A stretch of 57,067 nucleotides of DNA from contig CAJBBV010000173.1 of NCBI GenBank assembly GCA_903951405.1, positions 1-57,067 on the forward strand, read 5' to 3'. The DNA comes from an uncultured bacterium. Lineage in GTDB: Bacteria; Bacteroidota; Bacteroidia; Chitinophagales; Chitinophagaceae. The position numbers and the translations under genes were made by a program. Below, one piece after another: positions 1 through 57,067 of this stretch. Below the pieces are notes generated by a model, which saw only the letters and a list, made by a program, of their open reading frames with translations, was not told where the DNA came from and ran no database searches. Position 1 is the first letter of the stretch, and every line of letters starts with the position of its first letter.

Positions 1-1
1 A

Positions 2-1414
2 TGTTATCTATTTGGATCAATATCATTTATTGTTGGGTTAAAGATGTTGTCTAATCCTGCTAGCGCTCGAAAAGGTAATTTGTTTGCCGCTGCTGGCATG
101 ACCATTGCGATTTTAGGAACAATCTTTTTATATCAAGAAGATGGTGTGAAGCTTGGTAATTATGGTTGGATATTTGGAGGACTAATTCTAGGAAGTGTTG
201 TTGGAACCTTGATGGCGAAAAGAGTACAAATGACCTCCATGCCAGAAATGGTAAGCTTATTCAATGGAATGGGAGGTGCATGTGCTGCACTTATATCTAT
301 CATTGAATTTAGGCATCTCGTGAAGGGCAATCCAAATGAAGCCTTAAGTACGTTGGGGTCTTTTGCTGGTTTGGATCAAACAACGCTTCTTATCATTTTA
401 TTAGGCTTGATTATTGGCGCTGTGTCATTCGCTGGGAGTATGGTTGCATGGGGAAAGCTAAACGGAAAGATTAAAGATTTTTCATTCAAAGGTCAGCATA
501 TAGCCAACTTATTATTATTCGCGATAACCATACTGATGGCTGCAGATATTGTAATTGCAAGACCTGAAGCGTCTCCTTTATTTTTTTACTTGATTATTTT
601 CTTTTCGATTTTATACGGTGTATTCTTTGTGTTACCCATTGGAGGAGCTGACATGCCTGTGGTGATTTCTCTTTTAAATTCATTTACTGGTGTTGCTGCA
701 GCTTGTGGAGGATTTTTATACAGCAATAAGGTGATGTTAACGGGTGGAATTCTTGTTGGTGCAGCAGGAACATTGCTTACTATTTTAATGTGTAAAGCGA
801 TGAATCGTTCGTTGAAAAACGTTTTGATTGGGTCGTTTGGAGCTAGTGCAAGTACAGGGCAGGGCAGTGCTGCCATGGTGGGCTCTTATAAAGAAATCTC
901 CCTAAGCGATGCTGCAGTAGTAATGGGCTATGCAAATAAGGTCATGATTGTTCCTGGTTATGGTTTAGCTGTTGCTCAAGCTCAACACGTGTGTCATGAA
1001 TTGGAGAAAACCCTTGAAGCAAGAGGAGTAGAAGTAAAATATGCAATTCATCCAGTAGCTGGCCGTATGCCCGGACATATGAACGTATTGCTGGCTGAAG
1101 CCGACGTGAGTTATGAGAAACTCTTGGAAATGGAAATAGCCAATGAAGAATTTAAATCAGCAGATGTAGTCTTAATACTTGGCGCAAATGATGTCGTCAA
1201 TCCTGCTGCAAAATCAGACCCTGCTTCACCTATCTATGGTATGCCAATTTTGGAAGTGGAAGAAGCTAAACATGTTATAGTGAATAAAAGGAGTATGAAG
1301 CCTGGGTATGCAGGAATTGAAAATCAACTTTTTTTTCAACCTAAAACATCGATGTTGTTTGGGGATGCTAAAAAAGCATTACAAGATTTACTCGCAGAAA
1401 TCAGGAATATCTGA
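2..1414 (+). CDS. pntB: NAD(P) transhydrogenase subunit beta (5'-truncated by window)
   Basis: Proton-translocating transhydrogenase beta subunit, which moves hydride between NADH and NADP+ in the inner membrane. Several hydrophobic helices fill the N-terminal two thirds. The C-terminal third is the NADP(H)-binding domain III, with GYGLAVAQAQ, GANDVVNPAA, the KRSM...GYAG segment and FGDAK. The frame is open back to base 2 and reads GSISFIVGLKMLSNP, which fits the usual PntB N-terminus. The ATG at 44 is therefore probably internal and the true start lies before the window; the alpha subunit genes are expected upstream. Identity is secure from domain III; only the 5' end is missing. Confidence 0.95.
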   Translation, partial: CYLFGSISFIVGLKMLSNPASARKGNLFAAAGMTIAILGTIFLYQEDGVKLGNYGWIFGGLILGSVVGTLMAKRVQMTSMPEMVSLFNGMGGACAALISIIEFRHLVKGNPNEALSTLGSFAGLDQTTLLIILLGLIIGAVSFAGSMVAWGKLNGKIKDFSFKGQHIANLLLFAITILMAADIVIARPEASPLFFYLIIFFSILYGVFFVLPIGGADMPVVISLLNSFTGVAAACGGFLYSNKVMLTGGILVGAAGTLLTILMCKAMNRSLKNVLIGSFGASASTGQGSAAMVGSYKEISLSDAAVVMGYANKVMIVPGYGLAVAQAQHVCHELEKTLEARGVEVKYAIHPVAGRMPGHMNVLLAEADVSYEKLLEMEIANEEFKSADVVLILGANDVVNPAAKSDPASPIYGMPILEVEEAKHVIVNKRSMKPGYAGIENQLFFQPKTSMLFGDAKKALQDLLAEIRNI

Positions 1415-1477
1415 CGTCACGGTTCCCTTTATCGTATTTGATATTTTATAATCAAAGAACTAACTAAATTAACTAGT

Positions 1478-3706
1478 ATGCGAATTTCTGTACTTGCAGC
1501 AGTTTTGTTTTTGGCTATTACACATGGCATAGCCCAAGAAAAAATAACCGGCTTTACTGTGGTGCATGCATCTAAACAATTGGAGCTTGAAAAGAAGTTC
1601 GATTCGATGGTGTCAGCTTCTAACCAGGATACCTGGATGAAATTTTTAACTTCAAGGCCCCACCATGTTGGTTCGGTTCAGGGCAGAGCAAATGCCGAAT
1701 ACATGGCTAATCTATTTAAGCAGTGGGGATATGAGACTGAGATTGCAATGTATCATGTATTGTTTCCAACCCCTAAATCAAGGCTTCTTGAATTGCTTGG
1801 CGATGCACCTTACAGAGCTAAGTTAGAAGAAACGACTGTTGAAGGTGATAGAACTTCAGGTCAGAAATCTGAACAGTTGCCATCCTATAATGCCTACTCT
1901 GCAGATGGCGATGTAACTGCTGAATTGGTATTTGTAAACAGAGGTGTTCCTGCAGATTATGAAGTACTTGAAAGAATGGGAGTTGATGTAAAAGGAAAAA
2001 TAGTTATTGCAAAATATGGGGGGTCTTGGCGTGGAATAAAACCTAAAGTTGCCGCAGAGCATGGTGCTATAGGGTGTATAATATATTCCGACCCTAAAGA
2101 TGACGGATACGTTCAAGGCGATGTTTATCCTAAAGGGCCATTTAGACCGCAACAAGGTGTTCAACGTGGTTCAGTAATGGATATGCCTGTATATCCTGGG
2201 GATCCTACCACCCCTGGTTATGGTTCAACCAAAGATGTAAAGCGATTAGCTCGTGAAGACGTGAATACTATTATGAAGATTCCGGTGCTTCCTATTTCTT
2301 ATGAAGATGCATTACCGTTACTCAGTTCTTTGACTGGTGAAGTGGTGCCAGATGCATGGAGAGGGGGCTTACCTATTACATATCATGTTGGCCCAAGTAT
2401 TTCCAAAGTCAGGTTAGCATTAAAATTTAATTGGGATATAAAACCCTTATATAATGTTATTGCCAAAATGAAAGGTGAAGCTTATCCAGATGAATGGGTA
2501 ATTCGCGGAAACCACCATGACGGTTGGGTGAATGGCGCTTCAGATCCAATAAGTGGAATGGTAGCAGAAATGGAAGAAGCTAGGATAATTGGGGAGCTTT
2601 CAAAAAAAGGATTCAAACCACAACGGACATTAGTTTTTTGTGCTTGGGATGGTGAAGAGCCTTCTTTGCTTGGCTCTACTGAGTGGGTTGAAGATCATGC
2701 TGTCGAATTGAAACAAAAAGCTGTCGCCTATTTAAATTCAGATGGGAATAGCAGAGGCTATTTTGGTTTTGGGGGTTCTCATGCCCTGGAACTTTTTTTC
2801 AATGAGGTTGCAAGGGATGTCAAGGATCCAGAAACTGGGGTTTCTGTGGGAGAAAGGAGGTATGCTAAGATGTTAGTAGATGCAGATCCTAGTTCATTAT
2901 CAAAAATCATTGGCCAGAAAAATCTTAACATAGAGGCACTTGGGTCGGGATCTGATTTCTCGCCATTTTTCCAACACCTTGGAATTCCCTCTGCGAACAT
3001 TGGTTATGGTGGTGAAGGTGATGGAGGTGAATATCACTCCGTATATGATTCGTATGATCATTTTATTCGGTTTAAAGATCCCGGATTTCAGTACGGATCA
3101 GCCTTAGTAAAAACGGCAGGAAGATCAATGCTCCGTTTAGCCAATGCTGATGTTTTACCTTTTGAATATAGAACCCTAGTGAATACAATTTCTGGTTATG
3201 TAACGGAGCTGAAAACAAGTTTAGATCAGATGAGGGTAGAAACAAATGCAGAAAACATGTTAATAAAAGAGGGTTTTTTTGATCTTGCAAAAGACCCGCA
3301 ACATAGCTTGGCAAATCCAAAAATTAAAGAAGCTGTTCCTTATTTGGATTTTAGCAAATTGGATAATGCAATGATTCAAGTTGAAGAAACTTCAACGCAA
3401 TTAACATCATTGCTAAAAGAGTCACTTTCACTTGATCCAATAAAAATGCACCTGCTGAATTCTGTCTTATTTCATGCAGAACAGCAATTGCTTGATGAAA
3501 AAGGCTTACCTCGTCGACCTTGGTATAAGCACATGATTTATGCTCCAGGCTTATACACGGGATATGGAGTAAAAACAATCCCTGGTGTTAGGGAAGGCAT
3601 TGAGCAGCGTAATTGGAAGGAGGCTCAAGTGTTTATTGAAGTGGTTGCAGCAAGTGTTTTAAACTTTAACCAGGCTTTGCAAAAAGGAGTCGCTGCCTTC
3701 AAATGA
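1478..3706 (+). CDS. Secreted M28 family metallopeptidase (glutamate carboxypeptidase II-like)
   Basis: 742 aa. A signal peptide (residues 1-19, ending GIAQ) points to export. The order is the M28B one: a peptidase N-terminal part, a PA-type insert (about 130-290) and the di-zinc core. Ligand-type motifs are GNHHDGW (about 344), WDGEE (about 390), NSDG (about 420) and EYHSVYDS (about 518). A C-terminal helical segment resembles the transferrin-receptor-like dimerisation domain. It probably removes C-terminal or acidic residues from peptides in the periplasm or outside the cell. The stop codon overlaps the next start by 4 nt (ATGA), so the two genes are likely cotranscribed although their functions look unrelated. 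Substrate unknown. Confidence 0.9.
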   Translation: MRISVLAAVLFLAITHGIAQEKITGFTVVHASKQLELEKKFDSMVSASNQDTWMKFLTSRPHHVGSVQGRANAEYMANLFKQWGYETEIAMYHVLFPTPKSRLLELLGDAPYRAKLEETTVEGDRTSGQKSEQLPSYNAYSADGDVTAELVFVNRGVPADYEVLERMGVDVKGKIVIAKYGGSWRGIKPKVAAEHGAIGCIIYSDPKDDGYVQGDVYPKGPFRPQQGVQRGSVMDMPVYPGDPTTPGYGSTKDVKRLAREDVNTIMKIPVLPISYEDALPLLSSLTGEVVPDAWRGGLPITYHVGPSISKVRLALKFNWDIKPLYNVIAKMKGEAYPDEWVIRGNHHDGWVNGASDPISGMVAEMEEARIIGELSKKGFKPQRTLVFCAWDGEEPSLLGSTEWVEDHAVELKQKAVAYLNSDGNSRGYFGFGGSHALELFFNEVARDVKDPETGVSVGERRYAKMLVDADPSSLSKIIGQKNLNIEALGSGSDFSPFFQHLGIPSANIGYGGEGDGGEYHSVYDSYDHFIRFKDPGFQYGSALVKTAGRSMLRLANADVLPFEYRTLVNTISGYVTELKTSLDQMRVETNAENMLIKEGFFDLAKDPQHSLANPKIKEAVPYLDFSKLDNAMIQVEETSTQLTSLLKESLSLDPIKMHLLNSVLFHAEQQLLDEKGLPRRPWYKHMIYAPGLYTGYGVKTIPGVREGIEQRNWKEAQVFIEVVAASVLNFNQALQKGVAAFK

Positions 3707-5103
3707 TACCTTCAGAAATTTTTCTCTCCACTATGAGAGATTGTGCTGGATTTTCATTGTCAGCATTCGTTGATGCGCATGCTAATGATGCAGTAGTTTC
3801 GATTAGAGCTAATGCCTCCAAGTTTGAATACGCTTCTACTGCTATCGAAAAAAGTTTACTCACTTCTTCTGATGGAATTTTTGCAGATGAAAATTTAGCA
3901 GGAAGTGTAGCATGGTGCGAAAATGCTTTCTACCTAAAACAAAGACCATCCTTTACCCTTGATCCCCTAGTTCATGCTGGAGCATATTATGTACAGGAAG
4001 CCTCTAGTATGTTTATTCACTATGGCTTATCAACTATTCTTGCTGAACAACGTAACTTAAAGGCATTAGACCTTTGTGCAGCCCCTGGAGGAAAAACAAC
4101 CTTATTGGCTTCACTTCCTCATTTCCGGTTGGTTTTAGCAAATGAGATTATCCAATCGAGGGTGCAGGCTCTTTATGAAAATGTGGTGAAATGGGGCGCT
4201 TCTCATGTTTTTGTATCGAATAATGATCCTGAAGACTTCAATAAACTTGAAGGGTTTTTCGATGTGGCCTTAATAGATGCCCCATGCAGTGGCAGTGGAT
4301 TGTTTAGGAAAGATAGTGATGCGGCACGTATGTGGAACCCTGATTTGGTGGATTTTTGTTCATCCCGTCAAAAGAGAATTCTAACTGATGGAACCAAGGC
4401 ACTTGCAGAAAATGGTGTTTTAGTTTATTCTACTTGTTCTTACTCAATAGAGGAAAATGAACGCAACCTGGATTTTTTGATGCGTGACGGTGAGTATGAA
4501 TCAATTCAAGTTTCAATTGACAGAAGTTGGGGTGTTGTCGAAACAGAATCTCCCGTTCACCATGCTTTTGGCTATCGATTTTATCCCGATAAGTTGAGCG
4601 GAGAAGGATTTTTTTGTGCGTTTTTGCGAAAGCGAACAGGAGGCTATTTTACACATCATGAAGTCAGTCCAAAAAAAGTAGTAGATACTCATTTTGATTT
4701 TTTAAGTAAATGGATCAATCCAGCAATGGAGTTGACGTATACTACCTATGATAAAGATGTTTTTGTAGTAGATGCTATAAATAAAGAAGATGTTCAATTA
4801 CTTCAACGTATATTAACAATACGAAAGTCAGGTATACGTATTGGTTCGTTGTTACGGAATGACATTATTCCTGATCACGAATTAGCTATGAGTACCTTGT
4901 ATTCAAGTGAAATTCGAACATTCGAATTGGATAAAGAACAGGCGTTGAAATATCTGAGAAAAGATGATTTTTCGTATGATATTACCGAATTAGGGTGGAT
5001 TCTACTTACTTATAAAGGGATTACAATGGGTTGGATTAAGTCATTATCAGGAAGAGTGAATAATTACTATCCTATGAAATGGAGAATATTGATGAGGAAA
5101 TGA
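3703..5103 (+). CDS. RsmB/RsmF (NOL1/NOP2/Sun) family rRNA cytosine-C5 methyltransferase
   Basis: 466 aa, class I SAM-dependent RNA methyltransferase. The SAM loop LDLCAAPGGKT (about 122), DAPCSGSG (about 191, motif IV Cys) and YSTCSYS (about 243, the second, catalytic Cys of the TC motif) are all present, so it should be active. The C-terminal roughly 150 residues match the place of the PUA-like RNA-binding extension in RsmF-type enzymes. Likely target is a 16S rRNA m5C; the exact position cannot be inferred. Translationally coupled to the upstream peptidase by a 4-nt overlap. Confidence 0.9.
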   Translation: MIPSEIFLSTMRDCAGFSLSAFVDAHANDAVVSIRANASKFEYASTAIEKSLLTSSDGIFADENLAGSVAWCENAFYLKQRPSFTLDPLVHAGAYYVQEASSMFIHYGLSTILAEQRNLKALDLCAAPGGKTTLLASLPHFRLVLANEIIQSRVQALYENVVKWGASHVFVSNNDPEDFNKLEGFFDVALIDAPCSGSGLFRKDSDAARMWNPDLVDFCSSRQKRILTDGTKALAENGVLVYSTCSYSIEENERNLDFLMRDGEYESIQVSIDRSWGVVETESPVHHAFGYRFYPDKLSGEGFFCAFLRKRTGGYFTHHEVSPKKVVDTHFDFLSKWINPAMELTYTTYDKDVFVVDAINKEDVQLLQRILTIRKSGIRIGSLLRNDIIPDHELAMSTLYSSEIRTFELDKEQALKYLRKDDFSYDITELGWILLTYKGITMGWIKSLSGRVNNYYPMKWRILMRK

Positions 5104-5115
5104 TTTTCCTTATTT

Positions 5116-5152
5116 TTACATTCTTAATTTACCCCGTGTAGCCAGAATGTAA
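5116..5152. repeat. 9-bp perfect inverted repeat upstream of the LysM gene
   Basis: TTACATTCT (5116-5124) and AGAATGTAA (5144-5152) are exact reverse complements separated by 19 nt. No T-run follows, so it is a poor intrinsic terminator. It lies 29 nt before the LysM gene start and could be an operator. Function is not established. Confidence 0.4.
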
Positions 5153-5180
5153 CAGTTTAATTATCAAGTCAATTTTTTTT

Positions 5181-6206
5181 ATGCGCACTACTTATTTTAT
5201 GTTTTTTTTATTGATTTCCTTAGGGAGTTTTGCTCAACCTACACAGCTCATTGTAAAAAGCGTAGGTAAGGGGTTGTATATAGAACATAAAGTTATTCCC
5301 AAAGAGAACTGGTATAGCATTGGCAGAAAGTATGAAATTAGTCCTCGAGAAATAGCACCATTTAATGGGCTTAGTATGGACAAAGGGTTGTCAATCGGCC
5401 AGACCATAAAAATCCCATTGATTCCCAGCAATTTCAATCAAGATCTAGAAAATAAAACAGGTGTTCCTGTAGCCCATTTAGTCGGTCAAAAAGAAGGCTT
5501 GCTTCATATTGCCTCTCAATATAATGTTACGGTTGCGCAAATAAAAAAGTGGAATAAATTAAGTACTGATCAAATTAATATTGGGGATGAGTTGGTTGTT
5601 GGTTTTGTAAAAGCTACAATACCTGTGCAGCAGAGTAAACCAATCGAAGCCGCAAAGGTGGAGAAAGTTGTAGTGGCTACTCCAGCTCCTGCAGCTCAGC
5701 AAGAAGTTAAAAAAAATGTTGTCGTTGTAGTACCAGTTCCTGCGCCAGCTGAAAAGAAAGTAGAAAAACAACAAGAGAAAGTGGTTGAGTCACAAGTAGA
5801 GAAGCCTTCAAAAGTAGTCGAAAATGCCACTGTTGTGGCTGCTACGCCAAAGCCAATTCAAGTTGATGCTTCTGCTAAAGGGGCAGGTTATTTTTCTTCA
5901 TCGTTCGCACAGCAATCTAAAGAGGGAAAGCCTCAAAAGTTGGAAGGGTTTATTTATGGTGTATTTAAAAGTAGCAGTGGTTGGGATGATGGGAAGTATT
6001 ATGTATTGCTAAATAGCGTTATTCCCGGTACAATCGTAAAAATCAGTGTGAAGGGAACTGACAAGTCTGTTTTTGCTAAAGTACTAGGGTCAGTTCCTCC
6101 TGGAAAGGAAAGTGATGGAATGTCTATGCGAATGAGCAATAGCGCTGCCTCTGCACTTGGAATTATTGAAACAAATACTGCACTAAGTTTGGTTTGGTTT
6201 AATTAA
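5181..6206 (+). CDS. Secreted protein with two LysM domains and a C-terminal double-psi beta-barrel-like domain
   Basis: 341 aa. Signal peptide MRTTYFMFFLLISLGSFAQ, then LysM 1 (about 30-82, with NWYSIGRKYEISPREIAPFN), LysM 2 (about 95-142, with HIASQYNVTVAQIKKWN), and a low-complexity Pro/Val/Lys/Glu linker (about 150-235). The C-terminal domain (about 255-335: VPPGKESDGMSMRMSNSAASALG) resembles the DPBB fold of RlpA-like proteins. LysM binds peptidoglycan, so it is likely a periplasmic cell-wall protein; enzymatic activity is unproven. It has its own leader region containing an inverted repeat. Confidence 0.85.
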   Translation: MRTTYFMFFLLISLGSFAQPTQLIVKSVGKGLYIEHKVIPKENWYSIGRKYEISPREIAPFNGLSMDKGLSIGQTIKIPLIPSNFNQDLENKTGVPVAHLVGQKEGLLHIASQYNVTVAQIKKWNKLSTDQINIGDELVVGFVKATIPVQQSKPIEAAKVEKVVVATPAPAAQQEVKKNVVVVVPVPAPAEKKVEKQQEKVVESQVEKPSKVVENATVVAATPKPIQVDASAKGAGYFSSSFAQQSKEGKPQKLEGFIYGVFKSSSGWDDGKYYVLLNSVIPGTIVKISVKGTDKSVFAKVLGSVPPGKESDGMSMRMSNSAASALGIIETNTALSLVWFN

Positions 6207-6362
6207 TGCTTATCTGATTTTTATGAAGTATAAATACTTCGGACTATATAGTTGCTAAACTAAAAGCTGAATTACTGGTTACTTTACATATGAGATTTCT
6301 GTAGAGCCAAGTGATATCAGTATTATGATTTAAGTGAAAAAATAAAGACTCTTTAAATTTCA

Positions 6363-7256
6363 ATGGGTATGAATTCTTTTGTTTTTCAACTGTATAGAAT
6401 AGTTGTTCCGAAGCCCATTCGAAAAAAAATTCTTTTATCTCAGCTTCAGAAAAAAATACCAGCATATTATTCTTCAATTCCTTCTAGCAAAAATGATGCT
6501 GAAGTTCAAGAAGTACTCCATTTTATTACGAGGAATGGTGTTCGCATTTTTCCTTATGAATTCACTGGTCAGTATGACTTAAGTTCAATTGCTGTATTTG
6601 ATGATTCAGCGAATGGCTTAAAATATGTTTTGCAGGATGGCAAAAGGCTTTATTTTAAGAGACGTTGGTCGGCTGATCGGATAAGGCGATCTTTCCATGA
6701 CCTAACCCTTGAACAAGATGCAAAAAGCCCACACCGGTATCTTTCAGCTGAATTTGATTTGAATGCGGATGATGTTCTTGCTGATTTTGGCGCTGCTGAA
6801 GGAAATTTCTCTTTGTCTGTCATTGAGCGGGTAAAAAAAATATATTTATTTGAGGCAGATCAAGAATGGATTGAGGCATTGCAATATACATTTGCCCCGT
6901 GGAAGGATAAGGTTGAAATAGTGCCTAAGTTTATTTCTGATAAAAATGATGATCGCAATTGTTCAGGTGATGCCTATTTCAAGGATAAAGAGGTAAGCTT
7001 TCTGAAGATTGATGTGGATGGTGGTGAGCGTGGGTTGCTTAAGGGATTTGAAACAATTCTTTCTCATCGGAAACCGATGAGGATTGCCTTGTGCACGTAT
7101 CATCAGCATACAGACCAGCTTGATTTTACAGAATTGCTTGAAAAAGATGGTTATAATGTAACTCCTTCCCCCGGGTATATGATATTCTATTACGATAAAA
7201 AACTACGTGCACCCTATTTAAGAAGGGCATTGATTAGGGCCGTAAAAATGAATTGA
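6363..7256 (+). CDS. FkbM family methyltransferase
   Basis: 297 aa. The region from about residue 130 holds the class I SAM fold: ADFGAAEGNFSL as motif I, an acidic strand end (LFEAD) and FLKIDVDGGERGLLKGFE, the hallmark of FkbM proteins. The N-terminal roughly 110 residues are not recognised. FkbM enzymes usually methylate hydroxyls of sugars or secondary metabolites; the substrate here is unknown. The gene ends 1 nt before the Nudix start, so the two are probably cotranscribed. Met3 is an alternative start. Confidence 0.85.
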   Translation: MGMNSFVFQLYRIVVPKPIRKKILLSQLQKKIPAYYSSIPSSKNDAEVQEVLHFITRNGVRIFPYEFTGQYDLSSIAVFDDSANGLKYVLQDGKRLYFKRRWSADRIRRSFHDLTLEQDAKSPHRYLSAEFDLNADDVLADFGAAEGNFSLSVIERVKKIYLFEADQEWIEALQYTFAPWKDKVEIVPKFISDKNDDRNCSGDAYFKDKEVSFLKIDVDGGERGLLKGFETILSHRKPMRIALCTYHQHTDQLDFTELLEKDGYNVTPSPGYMIFYYDKKLRAPYLRRALIRAVKMN

Positions 7257-7257
7257 T

Positions 7258-7806
7258 ATGAATTGGGAACTCGTCAAGTCTGAATATCTCTTTAGTGATT
7301 TATGGTTTACCGTGCGAAAGGATCGATGTATGAGAAAAGATGGTGCCATTGTTGATCCATATTATGTGTATGAATTTCCGGATTGGGTTACAGCAGTGGC
7401 TATTACTTCCGAAGGTGAGTTTATATTCGAGAGGCAATATAGACATGCCTTGGGCTTGACTATGATGGAAATACCCGGAGGTTGTGTAGATCCAACCGAT
7501 AAAGATCCCAAGGCGGCAATCGCCCGCGAACTGATGGAAGAAACAGGGTATGAATTTGATTCTATAGAATTTTTAGGCAAGACTTCAGCAAATCCATCGA
7601 CAAATAATAATTGGATGCATTTTTATTTGGCAACTGGAGGGAAGCATGTAGCCTCACAAACGTTAGATGCTAATGAAGAAATAGAAATCAAGCTGTTGAG
7701 GCTTGAAGAGGTTAAAGATCTCTTACGGAATAAGCAAATTGTTCAGAGCATGCATGCGACAGCTCTTTTTTATGCATTAGAAAAATTAGGTGAGCTTACG
7801 TATTAA
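7258..7806 (+). CDS. Nudix hydrolase (ADP-ribose pyrophosphatase-like)
   Basis: 182 aa. The Nudix box lies around residues 72-97 and ends in the canonical RELMEETGY. The first acidic residue expected 8 positions before the Arg is Lys, with Asp next to it, so the box is slightly divergent. The N-terminal FVFERQYRHALG-like segment (seen as FIFERQYRHALG) and EIPGG match ADP-ribose/nucleoside-diphosphate-sugar pyrophosphatases. Cytoplasmic housecleaning enzyme; exact substrate uncertain. Its 3' end overlaps the convergent folC by 11 nt. Confidence 0.88.
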   Translation: MNWELVKSEYLFSDLWFTVRKDRCMRKDGAIVDPYYVYEFPDWVTAVAITSEGEFIFERQYRHALGLTMMEIPGGCVDPTDKDPKAAIARELMEETGYEFDSIEFLGKTSANPSTNNNWMHFYLATGGKHVASQTLDANEEIEIKLLRLEEVKDLLRNKQIVQSMHATALFYALEKLGELTY

Positions 7807-9097
7807 TTATTTTTCTTATTTCACCTACAACAAAAATACTTCCACAAACTAAAATCAGGTCATTTGGACCTGCGCTGAGCAGGGCTTCTTCAATCGCTAA
7901 GTTTACATCATCAAATGATTTTCCTTCTATACCGATGCTTTTTCCAATTGCTTTCAATTCGTCATGTGCAAGGGCTCTAGGTATATGTGCTTGTGTAAAA
8001 TAATACGAAGCATCTTTTGGCAGTAGTTCAAGCAATGCTTCTATATCCTTGTCTTTTGAGAAACCTAAAACGAAGTGCAGCTTTTCATATTTTATTGTAT
8101 GGAGCTGTTTTAAAATTTCTTTTATTCCATCTATGTTGTGGGCAACGTCTGATATTAATAAAGGGTTTAGTGAGAGTACATCCCATCTACCTAATAATCC
8201 AGTAGTTTGTTTTGTATGGCCAATGCCATCTCTTATAGCGGCTGAAGGTAAGTTCCATCCAGCTTGTTTAAGTACATTAATTGATGTTAACACCGTGGCA
8301 ATGTTTTCTTTCTGATACAGCCCGGACATGTCTGATTCAATATCAAGCTCTTCCCCGGTCTGCATATTACGTAGGTGGACAGAGATGAGTGCAGCCGATA
8401 AATGTGATGCCGTTGAAGTATATTGCTTATCTGAGAAGTAGATAACGGATCCCATTTCTCTTGCTCTTGACTCAAAAATGTTTTTTGTTTCCGGTTGGGT
8501 CCTTCCAATGACAATTGGAATAGCCGCCTTAATGATTCCTGCTTTTTCTGCTGCAATTTCTTCAAGTGTATTGCCAAGAATTTGTGTGTGATCGTATCCA
8601 ATGTTGGTGATAATGGAAAGTTCTGGAAGGATTACATTGGTGCTATCTAACCTGCCACCAAGCCCCGTTTCTATAATAGCAATATCAACGTGTTCTTCCA
8701 CAAAGTAATCAAATGCCATACCCACCGTTACTTCAAAAAATGAAGGCTGAATTTCTTCAATGAGTGGCATTATTCTCTGGGTAAATTTTTCAACAGAATG
8801 TTCACTAATCATCTCCCCATTTATGCGTATCCTTTCCCTAAAATTAACTAAGTGAGGAGAGGTGTACAGTCCTGTCTTATAACCTGCAAATTGAAAAACG
8901 GATGCTAGCATATGGCTTACAGACCCTTTTCCATTTGTTCCTGCAATATGGATGGTTTTTATTTTTTTTTCGGGATTTGAAAGAAAATCACAAATTCTAA
9001 TTGTGTTGTTTAGGTTGTTTTTAAGAGCAGCCGGACCAATCCTGCTGAACATGGGCAGTTTTGAGTATAGAAATTGTAGGCATTCTTCGTAATTCAT
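7796..9097 (-). CDS. folC: Folylpolyglutamate synthase / dihydrofolate synthase
   Basis: 433 aa Mur-ligase-family enzyme that adds glutamate to folates (and in bacteria often also makes dihydrofolate from dihydropteroate). The ATP loop GTNGKGS sits at residues 53-59, followed by YTSPHLVNFRERIRING, and the family motif ETGLGGRLDSTN is present. Normal length. The ATG lies only 4 nt after a good TAnnTTTG element (9102-9109), suggesting an extremely short or absent 5' UTR. Divergent from the glycosyltransferase gene. Confidence 0.95.
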   Translation of the reverse strand: MNYEECLQFLYSKLPMFSRIGPAALKNNLNNTIRICDFLSNPEKKIKTIHIAGTNGKGSVSHMLASVFQFAGYKTGLYTSPHLVNFRERIRINGEMISEHSVEKFTQRIMPLIEEIQPSFFEVTVGMAFDYFVEEHVDIAIIETGLGGRLDSTNVILPELSIITNIGYDHTQILGNTLEEIAAEKAGIIKAAIPIVIGRTQPETKNIFESRAREMGSVIYFSDKQYTSTASHLSAALISVHLRNMQTGEELDIESDMSGLYQKENIATVLTSINVLKQAGWNLPSAAIRDGIGHTKQTTGLLGRWDVLSLNPLLISDVAHNIDGIKEILKQLHTIKYEKLHFVLGFSKDKDIEALLELLPKDASYYFTQAHIPRALAHDELKAIGKSIGIEGKSFDDVNLAIEEALLSAGPNDLILVCGSIFVVGEIRKIINT

Positions 9098-9101
9098 ATG
9101 G

Positions 9102-9109
9102 CAAAGATA
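9102..9109 (-). promoter_or_regulatory. Putative Bacteroidota -7 promoter element for folC
   Basis: TATCTTTG on the minus strand matches TAnnTTTG, the known Bacteroidota -7 element. Only four nucleotides (CCAT) separate it from the folC ATG. The -33 half was not clear. Confidence 0.5.
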
Positions 9110-9151
9110 TTGAGTCTAAGTTGTTAAAAAACAATGGATAAATAGTCAGAC

Positions 9152-10309
9152 ATGCCTAGGGTTGGTTTACTTAGCTGCTTTATCTTCGCGATTATGGAGA
9201 TGATCTTGTGGTTGCCTGTTTCGATTTTATTATGTACGGCAGGTATTCAGCTTTTTTATTATTTGAGGTATTTTATCTTATTAGCCCTTTTTAAGAAAAA
9301 GGAGCTAGAATTGAGCAGAGAAAACGCGGTTACTGTAATTGTTTGTGCACGTGATGAAGCAGATGAGATTGCCAAAAACTTACCAGGAATTCTTGTTCAA
9401 GAATATAAAAGCACTCATGAGGTTCTTGTGGTGAATGATAATTCAATGGATGATACCAAATACCTGCTTGATGGACTCTATAAGGATTTTAAGCAGCTTC
9501 ATATTGTTGAATTAAAGCAAGAGGCCATGCATATCCCAGGGAAAAAATTCCCGCTTTCTATGGGGATTAAATCTGCCAAGCATGAAGTGTTGCTCTTAAC
9601 TGACGCTGACTGCATTCCTGCTTCTGAGCATTGGTTAAGTCTTATGCAAGCTGCTTTTAAGCCAGGAATTGAAATAGTACTGGGTTATGGCGCCTACAAA
9701 AAAAGGAAGGGACTCTTAAATTGGCTAGTTAGGTTTGATACATTCCATACAGCACTGCAATATTTTTCGTTTACCATTGGCGGTATGCCATATATGGGAG
9801 TAGGCCGCAATTTAGCATATAAAAAAGAGCTTTTCTTTAGGCAAAAAGGCTTTGCTTCTCACCATCATCTCCCTGGTGGCGATGATGATCTATTCATCAA
9901 TGGATGCGCCACTAATCAAAATACAGCTGTTGTAATCGATAAGGATGCTTTTACCTATTCAACACCTCCTAGAAGTTGGACTGAATGGATTAATCAAAAA
10001 GAGCGACATAATGCAACGGGTAAGTATTATAAGAAAAAGCACAAGGTTGTTTTAGGAATCTATCTGGCCTCTCACTTCTTCTATTTTCCTGCTCTTATAG
10101 TTAGCCTTTTTACGTCTTATTGGCTTGTGGCACTTATAACGTTCGGTATACGATTTTTGGTACAAGCTTTTATATTTTTTAAATCCATGAAAAAACTTGG
10201 GGAAATGGATCTATTCCCATTTTTCTGGCTTTGGGATTTATGGATGTTTTTTTATTACATAATTTTTATGTCCTCAATATGGAAGAAGCCAAAGACCCAA
10301 TGGAATTAA
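9152..10309 (+). CDS. Membrane-bound family 2 glycosyltransferase
   Basis: 385 aa. An N-terminal hydrophobic segment is followed by a GT-A domain: VTVIVCARDEADEI, the DDNSMDD-type loop (VVNDNSMDD), DADC as the metal-binding DxD, the GGDDD acceptor motif and a degenerate QxxRW-type segment (NQKERHNATG). Three C-terminal transmembrane helices follow. This layout fits inverting glycosyltransferases that extend surface polysaccharides or glycolipids. ATG at 9194 (MEMILWLPVS) is an equally plausible start. The 3' end overlaps rsmG. Confidence 0.85.
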   Translation: MPRVGLLSCFIFAIMEMILWLPVSILLCTAGIQLFYYLRYFILLALFKKKELELSRENAVTVIVCARDEADEIAKNLPGILVQEYKSTHEVLVVNDNSMDDTKYLLDGLYKDFKQLHIVELKQEAMHIPGKKFPLSMGIKSAKHEVLLLTDADCIPASEHWLSLMQAAFKPGIEIVLGYGAYKKRKGLLNWLVRFDTFHTALQYFSFTIGGMPYMGVGRNLAYKKELFFRQKGFASHHHLPGGDDDLFINGCATNQNTAVVIDKDAFTYSTPPRSWTEWINQKERHNATGKYYKKKHKVVLGIYLASHFFYFPALIVSLFTSYWLVALITFGIRFLVQAFIFFKSMKKLGEMDLFPFFWLWDLWMFFYYIIFMSSIWKKPKTQWN

Positions 10310-10926
10310 TTCTTAGCTATTTTGATGACTTCACTGATCACCAAATAGCGCAGTATAGAATGCTTCAGTCATTATATACGGAGTGGAATGAAAAAATAAA
10401 TGTCATATCACGAAAGGATATCGATTTTTTATATGAGCGTCATGTATTGCATTCTCTTTCTATCGCGGCAAAATTCCCATTCAGTGAGGGGTTAGACATA
10501 CTTGATATTGGAACGGGTGGCGGTTTTCCTGGGATTCCGTTAGCTATTTTTTTTCCTGAAGTAAATTTTTATTTATCCGATTCAATAGCTAAAAAAATCA
10601 AAGTAGTTACTGAGGTTACAACTGCTTTAGGGTTAAAAAATCTAGAGGCTCATCACGGCCGAGCAGAGTCTATTGTCGGAAGAAAGTTCGACTTTGCTGT
10701 ATCAAGGGCAGTAGCTCCTTTGTCTGAATTGTGGAAGTGGGCAAAGCCATTGTTGCGAAATGAACGAAAGTTAGAAGATTTTAAAAATGGATTAATTTGT
10801 TTAAAAGGAGGTGACTTGACCGAGGAAATTGCGGTATCGGGACTGCGTCCACATGTAACTGAAATCCAGACATTATTTCCTGAGGAGTACTTTCATGAAA
10901 AGTTTGTTGTGTATGTTCCTATCTAA
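10300..10926 (+). CDS. rsmG: 16S rRNA (guanine-N7) methyltransferase
   Basis: 208 aa from the start chosen here (MELILSYFDDF); the ORF track's longer version begins inside the glycosyltransferase. RsmG modifies G527 of 16S rRNA near the decoding centre. NEKINVISRKD and DIGTGGGFPGIPLAI are family signatures, and VSRAVAPLSELWKW follows as expected. The start overlaps the preceding gene by 10 nt, consistent with translational coupling; Met at 10279 is an alternative. Confidence 0.92.
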   Translation: MELILSYFDDFTDHQIAQYRMLQSLYTEWNEKINVISRKDIDFLYERHVLHSLSIAAKFPFSEGLDILDIGTGGGFPGIPLAIFFPEVNFYLSDSIAKKIKVVTEVTTALGLKNLEAHHGRAESIVGRKFDFAVSRAVAPLSELWKWAKPLLRNERKLEDFKNGLICLKGGDLTEEIAVSGLRPHVTEIQTLFPEEYFHEKFVVYVPI

Positions 10927-11005
10927 ACATATATTAGGTGAAGTATAGTTATAATTCTCTCTAAATTATATATTTCCGAATCTCAATCTTAGTGTATACT
11001 TGCAT

Positions 11006-11665
11006 ATGCAGAAATATGGTCGCCATATTAGGGTTTGCGTAGTAGAGGATAATCATTTCTTACGTCATGCTTATGATCAGATGGTGAGTAATGGTGTTGG
11101 CTACGAGCTTGTTGGATCATGCGATTCAGGAGAAGCTGCAATTGAAACTGTTCCTACAATTTTACCCGATGTTGTATTGATGGATATTGATATGGGTGTA
11201 ATCTCTGGAATAGAAGCTGTTAGGGTTTTAAAGGAGAAATGCCCTCAAGTTCAATTCATCATGTGTACAGCCCATGATGAGGAAGAAAAAATATTTCAGG
11301 CTCTAAGCGCAGGTGCTAGTGGGTATCTTCTTAAGTCTACACCATCAGATGCTATTCTTCTCGCAATACAAGAATTGTTTAATGGGGGTGCTCCCATGAG
11401 TAGTCAAATTGCCAATAAGGTTGTTGCTAGTTTTAGAGTGAAGAGTCAAGTTAATAATGAAGCAATAGAAAAATTATCTGCAAGAGAGGCTGAGATATTG
11501 ACAGAATTAGTCAATGGATTATTATACAAAGAAATTGCTGTTAAGTTAGTTATCAGTCAAGAGACTGTTCGAAAACATGTTTATAATATTTACAAAAAGC
11601 TTCAAGTAAATAATAGAGTAGAAGCGTTTAATAAATATTACGGGAATGCTGGTAAAGGGATCTAG
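11006..11665 (+). CDS. LuxR/NarL-type response regulator
   Basis: 219 aa. The receiver domain (about 9-125) has the acidic pair VVEDN and phospho-acceptor Asp60 in LMDIDMG, with Thr (CTAHD) and Lys (YLLKS) in the usual switch positions. The C-terminal LuxR helix-turn-helix (about 152-210) contains LSAREAEIL and ISQETVRKHVYNIYKKL. It is a DNA-binding transcription factor. No histidine kinase is adjacent, but a convergent Hpt protein follows 4 nt away. The ORF track starts at a TTG (11000); the ATG at 11006 is preferred. Confidence 0.9.
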   Translation: MQKYGRHIRVCVVEDNHFLRHAYDQMVSNGVGYELVGSCDSGEAAIETVPTILPDVVLMDIDMGVISGIEAVRVLKEKCPQVQFIMCTAHDEEEKIFQALSAGASGYLLKSTPSDAILLAIQELFNGGAPMSSQIANKVVASFRVKSQVNNEAIEKLSAREAEILTELVNGLLYKEIAVKLVISQETVRKHVYNIYKKLQVNNRVEAFNKYYGNAGKGI

Positions 11666-11669
11666 TTTA

Positions 11670-12005
11670 TTATAGATTGGCTAAAAATTCCGCTACTTTT
11701 TCAATATTCTTTTTTGTTTCGTCTAAAGCGAGAAGGAGTTCTGAATCATCCTGAGAAATTTCTTCACCTTCCCTTTTTCGGGCGGAAAGCTTGTCGTATA
11801 GTTTTATCACGTTGTCTAATTCAAAAATCACTAAGCTTGGTCTGATTTTATGTAGACTAAATTGAAAAGCATCTCCATTTTCATGGCTTGGTAGCTCGGA
11901 TAGGGTTTTTCGAAAAGCCTCAAATTCATTCAAAAAAATGCTTGAAATCCTCCTGTTGAGTACAGGATCCATGCCAGTCATATTATTTAAACGTTTGTAG
12001 GTCAT
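11670..12005 (-). CDS. Hpt (histidine phosphotransfer) domain protein
   Basis: 111 aa single-domain helical protein. FQFSLHKIRPSLVIFELDNV matches the Hpt helix with the phospho-accepting His at residue 52. Such proteins relay phosphate between hybrid kinases and response regulators. It is encoded convergently next to a response regulator, so partnership is plausible but inferred. Many charged residues follow (KRKREGEE-like stretch), with no signal peptide. The assignment rests mainly on the HKIRPSL pattern. Confidence 0.65.
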   Translation of the reverse strand: MTYKRLNNMTGMDPVLNRRISSIFLNEFEAFRKTLSELPSHENGDAFQFSLHKIRPSLVIFELDNVIKLYDKLSARKREGEEISQDDSELLLALDETKKNIEKVAEFLANL

Positions 12006-12224
12006 TTTTTCAATCTAATTTATGCAATGGGGTAATAAAAAGTATACTTAGATGTAAATATTAAGATTTAATTTAATTAAATCAATTTTTATGTTGAGTT
12101 TTAAGAATTTGTTGACTTTTATGAATAATTCTTATTAATTATATTAAACACTACTGTTGGATGGAAAGGGGTTGCAAAATTATGATTATTTGATTCAATG
12201 CTGAATTAATGACATTAGTTTGGT

Positions 12225-12680
12225 TCATACTTTTTCAAACCTCCCTGTTTTTTCATTTATCCTGATTTTGAACATCACTGGTTTTATTCTATTGTCTTCT
12301 ATAATAGTGTTTTCTGTTGTTTGAGCATGACCATGTTTATGAACTGAAGCGCTTGTCATCAGTGGCATAACCCGAGAAAAAAGAATATCTCTTGCCGTTG
12401 ATACATCCTGGCCCAGTTGTTCTTCAAACTGACCATAAACTATCACACTCTGCCAGTTGTATATATCCAAAATGCTATCAACTTGAAAACAGATATTTGG
12501 ATTTTTTCGCATGATATCTAACTTTTTTCCTTCCAGGACTTGTCCGTATATAAAGTTTCCATCAAATGTATAGGTCAGAGGAATAATGTAGGGGTATTTC
12601 CCGTCAGAGCAGGCCAGTCTACCTATTACTTGGCTAGAGAGAATATTATTAATTTGAATTTCATTCAATTCGCCCATCAT
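12225..12680 (-). CDS. Pyridoxamine 5'-phosphate oxidase-related flavin-nucleotide-binding protein
   Basis: 151 aa, split beta-barrel FMN-binding family (PPOX_2/NimA-like). IGRLACSDGKYPYIIPLTYTFDG and CFQVDSI...NWQSVIVYGQFEE follow the family pattern. These proteins often reduce small molecules or act in redox stress; the substrate is unknown. An FNR/CRP-like palindrome lies 88 nt upstream of the start, and the same palindrome precedes the next minus-strand gene, suggesting shared redox or nutrient control. Confidence 0.82.
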   Translation of the reverse strand: MMGELNEIQINNILSSQVIGRLACSDGKYPYIIPLTYTFDGNFIYGQVLEGKKLDIMRKNPNICFQVDSILDIYNWQSVIVYGQFEEQLGQDVSTARDILFSRVMPLMTSASVHKHGHAQTTENTIIEDNRIKPVMFKIRINEKTGRFEKV

Positions 12681-12761
12681 ACAATAACAATTTGGTTAAT
12701 AGAATGGGATGAAGGTATTAGTATATAGTGACTTGTAATATGATGTTAATTATGAATAAAA

Positions 12762-12775
12762 ATGACAAAAATCAT
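12762..12775. promoter_or_regulatory. FNR/CRP-like binding site upstream of the PPOX gene
   Basis: ATGACAAAAATCAT fits the FNR/CRP-family dyad TGAY-N4-RTCA. It sits in the 137-nt gap before the flavin-binding gene. A nearly identical site is found at 14049-14062. Confidence 0.5.
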
Positions 12776-12817
12776 ATTCTATTTTTTTTATTTTAGGGAA
12801 ATAATATGTTTCGTTTC

Positions 12818-14008
12818 TTAATAGAGTTGTGATGCTCGTCTATTTTTTCTGAAGTAAAAAGTAAAAAGTGTAAATATCATTCGAAACAACTCATACGATA
12901 ACCAGTGTGTCACTTTTTCAAGAATGGAGAAGGATTTAATTGCTTTTAGCGGACTCACGCGTTCGCACTCATTTTCTATGATGTTTAGTAGAGTTTTACT
13001 GACGCCTGCTGCAAATTCTTTATTTTCAATATCCACGTTAAGCTCTATGGAGGCAAATGCACTAATATCATTTATGTTGTACGAGCCAACCGTAACAAAC
13101 CTATTGTCTGATACCGCAATTTTACCATGTAATATATTGCGTTTGTATTCGTAGATCTCTATTCCGTGTCGTATTGCCCAACGATAAAGGTATTTTTCTG
13201 CATACTTAGCAATTCCAACATCTGAAATACCTGCAAGGATTAGTTTTATGTTTATTCCACGGCTTAAAGCTTTAATAATATTGCGTTTGAAAAAAGCGCC
13301 GGGAATAAAATAACTCGACATGATTATTATTGAATGCTCTGCCTGTTTAAACATGTTCATGTAGCTAGCTGAGATTTCATTTTTATTCATAACCCAATCA
13401 TTTCTTCTTATTCGCACGGGGGTATTCTTTTTTAGGTCTGTAGCTCTCATGATGGACCCTTTATCTAGCGTTATTCTTTCTTCTTTATTTTTAGTGTAAA
13501 ATTGGTCACATATTTTATACAACTCAAATGCTGACTCACCCTCTATGTATATTGCCCAGTCTAACCAGGCTGATTGCCCTGGAGTATCATTATATCGATT
13601 GGATATGTTAATGCCCCCAACCAATGCTTGACGTCCATCCGCCACAACAATTTTATGATGAAGTCTCCTTCCAAAATAAAATTTCTTACTCTTTAGGATT
13701 GGTTCAAAAAAGCGCAATCGAATGCCTTGGCTTCTGAGGTTTTTTTTAAAATTTGTCGAGAGTTTTCTTGATGCATATCCATCAAGTAAAATTTGTACAA
13801 TTACTCCTCGCCCTACAGCTTGAATTAGGTGGTTTGCAATCTCTATCCCTGTGTCGTCTTCCTCATAAATGTAAAATTGCAGTTGGAGTGATGATCTTGC
13901 GTTATCGATTAGATCAATTAATTTAGAAAAGTAAGGTAATCCACCTTTTAGGAGTGTTACATTATTATGAAAGGTATAAGATGATTTTATTTGGCTATTA
14001 GAATGCAT
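12818..14008 (-). CDS. Phospholipase D family protein (cardiolipin synthase-like)
   Basis: 396 aa with two HKD catalytic motifs: HHKIVVADG at about residue 117 and HGKIAVSDN at about 295, each followed by the G-G/S-x-N element (GGINISNRY, GSYNIND). This is the arrangement of ClsB/ClsC-type cardiolipin synthases and related PLD-fold transferases. The long N-terminal membrane anchors of ClsA are missing, but a hydrophobic segment occurs near the C-terminus (LFTFYF). It likely acts on phosphatidylglycerol at the membrane. An FNR-like box lies 47 nt upstream of the start. Confidence 0.85.
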   Translation of the reverse strand: MHSNSQIKSSYTFHNNVTLLKGGLPYFSKLIDLIDNARSSLQLQFYIYEEDDTGIEIANHLIQAVGRGVIVQILLDGYASRKLSTNFKKNLRSQGIRLRFFEPILKSKKFYFGRRLHHKIVVADGRQALVGGINISNRYNDTPGQSAWLDWAIYIEGESAFELYKICDQFYTKNKEERITLDKGSIMRATDLKKNTPVRIRRNDWVMNKNEISASYMNMFKQAEHSIIIMSSYFIPGAFFKRNIIKALSRGINIKLILAGISDVGIAKYAEKYLYRWAIRHGIEIYEYKRNILHGKIAVSDNRFVTVGSYNINDISAFASIELNVDIENKEFAAGVSKTLLNIIENECERVSPLKAIKSFSILEKVTHWLSYELFRMIFTLFTFYFRKNRRASQLY

Positions 14009-14018
14009 ATGTAAGTTG

Positions 14019-14062
14019 GAAAGATAGGGGGTGTTTTAAGCTTGAAAAATGACCTAAATCAT
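14019..14062 (-). promoter_or_regulatory. Putative FNR/CRP-dependent promoter of the PLD/cls-like gene
   Basis: ATGACCTAAATCAT (14049-14062) is a TGAY-N4-RTCA dyad. Downstream on the minus strand, TATCTTTC (14019-14026) is one base off TAnnTTTG. A start site near 14013 would place the dyad centre at about -42, the classical class II activator position. Inference from spacing only. Confidence 0.5.
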
Positions 14063-14158
14063 AGGCCAGAGCAGCTAGATTAACTTAATACTGATTTTTG
14101 TCGTTTTTTCTCTAGTCTTAGCTGTATTTTAGTTCTTCTTCTGAATCATTTGCTTTCG

Positions 14159-14166
14159 TACTTTTG
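14159..14166 (+). promoter_or_regulatory. Putative -7 promoter element for mutS
   Basis: TACTTTTG matches TAnnTTTG 22 nt before the mutS ATG. No convincing -33 element was seen. Confidence 0.35.
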
Positions 14167-14188
14167 ATTTTCTTCAGATAGTAGCTAT

Positions 14189-16783
14189 ATGACAAAAAAT
14201 GTAAGTGAAACGCCTTTAATGCAACAGCATGGGGCGATTAAGCAAAAATATCCCGATGCCATTCTCTTATTTAGGGTTGGGGACTTTTATGAAACCTTTG
14301 GTGAAGATGCAGTTAAGGCTTCGTCTATATTGGGGATTACACTTACTAAGCGAAATAATGGCGCAGCCTCATCCCTTGAACTTGCTGGATTCCCGCATCA
14401 TTCATTGGATACATATTTACATAAATTGGTCAAAGCGGGATTTCGTGTAGCCATTTGCGATCAGCTAGAAGACCCGAAAACGGTCAAAGGTATTGTGAAG
14501 CGTGGGGTTACTGAGATGGTGACACCAGGATTAGCTACTAATGATAAATTGCTAGAGAATAAGAGCAATAATTTTTTGGCAGGCATTCATTTTGGTGAGG
14601 TATTACATGGCGTATCATTTCTGGATATTTCTACCGGGGAGTTTTTTGTTGCACAGGGAGACAGTGAATACATTGACAAGCTTCTGCAAACATTTCAACC
14701 GGCAGAAGTGATTTTTCAAAAAGGAAAACAAGATCTTTTTGCAGACTTGTACGGCAAGAAATTTTATACGTATTGTTTAGATCCCTGGGTGTTTGATAAC
14801 CGTTATGCAGAAGAAAGTTTATTGAAGCAGTTTGGTACTCATTCATTAAAGGGTTTTGGCATTGATGATTTTAATGATGGCGTTACGGCTGCGGGGGCCA
14901 TATTGCATTATTTAAAAGATACCGTGCATCCCAATGTGCATCATATTTCTGGCATCCATCGTATAAATAAAGATGAGTATTTGTGGATGGATCAATTTAC
15001 AATTCGAAATCTTGAACTTGTTCGATCTGCTGCTGAAGATGGTAAAACATTACTTCAAGCATTAGATAATACAGTGTCTCCAATGGGCGCACGATTATTA
15101 CGTCGTTGGATCCTTATGCCATTAGTAGATATTCAAAAAATCAATGAGCGACTTGATTTAGTGGATGATTTGATGAAGCATGAAGAGTGGGTGGATAAAG
15201 TTAGTCAATGCATAAAAGCATGTGGAGATATTGAACGGTTGGTTAGTAAGATTCCTTCAAAGAAAATAAGTCCGAGGGAGCTGCAACAATTATCTCGTGG
15301 TCTTCAAAAAATTCAAGTCATAAAAGCTTATGAAGGTGAATTTTCGAATGATTATTTATCTCGGTTGGCTGATAATTTGAATCCATGTGCATACATCCAA
15401 GAAAAAATAGCCCGTGAAATTGCAGATGACGCGCCTGCCCAAACCGTCAAAGGAGGATATATCTCCACAGGAATTGATGAGGACCTTGATCAGTATAGAG
15501 ACCTTGCTACTGGAGGGAAAAATGTATTGGTTCAAATTCAGCAGCGCGAGGCTTTGGCTACGGGCATTCATAATCTGAAGATTGGTTTCAATAATGTGTT
15601 TGGTTATTTTTTAGAAGTGAGTAATGGACAGAAAAATAAAGTGCCTATAGATTGGATACGAAAGCAAACCCTTACAAATGGCGAGCGCTTCATCACCGCA
15701 GAGTTAAAAGGATATGAAGAAAAGATTATGGGGGCGGAAGAAAAAATGCTTCAAATTGAGGCACGCATCTATGATAAATTATTGACTGAATTGCAGGATT
15801 ATATTTCTCAGATGCAGCTCAATGCAAATGTTCTTGCTATTATAGACTGCCTTTGTTGTTTTGCGCTTAACGCAAAGAATTATGTGTATTGTAAGCCAGC
15901 CTTGCATCAAGAGCAGTCTCTGTCAATTAAGAGTGGAAGGCATCCTGTTATTGAAAATATATTAGCATCTGGCGAAACGTATATTTCCAATGATATCAAC
16001 CTTGATCAAGATCATTGCCAGCTGATTATATTGACTGGTCCAAATATGAGTGGTAAAAGTGCCTTATTGAGGCAAACGGCTATCATCACGTTGATGGCTC
16101 ACATTGGTAGCTATGTTCCTGCCTCATCAGCATCAATTCCAATTACAGATAAAATTTTTACTCGAGTTGGGGCTTCGGATAACCTCAGTGGTGGAGAGTC
16201 AACGTTTATGGTAGAAATGAATGAGACAGCCAGTATTGTAAACAATATTTCTTCTAGAAGTCTTGTGTTGCTGGATGAGATTGGTAGAGGAACTTCTACC
16301 TATGATGGTATTTCAATCGCTTGTAGTATTGCTGAATTTTTGCATGATTCGACCTTACGGCCTAAAACACTCTTTGCTACACATTATCATGAGATGAATG
16401 ACCTGGAGGGTTATTTGCCACGCGTCAAGAATTTTCATATTACACATAAAGAGATCGAGAATAAGATTATTTTTCTTCGGAAATTAGCTCCTGGTGGTAG
16501 TACACATAGTTTTGGTATTCATGTTGCTCGTATGGCAGGGTTACCGTCTAATTTAATTCAACGTGCCTCCGCCATTTTATTGGAGCTTGAAAAAAAACAA
16601 GCAGGGTCTGCGTCTCATACACTCGACAGTTCAGATTTGCCCAAGTTTCAGCTCTCGATTTTTGATGCACATACTGAGGTATTTGACGAAATCAGGGATT
16701 TGATTACCAAAGTTGATATCAACATGCTAACTCCAATGGATGCATTGAATATTTTGAATGATATCAAGAAAAAAATAAACTAG
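14189..16783 (+). CDS. mutS: DNA mismatch repair protein MutS
   Basis: 864 aa, the usual MutS1 length. The mismatch-contact motif is FYETF (residues about 33-37, Phe and Glu of FxE present). The core ends in the ABC-type ATPase: Walker A GPNMSGKS (about 616), the STFMVEMNETA signature and Walker B LVLLDEIGRGTSTYDG (about 694), then FATHYHEM. It recognises mismatches and recruits MutL. The C-terminal tail is short, as in many Bacteroidota. It ends 6 nt before the convergent deacetylase gene. Confidence 0.97.
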   Translation: MTKNVSETPLMQQHGAIKQKYPDAILLFRVGDFYETFGEDAVKASSILGITLTKRNNGAASSLELAGFPHHSLDTYLHKLVKAGFRVAICDQLEDPKTVKGIVKRGVTEMVTPGLATNDKLLENKSNNFLAGIHFGEVLHGVSFLDISTGEFFVAQGDSEYIDKLLQTFQPAEVIFQKGKQDLFADLYGKKFYTYCLDPWVFDNRYAEESLLKQFGTHSLKGFGIDDFNDGVTAAGAILHYLKDTVHPNVHHISGIHRINKDEYLWMDQFTIRNLELVRSAAEDGKTLLQALDNTVSPMGARLLRRWILMPLVDIQKINERLDLVDDLMKHEEWVDKVSQCIKACGDIERLVSKIPSKKISPRELQQLSRGLQKIQVIKAYEGEFSNDYLSRLADNLNPCAYIQEKIAREIADDAPAQTVKGGYISTGIDEDLDQYRDLATGGKNVLVQIQQREALATGIHNLKIGFNNVFGYFLEVSNGQKNKVPIDWIRKQTLTNGERFITAELKGYEEKIMGAEEKMLQIEARIYDKLLTELQDYISQMQLNANVLAIIDCLCCFALNAKNYVYCKPALHQEQSLSIKSGRHPVIENILASGETYISNDINLDQDHCQLIILTGPNMSGKSALLRQTAIITLMAHIGSYVPASSASIPITDKIFTRVGASDNLSGGESTFMVEMNETASIVNNISSRSLVLLDEIGRGTSTYDGISIACSIAEFLHDSTLRPKTLFATHYHEMNDLEGYLPRVKNFHITHKEIENKIIFLRKLAPGGSTHSFGIHVARMAGLPSNLIQRASAILLELEKKQAGSASHTLDSSDLPKFQLSIFDAHTEVFDEIRDLITKVDINMLTPMDALNILNDIKKKIN

Positions 16784-16789
16784 CTCATT

Positions 16790-17830
16790 TTAGTTTTTGA
16801 TCTTTTTTCTTCTTTCCATCAGTTCTTTCATGGTTGTAAGTATGATGCCTTCGTCTGCAATGAATTTTCTAAGTTTAGGATCTGTCATAGCAAGGTAATC
16901 TCCGGTTCTAGTTTGGCCAGATCCTGAAATTTTTTCAAAATGTTCAGACGGCGTATTGCAATGCATGATCATGTAGGTGATACCCGGCTTAACCTCTTTG
17001 AGTGCATTGATATAAAATGCCGTCTTATTTTTTCTAATGTTATCAGTAGTAGGCTTTGCTCCGGTTGGTAATTTCAACGAATAGCTAGTGTTATGGAGGT
17101 CATCTATAACAGGAAGACCAGCATTCCAGAGGGCTATACCAACATCTTTTGCCATCTTCATGTCTGCTGCAGTTGATTTTAATTCTTCTGCTATGAGTGT
17201 GTTATGTCCTGCCGGAAACATAATGGGTATGCCGTATTCGATTCCTACTTTTACATAGCGTTGAATAAATAAAGGGGTAGCAAATAGTGTACCCATATGT
17301 GAATCTAAATGAGTTGGTGTAAAGCCCATAGTGAGGCATCGATCTATTTGAGCTTTTATCTCTTCTTCAACTTCATCAGCAGATGCATGCTCAACAACCT
17401 CTTCTACTGTGCCCCATAAGGCACCTTCTGAATCTACTAGGCCCGGAACATTTTTTTTACCACTTATTGGCCCCCAACGATAGTCGTTCCATTCAGATGT
17501 TAAGGTCAAATGAAGGCCTGCATCTGTTTCGGGATTGTCTTTTAAAAAGTGGAAGTAGCCGGATACCCAAGGACAAGGCATCATGATTGAGCATGAGGTC
17601 GCTACCCCATTGGTCATACTTTGTATTGTTCCATCATTTGATTCAACACTCATTCCTACATCATCAACGTGTAGGATTACAATCTTTTTTCCTGTTGGAA
17701 ATCCAAGTTTTTCAGCCCATGTATTGTCTTGTCCGCTTGTTTCATTAACCAAGACAAGGTTGATGAAAAGTAAAATACTCAAATACAGTAAAATACTATG
17801 TAGGGTTTTATAATTGACTAGGTATGTCAT
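16790..17830 (-). CDS. Secreted ChbG/YdjC-like carbohydrate deacetylase
   Basis: 346 aa. An N-terminal hydrophobic segment (about 11-32) acts as a signal peptide or anchor. The YdjC/ChbG core shows the metal-ligand pattern: HVDDVGMS, GLHLTLTSEW, THLDSHMG and a late MHCNTPSEH. ChbG-type enzymes deacetylate N-acetylated oligosaccharides; the bacterial secreted versions are of unknown substrate. Last gene of a probable glmM-iscS-deacetylase unit (57-nt gap), which would group it with amino-sugar metabolism. Confidence 0.82.
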   Translation of the reverse strand: MTYLVNYKTLHSILLYLSILLFINLVLVNETSGQDNTWAEKLGFPTGKKIVILHVDDVGMSVESNDGTIQSMTNGVATSCSIMMPCPWVSGYFHFLKDNPETDAGLHLTLTSEWNDYRWGPISGKKNVPGLVDSEGALWGTVEEVVEHASADEVEEEIKAQIDRCLTMGFTPTHLDSHMGTLFATPLFIQRYVKVGIEYGIPIMFPAGHNTLIAEELKSTAADMKMAKDVGIALWNAGLPVIDDLHNTSYSLKLPTGAKPTTDNIRKNKTAFYINALKEVKPGITYMIMHCNTPSEHFEKISGSGQTRTGDYLAMTDPKLRKFIADEGIILTTMKELMERRKKIKN

Positions 17831-17887
17831 GTTGCTAACTGTTTAAAATGAGTTTAAATGAATAGGAAAAAACAAATGAGCGGTTGG

Positions 17888-19015
17888 TTATACAAGGTCG
17901 AGTAGTAACTTCATTAGCACATCTATTTCTTCTTTTGTATTTAATCTACTGAATGAAAAACGGACATTCACTTTGTCGTTATTCCCAATAGCTTGAATTA
18001 CGTGAGATCCTTGATCTGCGCCACTGCTGCAAGCGCTTCCGCCTGACACGCAAATATTGTTTACATCAAGGTTCAATAGAAGCATTTCTGATTTTTCATT
18101 TTTAGGGAAGCCCACATTGAGCACAGTGTATAGTGAATTGCCTGCATGATCTCCGTTGAATGTGACGCCGTTTATTTTTTCAATCAAAGAATGCCTAAGG
18201 TATTCTTTTAGATTTGAAATATATGTGTAATCTGATTGATGATGAACTACAGATAATTCAAGTGCCTTGGCAAATCCAACTATGCCATATATATTTTCTG
18301 TTCCGGCCCGCATGTTTCTTTCTTGCCCACCTCCATGAAGAAGTGGAGAGATTTGAGTTGATGAGTTTACGTATAGAATTCCTGTTCCTTTTGGCCCATG
18401 AATTTTATGGGCAGAACCTGTAATGAAATCTACCTGAGTTGTATTGAGGTTGATTGGGAAATGGCCTACAGTTTGAACAGTGTCGGCATGAAATACTGCT
18501 TGGTGTTTTCTTGCAAGTTGTCCTACATGTTTTATATCTGTAATATTGCCAATTTCATTATTGCCGTGCATTAAGCTGATTAAGGCTTTACTAGAGCTGC
18601 TAACTAGTTTTTTTTCTAGATCGTTTAAGTCAATATGTCCATCAGGGAGTAGCTCTACATATTCAACGGGGATATTATATTTATGAGATAGGAAAACACA
18701 GGTATGTAGTGTGGCGTGATGCTCGACTTTCGAAGTAATTATCCGAGTACACCCTAGGTCTCTTATGGCTGCATTAATAGCGGTATTGCTGCTCTCTGTG
18801 CCGCCGCTTGTAAAAAAAATTTCTGAAGGATGTGCAGATAAAATTTCTGAAACTGATTTTCTTGATTTTTCTATTGCGTTTCGAGTTTCCCTTCCATAAG
18901 AATAGATGGAGGAGGGGTTGCCAAAATGATTGGTAAAAAAGGGCATCATGGCATCAAGTACAACCGGGTCTATCGATGTGGTTGCTGCATTATCAAAGTA
19001 TATTCTAGACGCCAT
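17888..19015 (-). CDS. Cysteine desulfurase (NifS/IscS family)
   Basis: 375 aa PLP enzyme that takes sulfur from cysteine for Fe-S clusters and thiolation. The PLP Lys lies in GSAHKIHGPKG (about 201), with HGNNEIG and HADTVQ upstream. The catalytic Cys loop is GGSACSSGADQGSHV (about 326); the short loop resembles group I (NifS/IscS) enzymes. Located 42 nt downstream of glmM on the same strand. Confidence 0.93.
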   Translation of the reverse strand: MASRIYFDNAATTSIDPVVLDAMMPFFTNHFGNPSSIYSYGRETRNAIEKSRKSVSEILSAHPSEIFFTSGGTESSNTAINAAIRDLGCTRIITSKVEHHATLHTCVFLSHKYNIPVEYVELLPDGHIDLNDLEKKLVSSSSKALISLMHGNNEIGNITDIKHVGQLARKHQAVFHADTVQTVGHFPINLNTTQVDFITGSAHKIHGPKGTGILYVNSSTQISPLLHGGGQERNMRAGTENIYGIVGFAKALELSVVHHQSDYTYISNLKEYLRHSLIEKINGVTFNGDHAGNSLYTVLNVGFPKNEKSEMLLLNLDVNNICVSGGSACSSGADQGSHVIQAIGNNDKVNVRFSFSRLNTKEEIDVLMKLLLDLV

Positions 19016-19057
19016 ATTCTATTGCCTTCCGTGAGCTACAAATATACTACTTATGGA

Positions 19058-20440
19058 TTAACAGAATTCTTGAATGTCTTTGATTAGCCTGTTTGCTATA
19101 TTGTCAGCAGTTCTCTCAAAATTACTTTCTGCATAGATGCGTATGATTGGTTCTGTATTGCTTGCCCTGAGATGAACCCAGTCATTATCAAATTCAATGC
19201 GCAAGCCATCAATTGTATTGATAGGATTTGATTTATATTTTATTTTAAGTTGATTGAACACTTCCTGAAGATCTACTCCAAGATTCAATTCAATTTTATT
19301 TTTACTGATGTAATAGTCTGGGTAGCTATTTCTTAATTGCTTTAGGCTTTTCTTTGATTCGGCCAGGTGTGAAAGGATTAATGCAATACCTATTAATGCA
19401 TCCCTTCCGTAGTGAAAGTCTGGTACGATAATTCCGCCATTTCCTTCACCACCAATTACTGCATTTACTTCTTTCATTTTGGCTACAACGTTTACTTCTC
19501 CTACCGCAGCAGGGAAGTATTGCCCTTGGTGTTTCTCTGTAATATCTTTCAGCGCTTTTGAGGAAGAGAGGTTGCTAACGGTGTTCCCTTTTCGTTTACT
19601 CAAAACATAATCAGCTACTGCTACTAGCGTATATTCTTCTCCAAACATGGTGCCGTCTTCACAAACGAGCACCAATCGATCTACGTCAGGGTCAACAGAG
19701 ATACCTAAATCGGCGTTGTGGCTAATCACAGCAGCACTCAACTGGTTTAGGTGTTGTGGAAGAGGCTCTGGATTATGGGCGAATTTTCCATTGACTTCTC
19801 CATTTAGCACAATAATCTGTTCATCGGGGATGCCTAATTTATTTAGTAATGCTGGTACAAAAATTGCACCTGTACTGTTGATTGCATCAACAACGATTTT
19901 CAATTTGCTTTCCGCAATAATTTTTTTATCAACAAGCTCATAGTCAAGGATAGCCTTAATGTGTTTTTCAAGGTATGAGTCGTTATATGAAATTGACCCA
20001 AGATTGTCTACCGTTTCAAAATGTAAATTTCCTTGTTCGGCATCGACTAAAATTTTAGCCCCATCTGAAGCACTAATAAATTCTCCTTTTTCATTTAGTA
20101 GCTTTAAGGCATTCCATTCTTTAGGATTATGGCTGGCTGTAATGATAATTCCACCTGCTGCCGCTTCCGTTATTACAGCAAATTCAACTGTAGGTGTCGT
20201 TGAAAGACCAAGGTCAATGACTTCTGCTCCAATGGAGACAAGTGTTTGTGTAACAATCTCAGCAATCATTGGTCCGCTAATTCGACCATCTCTGCCAACT
20301 ATTACTTTTTTATTTTTTGATGTCAGGATGCTTCTTCCAAAGGCTGCAGTATACATTACTACATCCAACGGCGAAAGAGATTCGCCAGGTTTTCCTCCAA
20401 TTGTTCCTCTTATTCCGGAAATGCTTTTAATCAGTGCCAC
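19058..20440 (-). CDS. glmM: Phosphoglucosamine mutase
   Basis: 460 aa alpha-D-phosphohexomutase. Catalytic Ser loop TASHNPKEWNALKLL (about 101), metal-binding DPDVDR, sugar-binding EGNGG and phosphate-binding RASNTEPIIRIYAE are in order. The N-terminus (SISGIRGTIGGKPG) favours GlmM-like phosphoglucosamine mutase, which feeds UDP-GlcNAc and peptidoglycan synthesis, over a phosphomannomutase, but the distinction is not absolute. The start codon is GTG, preceded by TAAATTTG 19 nt upstream. Confidence 0.88.
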   Translation of the reverse strand: MALIKSISGIRGTIGGKPGESLSPLDVVMYTAAFGRSILTSKNKKVIVGRDGRISGPMIAEIVTQTLVSIGAEVIDLGLSTTPTVEFAVITEAAAGGIIITASHNPKEWNALKLLNEKGEFISASDGAKILVDAEQGNLHFETVDNLGSISYNDSYLEKHIKAILDYELVDKKIIAESKLKIVVDAINSTGAIFVPALLNKLGIPDEQIIVLNGEVNGKFAHNPEPLPQHLNQLSAAVISHNADLGISVDPDVDRLVLVCEDGTMFGEEYTLVAVADYVLSKRKGNTVSNLSSSKALKDITEKHQGQYFPAAVGEVNVVAKMKEVNAVIGGEGNGGIIVPDFHYGRDALIGIALILSHLAESKKSLKQLRNSYPDYYISKNKIELNLGVDLQEVFNQLKIKYKSNPINTIDGLRIEFDNDWVHLRASNTEPIIRIYAESNFERTADNIANRLIKDIQEFC

Positions 20441-20459
20441 AGGTGAGTTTTTAGGTTGT

Positions 20460-20467
20460 CAAATTTA
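20460..20467 (-). promoter_or_regulatory. Putative -7 promoter element for glmM
   Basis: TAAATTTG on the minus strand matches TAnnTTTG, 19 nt before the GTG start of glmM. Confidence 0.4.
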
Positions 20468-20572
20468 CAAAAAAAAGGTGGTTCTATGGATTAAATTCGA
20501 TAATAGTGCGATAAAACCAAGTATATTACTGATTGATATTTTTGTTTCCCTACTATCTACTTAAATACTTCT

Positions 20573-20580
20573 TATTTTTG
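20573..20580 (+). promoter_or_regulatory. Putative -7 promoter element for the PAP2 gene
   Basis: TATTTTTG matches TAnnTTTG and ends 4 nt before the ATG at 20585, again implying a near-leaderless transcript. AT-richness makes chance matches possible; a second TATTTTTG is at 20537-20544. Confidence 0.35.
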
Positions 20581-20584
20581 TACT

Positions 20585-21193
20585 ATGTTACTCCTTTTAG
20601 AGTCTGCACCAACTTCATTATTCCATAAAATTTTGCAAGTTGATTACCAATTGATGGTGTGGGTCAATAAAGATCTCTCGTCTCCGTTGCTAGATGTATT
20701 AACACTCTTTATGCGGGAGTCTATTTTTCATATCCCAATATATGTATTTATTATTGTATTTGCCTTCATGCAAATGGGTAAAACAGCATGGTGGTGGATA
20801 CTTGGCGGGATTACGCTTATTTCCATTTCAGATTTACTCAGTAGTTTTTTTATCAAAAGCTATTTTGATAGACCAAGGCCATGCAGAGACCCATACATGA
20901 TGTATCAAATTAATGTTTTGGCTAAATATTGTGGCGCAAATGGTAGTTTCACGTCATCTCATGCAATGAATCATTTTGCATTTGCCGCTTATGTCTATTT
21001 CACATTTAGGAGATTCTCTTCCTATTTCTCCCTTTTATTTATTTGGGCAGCGTTTATATCTTTTTCACAGGTCTATGTAGGAGTACATTATCCTTCTGAT
21101 GTACTGTGCGGGGGACTTTTGGGATGTGGTTTTGGGTGGATTGCAGCACGAATAGCAGAACAGAGCTTATCTTTACATCATTATACTGTATGA
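20585..21193 (+). CDS. PAP2-family lipid phosphatase
   Basis: 202 aa integral membrane protein. The three phosphatase motifs are readable: KSYFDRPRP, TSSHAMNH (PSGH equivalent) and SQVYVGVHYPSDV (SRxxxxxHxxxD equivalent). It probably dephosphorylates undecaprenyl pyrophosphate, phosphatidate or lipid A. Its stop overlaps the next start by 4 nt (ATGA), and it heads a five-gene same-strand run up to pyrF. Confidence 0.88.
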   Translation: MLLLLESAPTSLFHKILQVDYQLMVWVNKDLSSPLLDVLTLFMRESIFHIPIYVFIIVFAFMQMGKTAWWWILGGITLISISDLLSSFFIKSYFDRPRPCRDPYMMYQINVLAKYCGANGSFTSSHAMNHFAFAAYVYFTFRRFSSYFSLLFIWAAFISFSQVYVGVHYPSDVLCGGLLGCGFGWIAARIAEQSLSLHHYTV

Positions 21194-22482
21194 ACGAAAT
21201 TTTAATCTTATTTTGTCTTATTCTAATTAATGGCTTTTTTTCAATGACTGAAATCGCATTGGTTTCAGCTCGAAAGGCTCGATTGGAGGCACAAGCTAAT
21301 AAAGGTGACTTGCGTGCCAAGCAGGCATTGTTGTTGGCACAAAAGCCTGATTCATTTTTGTCTACCATACAAATTGGAATTACTACCATTGGTATCCTTA
21401 CTGGTATTTTTAGTGGCGATAAAATCGTGGATGATGTGTCGGGCTATTTTTCTACGATACCGTTGTTGGCTAAATATAGTTTGGGATTGGCAACAGCTGT
21501 TGTAGTAATCGTCATTACTTTCTTTTCACTCGTTTTTGGGGAATTGGTTCCAAAGCGGCTAGGCATGACTAGTCCTGAAAAAATCGCTAAAAATGTTGCG
21601 GCCCCAATGAGATTGATTGCATTAGTTGTTCATCCCTTTGTTTGGCTGCTTACTAGTACTACAACGTTTATTATGAAGTTGTTTAGGGTTAGTGTTGGGG
21701 ATGATCAAGTTACTGAAGAAGAAATCAAAGCCATTATCACGGAAGGCAGCGAGCATGGTGCTATTGAGGATGCAGAGCATGAAATCATTCAACGTGTTTT
21801 TCACTTAGGCGATCGAAACATCACTTCATTAATGACGCATCGTAGTGATGTTATTTGGTTTGATGTTAATGATAATGAAAATCAAATTCGCGAAAAAATT
21901 CTAAAGGAGCCGCATTCTGTATATCCTATTTGTGATAAGGACATTGATAATGTGAAAGGCATTGTTTCTGTTAAAGACATGTACGTAACTCCAGATGATG
22001 TGCTTTTTAAAGATGTTATGAAAAATCCATTGTTCGTTCCTGAAAACATCAGTCCTTATCAATTGCTTGAAAAATTTAAGCAAACTAAAATTCATACTAG
22101 TTTTGTTGTGGATGAATACGGGTCACTGCTAGGGCTTGTTACATTGAATGATTTATTGGAAGCCATTGTTGGCGATTTACCTCAGCATGATCTTCAAGAT
22201 TATGAAATTATTGCACGAGAGGATGGGTCATATTTAGTGGATGCCCAAATACCATTCTACGATTTTCTTACACGATTCGAAAAGGCTGATTGGATGAATG
22301 AAGGGGAGCAAGAATTTGATACATTGGCAGGGTTTATTTTGCATACATTAGAGCGCATACCGTCTACTGGTGATAAATTTGAATGGAAAGGATTTTCGTT
22401 TGAAATTATTGACATGGACAGTCATCGTATTGATAAGGTGCTTGTTGTGATTTCTGATCAGATCAAAAGTGAAATGGATTAG
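21190..22482 (+). CDS. CNNM/HlyC-CorC family transporter (hemolysin-like)
   Basis: 430 aa from the ATG at 21190 (MNEILILFCLILINGFFSMTE); the ORF-track start lies inside the PAP2 gene. The N-terminal DUF21/CNNM transmembrane domain (about 1-190) is followed by two CBS domains (about 205-330, with VYPICDKDIDNVKGIVSVKD and HTSFVVDEYGSLLGLVTLND) and a C-terminal CorC_HlyC domain (about 345-425). Family members move Mg2+ or Na+; 'hemolysin' is a historical name. Translationally coupled to the PAP2 gene. Confidence 0.9.
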   Translation: MNEILILFCLILINGFFSMTEIALVSARKARLEAQANKGDLRAKQALLLAQKPDSFLSTIQIGITTIGILTGIFSGDKIVDDVSGYFSTIPLLAKYSLGLATAVVVIVITFFSLVFGELVPKRLGMTSPEKIAKNVAAPMRLIALVVHPFVWLLTSTTTFIMKLFRVSVGDDQVTEEEIKAIITEGSEHGAIEDAEHEIIQRVFHLGDRNITSLMTHRSDVIWFDVNDNENQIREKILKEPHSVYPICDKDIDNVKGIVSVKDMYVTPDDVLFKDVMKNPLFVPENISPYQLLEKFKQTKIHTSFVVDEYGSLLGLVTLNDLLEAIVGDLPQHDLQDYEIIAREDGSYLVDAQIPFYDFLTRFEKADWMNEGEQEFDTLAGFILHTLERIPSTGDKFEWKGFSFEIIDMDSHRIDKVLVVISDQIKSEMD

Positions 22483-22497
22483 TTTTAAATCTTAAGC

Positions 22498-23283
22498 ATG
22501 AATTTGTCTCTAGTTGGAAAAACCGCACTTATTTCTGGGAGTTCACAGGGAATTGGGAAAGCCGTTGCTATTGAACTATCTCTATTAGGGGCTACCTGTA
22601 TATTATTATCAAGAAATGAAGCTGCGTTAGAAAAGGCTATAGGGGAACTTTCTTGTGATGAAGGCCAGCAGCATGAATATTACCCCATTGATTTTACTAA
22701 CCTGACTGAACTAGAAAGCCTCATTCAATCAATTACTCAAAAAAGGGATATTGATATTTTGATTAATAATACAGGCGGCCCGGCACCTGGCTTAATCTTG
22801 GACGCTGGGTTAGTTGAATTTGAAGTAGCATTCAAACAGCATGTTTTATGTAATCAGTTACTCACTCAACATATTGTTCCTGCGATGAAGAAAAACGGCT
22901 TCGGCAGAATTATTAATATTATATCGACTAGCGTGAGAATTCCGCTCGATAACCTTGGCGTTTCAAATACAATACGAGCAGCCGTTGCTTCGTGGAGTAA
23001 AACGATGTCGAATGAGTTGGCGTCTTTTGGCATAACAGTCAATAGCCTTTTACCTGGTTTTATAGACACACCTAGGTTGGATCAAGTAATAACTCATTTT
23101 GCCGCAAATGCTACAGTAGATAAATCGCAAATGCATCAACGGATGGTTTCTTCTGTGCCAACAAAGCGGTTTGGGGCACCGGCTGAAATTGCTGCTGTAG
23201 CTGCATTTCTGGCTTCACCGGCCGCATCATATGTAAATGGAATAAGTATGCCAGTTGATGGTGGAAGAACTGGCACAATTTAA
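22498..23283 (+). CDS. SDR family oxidoreductase
   Basis: 261 aa Rossmann-fold dehydrogenase. The cofactor motif is SGSSQGIGKA, then NNTGGPAPG and a catalytic Ser in IISTSVR. The usual YxxxK is not seen: the corresponding stretch reads NLGVSNTIRAAVASWSKT, as in the atypical 3-oxoacyl-ACP reductase-like SDRs with the Tyr replaced. C-terminal VNGISMPVDGG is typical. It sits 2 nt before kynU, so a role in tryptophan catabolism is possible but not shown. Confidence 0.85.
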   Translation: MNLSLVGKTALISGSSQGIGKAVAIELSLLGATCILLSRNEAALEKAIGELSCDEGQQHEYYPIDFTNLTELESLIQSITQKRDIDILINNTGGPAPGLILDAGLVEFEVAFKQHVLCNQLLTQHIVPAMKKNGFGRIINIISTSVRIPLDNLGVSNTIRAAVASWSKTMSNELASFGITVNSLLPGFIDTPRLDQVITHFAANATVDKSQMHQRMVSSVPTKRFGAPAEIAAVAAFLASPAASYVNGISMPVDGGRTGTI

Positions 23284-23285
23284 TT

Positions 23286-24575
23286 ATGAAGCAATTTCAA
23301 AAAACGAAATCTTTTGCTGAAGTCCTAGACAAGGAAGACCCGTTGAGGATGTTTAGAGAAGAGTTTTGTATTCCAGGAAGTGAGATTGATAAATCCAAAA
23401 CATATTTTCTTGGTAATTCTTTAGGATTGCAGCCTAAAGTTACTCCCCACTATATTCAAGGCGTGCTCGATCAATGGGCAGCGAACGGCGTAGAATCTTT
23501 TTTTATGGGAGAAACACCATGGATTCATCAACATGCATTTCTTGTTGATCAGATGTCAATACTCGCTGGTGCAAAGTCACACGAGATTAGCATCATGAAT
23601 CAGCTTACGGTGAATATTCATTTGATGTTGGGGAGTTTTTACAGGCCTTCTGGAAAGCGAAAAAAAATACTTATTGAGTCAAAAGCATTTCCAAGTGACT
23701 ATTATGCTTTGTCTTCCTTTATTTCTTTTTTAGGCGAAGATCCCGCTTCTATTTTGATTCAGGTTGAATCGTTAGATCCGCAAATGAAAGTTCAAGACGA
23801 GGATGTTATTAATGCAATAAAAGACAATGGGGAGGAGATCGCACTGGTATTTATTGGTGGGGTAAATTATTACACGGGGCATGTATTCGACATGAAACGA
23901 ATAGCTTCAGCAGCTAAGCAAGTTGGCGCGTTAGTTGGATTTGATCTAGCACATGCTATTGGGAATGTTTCTCTTCAGTTGCATAATTGGGATGTTGATT
24001 TTGCATGTTGGTGTTCTTATAAATACCTTAATGCTGGTCCCGGCGCTGTTGGGGGTGTATACATTCATGAAAGATATCACACTGATGATTCTATAAAACG
24101 TCTAGCTGGTTGGTGGGGTTACAAACAGGAAGACCGTTTTCAAATGCATCAATCGTTTGAGCCAGAGAGTGATGCAACAGGCTGGCAACTGAGTACTCCT
24201 TCATTAATTCTATATGCTTGTTTAGAAGCCTCACTTTCTATTTTCAAAAAAGCCGGCTGGGAAAGGGTGATAGAAAAGCAAAAAATCATGAGTGCTTGGA
24301 TAAGATTTTTACTAGCCGATATACTTGTTAGTGAAGCTAGATCTATGTTCATTTGTATAACGCCTGAAGGGGCGGGATGTCAACTGTCATTCCTTTTTTC
24401 CCATTCTGGAAAAGAGGTATTTGATGAATTGATTGAAGCAGGATATATGCTTGACTGGCGTGAGCCCAATGTGATTCGGTTGGCTCCTGTTCCACTTTAT
24501 AATACATTTACAGAAATTTGGGATTTTTGTGAAACCCTTAAAATTGTTTTAAACCGACATTACGTAAAACCATAA
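23286..24575 (+). CDS. kynU: Kynureninase
   Basis: 429 aa PLP enzyme cleaving kynurenine to anthranilate and alanine. YFLGNSLGLQPK, the substrate-binding SFYRPSGKRKKIL, FDLAHAIGN and the PLP-Lys segment CSYKYLNAGPGAVGG (about 244) match the family closely. Usual length. No other kynurenine-pathway gene is obvious nearby except the adjacent SDR (2-nt gap). pyrF follows after 11 nt. Confidence 0.93.
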   Translation: MKQFQKTKSFAEVLDKEDPLRMFREEFCIPGSEIDKSKTYFLGNSLGLQPKVTPHYIQGVLDQWAANGVESFFMGETPWIHQHAFLVDQMSILAGAKSHEISIMNQLTVNIHLMLGSFYRPSGKRKKILIESKAFPSDYYALSSFISFLGEDPASILIQVESLDPQMKVQDEDVINAIKDNGEEIALVFIGGVNYYTGHVFDMKRIASAAKQVGALVGFDLAHAIGNVSLQLHNWDVDFACWCSYKYLNAGPGAVGGVYIHERYHTDDSIKRLAGWWGYKQEDRFQMHQSFEPESDATGWQLSTPSLILYACLEASLSIFKKAGWERVIEKQKIMSAWIRFLLADILVSEARSMFICITPEGAGCQLSFLFSHSGKEVFDELIEAGYMLDWREPNVIRLAPVPLYNTFTEIWDFCETLKIVLNRHYVKP

Positions 24576-24586
24576 ATATATTTTCA

Positions 24587-25399
24587 ATGAATAGAGCTAA
24601 GTTAATCGAGCGGATTAGAGAAGCTAATTCTTATCTGTGTGTAGGATTGGATACTGATATAGAAAAAATACCAGCGCACCTTAAAGAAGAGGAGGATCCT
24701 ATTTTCGCTTTTAATAAAGCAATTATTGATGCTACATTACCTTATTGCGTTTCCTATAAAATCAATACTGCATTTTATGAAGCGCAGGGATTGAAAGGAT
24801 GGGCGTCGTTAGAGAAGACAGTAAATTATATTCCCTCTTCGCATTTCAAAATTGCTGATGCCAAGCGGGGCGATATTGGGAATACATCCACCCAATACGC
24901 TATTGCTTTTTTGCGCAACATGCCTTTTGATTCCATTACAGTTGCTCCATATATGGGAGAAGATAGTGTGAAGCCATTTTTGCAATTCAACGATAAATGG
25001 GCTATTGTATTAGGACTTACATCAAATCCTGGTGCATTGGATTTTGAAATGAAATCACTTCAAGGGGAAGATTCTAAGAAACTCTATGAAGAAGTGATTC
25101 TAAAGGTATCGACATGGGGGACTCCGGAAAATTTGATGTTTGTTGTTGGTGCCACGCGCTCGGATGAGTTTATTCATTTACGGAAGATTGCACCGGATCA
25201 TTTTTTTCTTGTTCCTGGAGTCGGTGCCCAAGGAGGTAGTTTAGAAGAGATCTCTCGTAAAGCCATGACTAAGGACATCGGTATATTAGTCAATGTAAGT
25301 AGAGATATTATATATGCATCAGCTGGGGTTGATTTTGCGCAGCAAGCTGGTGAAAAGGCAAAGGGATATGCTCTAGAGATGGCTAATTATTTAGTGTAA
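24587..25399 (+). CDS. pyrF: Orotidine 5'-phosphate decarboxylase (group 2)
   Basis: 270 aa; the last step of UMP synthesis. The catalytic segment DAKRGDIGNTSTQYA (about 90) is the form found in the longer group 2 enzymes. LCVGLDTD at the N-terminus and LVPGVGAQGG near the C-terminus complete the TIM barrel signature. The 3' end overlaps the convergent hydrolase by 13 nt. Confidence 0.95.
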   Translation: MNRAKLIERIREANSYLCVGLDTDIEKIPAHLKEEEDPIFAFNKAIIDATLPYCVSYKINTAFYEAQGLKGWASLEKTVNYIPSSHFKIADAKRGDIGNTSTQYAIAFLRNMPFDSITVAPYMGEDSVKPFLQFNDKWAIVLGLTSNPGALDFEMKSLQGEDSKKLYEEVILKVSTWGTPENLMFVVGATRSDEFIHLRKIAPDHFFLVPGVGAQGGSLEEISRKAMTKDIGILVNVSRDIIYASAGVDFAQQAGEKAKGYALEMANYLV

Positions 25400-26010
25400 G
25401 ATTTTACTATTTCGGTAGCGATTTTTTCTGACCAGGCTTTGTATTCTTTTCCTGAAGGATGTAGTTTGTCCTTGGCTATAAAGGAGGGATCAACACTTCT
25501 TACTTTATATTCCGTAGTGATTTCTATGAATTGTACTTGAAACAACCTTGATATCGATTCCGCCATGTCATTAAAAGCATTTATTTCATCGGCGATTTTC
25601 TTTTTTTCTCGCCCCTCTGCAAATGGTGTAACACTCCAGTCGGGTATACTTAAGGTAAATACATTACTTTGTTTATTCCCTGCCAGTGAGATGGCCTTTT
25701 GCAAAAGTATTTCATATTCATAGCTAAATTCTTGAATAGTATTTCCTCTATACTGATTATTTACCCCTATTAATAAGGTTACAATATCATATGTATCGTT
25801 TAGTTTATTTGATACAATGGCGTTATATAATTCTCCTGTAGTCCAACCTGTTTTGGCTATAAGCACTGGAGGGTTTAATTGAAATTTTTTATTCCTGAGT
25901 ATTTCTACTGTTTGGTGTGGGAAACTATCCTGAATGGGTACACCTTCACCGATGGTATAAGAGTCGCCTAGTGCTAAAAAAGAGAGGTTGTGTATATATT
26001 CACTGTGCAT
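25387..26010 (-). CDS. SGNH/GDSL family hydrolase
   Basis: 207 aa from the start chosen here (MHSEYIHNLSF); the ORF track extends to 26055, but the extra 15 residues are basic and unlike a signal peptide. Block I LALGDSYTIGEG holds the nucleophilic Ser, LLIGVNNQYRG supplies the block III Asn, and DKLHPSG is block V with the Asp-His pair. Predicted esterase or acyl hydrolase with unknown substrate, apparently cytoplasmic. Confidence 0.82.
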   Translation of the reverse strand: MHSEYIHNLSFLALGDSYTIGEGVPIQDSFPHQTVEILRNKKFQLNPPVLIAKTGWTTGELYNAIVSNKLNDTYDIVTLLIGVNNQYRGNTIQEFSYEYEILLQKAISLAGNKQSNVFTLSIPDWSVTPFAEGREKKKIADEINAFNDMAESISRLFQVQFIEITTEYKVRSVDPSFIAKDKLHPSGKEYKAWSEKIATEIVKSYTK

Positions 26011-26173
26011 TTTATTGGACTTAAAACGGATGAAGAAAAATACCTTTCTTTTCAATCAAAGTAGAAAGCTACTTATTTTTTTGAACTTAAGGGCTCGTTA
26101 AAGATGAGTTATTGCCTTTTGTTAGTCACCTGATAAGGTATAAAATTCGTTTTAGGCATGTACCTTCGTGTTC

Positions 26174-27118
26174 ATGAATTTTTTTATTACTAGAGTTTCT
26201 ATTCTTTTATTATTTACTCCGACGTATTCTTTCGCTCAGCAATCTGATTCATTATTCATGACAGGTGGGAAGCAGGTAACCTTAACTCCTGTTGTTATCC
26301 GCTCAGGAACGAATGTGCCTGGCTTTATGAAAAGAGTGGAGAATGACACAACATTTTACAAGGCTTTCAAAAACCTCAGGGTATTGAAGTATACATCATT
26401 GAATGATGTTAGAATGTTTGGCAAGAATGGAAAAGTAAAGGCCAGTATGAATAGTAAAACGCGTCAGTGGGCATCCAATTCATGTCGGGTTACCAATATA
26501 TTGGAAGAACAAACTACCGGAGACTATTATAATGATGAAGGGGTATGTAAGTATTATACAGGAGAATTGTATTCTTCACTTTTTTTCTCTACCGATACCA
26601 TTTGTGGAGAAACAAATGTCTTGAAAGATATTAAGCTATCCATACAAGGGAAGCGAGGATTAGATAAACACAAGGAGCAGCTTAAGATGTTGTTTTTCAA
26701 CCCCGGTAAAGATATACCGGGCATTCCACTAATGGGTAATAAGGTTATGGTTTTCGATCCATCACATTCAGATCTTTATAATTTCGTTATCGATATACAA
26801 GAATATAAAGGCCAACCTTGTTACCTGTTTTCATTGAAGGCGAAAGAGGATCTATCTTTTTTTAAAAAAGATGATATAGTTATTGATGAGATGGTAACGT
26901 GGTTTGATTATACTACGTTTGAGGTTTTGGCACGTAACTATAAGATGAGTTATAATGCGGGGGTTTATCGATTTAATGTATCGATGGAAGTTGAAATTGC
27001 AAAATTTGGGAAATATTTATATCCCAACGTTATACGTTATGATGGAAATTGGGGAGTAATGCTAAAAGGGAAGGAGCGAGGATTATTTACAGCAACAATT
27101 TATGATTTAGCTGATTAA
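26174..27118 (+). CDS. Secreted protein of unknown function
   Basis: 314 aa from ATG 26174; the ORF track uses an upstream GTG. Signal peptide MNFFITRVSILLLFTPTYSFAQ. No catalytic motif is recognised. The mature part is rich in alternating hydrophobic strands and aromatic residues (FVIDIQEYKGQPCYLFSL, VTWFDYTTFEVLARNYK), which suggests a beta-sheet fold that binds a hydrophobic ligand, as in LolA-like proteins, but this is a guess from appearance. Stand-alone gene. Confidence 0.75.
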   Translation: MNFFITRVSILLLFTPTYSFAQQSDSLFMTGGKQVTLTPVVIRSGTNVPGFMKRVENDTTFYKAFKNLRVLKYTSLNDVRMFGKNGKVKASMNSKTRQWASNSCRVTNILEEQTTGDYYNDEGVCKYYTGELYSSLFFSTDTICGETNVLKDIKLSIQGKRGLDKHKEQLKMLFFNPGKDIPGIPLMGNKVMVFDPSHSDLYNFVIDIQEYKGQPCYLFSLKAKEDLSFFKKDDIVIDEMVTWFDYTTFEVLARNYKMSYNAGVYRFNVSMEVEIAKFGKYLYPNVIRYDGNWGVMLKGKERGLFTATIYDLAD

Positions 27119-27181
27119 ATAATTGTCTTTGATAATTACAAAGTATTTCTAACCTGCTTTTTTCATTTCTTTAGTTAGTTA

Positions 27182-28255
27182 TTACGCTTCCAATGTTTTA
27201 TTGTTAGCATATCCTCTCCATTTTTCGATCAGATCTTTCATGTCCTCAGGTAGTTCGCTTTCGAATTTCATTTTTTCACCGCTGATTGGATGGATGAATC
27301 CAAGTATTTGAGCATGTAGTGCATGTCTACGGCAAATGCCAAAACAGTTATCTACAAATTGTTTATACTTTGTAAAAACCGTTCCTTTTAGAATTCTGTT
27401 TCCACCGTATACATCATCATTGAATAAGGAATGACCAACATGCTGCATATGGACTCTGATTTGGTGTGTTCTTCCAGTTTCCAATTCGCATTCAATCAGG
27501 CTTACGTATTTCATGTCTTCTAGTACCCTATAGTGGGTAATCGCTTCTTTTCCATGTTCACCACCATCTGGATATACATCCATTAATTTTCGAAGTCGCT
27601 CATGTCGAGCTATATTCCCCCTTATGGTGCCTGTTGTTTCATCAAATCCTCCCCAAACAAGCGCTATGTATTTTCTTTCAACGGTATGATCGAAGAATTG
27701 TTTAGCCAGTTTCATGGCAGCAATTTCTGATTTGGCTAAGACAAGCAGTCCAGTAGTGTTTTTGTCAATTCTGTGTACCATGCCAAATCGGGGCAGCTTA
27801 GTTTCTGATATATCAGGCTGTTGCTCCTTTAGATGCCAAGCTACTCCATTAATTAGTGTACCATTGTAATTTCCTGATCCGGGGTGCACCACCATACCGG
27901 CGGGCTTATTCACCACTAATATGTGATCATCTTCAAATACAATGTTGAGGTCAAGTTTTTCTGGAATAATGTCATAGGTTTCTGGACTTGTGTCTGAATA
28001 AAAAATAATTTGGTCGAATGGCCTTACCTTATAATTCGCTTTTGTGGGTATGCCATTAACCGTAACCATGCCAGCTTCAATAGCGAGCTGAATTTTATTT
28101 CGAGAAGTATTGACTGTTTTTGACAATATAAACCGATCCACCCGAAGTGGCTCTTGCCCTTTATCCACTGATAGGGTCAGTCTTTCGTATAACTCTTCCG
28201 AATATCCGGTGGAGATTTCCTCATCCTGGTTTTCAATCCTATCTGCCTGCGACAT
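27182..28255 (-). CDS. RluD-like 23S rRNA pseudouridine synthase
   Basis: 357 aa. N-terminal S4 RNA-binding domain (about 38-85) precedes the RluA-family core with the catalytic Asp motif HRIDKNTTGLLVLAKS (about 161), then TGRTHQIRVHM and HALHAQILGF. RluD makes pseudouridines in helix 69 of 23S rRNA. Length and S4 domain favour RluD over RluA, but other paralogues cannot be excluded. A good promoter element lies 14 nt upstream. Confidence 0.92.
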   Translation of the reverse strand: MSQADRIENQDEEISTGYSEELYERLTLSVDKGQEPLRVDRFILSKTVNTSRNKIQLAIEAGMVTVNGIPTKANYKVRPFDQIIFYSDTSPETYDIIPEKLDLNIVFEDDHILVVNKPAGMVVHPGSGNYNGTLINGVAWHLKEQQPDISETKLPRFGMVHRIDKNTTGLLVLAKSEIAAMKLAKQFFDHTVERKYIALVWGGFDETTGTIRGNIARHERLRKLMDVYPDGGEHGKEAITHYRVLEDMKYVSLIECELETGRTHQIRVHMQHVGHSLFNDDVYGGNRILKGTVFTKYKQFVDNCFGICRRHALHAQILGFIHPISGEKMKFESELPEDMKDLIEKWRGYANNKTLEA

Positions 28256-28269
28256 AATACCTATTTTTG

Positions 28270-28277
28270 CAAAGATA
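28270..28277 (-). promoter_or_regulatory. Putative -7 promoter element for the rluD-like gene
   Basis: TATCTTTG on the minus strand, followed by CAAAAATA. The same 16-base string (TATCTTTGCAAAAATA) occurs before the DEAD-box gene at 33915. Confidence 0.5.
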
Positions 28278-28306
28278 TTGTGTTTAGGTAGCTAATTCTA
28301 ATTGAG

Positions 28307-29020
28307 ATGATACAAGAAGTTATATTAAGGGATCTTTCGGTGTTAGAATATGGAGATGCATGGAAGCTACAAGAGTCTCTTTTGTTGGATAATACAAAAC
28401 TAAAATCAATTGCTTCAAAAAGTGGGGAGCAGGCCAAAACAACACATCATCTACTCTTTTGTGAACATCCTCCAGTATATACAATAGGTAAAAGTGGCAA
28501 AACAGAACATGTTTTAATTAGCCAAGATGAATTGGCCAAACGAAATATTGGATATTATCCTACTAACCGTGGGGGTGATATTACGTTTCATGGACCAGGT
28601 CAATTGGTGGGATATCCTATTATTGACCTAGAATATTTTTTTACAGATATAGGTAAGTACTTGCGGTCATTAGAAGAGGTAATTATTTTGACTATAGGCC
28701 ATTATGGTATTCGAGGCGAAAGGAGTAAAGGGGAAACTGGGGTGTGGTTAGACTCAGCTATTCCAGGGAAAGCTCGAAAAATATGTGCCATGGGGGTTCG
28801 ATGTAGTCGTTGGGTAACAATGCATGGATTTGCATTGAATGTCAGCACTGATTTAACTTATTTTAATTCAATCATACCATGTGGCATCCCCGATAAGCAG
28901 GTTACTTCATTGACGCAAGAGTTAGGTATTGAAGTTGATTTGAGCGAGGTAAAAGCGTTGGTTAGGAAAAATTTCGAGGACGTTTTTGGTTGTAAGGTCA
29001 TCGATTTTCAGGAGGTATAA
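28307..29020 (+). CDS. lipB: Octanoyl-[acyl-carrier-protein]:protein N-octanoyltransferase
   Basis: 237 aa; transfers octanoyl groups to lipoyl domains, the first step of lipoate synthesis. NRGGDITFHGPGQLVGYPI, the lysine motif RKICAMGVRCSRWVTMHGFALN and IPCGIPDKQVTS with the catalytic Cys are diagnostic. Divergent from the rluD-like gene with a 51-nt gap. The 3' end overlaps the convergent secreted-protein gene by 23 nt. Confidence 0.95.
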   Translation: MIQEVILRDLSVLEYGDAWKLQESLLLDNTKLKSIASKSGEQAKTTHHLLFCEHPPVYTIGKSGKTEHVLISQDELAKRNIGYYPTNRGGDITFHGPGQLVGYPIIDLEYFFTDIGKYLRSLEEVIILTIGHYGIRGERSKGETGVWLDSAIPGKARKICAMGVRCSRWVTMHGFALNVSTDLTYFNSIIPCGIPDKQVTSLTQELGIEVDLSEVKALVRKNFEDVFGCKVIDFQEV

Positions 29021-29885
29021 AAAACCTGCTTTTTTCTTTAGGTTTCTGCCCATCATAAAGTTCATAGCTGAACCATCCGCTCGACATAAAATTTGACCTA
29101 TCAATCAGTAGTTTTGATTCTTTTATGTTTTTCATATTGAATAGCAGAGCCCCGTCTTCTTTATAAACAAAAAAAGAAAAATGTTTTTTTTCGGGGTTGG
29201 GCAGGATCAGCATTAGATTACCACCTGGGTTGATGTAGATAAAAGCTGAGGGTTGGAATATGTTTTCGGTAACTAGACTATCTTTCTTGATGAACTTAGA
29301 AATCTTTTCTATGTCTTCAATTTTTGATACAGGTATGTTCAATTGAACTCTTTCGTATTTCTTAGAGTTTACTTCCTCCTCAATATAATTTACCGCTTCT
29401 TGTACTACTTCCTTTTCTGTTTCGGTTATAGGGGATATCGAGGTTGGTGTAACAATGGTAGGCGAAACAATGACTTTTATGGGCTGATTTGCTCCTGCTG
29501 GAGCTGATGGTTTTGGTGGGAGTAGTATTTGTTTTATTTCTTTTATTGCTTTTTTGCCATTGGTAAAGAAATATCGACCATTAGGCTTTACATAAAAAAT
29601 TCGATAAAAGTATCGAATGCTATCTGTTGATTTAACTAGATATCCATTACTAAATGAAGTAGGATCTGGCATTGACATGATAGACTGATATCCTTTTAAG
29701 GAGTCCTTAGATCGTTGAATAATGAGTTGCCTTAATTCTTTGTCAGGATTATTCCATCCAATTATAGTCTTACCATTAATCTCTTTCGCCGTAAATGCAG
29801 GAAGTGTATCCTGAGCGCTTGCGCTAGCAGGATGCATTAATAACAGCAATATGCTCATTGTAGCTGTATATATAATTCTTCTCAT
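28998..29885 (-). CDS. Secreted protein of unknown function
   Basis: 295 aa. Signal peptide MRRIIYTATMSILLLLMHPASASAQ. The first half (about 30-105: INGKTIIGWNNPDKELRQLIIQRSKDSLKGY...YFYRIFYV) has the strand pattern of a fibronectin type III-like module. A Pro/Ala/Ile linker follows, then an acidic helix and a C-terminal beta-rich part (FIYINPGGNLMLILPN) with similarity to a C-terminal sorting-type strand pattern, though no clear type IX signal. Function unknown. Confidence 0.75.
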   Translation of the reverse strand: MRRIIYTATMSILLLLMHPASASAQDTLPAFTAKEINGKTIIGWNNPDKELRQLIIQRSKDSLKGYQSIMSMPDPTSFSNGYLVKSTDSIRYFYRIFYVKPNGRYFFTNGKKAIKEIKQILLPPKPSAPAGANQPIKVIVSPTIVTPTSISPITETEKEVVQEAVNYIEEEVNSKKYERVQLNIPVSKIEDIEKISKFIKKDSLVTENIFQPSAFIYINPGGNLMLILPNPEKKHFSFFVYKEDGALLFNMKNIKESKLLIDRSNFMSSGWFSYELYDGQKPKEKSRFFIPPENR

Positions 29886-29910
29886 ACATTACAAATATAC
29901 ATTGGATGCG

Positions 29911-30801
29911 TCAAAAGCTCAATTCATTATTTGTTAATGATCTGTTGCCTTGTAAGCCACCACTGTGTATCAGGAGGATCCGTGAACCGGGCAAAAAGAA
30001 ATTATTTTTCATTGAATCGTAAAATGCTGAAATCATTTTTCCTGTATATACAAAATCCGTTTTTATTTGATGTGTTTCGTAGAAGCTATTCATCGTTTCT
30101 AGAAGCGCTGTGTCTTTTTTTGCATATCCACCATGATGATAGTTGAACAGCATGTCGAATTTATTTTTATCTAATTTATCGGAGGTAATTAATTTTCTGA
30201 TTTCATTGATGATTGAAAAATTATTTTTTAATACAGAAACCAATATTATTTTTTGGGTTGAATTGGAGCTATTTATAAGGCCTGCTGCCATTGTTCCTGT
30301 TCCGCATGCTGCTATGATATGACTATAGTTTTCGCTTCCTTCAAAAGATAGTATTTCTGATGCTCCTTTTGCACCTAAAAAGCCATAGCCTCCTTGTGGA
30401 ATTATTTGTTTTGTCGGGTATTTAGCTGCTAAGTCATGTAAATCGATTTTGTCGAATGCTTCTCGTGTAATAAACTGTAATTCCATGCCATGTATAATGC
30501 AATCTGAGAGTGTATTTGATAACTCTTTGGGTCTTTCTCCTCGTACTAATCCAATAGAAGAAAGTCCAATTTTTTTTGCCGCATAGGCGGAGGCTACAAG
30601 ATGATTTGAGTAGCTGCCACCTAGCGTGATAATACCATTTTTGTTTTTTTCTCTTGCTTCTTGAATATAGTATTTCAGTTTAAAAAGTTTGTTTCCTGAA
30701 ACGATGGGGTGAAGTAGATCGATTCGAAGCATATCTACAGTTGCATTACATTCTGTAAACAGCTCTTCTTGAATATTTTGAATATGTGATTTATCTATCA
30801 T
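29911..30801 (-). CDS. PLP-dependent 1-aminocyclopropane-1-carboxylate deaminase / D-cysteine desulfhydrase-like enzyme
   Basis: 296 aa fold-type II PLP enzyme. SGNKLFKLKYYI contains the candidate PLP lysine, GGSYSNHLVASAYAAKKIG is the substrate/phosphate loop, and AACGTGTMAAGL is the glycine-rich PLP-phosphate loop. Homologues in Bacteroidota are annotated as ACC deaminase or D-cysteine desulfhydrase; the actual substrate is open. Slightly short of the family's usual 310-340 residues. Confidence 0.85.
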   Translation of the reverse strand: MIDKSHIQNIQEELFTECNATVDMLRIDLLHPIVSGNKLFKLKYYIQEAREKNKNGIITLGGSYSNHLVASAYAAKKIGLSSIGLVRGERPKELSNTLSDCIIHGMELQFITREAFDKIDLHDLAAKYPTKQIIPQGGYGFLGAKGASEILSFEGSENYSHIIAACGTGTMAAGLINSSNSTQKIILVSVLKNNFSIINEIRKLITSDKLDKNKFDMLFNYHHGGYAKKDTALLETMNSFYETHQIKTDFVYTGKMISAFYDSMKNNFFLPGSRILLIHSGGLQGNRSLTNNELSF

Positions 30802-30875
30802 ATTATATATTGATAAAGTTCGTGTTTTGTTGCCTTCATAAATTCACTTTATTTTCGCTTACAAACATAAAGGTT

Positions 30876-31775
30876 ATGAAACCAACACTATTGATTTTGG
30901 CGGCAGGCATGGCATCGCGTTATGGAGGGATGAAACAAATAGAGGAATTTGGTCCTGAGGGCGAAACTATTATGGATTATTCCATCTATGACGCTATTCG
31001 GGTTGGTTTTGGGAAGATTGTCTTCGTGATTCGTGAAGAATTTGCAGAGCAGTTTAAAGCCATATTTGACCCAAAGTTAAAGGGTAAGGTTGATGTGGAA
31101 TATGTATATCAGCATTTGGATGCTCATTTAAATGGATACGTTAAGTCGCCTGAAAGAGCAAAGCCTTGGGGAACAGCACATGCTATTTTGTGTGCACAGC
31201 ATGTAATTCACGAACCTTTTGCTGTTATCAATGCCGATGATTTTTATGGTCATGATGCATTTGTGAAAGCATATAATTTTCTAACCACTACATGTAGTGA
31301 GAAGCATTATGCAATCATTGCATACGAATTAGGTCAAACATTATCAGACCATGGTACAGTCAACAGAGGTGTTTGTCAAGTAGATGGATTTGGTAATTTG
31401 GAAGAAGTTAGGGAGCGTTTAAATATTTCTAGAGCACATGGAGTAGTAAAGGCTGAGGATGGAGTTATGCCTGATCTGCTTAGTTTAAATACTATGGTGT
31501 CTATGAATTTCTGGTGCTTTAGTCCTTCTGTTTTTGAACTTTCCCAATCCTTGTTTGCAGACTTCCTCACGGCACATGGCCAAGAGAGTAAATCAGAATT
31601 TTTTATTCCAGTGGTAGCTGACCATTTTATGAAAGTTACTGTAGGTAGGGTAGAAGTAATTCCTACTTCAGCTATATGGTTCGGGGTTACTTATAAAGAA
31701 GATGCTCCTTCCGTTCGAGAGAGTATTGAAAAGCTACTTGAAGCAGGCGAATACCCCAAAGGACTTTGGCGTTAA
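30876..31775 (+). CDS. Sugar-phosphate nucleotidyltransferase family protein
   Basis: 299 aa from the ATG at 30876 (MKPTLLILAAGMASRYGG). The N-terminal nucleotide loop LAAGMASRYGGMKQ is typical of NTP transferases, and NADDFYGHDAF supplies the metal-binding acidic pair. PWGTAHAIL and FFIPVVADHF follow. Homologous to UTP-glucose-1-phosphate uridylyltransferase-like proteins, but the sugar is unknown. Stand-alone, 74 nt from the divergent PLP enzyme gene. Confidence 0.85.
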   Translation: MKPTLLILAAGMASRYGGMKQIEEFGPEGETIMDYSIYDAIRVGFGKIVFVIREEFAEQFKAIFDPKLKGKVDVEYVYQHLDAHLNGYVKSPERAKPWGTAHAILCAQHVIHEPFAVINADDFYGHDAFVKAYNFLTTTCSEKHYAIIAYELGQTLSDHGTVNRGVCQVDGFGNLEEVRERLNISRAHGVVKAEDGVMPDLLSLNTMVSMNFWCFSPSVFELSQSLFADFLTAHGQESKSEFFIPVVADHFMKVTVGRVEVIPTSAIWFGVTYKEDAPSVRESIEKLLEAGEYPKGLWR

Positions 31776-31821
31776 TTCATTCACGTACTTCGATATAGGA
31801 TTACGACAAACTACTTAGCCT

Positions 31822-32925
31822 TTAATTCAAAACTACTTTAACCATATACACGTAGTCTTGTACTTTTTTGACTTGTTGCATGCGATCCACTTTTTTAATG
31901 GATGATGCATTGTGTATTCTTACATGTTCAGGGCTTTCTGAATCTTTTAAAGATTCGAGTAATCGGTAGATATTTTTTGATTTAGTTGCAAAAACAACGC
32001 CACTTGCAGAAGCTTGCCTTGCATTTAAGATGCCGATAACTTCACCATTTTTATTCAACACAGGCCCACCACTATTACCTGGATTTGCTGAAATAGCCAA
32101 TTGGTATGATAACGTATCTCCGTCAAGTCCCGATTTTGCACTGAGGTAACCTTCATTGTATACAATTTCGTCTTTAGGATAGCCAAGTGTGAATACAGGT
32201 GAAGATAAATCTGTTGATGTTTTTGTAAATCCGTAGGGAAGTTGTTTAGTTGCTTTGAAATCAAGGTCATTGATTTTAAGCAGTGCAATATCAGAGGATG
32301 CGTCTAGGTGAATGATTTCGGCAAGAAAGTCTTCTCCATCTTGATTCTGTACGTACACTTTTTTAGCATCTTTTAATACGTGGGCACTTGTAACCATATA
32401 TCCTTTAGGGTCGATGATAAAGCCCGTGCCTCCGAATTTAACAGAAGCACCTGGTTCAATTTTATTTTTGAATTTATTCAGTTCAACGCGTTGTGTTGAT
32501 GATTGTTTTTCAAGGCTGCTCACCTTTCTTCTTAATTCTTCGATATCCCTTAAGGGTGTTTTGGGAGAAAAGACAGTGATCATTCCGCTTATGAATAGGG
32601 CTGTAATTCCAGCTATAGATGCGGCAACCATTACTACGCGGCGGTAGCGACTCCATAAGTTTACTATCCTTGCGCTGCCTCTAATTCTTAGCTCTTTAAT
32701 CAACCCATCTTCTTGAAGTGTTTGATGCGTATCATATAAGGTAGATTTGAATCTACGAATAGCGCCATAGTTTTCAATTTGATCAAGGAAGGCATGGTAT
32801 TCAACAACCATTTGATCCAATTCAGGGTCGTTCATCCTCATTTCTTCAAAAGCAACCTTTTCAGCTCCGCTGAGTTCACCTCTGAGGTATTTTTCTACCA
32901 TCTCCGATAATTGCAACTGGTCCAT
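31822..32925 (-). CDS. Membrane-anchored S1C trypsin-like protease with anti-sigma-like N-terminus
   Basis: 367 aa. The first roughly 60 residues (VEKYLRGELSGAEKVAFEEM...DPELDQMV) follow a pattern common in Bacteroidota anti-sigma/regulatory proteins. A transmembrane helix lies at about 97-118, a coiled coil at about 122-150, then a trypsin-like domain with His (TSAHVLKD, about 180), Asp (DASSDIALLKI, about 209) and Ser (NPGNSGGPVLN, about 285). All triad residues are present and no PDZ domain follows. It abuts the ECF sigma gene with no gap and may sense envelope stress and control the sigma factor. Confidence 0.82.
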   Translation of the reverse strand: MDQLQLSEMVEKYLRGELSGAEKVAFEEMRMNDPELDQMVVEYHAFLDQIENYGAIRRFKSTLYDTHQTLQEDGLIKELRIRGSARIVNLWSRYRRVVMVAASIAGITALFISGMITVFSPKTPLRDIEELRRKVSSLEKQSSTQRVELNKFKNKIEPGASVKFGGTGFIIDPKGYMVTSAHVLKDAKKVYVQNQDGEDFLAEIIHLDASSDIALLKINDLDFKATKQLPYGFTKTSTDLSSPVFTLGYPKDEIVYNEGYLSAKSGLDGDTLSYQLAISANPGNSGGPVLNKNGEVIGILNARQASASGVVFATKSKNIYRLLESLKDSESPEHVRIHNASSIKKVDRMQQVKKVQDYVYMVKVVLN

Positions 32926-33489
32926 TTAAGCGTTTTTATATTGTGCAAAGAATAGTTTCTTAAGGCGTACAAGGCATTTATACTTTTGATTTTTGGCGTT
33001 GTCTGCATTTGTGTAACCAAAAAATTCTGCAATTTCATGCATGTTTTTGTGGTGTACATAAAAGGCTTCAATCAAACTTTTACACGGCTCACCAATCTTT
33101 CCCATTGCGGTTCTCATGATTAGATATTGCTTATTCAACTTTTCATGCTCCTCTAAGTCATCTTCTACGGGCACTATTTGGTCGAAATTTTCAACTTGAC
33201 TTTCTATTCTTCTGTTCTGTTGTAGTTTTTTTAGCCACAATCGACGGCAAACAGAATATAGATACGTTTTTATCTGGCAGGTGAGCACAAAATCGGGGGA
33301 TTTTGATTTTTCATAGAGCACAATCATGGCCTCCTGGAAAATATCCCTAGCATCATCTTCGCTTCCGTTATTATATAAGACAAAGTGTTGAATTAGGCTA
33401 AAGTTGTCCTTGTAGACTGATTCAATTGCATCTTTATCATTGACTCCTATAGCCTTGAAAACCGCTTTCTCCTGATCTGTTATACTCAC
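32926..33489 (-). CDS. ECF-like RNA polymerase sigma factor
   Basis: 187 aa. Region 2 includes DDARDIFQEAMIVLYEKSKSP, the -10-binding helix; region 4 (EPCKSLIEAFYVHHKNMHEIAEFFGYTNADNAKNQKYKCLVRLKKLF) is the -35-binding helix-turn-helix. Start is GTG at 33489. The gene directly abuts the protease/anti-sigma-like gene, so the two form a probable regulatory pair. The upstream region carries a motif shared with the divergent lipoprotein gene. Confidence 0.88.
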   Translation of the reverse strand: MSITDQEKAVFKAIGVNDKDAIESVYKDNFSLIQHFVLYNNGSEDDARDIFQEAMIVLYEKSKSPDFVLTCQIKTYLYSVCRRLWLKKLQQNRRIESQVENFDQIVPVEDDLEEHEKLNKQYLIMRTAMGKIGEPCKSLIEAFYVHHKNMHEIAEFFGYTNADNAKNQKYKCLVRLKKLFFAQYKNA

Positions 33490-33500
33490 TTGCGTTGATT

Positions 33501-33529
33501 TAATACCTAGTTCTGGTTATAAGTAACCC
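33501..33529 (-). promoter_or_regulatory. Putative ECF-type promoter of the sigma factor operon
   Basis: On the minus strand GGGTTACTT (33529-33521), 14 nt, GTATTA (33506-33501), then the GTG start at 33489. If GGGTTA is the -35, spacing to GTATTA is 17 nt, normal for ECF promoters. The same arrangement faces the divergent gene. Inference. Confidence 0.5.
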
Positions 33530-33559
33530 ACAAAACAACAAAAAAAACTTTTAAAATCC

Positions 33560-33587
33560 GGGTTACTTTATTTTACTTTGCGTATTA
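33560..33587 (+). promoter_or_regulatory. Putative ECF-type promoter of the small lipoprotein gene
   Basis: GGGTTACTT (33560-33568), 13 nt, GTATTA (33582-33587), start codon at 33626. Mirror image of the sigma-operon promoter motif at 33501-33529. Confidence 0.5.
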
Positions 33588-33625
33588 TTAGATATTATTC
33601 AATTTTAACATTAAAAAATTAACGA

Positions 33626-33796
33626 ATGAAAAAGTTATTTGTAATCTTAGCTATGGCTGCTCTTGCTTCTTGCGGAGGTTCTGATTCTGCTGCAACAACT
33701 GATACTGCTGCTGCTGCTGTTGACACAACTGTTGTTGCTGTTGACACAACTGCTGCTGTTGATACTGCTGCTGTTGATACTGCCGCTGCTAAGTAA
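33626..33796 (+). CDS. Small repetitive lipoprotein (below ORF-track cutoff)
   Basis: 56 aa. A signal peptide with lipobox LASC (Cys16) marks it as a lipoprotein. The mature 40 residues are almost only Ala, Val, Asp and Thr, with imperfect repeats of AVDTTA/AVDTA, so the mature peptide is short, acidic and without a recognisable fold. It is flanked by a candidate ECF promoter and a good terminator, which supports a real gene. It is not in the ORF list because of its length. Divergent from the sigma factor, of which it is a likely target. Confidence 0.75.
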   Translation: MKKLFVILAMAALASCGGSDSAATTDTAAAAVDTTVVAVDTTAAVDTAAVDTAAAK

Positions 33797-33824
33797 TCTT
33801 TTTTTATATGGCAAGCAATCGTTG

Positions 33825-33857
33825 AAGTCGTTCCGTCTCTACGGAATGACTTTTTTT
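33825..33857 (+). terminator. Intrinsic terminator of the small lipoprotein gene
   Basis: Stem AGTCGTTCCGT / ACGGAATGACT (one G-T wobble) with a CTCT loop, then seven T residues. Confidence 0.8.
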
Positions 33858-33914
33858 ATTTAATCTACTGATAATCAAGCAATTCCGCTAATCCCATTTC
33901 TCGGGCATATAGAT

Positions 33915-33922
33915 TATCTTTG
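33915..33922 (+). promoter_or_regulatory. Putative -7 promoter element of the DEAD-box gene
   Basis: TATCTTTG, followed by CAAAAATA, ends 13 nt before the ATG at 33936. It is identical over 16 bases to the element before the rluD-like gene. Confidence 0.5.
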
Positions 33923-33935
33923 CAAAAATATTATT

Positions 33936-35687
33936 ATGAGTTTTGAAGAGTTAGGCATTGAAGAGATATTGCTCCAAGGCATTAAAGCACTTGGTTTTAC
34001 TGAACCTACACCAATACAGGAACAAGCGATACCTATTTTATTAAGTGGGACCAAAGATTTTGTGGGATTGGCTCAAACGGGCACCGGGAAAACAGCTGCA
34101 TTTGGACTTCCCCTGTTGCAATTAGTTGATTCTAAGGCTAAAACACCTGTAGCCCTGATGGTTTGTCCAACCCGTGAGTTGTGTATGCAAATCACCAAAG
34201 ATTTGATGAATTTTGGCCGGTATAAGAAAGGAACCAAAATGGTAGCGGTTTATGGTGGGGCCTCTATTTCACAGCAAATTCGTGATTTAAGGCAAGGCGC
34301 ACAAGTAGTGGTTGCTACACCAGGAAGGTTGATTGATTTGATCGAAAGGAAGGCGATTGACCTAGAAAATATTGAATATATTGTTTTAGATGAGGCTGAT
34401 GAGATGCTTAACATGGGATTCCGTGATGACATCGAATTTATCTTGAAAAATACTCCAAATAGGAAGAGTATTTGGTTATTCAGTGCTACTATGCCATCAG
34501 AAGTGAAGCAAGTGAGCAAACGCTACATGGATAAGCCCCATGAAATCACTATTGGCAAGATGAATGCGGCTAACGTGAATATTGACCATCAATATTATGT
34601 AACCTCAGGGGTTAATCGATATCAAACCCTAAAGCGAATCATTGATTTTAACCCAGGCATTTATGGGATTATTTTCACCAGGACAAAGGCTGATGCGCAA
34701 TCTATTACAGAATCACTTATTCGTGAAGGCTATGACATTGAAGCCCTTCATGGTGATTTAACCCAAGTTCAACGGGATAAAGTAATGGGTAGGTTTAGAG
34801 AAAAAAGTATTCAATTATTGATAGCTACTGATGTGGCAGCACGGGGAATTGATGTTAAAGATATCACACACGTTATTAATTATGAGCTCCCTGATGATGT
34901 AGAGGTATATACCCATAGAAGTGGCCGAACTGGTCGTGCAGGTAAGAATGGTGTTTGTGTTTCATTGGTTACATCTCGCGAACAATATAGGCTCAGGCAG
35001 ATCGAAAAATTAATTAACAATAGTTTGCACAAGATGGATATTCCATCAGGCAAAGATGTATGTCGTAAGCAGTTTTTCCATTTTATTGATAAGCTCCTCA
35101 AAGCTGATATTAGTCACGGTGAATATGAGACCTATATCCCTTTGTTGAAAGAAAAATTCGAGGATGTAACGAAAGAAGAGATTCTTCAACGTGTAGCCGC
35201 GCTTGAGTTTGATCGCTTCCTTCAGTATTATGAAAATGCTGCGGACCTCAATATGAGAGATGATAGGCGTTCAGAGAGGCAGTCTTCCTCTCGTGGCGAT
35301 TCTCGTGGAGATTCTCGGGGAGATTCTCGAGGAGACTCTCGCAATCAAGGTCGTTCGGCAGGGCGTAGCTCTTTTGGAAGAGAAGGTGGTTCTGAACGAA
35401 GAGATGGCGGATCAAGTGGGGCTGCAGGGGGCTATAAAAAACTATTTGTAAACTTAGGCACGAAAGATGGTTTTTATAAGGCTAGTTTTTTACAGTTTAT
35501 TTTAGACATGAGTGATCTCAGTAAGGATGTTTTGGGTAAGATCGACATGAAGGATATGAATAGCTGGGTAGAGATAGAAGGCGGCGCAGCAAATCAAATG
35601 ATTAAGTCACTTGATGGTAAAAAATTCAAGGGAAGAAGAATTAGGATGAATGATGCTGAAACAGGGGGCTCTAGAAATAATTATTAA
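33936..35687 (+). CDS. DEAD-box RNA helicase (DeaD/CsdA-like)
   Basis: 583 aa. Motifs in order: Q-motif region GFTEPTPIQEQAIP, AQTGTGKT (I), PTRELC (Ia), TPGR (Ib), DEADEM (II), SATM (III), ATDVAARGIDV (V) and HRSGRTGRAGKNG (VI). A low-complexity Arg/Ser/Gly stretch (about 445-495) leads to a C-terminal DbpA-type RNA-binding domain (LFVNLGTKDGFYKASFLQFIL). Roles likely include ribosome assembly and cold adaptation. The four 12-nt RGDS repeats lie in the linker. Stand-alone transcription unit. Confidence 0.93.
   Translation: MSFEELGIEEILLQGIKALGFTEPTPIQEQAIPILLSGTKDFVGLAQTGTGKTAAFGLPLLQLVDSKAKTPVALMVCPTRELCMQITKDLMNFGRYKKGTKMVAVYGGASISQQIRDLRQGAQVVVATPGRLIDLIERKAIDLENIEYIVLDEADEMLNMGFRDDIEFILKNTPNRKSIWLFSATMPSEVKQVSKRYMDKPHEITIGKMNAANVNIDHQYYVTSGVNRYQTLKRIIDFNPGIYGIIFTRTKADAQSITESLIREGYDIEALHGDLTQVQRDKVMGRFREKSIQLLIATDVAARGIDVKDITHVINYELPDDVEVYTHRSGRTGRAGKNGVCVSLVTSREQYRLRQIEKLINNSLHKMDIPSGKDVCRKQFFHFIDKLLKADISHGEYETYIPLLKEKFEDVTKEEILQRVAALEFDRFLQYYENAADLNMRDDRRSERQSSSRGDSRGDSRGDSRGDSRNQGRSAGRSSFGREGGSERRDGGSSGAAGGYKKLFVNLGTKDGFYKASFLQFILDMSDLSKDVLGKIDMKDMNSWVEIEGGAANQMIKSLDGKKFKGRRIRMNDAETGGSRNNY
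35292..35342 (+). repeat. Four 12-nt tandem repeats (RGDS) inside the DEAD-box gene
   Basis: Units of the form CGN-GGN-GAY-TCT repeat four times, encoding RGDSRGDSRGDSRGDSR. In-frame expansion or contraction by slippage would change only the basic linker length. Confidence 0.8.
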
Positions 35688-35692
35688 AAATA

Positions 35693-35723
35693 TTGTTTAA
35701 CTACATTCAGTTTCTTATATTTG
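35693..35723 (+). promoter_or_regulatory. Promoter of the aromatic amino acid operon leader
   Basis: TTG (35693-35695), 20 nt, TATATTTG (35716-35723) fits the Bacteroidota -33/-7 pattern. The leader-peptide ATG follows 4 nt later, so the transcript would be nearly leaderless. The second Met (35734) is an alternative start. Confidence 0.6.
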
Positions 35724-35727
35724 TTTC

Positions 35728-35799
35728 ATGAATATGCCAAAGACAGCCCGTTTTTATTTTTACTACTACTTTAGCGGTAGCACGGGATCCCTTTGTTGA
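35728..35799 (+). CDS. Phe/Tyr-rich leader peptide (attenuator sensor)
   Basis: 23 codons, not in the ORF track. After eight codons the peptide reads FYFYYYF (three Phe, four Tyr in a row), then a Ser/Gly-rich tail and TGA. Stalling at these codons when Phe-tRNA or Tyr-tRNA is scarce would report the products of the downstream pathway, as in pheL. The stop lies 31 nt before a strong terminator hairpin, and the peptide-coding RNA holds the antiterminator strands. Identity as a leader peptide is inferred from composition plus context, both strong. Confidence 0.85.
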   Translation: MNMPKTARFYFYYYFSGSTGSLC

Positions 35800-35860
35800 A
35801 CAAATAATAACAAGATATATCAACATAAGAATCCCGGTAACACTACCGGGATTTTTTTTT
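35747..35860 (+). promoter_or_regulatory. Phe/Tyr transcription attenuator (1:2, 2:3 and 3:4 structures)
   Basis: Competing pairings are visible by eye. 1:2 is CCCGT (35747-35751) with ACGGG (35782-35786), enclosing the Phe/Tyr codons. The antiterminator is nested: CGGTAG (35775-35780) with CTACCG (35843-35848), and CGGGAT (35783-35788) with ATCCCG (35831-35836). 3:4 is the terminator at 35830-35860. A ribosome stalled on the Phe/Tyr run leaves 35775 onward free and favours readthrough; one that reaches the stop codon covers these bases and permits termination. Confidence 0.8.
35830..35860 (+). terminator. Attenuator terminator hairpin before pheA
   Basis: AATCCCGGTA, loop ACAC, TACCGGGATT: a 10-bp perfect stem running straight into a T tract (35852-35860). 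It lies between the leader peptide and the first biosynthetic gene. Confidence 0.92.
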
Positions 35861-35876
35861 AAATAGTAAATGAACG

Positions 35877-36767
35877 ATGTCCGAAAAGAAAAAAAATAAA
35901 GGTCAAAAGCTAGAAGAGTCTACTATGTTGGCTACTTCCAAACCTATTGCCATCCAAGGCTATGAAGGGAGTTTTCATCAAGTAGCTGCTCGGAAGTTCT
36001 TTGGAAAAAAGGTTGAAATCCTTCCGTGCGCAACGTTCATCGATCTTATTCGGGATGCATCAGATTCTAAAAAAACGAGTGGCGGTATTATGGCGATTGA
36101 AAATTCCATCGCGGGTAGTATCCTCCCCAATTATAACTTATTGCAAAAGTCATCTCTTTTTGTAGCAGGTGAGGTCTACCTCCAAATCGATCAAAATTTA
36201 ATGGTGAACCCTGGCGTAAAGTTATCTGATATCAAAGAGGTTCATTCACATCCTATGGCGCTGCAACAATGCCTTGGTTTTTTAAACAAGTATCCATGGA
36301 AATTGATTGAGACTGATGATACGGCATTGAGTGCAAAGCATGTTCACCTCAAAAAGAGTAAGCATATTGCAGCAATTGCTAGTAAACTTGCTGCTGAGAT
36401 GTTTGATCTTGAATTGATTGCTCCTAAAATCAACGACGTAAAACACAATTATACTCGTTTCTTGGTTTTGCAACAGCATCCTTCTGTTGTTGAAGGTGCA
36501 AATAAGGCATCAATCAATTTTCATACAGATCATGAGAAAGGAAGTCTTGCAAAAGTACTTGCAATTATAGCTTCTCAAGATATTAACATCAGTAAGCTAC
36601 AATCGTTTCCCATCGCCGGCAGTCAATTTAAATATGGTTTTCATGCAGATCTTGAATTTGAATCGTTAAAGCAATTCAATTCACTTCTGAAAAAGTTGAC
36701 GGCCAAAACAAAGTACATGCGTGTGCTGGGTATTTATAAAAAAGGAAAATTCAATTCAGCCTCATGA
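35877..36767 (+). CDS. pheA: Prephenate dehydratase
   Basis: 296 aa; converts prephenate to phenylpyruvate. The catalytic PDT domain (about 24-205) shows IQGYEGSFHQVAARKFF, GIMAIENSIAGSI and the TRF-type motif NYTRFLVL. A C-terminal ACT domain (about 215-290, with SLAKVLAIIASQDINISKLQSFP) gives allosteric control by phenylalanine. No chorismate mutase domain is fused; mutase activity comes from the DAHP synthase fusion four genes on. First gene after the attenuator; its stop overlaps the aminotransferase start by 4 nt. Confidence 0.93.
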   Translation: MSEKKKNKGQKLEESTMLATSKPIAIQGYEGSFHQVAARKFFGKKVEILPCATFIDLIRDASDSKKTSGGIMAIENSIAGSILPNYNLLQKSSLFVAGEVYLQIDQNLMVNPGVKLSDIKEVHSHPMALQQCLGFLNKYPWKLIETDDTALSAKHVHLKKSKHIAAIASKLAAEMFDLELIAPKINDVKHNYTRFLVLQQHPSVVEGANKASINFHTDHEKGSLAKVLAIIASQDINISKLQSFPIAGSQFKYGFHADLEFESLKQFNSLLKKLTAKTKYMRVLGIYKKGKFNSAS

Positions 36768-37945
36768 TACCGGTATCATCTAGATTAAATGGAATTGGAG
36801 AATATTATTTCTCTACTAAGCTTCGAGAAATCGATGAGCTTAATAAGGCAGGGCATGCTGTTATTAATTTGGGTATTGGTAGTCCTGATCTCCCACCTCA
36901 CCCATCAGTTGTAGAAGCATTACACACGGAAGCCGCAAAACAAAACACACACGCATATCAATCCTATAAAGGGTCGCCAATATTTCGAAATGCAATTTCT
37001 GCGTGGTATAAAAAATGGTATAATGTTCTTGTGAATCCTGATACCGAGGTGCTTCCCTTAATAGGAAGTAAAGAAGGCATTATGCACATATGCATGACGT
37101 ATCTTCAAGATGGCGATGCTGCCTTAGTGCCAAACCCCGGTTATCCAACATATAGCAGTGCTGTCAAGCTTTCTGGGGGAACGGTACTTTCATATAGACT
37201 TGAGTCCCAAAATAATTGGCATCCCGACTTAGCTGTTTGGAAGAAAATGATTGATGAGTATAATTCATCTGCACAAGGTGTTGTGAAAATTATTTTTCTT
37301 AATTACCCTCATATGCCTACGGGGCAACTCCCCGATAAAAAATTATTGAGCGAAATCATTGCGTTTGCAAAGCAGGAAAACGTAATGATAGTACATGATA
37401 ATCCATACAGTTTTATTTTGAATGATTATCCTGCAAGTTTATTGGAGTTTGATGTGAATAAAGAAGTAGTTATCGAGCTCAATTCGTTGAGCAAATCTCA
37501 CAATATGGCCGGTTGGCGTGTAGGGATGATTGTTGCTTCTGCTGAACATATCAATGCCATCTTAAGATTTAAAAGCAATATGGATAGTGGCATGTTTTTA
37601 CCTGTTCAACTTGCAGCATCTAAAGCATTAGAGTTGGGTAAAGATTGGTTTGATGATATGAATCAGATTTACGCAACTAGAAAAAAGTTGGCCTGTGAGT
37701 TACTTGATTTACTTGATTGTGCTTATTCTAAAGATCAAGTTGGAATGTTTGTTTGGGCCGCCATTCCTAAGCATATTAAGTCGGGTTATGAGCTTAGTGA
37801 TAAAGTATTGAATGAGGCGCGTGTGTTCATCACGCCCGGAGGGATTTTTGGGGATGCAGGTGATGCATTTGTTCGGGTGAGTTTATGTAGCAAAGAAGAA
37901 GTTTTACAAGAAGCTATTAATAGAGTGAAGAAATTGAAACAATAG
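36764..37945 (+). CDS. Class I/II pyridoxal-phosphate aminotransferase (probable aromatic amino acid aminotransferase)
   Basis: 393 aa. GIGSPDLPPHPSVVEAL, GSKEGIMHI, NYPHMPTGQ, VHDNPYSF and the PLP-Lys motif SLSKSHNMAGWRVG belong to the aspartate/LL-diaminopimelate aminotransferase fold. Placement between pheA and tyrA suggests it transaminates phenylpyruvate and 4-hydroxyphenylpyruvate, or prephenate. Starts inside the pheA stop (ATGA), so it is translationally coupled. Confidence 0.85.
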   Translation: MIPVSSRLNGIGEYYFSTKLREIDELNKAGHAVINLGIGSPDLPPHPSVVEALHTEAAKQNTHAYQSYKGSPIFRNAISAWYKKWYNVLVNPDTEVLPLIGSKEGIMHICMTYLQDGDAALVPNPGYPTYSSAVKLSGGTVLSYRLESQNNWHPDLAVWKKMIDEYNSSAQGVVKIIFLNYPHMPTGQLPDKKLLSEIIAFAKQENVMIVHDNPYSFILNDYPASLLEFDVNKEVVIELNSLSKSHNMAGWRVGMIVASAEHINAILRFKSNMDSGMFLPVQLAASKALELGKDWFDDMNQIYATRKKLACELLDLLDCAYSKDQVGMFVWAAIPKHIKSGYELSDKVLNEARVFITPGGIFGDAGDAFVRVSLCSKEEVLQEAINRVKKLKQ

Positions 37946-38010
37946 AATACGAGTAATAGGCTGAACATACTTTTAATTAAACGCAAAGCAGGTTTTAAGT
38001 AGTTGAACAA

Positions 38011-38865
38011 ATGAATGTAAATAAAAAAAATATTGCCATAGTTGGAGTGGGGCTAATTGGCGGCTCACTTGCCCTTCAGTGTAAGAAGAAGGGCATATCC
38101 AATCATGTTGTTGGTATTGACAGTAATCCACTTCATGCAGAGCAAGCTCTTTCACTGCATCTTGTTGATGAGATGTTGAGTATGCAAGAGGCAGTCTCAA
38201 AGTCAGATGTTATCCTCGTTGCTATACCTGTTGACAGTATGGTTGCGCTGGTGCCTAAAATACTTGACTTAGTTGATCAACAACTAGTCATTGATCTAGG
38301 CTCTACAAAAAGCTTGTTGATTGATGCGGTGAGAGACCATCCAAAAAGAAGACAGTTTGTCGCTGCACATCCGATGTGGGGAACAGAATATAGTGGGCCT
38401 ACTGCAGCGGTAGAAGGTGCATTCGAAGATAAATCAGTGATTATTTGTGATGCTAAGGATAGTAGTGAAGAGGCCATTGAATATGTTAAATTCCTTTTCG
38501 GCAAGTTGAAGATGCGCATTTTTGAGATGGATGCCCATGATCACGATCTTCATGCTGCATATGTTAGTCATATCTCTCATATCACGTCATTTGCATTGGC
38601 TAATACAGTCCTTGAAAAGGAAAAAGAAGATAGTGCCATTTTTGAAATGGCTAGTGCTGGATTTGAAAGTACAGTAAGGTTGGCAAAGAGTAGCCCTGAT
38701 ATGTGGACACCGATTTTAAAGCAAAACAAGGATAATATCCTGGATGTATTGAATGAGCACATCATGCAGCTAAGAAAATTTAAATCTTGTTTAGAGAAAG
38801 AGAACTGGGATTATCTTCACGAGTTAATGGAAAAAGCAAATCAGATCCGTAGGATCATTCATTAG
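38011..38865 (+). CDS. tyrA: Prephenate (or arogenate) dehydrogenase
   Basis: 284 aa. The N-terminal NAD(P) loop is GVGLIGGSLALQC. AAHPMWGTEYSGP supplies the catalytic-His/substrate region (HPMxGxExSG), and HDHDLHAAYVSHISH is the conserved helix that closes the active site. It converts prephenate to 4-hydroxyphenylpyruvate (or arogenate to tyrosine). No ACT domain is present, so feedback may rest on DAHP synthase and the attenuator. 65 nt after the aminotransferase. Confidence 0.92.
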   Translation: MNVNKKNIAIVGVGLIGGSLALQCKKKGISNHVVGIDSNPLHAEQALSLHLVDEMLSMQEAVSKSDVILVAIPVDSMVALVPKILDLVDQQLVIDLGSTKSLLIDAVRDHPKRRQFVAAHPMWGTEYSGPTAAVEGAFEDKSVIICDAKDSSEEAIEYVKFLFGKLKMRIFEMDAHDHDLHAAYVSHISHITSFALANTVLEKEKEDSAIFEMASAGFESTVRLAKSSPDMWTPILKQNKDNILDVLNEHIMQLRKFKSCLEKENWDYLHELMEKANQIRRIIH

Positions 38866-38905
38866 TATAAAATAAACATTCTTTTTAAAACGTTAATTTT
38901 ACATC

Positions 38906-39994
38906 ATGGAAACAACACAAGAAAGTCAACAATCAATTGTAAAAGCTGCTTGGAATAAACGTCCTCTTATTATTTCCGGCCCTTGCAGTGCAGAAACTGA
39001 AGAGCAGGTACTAGCCACTGCACAACGACTTGCCAATACAGGTAAAGTGGATATGTTGCGTGCAGGTATTTGGAAGCCAAGAACCAAGCCTGGCATGTTT
39101 GAAGGTATTGGGGCAAAAGGGTTGCCTTGGTTGCAGCAAGCAAAAAAACTCACAGGATTGCCTACAACTGTAGAAGTGGCAACGGGAAAGCAAGTTGAAG
39201 ACGCGCTCACATTTGACGTAGATGTTTTATGGGTTGGTGCTAGAACAACTGTGAATCCATTCAGCGTTCAAGAGGTAGCTGATGCACTTCGTGGTGTTGA
39301 TGTTCCTGTATTGATAAAAAATCCAATCAATCCTGATCTTGAATTATGGCAGGGTGCTGTTGAGCGTGTTGCACGTGCGGGCATAAAAGATATTGGACTT
39401 ATCCATCGTGGATTTTCTTCATATGGCAACACTGAATTTAGGAATGCTCCGATGTGGCATTTAGCGATTGAGATGAAACGCAGAATGCCTGGAACACCAA
39501 TCATTAATGACCCTTCACATATTTGTGGTCGAAGAGACATACTTCTCGCAACAGCTCAAAAAGCAATTGACCTGGACTTTGATGGTTTGATGATTGAAAG
39601 TCATATCGACCCAGATAATGCATGGAGTGATGCTAAGCAACAAATCACTCCTGAGCGTCTTGCAGAAATGTTAGATGAGATCGTATGGAGAAGAGAAGAT
39701 GTTTCATCAGAAACATTTCATATTGCACTTGATAAGTTGAGGGAACAAATCAATCATATCGACGATGAGTTGATGCAGTTGATTTCACAACGGATGCATA
39801 TCGCAGAAAAAATAGGCACTTACAAGAAAAATAATAATGTAACTATTTTACAAGCAAATCGTTGGAATGAAATTTTAGATAAAGCGGTAAAGAAGGCAGA
39901 TAAGCTTTCGCTTAGTGAGGAGTTTGTAACCCGTTACATGGATGCAATTCATATGGAAAGTATCAATAGGCAGAATAAAATCATGAACGACTAA
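38906..39994 (+). CDS. Bifunctional DAHP synthase / chorismate mutase type II
   Basis: 362 aa fusion. The N-terminal KDO8P-like DAHP synthase (about 18-255) begins IISGPCSAETEEQ, contains AGIWKPRTKPGMFEG and ends with NDPSHICGRRD and MIESHIDPDNA. The C-terminal chorismate mutase (about 268-355) reads LDKLREQINHIDDELMQLISQRM...IGTYKK. It joins the first committed step (DAHP) to the branch point (prephenate), a fusion common in Bacteroidota. The mutase domain often gives the synthase prephenate- or chorismate-sensitive control; which effector acts here is not shown. Confidence 0.93.
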   Translation: METTQESQQSIVKAAWNKRPLIISGPCSAETEEQVLATAQRLANTGKVDMLRAGIWKPRTKPGMFEGIGAKGLPWLQQAKKLTGLPTTVEVATGKQVEDALTFDVDVLWVGARTTVNPFSVQEVADALRGVDVPVLIKNPINPDLELWQGAVERVARAGIKDIGLIHRGFSSYGNTEFRNAPMWHLAIEMKRRMPGTPIINDPSHICGRRDILLATAQKAIDLDFDGLMIESHIDPDNAWSDAKQQITPERLAEMLDEIVWRREDVSSETFHIALDKLREQINHIDDELMQLISQRMHIAEKIGTYKKNNNVTILQANRWNEILDKAVKKADKLSLSEEFVTRYMDAIHMESINRQNKIMND

Positions 39995-40017
39995 GGTTCG
40001 CTACTAATAAACTGACC

Positions 40018-40434
40018 ATGGTACAGGTTTTTTTATATGTGCACATCATTTGGTCAACTCGAAACAGGGAAAGTGTATTAACGAGGCCAGTAAGGGTTGT
40101 TCTATTTAGCCATTTAAAAAAACTAGCAGAGGAAAAAGGAATTCATTTATTGGAAGTGAATGGAGCCGAAGATCATGTTCATCTTTTATTGCAGTTGCAT
40201 CCTGCCCAGAATTTATCTCAGGTCATGAGGTTGTTGCGTTCTGAGTCTTCCGAATGGACAAACACCACTCAATTAATAAAGGGTGGGTTTGACTGGTCTG
40301 ATGAAATCATTGCTTATTCAGTGAGTCCGGGTTCACTTGCACAAGTGACATCCTTTATTGAAAGGCAAGAAGAGTATCATTTGACTAAGACGTTTCAAAC
40401 AGAAATCGAAGTTTTTTTAAAAACAGATAAGTAA
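40018..40434 (+). CDS. Y1 (IS200-like/REP-associated) transposase-fold protein lacking the catalytic Tyr
   Basis: 138 aa. The HUH motif is intact (EDHVHLLL, His53 and His55), and the family's VS-x-S and xIxxQ segments are readable (AYSVSPGSL, SFIERQEEYHLTKTF). The nucleophilic tyrosine of the YxxxQ motif is replaced by Phe113 (F-IER-Q117). The C-terminal tail of the family is absent. The gene sits 23 nt after the DAHP synthase stop and 4 nt before aroB, with no terminal hairpins or REP palindromes seen. It is therefore an operon member, probably domesticated as a nucleic-acid-binding protein. Function unknown. Confidence 0.8.
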   Translation: MVQVFLYVHIIWSTRNRESVLTRPVRVVLFSHLKKLAEEKGIHLLEVNGAEDHVHLLLQLHPAQNLSQVMRLLRSESSEWTNTTQLIKGGFDWSDEIIAYSVSPGSLAQVTSFIERQEEYHLTKTFQTEIEVFLKTDK

Positions 40435-40438
40435 TAGT

Positions 40439-41482
40439 ATGACGAGTATGAAAAAAATGCGTTTTCAATTTTCACAGAAAATAGTGGATTGCTACTTTGA
40501 TGCATCGTTCAAACGTCTTGAAGAGATTGTAAACAAAGAGAAGGCAATCATTATTACTGATGAAAATGTTTTTGTTGCGCATAAAAGTAAATTCAAGAAG
40601 TGGAATGTAATCACCTTGAAAGCTGGTGAGGAGTATAAGGTTCAGGCTACGGTGGACGCCGTCATTGCTCAGTTGATAGAATTTTCTGCAGATAGACAAA
40701 CGACATTAATTGGTATTGGAGGGGGAGTAATTACAGACCTTACCGGCTATATCGCTTCGGTATACATGAGGGGCATTGAGTTTGGTTTTGTGCCTACATC
40801 ATTATTAGCTATGGTAGATGCTTCTATTGGAGGTAAAAACGGTATCGATGTTGGCGAATATAAAAATATGGTGGGTATCATACGTCAACCCTCTTTCTTG
40901 TTTTATGATCTTGATTTCTTGAAAACATTACCAGATTCAGAATGGAGTAATGGGTTTGCTGAGATCATCAAGCATGCTTGTATATTGGATAGCAAAACGT
41001 TTTCATTGTTAGAGAAAAGCAATATTGCTAAAGTGAAGCGTGACAAATCCCTTCTTAGGGATATTATTCTGCGCAATGTAAAATTGAAAGTGGGTGTTGT
41101 TAAAGCGGATGAATTTGAAACAGGCAATAGAAAGTTGCTCAATTTCGGTCATACCCTTGGACATGCCTTGGAAACTCAATATGAATTGACGCATGGTCAA
41201 GCTGTTTCATTAGGAATGATTTTCGCTTCATGGCTTTCAGAAAAAGCAGTGGGACTAAAAGGGGCAGATAGAATAGAAAAAGTATTGATAGAATATGGAT
41301 TACCGACCAGAGGAAAATTTGATGTAAAAAAAGTGTATAATGTCTTGAAGATGGATAAGAAGCGTGTGAACAAAGACATGAGCTATATTTTATTGCAAAA
41401 AATAGGAACTGGTTTAATACAAAAGATTTCTGTTGATGCACTGCATGAACATTTAGTTGAGTTTAATAACATGATTAAGTAA
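40439..41482 (+). CDS. aroB: 3-Dehydroquinate synthase
   Basis: 347 aa; second step of the shikimate pathway. GIGGGVITDLTGYIASVYMRGI holds the NAD/metal region, VPTSLLAMVDASIGGKNGID is the strongly conserved core, EIIKHACI and NFGHTLGHALE give the zinc ligands. N-terminus slightly short for the family. Cotranscribed with the Y1-like gene (4-nt gap) and aroA (8-nt gap). Confidence 0.95.
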   Translation: MTSMKKMRFQFSQKIVDCYFDASFKRLEEIVNKEKAIIITDENVFVAHKSKFKKWNVITLKAGEEYKVQATVDAVIAQLIEFSADRQTTLIGIGGGVITDLTGYIASVYMRGIEFGFVPTSLLAMVDASIGGKNGIDVGEYKNMVGIIRQPSFLFYDLDFLKTLPDSEWSNGFAEIIKHACILDSKTFSLLEKSNIAKVKRDKSLLRDIILRNVKLKVGVVKADEFETGNRKLLNFGHTLGHALETQYELTHGQAVSLGMIFASWLSEKAVGLKGADRIEKVLIEYGLPTRGKFDVKKVYNVLKMDKKRVNKDMSYILLQKIGTGLIQKISVDALHEHLVEFNNMIK

Positions 41483-41490
41483 TAAGTAAA

Positions 41491-42771
41491 ATGAAGGCAA
41501 TAGTTCATCCATCTGTATTGCATGGGAATATTAGTGCGCCAAGATCTAAAAGTGATATGCAGCGCGCTTGTGCCGCTGCATTGCTTCACGTTGGGAAAAC
41601 ATTGATATATACTCCAGGTAATTCAAATGATGATCTTGCAGCAATAGATGTGATTCAAAAACTTGGGGCAGTAATTATTGAGCATACAGATCATCTTGAA
41701 ATATCAAGTGTAGGTGTTATGCCCGTTAATGATACTGTATTTTGTGGTGAAAGTGGATTGGGAATAAGAATGTTCACTCCCATTGCTTCAATAAGTAGTC
41801 AGCAACTTACGTTGACTGGTTCAGGATCATTAATGAATCGACCAATGCATTTCTTTGATGAGATATTTCCAAAATTGGGTATTACTATTTCGTCTAACAA
41901 TGGAAAGCTTCCTATTCAGATTAAGGGGCCGTTGGTGCCTTCTACTATTGAGGTTGACGGGAGTTTGAGTTCTCAGTTTTTAACTGGACTTTTATTCGCT
42001 TTTTCAGCTTCAAATGCATCTGACGTTACCATAAAAGTAAAAGACTTAAAAAGTAGGCCATATATTGATATGACATTACAAGTGATTAAGGCATTTGGGA
42101 TGAAGCTTCCTATAGTCGATTCCTATGAGACGTTTTCATTTGGTCCTGCAACAACAATTTCTTCAACAGATACTATTCAGTATACCGTTGAGGGTGATTG
42201 GAGTGGAGCATCGTTTCTATTTGTGGCAGGGGCAATTTCTGCTGAGGTTGTTATTGAAGGAATGAATCCTGATTCTGTTCAAGCAGATAAGCAAATACTA
42301 AAGGCAATACAATCCTGTGGCGCACACTTGATTTATAATGATGGGCGATATGTGGTTTCTCCGGGTGAACTTGTTGCATTTGAATTTGATGCAACAGAAT
42401 GTCCTGATTTATTTCCACCATTGGTTTCGTTGGCTGCCTATTGCAAAGGCATAACAAAAATTAAGGGTGCTAAGAGATTAACACATAAAGAAAGCGATAG
42501 GGCCTTAACACTTCAGGATGTCTTTGGTAAAATGGGCATAAAAATTGACTTGGACGATGATGTCATGTATGTTCATGGTGGCAGCGTTTTGAATACAGCT
42601 GAGGTTCATTCTCATCATGATCATCGAATTGCCATGGCTGCTGCGGTTGCTGCATTGTGTGCAGATGGACCTGTGATTATAAACGATGCGGAAGCTATCA
42701 ATAAATCGTATCCTGATTTTTATCATCATATGATTTCACTCGGCGCTAAAATTACTTTAGAAACGAATTAA
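41491..42771 (+). CDS. aroA: 3-Phosphoshikimate 1-carboxyvinyltransferase (EPSP synthase)
   Basis: 426 aa. Seen: SAPRSKSDMQRACAAALL, GESGLGIRMFTP, LTGSGSLMNRPM, the middle LTGLLFA/SRPYID region and the C-terminal DHRIAMAAAVAAL with KSYPDFY. Catalyses PEP addition to shikimate-3-phosphate. A typical length and all substrate-binding blocks are present. Located 8 nt after aroB and 9 nt before aroC. Confidence 0.95.
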   Translation: MKAIVHPSVLHGNISAPRSKSDMQRACAAALLHVGKTLIYTPGNSNDDLAAIDVIQKLGAVIIEHTDHLEISSVGVMPVNDTVFCGESGLGIRMFTPIASISSQQLTLTGSGSLMNRPMHFFDEIFPKLGITISSNNGKLPIQIKGPLVPSTIEVDGSLSSQFLTGLLFAFSASNASDVTIKVKDLKSRPYIDMTLQVIKAFGMKLPIVDSYETFSFGPATTISSTDTIQYTVEGDWSGASFLFVAGAISAEVVIEGMNPDSVQADKQILKAIQSCGAHLIYNDGRYVVSPGELVAFEFDATECPDLFPPLVSLAAYCKGITKIKGAKRLTHKESDRALTLQDVFGKMGIKIDLDDDVMYVHGGSVLNTAEVHSHHDHRIAMAAAVAALCADGPVIINDAEAINKSYPDFYHHMISLGAKITLETN

Positions 42772-42780
42772 ATAATAGTC

Positions 42781-43776
42781 ATGAACCATTTCGGAAAAAT
42801 TTTTTCAGTATCTATTTTTGGTGAATCACATGGAGAAGGTTTAGGCGTAGTGATTGATGGTTGTCCTGCTGGTATGCCATTAGCAGTAGAAGATTTTATT
42901 GTGGATACAGAAAGAAGAAAAGGCGGTATACAAAAAGGGACAACGCCAAGACAAGAAGAAGATTTACCGATATTTAAAAGTGGCGTATTTAATGGTAAAA
43001 CTACGGGTGCTCCATTGATGTTACTTTTTGAAAATAAAAATACGCGATCTGGTGATTATGAGAAACAGCGTGCTGTTCCAAGGCCAGGGCATGCTGATTT
43101 TGTTGCCAACCGAAAATTTGGAGGGTTTGAAGATTTTAGAGGTGGTGGGCATTTTAGTGGACGACTTACACTTTGCCTTGTAGCGGCTGGTGTGGTAGCT
43201 AAAAAAATATTGAAAGGAATAACAGTTATTTCGGAAATCGTTTCGATAGGTGGTGAGTCTTCAGTTGAACTTGGATTACAGAAAGCGATAGATCAAAAGG
43301 ATTCTGTTGGTGGTATCGTGGAGTGTAAAGTGAATGGATTGCCGTTGGGTTTAGGTGAGCCATTTTTTGATTCTGCAGAGTCGCTCATTTCACATGCTGT
43401 ATTTGCTATCCCAGCGGTTCGAGGCATAGAATTCGGTACAGGATTCAACGCTGCTTCTATGTTTGGAGTAGATCATAATGATGCAATAGAAAATAAAGAT
43501 GGTAAAACAACTACAAACCATGCAGGTGGAATTATAGGGGGCATTACCAACGGTAATGAGGTTGTTTTTAGAATTGCCATTAAGCCAACTTCTTCTACTC
43601 CCAAAGAACAACATACATACAATTGGGAAACCGATGCCATGGAAAACTTTTCAGTGCGAGGAAGGCATGATTTATGCATTGCGTTAAGAGTTCCACCAGT
43701 ACTTGAAGCGGTTACGGCATTTGTATTTGCTGACCTCATGTTGCGGTCGCAACATATAAAACCCGTATATTCATAA
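42781..43776 (+). CDS. aroC: Chorismate synthase
   Basis: 331 aa; reduced-FMN-dependent last step to chorismate. GESHGEGLGVVIDGCPAG at the N-terminus, RPGHADFVANRKF and DFRGGGHFSGRLT are the family signatures. Somewhat shorter than the 350-360 aa of many homologues, lacking C-terminal extension only. Ninth element of the operon counting the leader. Confidence 0.95.
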   Translation: MNHFGKIFSVSIFGESHGEGLGVVIDGCPAGMPLAVEDFIVDTERRKGGIQKGTTPRQEEDLPIFKSGVFNGKTTGAPLMLLFENKNTRSGDYEKQRAVPRPGHADFVANRKFGGFEDFRGGGHFSGRLTLCLVAAGVVAKKILKGITVISEIVSIGGESSVELGLQKAIDQKDSVGGIVECKVNGLPLGLGEPFFDSAESLISHAVFAIPAVRGIEFGTGFNAASMFGVDHNDAIENKDGKTTTNHAGGIIGGITNGNEVVFRIAIKPTSSTPKEQHTYNWETDAMENFSVRGRHDLCIALRVPPVLEAVTAFVFADLMLRSQHIKPVYS

Positions 43777-43790
43777 CCGAAATTCAACAC

Positions 43791-44090
43791 ATGGCTAAAA
43801 TTTATCATATTACTACTGCTGAAGCTTGGAAAAAAGCAAAGGCAGAAGGCGTTTATTCTTCCCCGGCGCTAAATGCAGAAGGCTTTATACATTGCTGTGA
43901 GGCTAGCCAAGTAGATTATATAAAAGACAAATATTACAAGGGCATCAGTGATTTGATGCAACTCACTATTGAAACGGATAAACTTTCAAGTCAATTTATA
44001 TTTGAGTGGTCTCCTTCATTAGAACAAACATTTCCACACGTATACGGACCAATAAATCTAGATTCGGTCATTTCCGTAGAGTCTATATAG
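43791..44090 (+). CDS. DUF952 family protein
   Basis: 99 aa. IYHITTAEAWKKAKAEGVYSSPALNAEGFIHCCEASQV and the late ...FPHVYGPINLDSVI follow the DUF952 pattern. The family resembles an ADP-ribosyltransferase-like fold, but no activity is established. It starts 14 nt after aroC and is probably the last gene of the aromatic operon; its stop lies 4 nt from that of the convergent metallo-hydrolase gene. Confidence 0.82.
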   Translation: MAKIYHITTAEAWKKAKAEGVYSSPALNAEGFIHCCEASQVDYIKDKYYKGISDLMQLTIETDKLSSQFIFEWSPSLEQTFPHVYGPINLDSVISVESI

Positions 44091-44094
44091 CTGT

Positions 44095-44958
44095 TTATTT
44101 TATAACCTGATTTTGGAATTCGTGGCTGGAAAACTTTCCGCCTAAATCCAAAACGCAGTAGCCTTGATTTTCTTTCTGAGCAACATGGATGAATTCATTT
44201 ACGTCTACTGTATTGAATTCAAACAGATCATAGTGGCATGGAATGATTACTGGTATATTAGATTTCTTACCAACTAGTACGGCTTCTTTTGCATTTAAAT
44301 TGCCTGCCACTTTTCTCGCTGGGTCGTTTCCATTTATGGGCAATAAGGCTAAATTGGGATTATGCTGTTTAATTAAGGAAATCATCTCTTCGTATAGTAA
44401 TGTATCTCCGCTGTGGTATATAGACCATTTTCCAAGTTTAATTATGTAACCCAAAAAACGGCATTTACCTCTTTCGTCTTTTTCAATTGTATTATGAGCT
44501 GCAGGGATTGCGCTTATGCTAAATGTTGGTGCTACGTAAGACTCTCCTGCGTCTAATCCAATAGGGATATGGTTTTCAAGCTGAAGTCTTTCACAAACAA
44601 ATGATCTATTGGCTTCAGGTATAATCAGTTTGCAGTCTGAATTATTTTTTAAAATCGGAATAATTGTTTCAGCATCTAAGTGGTCTGTATGGTTGTGGCT
44701 AGAAGAGATATAATCTATACGCGGAAGTTCAGACGGAGAAATAACTAGCTCACTGATTCGAACATGTGGCTTTTCGGTTTTTTCATATTTTTTAGTGAGT
44801 GAATCCGACAAATAGGGGTCGATAAGGATTCTGATATTTTTATACTGCAACAAATAACCGCTTTGTCCTAGCCACCAGATATGAAAATTTTCTTCATCCT
44901 TGCTTGCATGGAGAATATCGTCAATGAGAGACTGGTTTTTTCGAATAGCTTTTATCAT
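44095..44958 (-). CDS. UlaG-like metallo-beta-lactamase-fold hydrolase
   Basis: 287 aa. The metal motif HNHTDHLD, ILIDPYLSD, and later PAAHNTI, HSGDTL and IIPCHYDLF show the MBL-fold ligand set in order, as in L-ascorbate-6-phosphate lactonase UlaG. It likely hydrolyses a phosphorylated sugar lactone or similar. Last gene of a six-gene cassette, 9 nt after the MetE-like gene. Confidence 0.85.
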   Translation of the reverse strand: MIKAIRKNQSLIDDILHASKDEENFHIWWLGQSGYLLQYKNIRILIDPYLSDSLTKKYEKTEKPHVRISELVISPSELPRIDYISSSHNHTDHLDAETIIPILKNNSDCKLIIPEANRSFVCERLQLENHIPIGLDAGESYVAPTFSISAIPAAHNTIEKDERGKCRFLGYIIKLGKWSIYHSGDTLLYEEMISLIKQHNPNLALLPINGNDPARKVAGNLNAKEAVLVGKKSNIPVIIPCHYDLFEFNTVDVNEFIHVAQKENQGYCVLDLGGKFSSHEFQNQVIK

Positions 44959-44967
44959 ATCAAATTT

Positions 44968-45987
44968 TCATCGCATTTGTTTTGCACCTTCCACCATATT
45001 GATCAGCTTTTGTTTTGAAGCCCATCGTGCTGTTTGGCTTAACCCACAATCTGGAGCAACCGATAGCTTTTCAGCTGGAACATATTGCAAGCATTTTTTA
45101 ATTCGTTCTTTTACGTCTTCTACAGATTCGATGTAATAATTTTTGACATCTATTATGCCAACAGAAACGTCCATTTTTTCAGCGAAGTTTGCCAATAGTT
45201 CTATTTCTGCAAATTCTCTATTGGCCATTTCGATATGAATTTCATTCACGTTCATGTTGAGGAAATCTGGCAGCATAGGTTTTAAGCTTCTATATCCAAC
45301 AGGTCTTCCTTTGAAGTTGCCAAAGCATAGGTGCGTTGAAAGCCTGCATTTATCTTTAATGACAGATACTGTCTCATTGAAAATAGATACAAACCTTTTT
45401 GTATCTTCTTTATATGCATAGCAGCTCATTGATGGCTCATCTAATGTAATTTCTGTACATCCTGCAGCAACTAAATCAATTAGTTCTTTTTGTATGATTG
45501 GTATCAAAGCAGCTGTAATTTCCCAACGATCTTTATATTGTTCATTGGGTAATAATCTTCCGCTCAATGTATAAGGCCCGGGTAAGCTTGTTTTTAATGT
45601 TGGTCCACTTGGAGCAAGTCTTTTAAGTCTTAGGTATTCTTTGATTGATCCTAAACCATTTGGCGCAATTAAACTTGATGTTATGCTATGTTTTCCGCGT
45701 TGGTCATGTGCAGGCGGACCGAATTTTCTTGTTTCGGTATGATTCGGTTGAATCCCTTTGATGAATCCGTAGAATGAAAGATTAAAATCAAATCGTGTTT
45801 GTTCTCCATCTGTTATAACATCTAATCCTGCTTTTACTTGGTCATGAATAGCAGCAATTACAGCATCTTCAGCCATTTCTTCAATGTCTGCAGCACCAAA
45901 TGAATTTAAGTTTTGTGTAGCATATTCTAGCCAACCTGGAAATGGGTAGCTTCCTACTACTGTTGTGCGAATTGGTATGGGTTGCAT
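44968..45987 (-). CDS. MetE C-terminal-domain-like methyltransferase
   Basis: 339 aa from MQPIPIRTTVVGSYPFPGW; the ORF-track start overlaps the SIS gene. Only the catalytic TIM barrel of cobalamin-independent methionine synthase is present. Candidate zinc ligands: His and Cys in STHLCFGN, Glu in HIEMANRE and the late Cys in APDCGLS. Stand-alone versions take methyl groups from unidentified donors or, in the epoxyalkane:CoM branch, act on other thiols. Being inside a sugar-type cassette is unusual; no methionine gene lies nearby. Confidence 0.82.
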   Translation of the reverse strand: MQPIPIRTTVVGSYPFPGWLEYATQNLNSFGAADIEEMAEDAVIAAIHDQVKAGLDVITDGEQTRFDFNLSFYGFIKGIQPNHTETRKFGPPAHDQRGKHSITSSLIAPNGLGSIKEYLRLKRLAPSGPTLKTSLPGPYTLSGRLLPNEQYKDRWEITAALIPIIQKELIDLVAAGCTEITLDEPSMSCYAYKEDTKRFVSIFNETVSVIKDKCRLSTHLCFGNFKGRPVGYRSLKPMLPDFLNMNVNEIHIEMANREFAEIELLANFAEKMDVSVGIIDVKNYYIESVEDVKERIKKCLQYVPAEKLSVAPDCGLSQTARWASKQKLINMVEGAKQMR

Positions 45988-45994
45988 GGTTTTG

Positions 45995-46774
45995 TTATTG
46001 TTTGAATTGATATAGTTTTGATAATCGTATTGCGTGTTCGTCGTATGCCTTTTCAAAAAGTTCTGTTGCCTTTTTTTCTCCTACTATATTCGAAGCTGTC
46101 AACACAGTAGGAGGGTGTCCTGCTTTGGTTAATATGGAGGCAATCTTTGCTTTGATGCTATTTATTAGTAGGATGCCACCTAGGGATGATCCAGGGGAAA
46201 CTGGCGTGGGCAATCCTTCAATATGAATCATGGAATCACCTTGTGGCGCTCCGGTATCCAATATCAAATCAGATACGTCGCTTAATTTTATACCATCTTT
46301 TCGTTTACTCTTACTTGCCTCAGCATGTAGCGTTGAAATGATGCTTACTACTTTAATATTATTTTTTTTGAAGCCCTCTGCCATTTCAATTGGCACGATA
46401 TTGGTTCCTCCTGAGGATATTATTAGTGCGGTGTCTTGATCGGTTAATACAAAATTTCTTAATATTCGATCTGCGAGCCCACTAACATTTTCTAAAAACA
46501 TAGCTTGTCGTTGACCATTAGCACCTACAACTAAGTTGTGGAAGGTCAAGGACAATTCAACGATTGGATTGAATCCTGGAAAAGATCCATAACGAGGCCA
46601 CATTTCTTCAACCATAATTCTACTGTGCCCTGATCCAAATACATGCACCATTCTTCCCGCGAGTATAGATTGTGCAAACCACTCTGCTGCCATGGCTATT
46701 TCCTTTTCTTGTGCTTCAATCCGATCACAGATTAATCTGCCTTTATTAATGTATTCTTTTATTTCACTCATCAT
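45995..46774 (-). CDS. SIS (sugar isomerase) domain protein, UPF0309-like
   Basis: 259 aa. VHVFGSGHSRIMVEEM is the sugar-phosphate-binding loop and LIISSGGTN the second SIS signature. The pattern fits UPF0309/GmhA-type phosphosugar-binding enzymes rather than MurQ, though a related aldo-keto isomerase role is plausible. Start overlaps the ROK kinase stop by 4 nt, so translation is coupled. Substrate unknown. Confidence 0.83.
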   Translation of the reverse strand: MMSEIKEYINKGRLICDRIEAQEKEIAMAAEWFAQSILAGRMVHVFGSGHSRIMVEEMWPRYGSFPGFNPIVELSLTFHNLVVGANGQRQAMFLENVSGLADRILRNFVLTDQDTALIISSGGTNIVPIEMAEGFKKNNIKVVSIISTLHAEASKSKRKDGIKLSDVSDLILDTGAPQGDSMIHIEGLPTPVSPGSSLGGILLINSIKAKIASILTKAGHPPTVLTASNIVGEKKATELFEKAYDEHAIRLSKLYQFKQ

Positions 46775-47673
46775 GAATTGTTTTTATTTTCTAAAAATGA
46801 AAATGCCGCAGCACCTATTGCGCCTGATTGTTCTCCAAAGTGGGCTATTTCTATTTGCATGCGATTTTCGCCAATGCGCCACTCATATTCGTTGATCAAT
46901 TTTTCTAACGGATCAGTTAATATACTTCCAGCCTTTGTGATTCCTCCTGCAAGAATGATTTTTTCAGGAGATAAAATATTACCAATGGATGCAATAGCTA
47001 CGGCTAATGCTTTGATGGATTTAAGCCATATGTCATGCGCAAACAAGTCATCGTTTTTCATGGCTTCTATTAGTTCGGCAGTGTCATGAAATTTTCCATT
47101 GGATCTTTTGTTGATGGAATAATTTCCAATGGCTTCTTCAAGGCTACCCGGCATGCCACATATGTCTGGTTCGCCATCGAGATTGATTGACATGTGACCA
47201 ATATGTCCTGCTTTTTGAAATGCTCCTTGGTGTATTTTCCCATTAATTAATAAGGCACCTCCAACTCCTGTGCCAATTGTAATTATCACTGCATCCTTAC
47301 AGTTTTTAGCTGCTCCAAAACGGGCTTCAGCTGAAAGGGCTGCTACAGCGTCATTTACAACAAACACCTCTCTCCCTAAAAATTCAGCCCAATCAAAGCC
47401 TTCAATGCCTTGAAGTCTTCCTGGCATAAGTTGAATGCATTTATTATACTTATCAGGAATTCCTGGAGCGGAAAGACCAACATAAAATTCGTTTTCATCT
47501 AGATTAACGTTGAGTTGATTGAAAGCTGATTTCGCACTGTCTTTCCATTTACCTTGTTCATCAAGGGTTGGAACAATGATCTCATGTAATACATTGCCGA
47601 TATCATCAATTAGCACGGCCTTTACACGTGTTCCACCTAGATCTATACCAATTGCTTTTGTTACTGCTTTCAT
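46771..47673 (-). CDS. ROK family sugar kinase
   Basis: 300 aa. IGIDLGGTRVKAVLID is the ATP phosphate loop; VVNDAVAALSAEARFG, TIGTGVGGALL and AGGITKAG follow as in glucokinase/N-acetylhexosamine kinases. The usual ROK zinc motif CxCGxxGCxE is reduced to DICGMPGSLE, so zinc binding is probably lost. Between an SDR gene (3-nt gap) and the SIS gene (4-nt overlap), suggesting it phosphorylates the sugar the SIS protein isomerises. Confidence 0.85.
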   Translation of the reverse strand: MKAVTKAIGIDLGGTRVKAVLIDDIGNVLHEIIVPTLDEQGKWKDSAKSAFNQLNVNLDENEFYVGLSAPGIPDKYNKCIQLMPGRLQGIEGFDWAEFLGREVFVVNDAVAALSAEARFGAAKNCKDAVIITIGTGVGGALLINGKIHQGAFQKAGHIGHMSINLDGEPDICGMPGSLEEAIGNYSINKRSNGKFHDTAELIEAMKNDDLFAHDIWLKSIKALAVAIASIGNILSPEKIILAGGITKAGSILTDPLEKLINEYEWRIGENRMQIEIAHFGEQSGAIGAAAFSFLENKNNS

Positions 47674-47676
47674 ACC

Positions 47677-48450
47677 TTAAAATTGTCCTTCACTTACCGA
47701 CCAACCACCGTCTATTGAAATGTTTTGTCCTGTTATAAAGTTCCCTTGATCCGATAAAAATAATGCAGCCATGCCCGTTAAGTCTTCAGGCTGCCCTATT
47801 CGTCCACCTTGTAATGGTTGTTTTGTTTTAATGTATTCCATTATTTTTTCATTCCCCAATGCTCTCTTCGACATGGGACTTTCTACTAGTCCTGGTGAGA
47901 TTACATTAATACGGATATTGTCTTTTGCATAATAGGCAGCGGCAGTATGACTAAGTGCTATTATGGATGCTTTTGAAGTACTGTAGGCATGAGTGGAAAA
48001 AAAATGGGATGCAGGTTGGTTAGCGAGCACAGAGGAAATATTTACAATTGCACCACCTTTTCCTACCCGAAGAAAAGTATTGATGGCTGCTTTATTAGAA
48101 AGCATAACACTAGTTAGATTCAGCATTAATGTTTTTTCCCATGCGTCAATACTCATTTCGTGTAGTGGACCATCGCCAAAGCTTCTGCCACTTCCTCCTG
48201 CAACATGCAGCAGCCCATCAAAGCCATTATACTTTTCAATGCAGCACGTTATAGCATCTTCGGCAACGCTTTCATGTGTTGCATCTGCAAAAACAATATG
48301 ATTGTTTTTGTGATTAGCGCTGTTGTCATGATATTCGTTTTTACCTACTGAAATGATTTGAGCACCCTGGTTAATGAAATAGATGGCTGCTGATAATCCG
48401 ATACCACTTGTTCCGCCAATGATTACTATTTTTTTATCTTGAAGTAGCAT
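47677..48450 (-). CDS. SDR family oxidoreductase
   Basis: 257 aa. Cofactor loop GGTSGIGLSA, NISSV catalytic Ser, and YSTSKASI with the Tyr-x3-Lys pair; C-terminal FITGQNISIDGG. All catalytic residues are intact. It is 1 nt after the dipeptidase gene and 3 nt before the ROK gene. Likely oxidises a sugar alcohol or sugar in the cassette; substrate unknown. Confidence 0.87.
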   Translation of the reverse strand: MLLQDKKIVIIGGTSGIGLSAAIYFINQGAQIISVGKNEYHDNSANHKNNHIVFADATHESVAEDAITCCIEKYNGFDGLLHVAGGSGRSFGDGPLHEMSIDAWEKTLMLNLTSVMLSNKAAINTFLRVGKGGAIVNISSVLANQPASHFFSTHAYSTSKASIIALSHTAAAYYAKDNIRINVISPGLVESPMSKRALGNEKIMEYIKTKQPLQGGRIGQPEDLTGMAALFLSDQGNFITGQNISIDGGWSVSEGQF

Positions 48451-48451
48451 T

Positions 48452-49141
48452 TTATTTCAATTTTTCAAATGGAATATCTAATACGTTGTACTTATCGCCA
48501 TTTGGCAAATAGTAGTGCCACCATTCTGTATCAAATTTAATAAAGCCATTTTTTTCCATAATTTCTCGAAGGAACTCTCTGTTTTTTATTTTTTCCGGAG
48601 ATAAGTTCATGTATCCATGGTGTGCGCGTTCTGAAAAATCATCAAACTCAGTTGGCATATCTAATTCTTTTCCAATGTTGATATCAATTAATGTTAAATC
48701 AATTGCAATACCTCTGTTATGTCCACTGCCCTTGGAAGGATTGGCTACATATCGTTCGTCGTGAATGAGATCCCAAAATTTTTGCGTAACGGCATAGGGC
48801 CTATAGGCATCCCATACCTTAATGCTGATTCCTTTTTTGGCTAACTCATGGTTTATATTTACAAGTGCTTCAACTGCTTCTTTTCGCATAAACGTAAAAT
48901 GCAAGCCTTCAGGGTATAGCCTAACATGTGTGAAATTATCAGTCGTCGCATATTTAAGATCATACTCAATGGTTGGAATACTTTTTCGTAGTTCAATCAT
49001 TTCAATGCTAGCATCTATTGAAATATCTTTCCTTAATGTATTAATATCTGAGGTGATCTTCAGTTCCTGCGTTACGCTGGTTTGACCGGTTGAAGTAATC
49101 ATGTATAGTATAGAAAAAAGAGTAAATATATATTTTAACAT
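48452..49141 (-). CDS. Secreted D-Ala-D-Ala dipeptidase (VanX/DdpX-like, M15D)
   Basis: 229 aa. Signal peptide (MLKYIFTLFSILYMITSTGQ), then the zinc site: GSGHNRGIAIDLTLID (His and Asp ligands) and EWWHYYL (catalytic Glu and His). WDAYRPYAV is also typical. This family hydrolyses D-alanyl-D-alanine, which in non-resistant bacteria serves wall recycling or nutrition. First gene of the cassette; the name does not imply glycopeptide resistance, and no vanHA genes are present. Confidence 0.88.
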   Translation of the reverse strand: MLKYIFTLFSILYMITSTGQTSVTQELKITSDINTLRKDISIDASIEMIELRKSIPTIEYDLKYATTDNFTHVRLYPEGLHFTFMRKEAVEALVNINHELAKKGISIKVWDAYRPYAVTQKFWDLIHDERYVANPSKGSGHNRGIAIDLTLIDINIGKELDMPTEFDDFSERAHHGYMNLSPEKIKNREFLREIMEKNGFIKFDTEWWHYYLPNGDKYNVLDIPFEKLK

Positions 49142-49441
49142 AATAGCTATGCGTTGGCGTCTGTAATGTTGTCTAAGTTAAAGAGATTGCATATGAAATT
49201 CAACTATACCGTCCTTTATTTAGGGCTAAAATGCGAGAGATTTAAGATTTCTAGTAGCTGAAATGTTCGTATTTATAATTGCGTTATTTATAGTTCGTAG
49301 TTCGGTAAAAAGTATACTAAAATGATCTGACGTTAAAAGCGTTTATTGGATTATAAAATACTGAAAATCAGTATTATACAGTTTCGGTATGTTGCTCTCA
49401 TTCAACTTTAATACCTTTGTATGCTAGTTAGAACGTGTCAA
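49142..49441. promoter_or_regulatory. Divergent intergenic region between the dipeptidase cassette and rlpA-like gene
   Basis: About 300 nt without a gene. It holds an inverted repeat AATACTGA-AAA-TCAGTATT (49357-49375, 8-bp perfect arms) placed 16 nt before the rlpA -33 element, which is a plausible operator. No clear promoter was found for the dipeptidase on the minus strand. Confidence 0.4.
49392..49419 (+). promoter_or_regulatory. Promoter of the rlpA-like gene
   Basis: TTG (49392-49394), 17 nt, TACCTTTG (49412-49419) matches the Bacteroidota -33/-7 pattern. Because the -7 element ends 1 nt before the ATG at 49421, transcription should begin after it, so ATG 49442 is the likelier start codon. 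Confidence 0.55.
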
Positions 49442-49849
49442 ATGAAATTGAATTATTCACGAATATGCTTATTCCTGTCTATAACAACATTGTTTGTGTT
49501 GGTACAGCTAATGTCATATTCACAAGGCAAGGTTAATTATAGGCATGCTAAACGGGTAAATATTGCCATTGGGTTTGCAAGTTTTTATGCCGATAAATTT
49601 GAGGGAAGGAAAACCGCTAGTGGGGAACGATTTAGTCAGAAAAAAATGACCTGTGCTCATAATACGTTTCCAATGGGTACTAGGCTACGGGTAACAAACT
49701 TATCAAATCATCGTTCTGTGATTGTTAAAGTGAATGATCGGTTGCATCATCGTAATGCACGATTAGTAGACCTGTCCAAGGCTGCCGCACGAAAAATAGG
49801 GTTATCCAAACGAGGTGTCACTAAAGTGAAAGTGGAACGCCTGCGTTAG
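49442..49849 (+). CDS. Septal ring lytic transglycosylase RlpA-like (DPBB) protein
   Basis: 135 aa. Signal peptide-like start (MKLNYSRICLFLSITTLFVLVQLMSYSQ) then a double-psi beta-barrel: ASFYADKFEGRKTASGERF, TCAHNTFPMGTRLRVTNL and VKVNDRLHHRNARLVDLSKAAA. The family's catalytic Asp position (VNDR) is present. It probably cleaves denuded peptidoglycan; no SPOR domain. Stand-alone gene on the plus strand within a mostly minus-strand region. Confidence 0.85.
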   Translation: MKLNYSRICLFLSITTLFVLVQLMSYSQGKVNYRHAKRVNIAIGFASFYADKFEGRKTASGERFSQKKMTCAHNTFPMGTRLRVTNLSNHRSVIVKVNDRLHHRNARLVDLSKAAARKIGLSKRGVTKVKVERLR

Positions 49850-49890
49850 TGTTAATCAATAAATAGTTATTATGTCTATTGTTTGATCAG

Positions 49891-50881
49891 TCAAACTTCA
49901 TTAACATTCGATTGGTTTCTCCAATTCATGTTGTCTTCATTGATATTATCGCATGTAATAGTTATCATCCCGTTTTTATATAACTCTCTTGGGATGGGGT
50001 ATTCCTTGAATTCTCCGATATTTTTGTAGTAGATAGAGGGGGAATTTTTTGTCCGTTAATGTTAATGAAGGAGTCTCCCTGACCATTTATTCGAATTGTA
50101 TATTCGGCATTAGCATCGATTTGAGTATACACCAGTTTAGTTGGCCAATGCATATTTGTTAACCAAGATGGGTTTTCCTTAATACTTGATTTGATAGGTT
50201 GAATTGCGCCGGTATCCACATCCAATAGTCCAATCCGTATTTTTTACAGAGTGAACTGATGTATGCATTCATTTCCATGGGGTCAACCTTGAAATGGGGG
50301 CTTTGATTTTCGTCAAAAATGGGAATTGATTCAATGCTGTTTATTCCGAAGACAATAAGGTCTTTGATGTATTGCGCAAATTGTTTTTTTGTCTATCCGT
50401 CATATGAGTTTGCTGTATTTCTATATCCCAATTGAGATGGGCTCAATGATCCGGCTTTGTATTTCAACTTCCTTATGAGTTTCCCAATGCCAAATAATAT
50501 GCCGCGATCATCATAGCCTTCAATCAGTATGATAGTGCGATTTGATTCCTTAAAGCGGCTGATACTAAATGATTCTGGGAGGTTTTGTAAACTAAGTGGT
50601 GGTGTCTTTTTTATACCTAGTGTATTCCCTGTACTTTTTTTTCTCAACAATATGACATCTCCTGTTGATGGCAATTTGTCTGTGTTTTTTAATCTAATTC
50701 CTATTCTCTTGAAGACTTATCAGTTAAAAGTGCTGTTGCTGCAGCATACTGAATTGTCAAGTCTTTTTTATTTTGAACAATAATTATGTTTTTGAGTGAT
50801 TTCTTGTGCAGATGCAAGTGAAATATTAAACAGGCATAGCGCTATGGGAAAATTGATTTGCTTTAGCTTGCGAGTAACCAT
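49891..50881 (-). pseudogene. Decayed glycoside hydrolase (alpha-glucuronidase/hexosaminidase-like), multiple frameshifts and internal deletion
   Basis: Read on the minus strand, an intact signal peptide (MVTRKLKQINFPIALCLFNISLASAQ) begins at 50881. The N-terminal domain then continues through at least three frame changes (NKKDLTIQYAAATALL; LIEGYDDRGILFGIGKLIRKL; QFAQYIKDLIVFGINSIESIP; YGLDYWMWIPA). The text then jumps straight to a C-terminal domain (ENPSWLTNMHWPTKLVYTQ), skipping most of the catalytic barrel, and after another shift ends PIPRELYKNG...NEV. The family name is by resemblance only; the decay and internal deletion are seen directly. ORFs 49965-50225 and 50393-50674 are fragments of it. 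Confidence 0.85.
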
Positions 50882-50937
50882 GATTGATTTATTATATCTC
50901 TATTTTTATGAGATTAGCGTATGATTAATTGGTTGCT

Positions 50938-51744
50938 TTATATGATTATATTTTCATTGTTTATACTTTTCGACGTATCGTCTCCTGTGCCTTGTCTAAT
51001 AACGTGCAAATCTTGAATTAATTTTTGTGTGAATAGAGCAATATCAAAGCTGTGGAGGATGATATTTGCCCCCTCTTTAACCCATTTGATTTGTCTTTCT
51101 GGTGATTGTGAAAAATGAATACCGATTGCCAATCCCTTTTTCCTTGTTTTTTGAATAATTTCTTTCACAGCGGATTCGAATAGGGGGTTGTCGTATTCTT
51201 CAGGTAAGCCAAGGCTAACAGAGAGGTCGTGAGGGCCAATAAATACAGCGTCTAATCCTTCAACAGATAGTATTGAATCTAGGTTTTCCATCGCCTTAAC
51301 GCTTTCTATATTGGCAATGCAAAGTAGGTCTTCGCTTAATTTATCTAAATAGGTTTTAAGTTTTTCGCTTGGTTTTTCTTTTCCGTTGATGAGTTGATTA
51401 AGTGTATATCCTTTGAGTGGTTTATATTTTACCGCACCCACTAATTGTCTTGCTTCATCATCTGATTCTATGTATGGTGCAACGATGCCTATAGCGCCGG
51501 CATCAACAGCCATTGAGGCTAGGTTGGGGTCTGCATAGGAAATCCTAACGATGGGGGCGATGCCTATTGCTTTCAACGTTTCACATGCTCTAGCCATTTC
51601 TGCCCGATTCATTGAAATATGCTCGGTGTCGATAAATGCAAAATCAAGGTCTGCTTTTTTCAGACTTGACGCCCAGGCATGAGTTAGCGCTGTATAGCCT
51701 GTTCCGTAAATGAGTTGCCCGGCTTTGATTTTCTCCTTAAGCAT
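50938..51744 (-). CDS. HpcH/HpaI family class II aldolase
   Basis: 268 aa TIM barrel. FIDTEHISMNRAEM, VRISYADPN, GIVAPYIES, the Glu ligand in IANIESVKAMENL and the Asp ligand in FIGPHDLSVSLG match the metal-dependent aldolases that split 4-hydroxy-2-keto acids or 2-keto-3-deoxy sugar acids. Upstream of, and on the same strand as, the decayed glycoside hydrolase. Its sugar-acid substrate is not known. Confidence 0.88.
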   Translation of the reverse strand: MLKEKIKAGQLIYGTGYTALTHAWASSLKKADLDFAFIDTEHISMNRAEMARACETLKAIGIAPIVRISYADPNLASMAVDAGAIGIVAPYIESDDEARQLVGAVKYKPLKGYTLNQLINGKEKPSEKLKTYLDKLSEDLLCIANIESVKAMENLDSILSVEGLDAVFIGPHDLSVSLGLPEEYDNPLFESAVKEIIQKTRKKGLAIGIHFSQSPERQIKWVKEGANIILHSFDIALFTQKLIQDLHVIRQGTGDDTSKSINNENIII

Positions 51745-51856
51745 TTCGTTCTGTTTTGTTGTAATTGATTTTGAAGTTAATTAAACAATTTCAACGAACA
51801 ATGATTCGCATAGGAGAACAGTTCAGGTAGGAATTATTAATAGATGGTAATGCTCT

Positions 51857-54262
51857 TTATTGATCTTTGCGTTTAAACATTCTTTTGATGAATCCGCTTC
51901 TTCTTTTTTTAGTACTGTCAGTATTCGATATAACGTCTGACTCTCTATTCGAATTGAGGTTGTTTTTTTGTAAATCAACTTCTTCGTTTGGATCTTCAAA
52001 TTTTTGAGATTCTGTTACTACTTTTTCTGATCCATCACTGATGGGTATTTCAACTGCTTTACCATCAAGTGGTATTCCCTCTGAAGGAATTGCTTCGTCG
52101 GATGTATTTATTTGATTATAATCGAATAGAATATCATTTTGCATACTTGATGGTGCGAGGAATCGTGCAGCAGGATCAATGTTTAATGTTTTATCGTTGA
52201 AGACCTGTTGGTAGTAATAGGCCCATGCTGGCATTGCCATCTGAGAACCTCCGGATGTATAGAGCATTTTTAAAAAAGGGTCATCGCATCCAACCCATAC
52301 TCCGGAAAGTAATTGGGGACTGAATCCAATAAACCATCCATCAGCATTATCATTTGTTGTACCAGTTTTCCCTGCTACTTCGTTCGAAATTCCGTAGGCT
52401 CCTCGCAAAGCTCGTCCAGTACCAAAGTTGACAACCCCTTGTAGCATAGTGGTCATGATATAGGCTTCTGTTTCGCTAATAACCTCTTTGGTTTCTGCTC
52501 TAAAGTTGGCTAATACATTTCCATTTCTGTCTTCAATGCGACTTATAAAATAGGGTTTTACATTAAATCCTCTTCCGGGAAACATGGTATATGCTTGCAC
52601 CATTTCAAAGAGCGAAAGATCAGCTGATCCCAATGCAATCGATGGATATGGTGGGATTGGCGTTCTGATTCCACATTCTTTGGCAAACGATATTGTTTTG
52701 TCTACCCCCAAGGTGTTTATTAAATGTACTGCACCTGGATTTTGAGAGAAAGCTAAGCAAAGGGCCATTGGGCCACCGTTTCCCGTGATCATCTTTCCTC
52801 CCATGTCTATTGGACCATTGGGTAGAATGGTTTCTGGCTTAAATCCATTTTTAACTCCAAGGGTGTATAGGATGGGTTTGAAGGTTGATCCTACTTGTCG
52901 TTTGGTTTTAAAATTTGCATGGTCGAATTTGAATCTTTTGAAATTACTTCCGCCAACCCATGCTTTGATTTCTCCTGTCATTGGATCTACGGATAGCAAT
53001 CCGATTTGCATTATTTGTTTATGATATCGGATTGAGTCAAGAGGGCTCATCAGGGTGTCTTTCTCTCGTTTTTCGTTCCATGCAAAAATTTTCATGGAGA
53101 CAGGCTCCATAAAGGATTTTCTTATCTCATCTTCACTCACTCCATCCTCTTTCATGTTTTTCCATCGGTCTGTTTGCCGAATGCTATTTTCTAATACGAC
53201 CTTTCCGTCTTTACTTTTCCAAATTGAGCCATCTTTAATATTTTGTTGTGAGTTGAATACCTTTTGCAGGTTTTGCATATGTCTATAGACAGCAATTTCT
53301 GCGTATTCCTGCATCCTAGGGTTGATGGTAGTATAAATCTTTAAACCATCTTTATAAATGTTATAAGGCTCTCCTGTGTTTGGGTTTATATTTTCTTTGC
53401 ACCATTTTTTTATATCTTCTCTCATCACTTCCCTTAGGTATGGAGCCATCCCTGAATTTTCGTCAAGCTTTAGGTATTTTAATTCGATGGGCTGTATTTT
53501 TAGTGCCTTGGCTTTTTCTTTCTCAAGGAAATTATTCCTAACCATTTGTTCTAATACCGTGTTGCGGCGGGCCATGGCCGCTTTAGGATTTCTTCGTGGG
53601 TTATAGCGAGTACTCCCTTTTAATAATCCTACGAGTACGGCTGATTCTTCTACAGAAAGTTGACTTGGTTCTCTTTGAAAGTATGTTTTAGCAGCGTTTC
53701 TAATTCCATACGTTTCATCTCCATAGTTAACCATATTGAGATAGAGCGTAATAATTTCTTCCTTAGTAAAATTTCGTTCAAGTTTAATGGCAACAATCCA
53801 TTCTTTCAGTTTTTCAATCATGCGCATCACACTCTTTCTGCTCTCTTGTCCTAGCAATGCTTTTGCAGTTTGTTGAGTTATGGTACTTGCGCCTCCTTCA
53901 CTTCCAAGAAAAAATATGGCCCTCATTAGGCTTTTAATGTCAATTCCAGAGTGCTGATAAAAACGTTCGTCTTCCGTTGCGATCAGAGCTTGTATGACAT
54001 TTTGAGATATGTCTTGGTATTTTACATTGATTCTGTCCTTTTGATAAAACTTACCCATTAGCGTGCCATCATCTGCGTATATTTCAGATGAAGACATCAT
54101 TGAAGGGTTTTGTAATTCCTGTATTGAAGGGAGCTTACCAAAAAGACCTGCGTAAATCAGTAGAATCAATAATACAATTGCTCCCCAGAGGCAGAAGAAT
54201 ACTTTCCAGAAAACTCGGACAGGTTTTGAAATTTCTTGCTTTATTTCAGACGGCTCTCTCAT
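51857..54262 (-). CDS. Class A penicillin-binding protein (PBP1A-like)
   Basis: 801 aa. One transmembrane helix (about 19-42), then the GT51 glycosyltransferase with ATEDERFYQHSGID and GGASTITQQTAK, and the transpeptidase with the SxxK motif GSTFKPILY, SQN and KTGTTND. It polymerises and cross-links peptidoglycan. A low-complexity acidic/basic tail (about 720-801) ends in a Lys/Arg cluster. Follows the PorW-like gene by 45 nt on the same strand. Confidence 0.93.
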   Translation of the reverse strand: MREPSEIKQEISKPVRVFWKVFFCLWGAIVLLILLIYAGLFGKLPSIQELQNPSMMSSSEIYADDGTLMGKFYQKDRINVKYQDISQNVIQALIATEDERFYQHSGIDIKSLMRAIFFLGSEGGASTITQQTAKALLGQESRKSVMRMIEKLKEWIVAIKLERNFTKEEIITLYLNMVNYGDETYGIRNAAKTYFQREPSQLSVEESAVLVGLLKGSTRYNPRRNPKAAMARRNTVLEQMVRNNFLEKEKAKALKIQPIELKYLKLDENSGMAPYLREVMREDIKKWCKENINPNTGEPYNIYKDGLKIYTTINPRMQEYAEIAVYRHMQNLQKVFNSQQNIKDGSIWKSKDGKVVLENSIRQTDRWKNMKEDGVSEDEIRKSFMEPVSMKIFAWNEKREKDTLMSPLDSIRYHKQIMQIGLLSVDPMTGEIKAWVGGSNFKRFKFDHANFKTKRQVGSTFKPILYTLGVKNGFKPETILPNGPIDMGGKMITGNGGPMALCLAFSQNPGAVHLINTLGVDKTISFAKECGIRTPIPPYPSIALGSADLSLFEMVQAYTMFPGRGFNVKPYFISRIEDRNGNVLANFRAETKEVISETEAYIMTTMLQGVVNFGTGRALRGAYGISNEVAGKTGTTNDNADGWFIGFSPQLLSGVWVGCDDPFLKMLYTSGGSQMAMPAWAYYYQQVFNDKTLNIDPAARFLAPSSMQNDILFDYNQINTSDEAIPSEGIPLDGKAVEIPISDGSEKVVTESQKFEDPNEEVDLQKNNLNSNRESDVISNTDSTKKRRSGFIKRMFKRKDQ

Positions 54263-54307
54263 AGAGTAAAGCTAAATAAAACGAATGTCTTTACGGATAA
54301 GGAAACC

Positions 54308-57067
54308 TTAAAATTTTCCAGGTAATTGTTGTCGGATGAATTGTAGGTAGCTGTCGAGTTTATGCTCCGCCATCATCAGTTTATAATTAGCAGGGGAAAT
54401 CATCAGTAGGCTATATTTATCAGCAGGAAGCCATGGGAAGATTTCTTTTGGTCCTAGTGCCTTTACATTATTGATGTATTCTATAGCAGTGTTGACATTT
54501 GCAAAGTCAGATAACCCCAAGAAATTCAACTCTTCAATTTTATCTTGGCTCAGTTGAAGTGACTGGTATTCGCTGTTTCGGCTATGATATTTAGCCAATG
54601 CTCTTTTTGCTTCATTTATGTATACGATATCAACATTTTTTAGCAAGATTAATACCATCTGTGTTTCGTTAATATCAAATTGATAGCCACCTTGTTTTTT
54701 CACTGGAGCTGTTACTTTTAATGCAGTTGTATCGATTTTGATGTTTTCTTTAGGCGCCTGTTCTTTAATAGCTATTGGAGCTTTATCTATTTTTATGGTT
54801 TCTACTGTTTGTCGGGTTAATGGTCTGTCGTCAACCCATTCAACGGTATCCTCTTTCGCCCGAATAGTATTCATTTTTGTCAATTCATCTTCAATGTCAG
54901 TCCTGCGATTGAGTACGTCTGCAATTATTCCTGCTTTGTTCGCAAGGGGTGATTTTGGATAAAGCGCTGGAATTCTATTTAGCGTAACAATGGCAAGGCT
55001 ATCTTGCTTTTGTTTGATATAGTAAATAGCTTCTATATAGAGTAGCTGAGGGCTCCATAAGTTCTCTCCAAATGTCAGGTCAGCTCTTTTTTTATTTTCT
55101 AATGCTTCTTCAAATTTTCCAGACAAGAATAGGTCATAAATTTGCTCATACTCTTTTGTTGCTTTTGAGTTTTTATCTTTTTCCAATCTTGCTACAAGAT
55201 TTGGATCTTTTAATAGACTATTTAGTGTGCTTGAAGGGAAATTATTATAAAGTTGATTTTGATAATATGAGGCTTTTGTATTTTGCCCATTTTGCTTATA
55301 ACAATAGGATAAATCGAATAAAGTTTGCTCTAAATTTTGAGTCTTCGGATTTTCTGAAATTAGCCTTTCGTTCCAAGTTATTGACTCATTACAATTTCCT
55401 AATTTGTTTTTGTAGAGGCTTCCTAGTGAACTATACGCTAAATATTTTCGATCATTTGATTCTGCTACTTTTTCTTGGGTTAAAGGTAGATTACTAGTCA
55501 GCTCTTCTAACGTAGTTGGGTTACTTGAAGTTGAATTGTTCTCTCTTTCTTGCTCTTCGCCTTGAGGAGTAGATTCTTGTTTTCTTTCGAACAAATTATC
55601 TTGTGTAGCATTTCTTCTCCAATTGTCTCTGTTTGATCGTTCTCCCCAATTTGTCTTAAATGAAATACTCCCTTGTGCCTTTAAAGATGGATTGTTGAAG
55701 TACCATTCTCCTTTTTTGGTATCATCTGTGAATAGGCTTCCTGAAGTAGGATTTAGGATGGAATTTTTTTGCATCGAAGGAGCTCCAGCTCTACCATTTT
55801 CATCATTGGCTCCAGCTTCTTTTTTGATTTTCTTGAGTTGTTCAAGCAGGTATATATTTCGTTCTGTTTCAGGCATTGCTGCAATCTTTTGTAGACTATC
55901 TTCTCTAGCAGCAATCTTCAGGAATTTTACTAAGTCAGCTACAATTGATTTCTTTATATGTATATCATCTGAGCTATTGATATTTTCAATCATTATGCTG
56001 TCGTAATATACTTTTGCAAGACTATAATTTTTTTGAGCAAAAGCGATTTCTGCAATTTCTATGTTATTCTTATTCTTGAGATAGGGGTCGCTTTGGTTGT
56101 AGGAGTTGCTTTTAATGTAGAGTTGAATTGCGGGCGTTAAATTATTGCGCTTTTGTTCAAGCATTGCTGCGGACGCATAGATTATGGGTTTGTAAGAACT
56201 ATATTTTTCGCGTTCACCCATTTTTAAGAGTGCTTGAATATTCGATTCAATTTTTTTATTTTCATCACTTCCGCCAGCTGAAATTCCAATTTGTTGGATT
56301 CGCGCAAATACATCCATTACTGGGTCTAGTGTGAGTGCTATCGATTTTTCAAAAAAATGGTCAGCTAATTGCTCGTTTCCTTTTTTTGCATATAGTTGAC
56401 CAATCAAAAAACACCTTCTTGCCTTTTCGCTATTGTCTCGGCATGTTGGTATGGATTGATCTAGGTAGAAGGCAGCTGAATCATATTGAGATTGTGTGTA
56501 AAACCAGTATCCTTTTTGTTCTGCTAAATAGGGAATTAATCTTTTTGGAAATTGATTATCGCGGTAAAGAGTTTCTAGGAGTCCTTTGGCATCGTCGAAG
56601 TTTTTCATTTCAATCAAGGTCCTAACAATCCATACAAGTGTTTCATTTCGGATGTCATTGTGGTTGAATAAATGAGCAACGCCTTGTTTTTCTTTTGATG
56701 ATATATTGAAGACATTTCCGTTATTATTTTTATTGCTACCGATTGATTTTTCATAACCCAGTTCATCTTTGCTTCGGGGTTGAAAGGTGTAGTTGATGTA
56801 TTGAAAAACATCGTAAGCAGAGTCAAATTTTTTCTGGTAGAAATAAGATTGCCCCATCAGAAAATACAAATTATCTACCCAGTCATTTCTCAAGTCGTGA
56901 AGCAGAATGCCGTTATTGCATTTTATGATTACCGAATCTAGTTCGTCCTTTTGTTGAGCTGTTTGGTCTAGGCTATAGTTGTATACCGGTATGAGGTTAC
57001 TAAATGTATCTTTAAACGATTTCTTAGCTGATGCTAAAACTCCGGTTATTTTATTGTTAGCATTAAA
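54308..57067 (-). CDS. PorW/SprE-like TPR lipoprotein of the type IX secretion/gliding system (5'-truncated by window)
   Basis: 919 residues visible; the ORF-track start is an internal TTG, and the frame stays open to the window edge (reading ...KKSFKDTFSNLIPVYNYS). The N-terminal FNANNK-type start of mature lipoproteins and VDNLYFLMGQSYFYQKKFDSAYDVFQYINY match PorW/SprE. Several TPR-like helix pairs follow, a low-complexity Asn/Glu/Arg stretch (about 440-480 of the visible part), and more TPRs before a C-terminal domain. Probably an outer-membrane lipoprotein helping the type IX machinery or gliding. The signal peptide and Cys lie outside the window. Confidence 0.85.
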   Translation of the reverse strand, partial: FNANNKITGVLASAKKSFKDTFSNLIPVYNYSLDQTAQQKDELDSVIIKCNNGILLHDLRNDWVDNLYFLMGQSYFYQKKFDSAYDVFQYINYTFQPRSKDELGYEKSIGSNKNNNGNVFNISSKEKQGVAHLFNHNDIRNETLVWIVRTLIEMKNFDDAKGLLETLYRDNQFPKRLIPYLAEQKGYWFYTQSQYDSAAFYLDQSIPTCRDNSEKARRCFLIGQLYAKKGNEQLADHFFEKSIALTLDPVMDVFARIQQIGISAGGSDENKKIESNIQALLKMGEREKYSSYKPIIYASAAMLEQKRNNLTPAIQLYIKSNSYNQSDPYLKNKNNIEIAEIAFAQKNYSLAKVYYDSIMIENINSSDDIHIKKSIVADLVKFLKIAAREDSLQKIAAMPETERNIYLLEQLKKIKKEAGANDENGRAGAPSMQKNSILNPTSGSLFTDDTKKGEWYFNNPSLKAQGSISFKTNWGERSNRDNWRRNATQDNLFERKQESTPQGEEQERENNSTSSNPTTLEELTSNLPLTQEKVAESNDRKYLAYSSLGSLYKNKLGNCNESITWNERLISENPKTQNLEQTLFDLSYCYKQNGQNTKASYYQNQLYNNFPSSTLNSLLKDPNLVARLEKDKNSKATKEYEQIYDLFLSGKFEEALENKKRADLTFGENLWSPQLLYIEAIYYIKQKQDSLAIVTLNRIPALYPKSPLANKAGIIADVLNRRTDIEDELTKMNTIRAKEDTVEWVDDRPLTRQTVETIKIDKAPIAIKEQAPKENIKIDTTALKVTAPVKKQGGYQFDINETQMVLILLKNVDIVYINEAKRALAKYHSRNSEYQSLQLSQDKIEELNFLGLSDFANVNTAIEYINNVKALGPKEIFPWLPADKYSLLMISPANYKLMMAEHKLDSYLQFIRQQLPGKF

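Follow-up and report, generated by a model that had tools for sequence, protein, structure and literature searches.

A transposase-derived gene has long been fixed in the aromatic amino acid operon of one bacterial family, where it has apparently been turned to another use. With a probability of roughly two in three, its product is to be understood as a domesticated Y1 protein that serves this operon by a kind of binding which depends on the metal site but not on catalysis. The gene lies in a 57,067-nt stretch of DNA, referred to here as the window, in which the gene, the surrounding operon and its attenuator are located on the forward strand.

The gene (40018-40434) starts with an ATG codon and codes for a protein of 138 amino acids. 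The core of the protein matches PF01797 (Y1_Tnp) with 82.5 bits against a cut-off of 23, and it carries the metal ligands of the HUH motif (H53-V54-H55, 40174-40182) as well as Q117 (40366-40368), the third metal ligand of class-1 Y1 proteins (PMC6006769). Codon 113 (40354-40356), the position of the nucleophilic Tyr in other Y1 proteins, reads TTT, and the Y motif is accordingly F113-I-E-R-Q117. The original prediction of a Y1-like protein with an intact HUH motif and a Phe in place of the catalytic Tyr was thus borne out. When the protein is aligned by phmmer with the ISDra2 transposase of known structure, F113 coincides with the catalytic position, and the chain that scores highest is in fact 2xo6, the engineered ISDra2 Y132F mutant. 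The AlphaFold2 model, for which 16 orthologues served as input, has a pLDDT of 91.9 and a pTM of 0.86, its closest structural matches being the TnpA proteins of ISDra2 and IS608 (2xma, 2xm3, 2xo6). Since F113 was seen again in independent assemblies (G064, G036 and, from another metagenome, L031), it is not a sequencing slip.

According to Pfam, the surrounding operon consists of the genes for prephenate dehydratase, an aminotransferase and prephenate dehydrogenase (35877-38865; PF00800, PF00155, PF02153/PF20463), followed by a DAHP synthase fused to chorismate mutase (38906-39994; PF00793 and PF01817), the Y1 gene, aroB coding for 3-dehydroquinate synthase (40439-41482; PF01761/PF24621), and finally aroA (EPSP synthase) and aroC (chorismate synthase; 41491-43776; PF00275, PF01264), with synteny further supporting the assignment of the two direct neighbours. 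The reported gaps of 23 nt to the stop of the DAHP synthase gene at 39994 and of 4 nt to the aroB ATG at 40439 (alternative ATGs at 40448 and 40457) proved correct, as did the reported lack of transposon ends, no IS-type subterminal hairpins being found around the gene in the window. In the 2.46-Mb genome to which the window belongs this gene is the only PF01797 match, and a 681-nt stretch comprising the gene and its flanks occurs just once.

With respect to its distribution, full-length orthologues (n = 60, one per genome) occupy the identical site between the DAHP synthase and aroB genes in 13 genera of what is apparently the family Chitinophagaceae. A profile built from 16 orthologues and run on genomes of the order (299) and of the family (399) separated these aro-linked copies, which score at least 164 bits and without exception lie between DAHP synthase and aroB, from other Y1 proteins, which score at most 133 bits and of which none among those examined is aro-linked. 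Carriers make up 46 of the 399 family genomes and 13 of 104 genera, with a single copy each time, and in a class-wide search of 395 genomes only two matches above the threshold came from outside the family, neither of them aro-linked. The search for orthologues at the same locus therefore showed the gene to be present in relatives, and the absence from all close relatives that would mark a random recent insertion was not observed.

Within the genus of the window, 20 of 41 genomes carry the Y1 gene in full length between DAHP synthase and aroB, including one (G033) in which the two halves of the locus reside on separate contigs. In 15 others the site is empty, with DAHP synthase adjoining aroB at a spacing of 2-5 nt where the junction could be read; of the remainder, one has a Y1 gene cut by the contig end, in one the contig does not reach the site, and four gave no DAHP synthase match. 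The gene is hence dispensable, and as PF01797 is missing from the whole assembly in the 14 empty-site genomes examined for it, it was lost and not moved. The empty-site genomes are small, with sizes of 1.4-2.9 Mb (G001, G002, G004, G006, G009, G011-G014, G016, G018, G022, G025, G027, G061), which may suggest that a dispensable gene was shed in the course of genome streamlining. When 21 non-carriers from other genera, in which DAHP synthase is followed by AroB, were included in the tree, presence and absence of the gene required eight changes. One insertion followed by losses, and possibly by some exchange of the operon, explains the distribution as well as the tree data. A comparison of loci L091 (G003) and L093 (G019) further revealed a local recombination tract, the middle of the Y1 gene being 77-92% identical and its flanks mostly 95-100%.

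Compared with 76 other Y1 proteins, the aro-linked proteins form a single clade (SH-aLRT 100), and their pairwise distances are correlated with those of DAHP synthase plus AroB (Mantel test, Spearman 0.38, with none of 500 permutations reaching as high a value). In close pairs dN/dS ranges from 0.026 to 0.149, the low values that had been looked for as a sign of purifying selection, and is often above that of the neighbouring enzyme genes. Pairs of Phe-bearing copies (G000/G064/G036 and G215/G499/G563) are constrained no less than Tyr-bearing pairs. The possibility that the gene acts as a mere translational spacer is ruled out by these ratios. A single copy, a conserved position, vertical descent and purifying selection, i.e., all the properties by which exapted transposases are recognised, were therefore found together, and in combination with monophyly and the absence of mobility they strongly support the exaptation originally proposed.

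The argument from which this proposal had started, namely the loss of the Tyr, has to be corrected. Among the 60 orthologues position 113 is occupied by Tyr in 44 and by Phe in 16, with no other residue, so that the change is not fixed as the original prediction had considered; at the same time, the 44 Tyr-bearing copies reside at the same site, are equally immobile, and none of them looks like a mobile element. Domestication thus preceded the change from Tyr to Phe, which is a later and repeated event; that it marked or caused domestication is ruled out. Parsimony requires seven switches between Tyr and Phe on the tree of DAHP synthase plus AroB and likewise seven on a Y1 tree made without column 113 (bootstrap range 6-7), where at least five are forced by well-supported branches; on a larger but less resolved Y1 tree five are needed. 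In contrast, position 113 is Tyr in all of 79 distinct Y1 proteins without aro linkage, nearly all of which come from the same order and which show the HH signature of TnpA subclass 1.2 wherever it could be aligned. Invariant in all 60 orthologues are H9, G49, H53, H55, W93, P104, Q117, H121 and E129. As the HUH residues and Q117 are thus kept throughout while position 113 is either Tyr or Phe, the predicted fold and the metal site are retained and the nucleophile is dispensable. Tyr120, seven residues on, was considered as a general substitute nucleophile and ruled out, as G535 combines F113 with H120.

Without the Tyr no phosphotyrosine intermediate can be formed, and hence cutting and rejoining of single-stranded DNA is not to be expected. 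In line with this, TnpA-REP proteins engineered to carry Phe for Tyr fail to cleave (PMC8266576), whereas a DNA complex of the ISDra2 Y132F mutant has been solved (2xo6). By analogy with these mutants, the Phe forms should be capable of binding but not of cutting. Tyr- and Phe-bearing lineages would then share a function independent of catalysis, i.e., binding that needs the metal site, and this binding would belong to the workings of the aromatic operon. Because the metal site is kept absolutely whereas the nucleophile was lost repeatedly, the aro-linked family sets the two components of the HUH active site apart from each other, and its natural Tyr/Phe pairs offer themselves for testing how HUH proteins act without catalysis. 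The location within a shikimate pathway operon, moreover, makes the question amenable to experiments in culturable relatives.

As to what is bound, nucleic acid of the protein's own operon is the leading candidate, if at somewhat less than even odds: a hairpin, single-stranded RNA or single-stranded DNA might be recognised, by which expression of aroB, aroA and aroC would be tuned or the transcript be protected. The surface of the protein, however, has departed from the DNA-binding transposase type, and a nucleic-acid regulator can therefore not be accepted as settled. The cores of the aro-linked proteins have a median pI of 6.2 and a median net charge of -2, compared to 8.7 and +2 in other Y1 proteins, values which stem from sequences related by descent, so that the p value of the comparison overstates how independent the data are; the contrast persists inside three genomes having both kinds. 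Positions 90, 111 and 123 have lost their basic residues, and positions 94 and 112, which lie beside the conserved W and the Tyr/Phe, respectively, are mostly acidic. This acidic shift at positions 90, 94, 111, 112 and 123, together with the pI of 6.2, argues against an ordinary nucleic-acid-binding surface, and as indirect evidence the loss of net positive charge somewhat weakens the idea of a DNA or RNA regulator. That the operon has a leader-peptide attenuator irrespective of the Y1 gene also counts to some degree against such a regulator. The favoured explanation further has against it that the gene is dispensable and that a candidate binding site could not be located, the gaps on either side of the gene in the window measuring 23 and 4 nt and the hairpins close to it in other genera being dispersed repeats or specific to a lineage.

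The acidic shift lends some weight to a second, less probable explanation, according to which the protein has ceased to act on nucleic acids altogether and works either as a small metal-binding accessory of the DAHP synthase-chorismate mutase or of AroB, or as a sensor using its HUH-Q site for a phosphorylated intermediate of the pathway. Both of these enzymes are metal-dependent. Besides the lost net positive charge and the missing basic residues near the active site, the strict placement between the genes for the first and second steps of the shikimate pathway is in favour of this explanation, and so are conserved positions specific to the aro-linked group, e.g., P104, V28, K35, N65 and Q68. 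On the other hand, H9, G49, W93, H121 and E129, which are shared with active transposases, are invariant, as would fit an ancestral nucleic-acid pocket still in use. It is thus conceivable, at odds of about one in three or slightly below, that an HUH transposase fold was turned into an effector which serves an operon of primary metabolism without catalysis but in dependence on its metal site, and which might bind a pathway protein or phosphorylated intermediate and not nucleic acid. If true, such a Tyr-independent use of the HUH site is one for which no description was found.

Known domesticated Y1 transposases, as far as we are aware, keep the nucleophile and are thought to process single-stranded DNA. 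A corresponding function, similar to that of TnpA-REP (RAYT) proteins, might be assumed for the Tyr-bearing lineages, with the Phe-bearing ones being inactivated copies, but this appears rather improbable. Tyr is indeed present in 44 of the 60 copies and HUH-Q in all of them, and just upstream of the Y1 gene in genus g180 (e.g., L152 and L151) the interval to DAHP synthase holds palindromes of GGTCAATGGTGAATGGT-like units. Yet these are dispersed genome-wide, each genome having some 10 to 100 exact copies, their presence before the gene varies (G638 has none there), and there are none at the window locus, and as REP-type cognate repeats they were therefore rejected. In the interval between DAHP synthase and the Y1 gene, L143 (G445) and L145 (G527) contain a single-copy hairpin, GGCCTGCCGC...GCGGCAGGCC, with a compensatory change in its stem; it is found in these two Tyr-bearing genomes but not in three relatives from their genus that bear Phe, which also fits single-stranded DNA processing. 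There is little space for flanking repeats in carriers from the window's genus. Constraint on the Phe copies is as strong as on the Tyr copies, HUH-Q being intact, and whole Phe clades have diversified. The probability left by own-operon nucleic acid, a protein or metabolite and single-stranded DNA processing falls to some other function. A recently inserted IS200-type element decaying after an inactivating point mutation, or an IS fossil, is consistent with the PF01797 membership but virtually ruled out by occurrence at the same site in 13 genera, a dN/dS of 0.03-0.15, the lack of ends and of a second copy, and a frame that is open throughout.

Returning to the domesticated Y1 protein, its closest known counterpart is TnpA Y1 subclass 1.2 (PMC6006769), likewise comprising short class-1 PF01797 proteins (Y---Q) of low copy number without IS ends in Bacteroidetes, and the nearest other Y1 proteins carry the subclass signature Y---Q--HH. 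In contrast to that subclass, the aro-linked proteins hold a single fixed place on the chromosome, within a metabolic operon, have Phe for Tyr in 16 of 60 copies, replace the first H of HH by Y, F or W in 47 of 60, and show W-E/S/D instead of W-Q as well as an acidic instead of a basic character; the window protein, low in copy and without IS ends as it is, reads F---Q--YH. RAYTs (PMC2817692, PMC8266576) are also single-copy, immobile Y1 proteins retained by the host, but they belong to class 2 (Y---NP), keep the Tyr and are flanked by cognate REPs, whereas the aro-linked proteins belong to class 1 (Y/F---Q), have a fixed operon position and can dispense with the Tyr; the window locus has neither a Y---NP motif nor cognate REP flanks. 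With TnpA of IS200/IS605 elements (ISDra2, IS608) the fold and the metal-site residues are shared, but the aro-linked gene is immobile, present as a single copy at one site in all carriers, devoid of LE/RE subterminal hairpins, and in part bears a natural Phe where a transposase needs Tyr. Given F113, the window protein is a PF01797 member by descent and not a Y1 transposase by mechanism, and the group is best described as a domesticated, IS200-like Y1 protein near TnpA subclass 1.2. No earlier description of the gene was found in the open-access literature. Sequences without the core motifs have been taken as non-functional by Quentin et al. 2018 (PMC6006769); Tyr-less PF01797 proteins, so easily set aside as dead, may nevertheless be under strong selection.

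Upstream of the operon, a gene for a DbpA-type DEAD-box RNA helicase (33936-35687) is linked to it across most of the family, its position being either ahead of the prephenate dehydratase gene or in the interval from prephenate dehydrogenase to DAHP synthase. A specific association with the Y1 gene was rejected, since the helicase gene lies beside prephenate dehydratase in 13 of 20 non-carriers and beside DAHP synthase in two more. A Leu-rich open reading frame of 66 amino acids with a TTG start (33663-33863) consists of low-complexity sequence and is probably not a gene.

Ahead of prephenate dehydratase, a leader peptide ORF (MNMPKTARFYFYYYFSGSTGSLC, 35728-35799), which resembles aromatic-rich leaders in other genomes of the family, is followed by a terminator hairpin (GAATCCCGGTAACACTACCGGGATTTTTTTTT, 35829-35860; fold z -3.5), the layout of a Phe/Tyr transcription attenuator. 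An Rfam search of the window gave no family match, including for this element. The attenuator was found in genomes of the genus both with and without the Y1 gene, and in all 20 genomes sampled from other genera of the family, which lack the Y1 gene, similar aromatic-rich leaders stand ahead of the operon; the Y1 protein therefore neither replaces nor defines attenuation. Within the attenuator region (35716-35860) the leader contains the run RFYFYYYF, and a promoter-like motif, TATATTTG, lies upstream.
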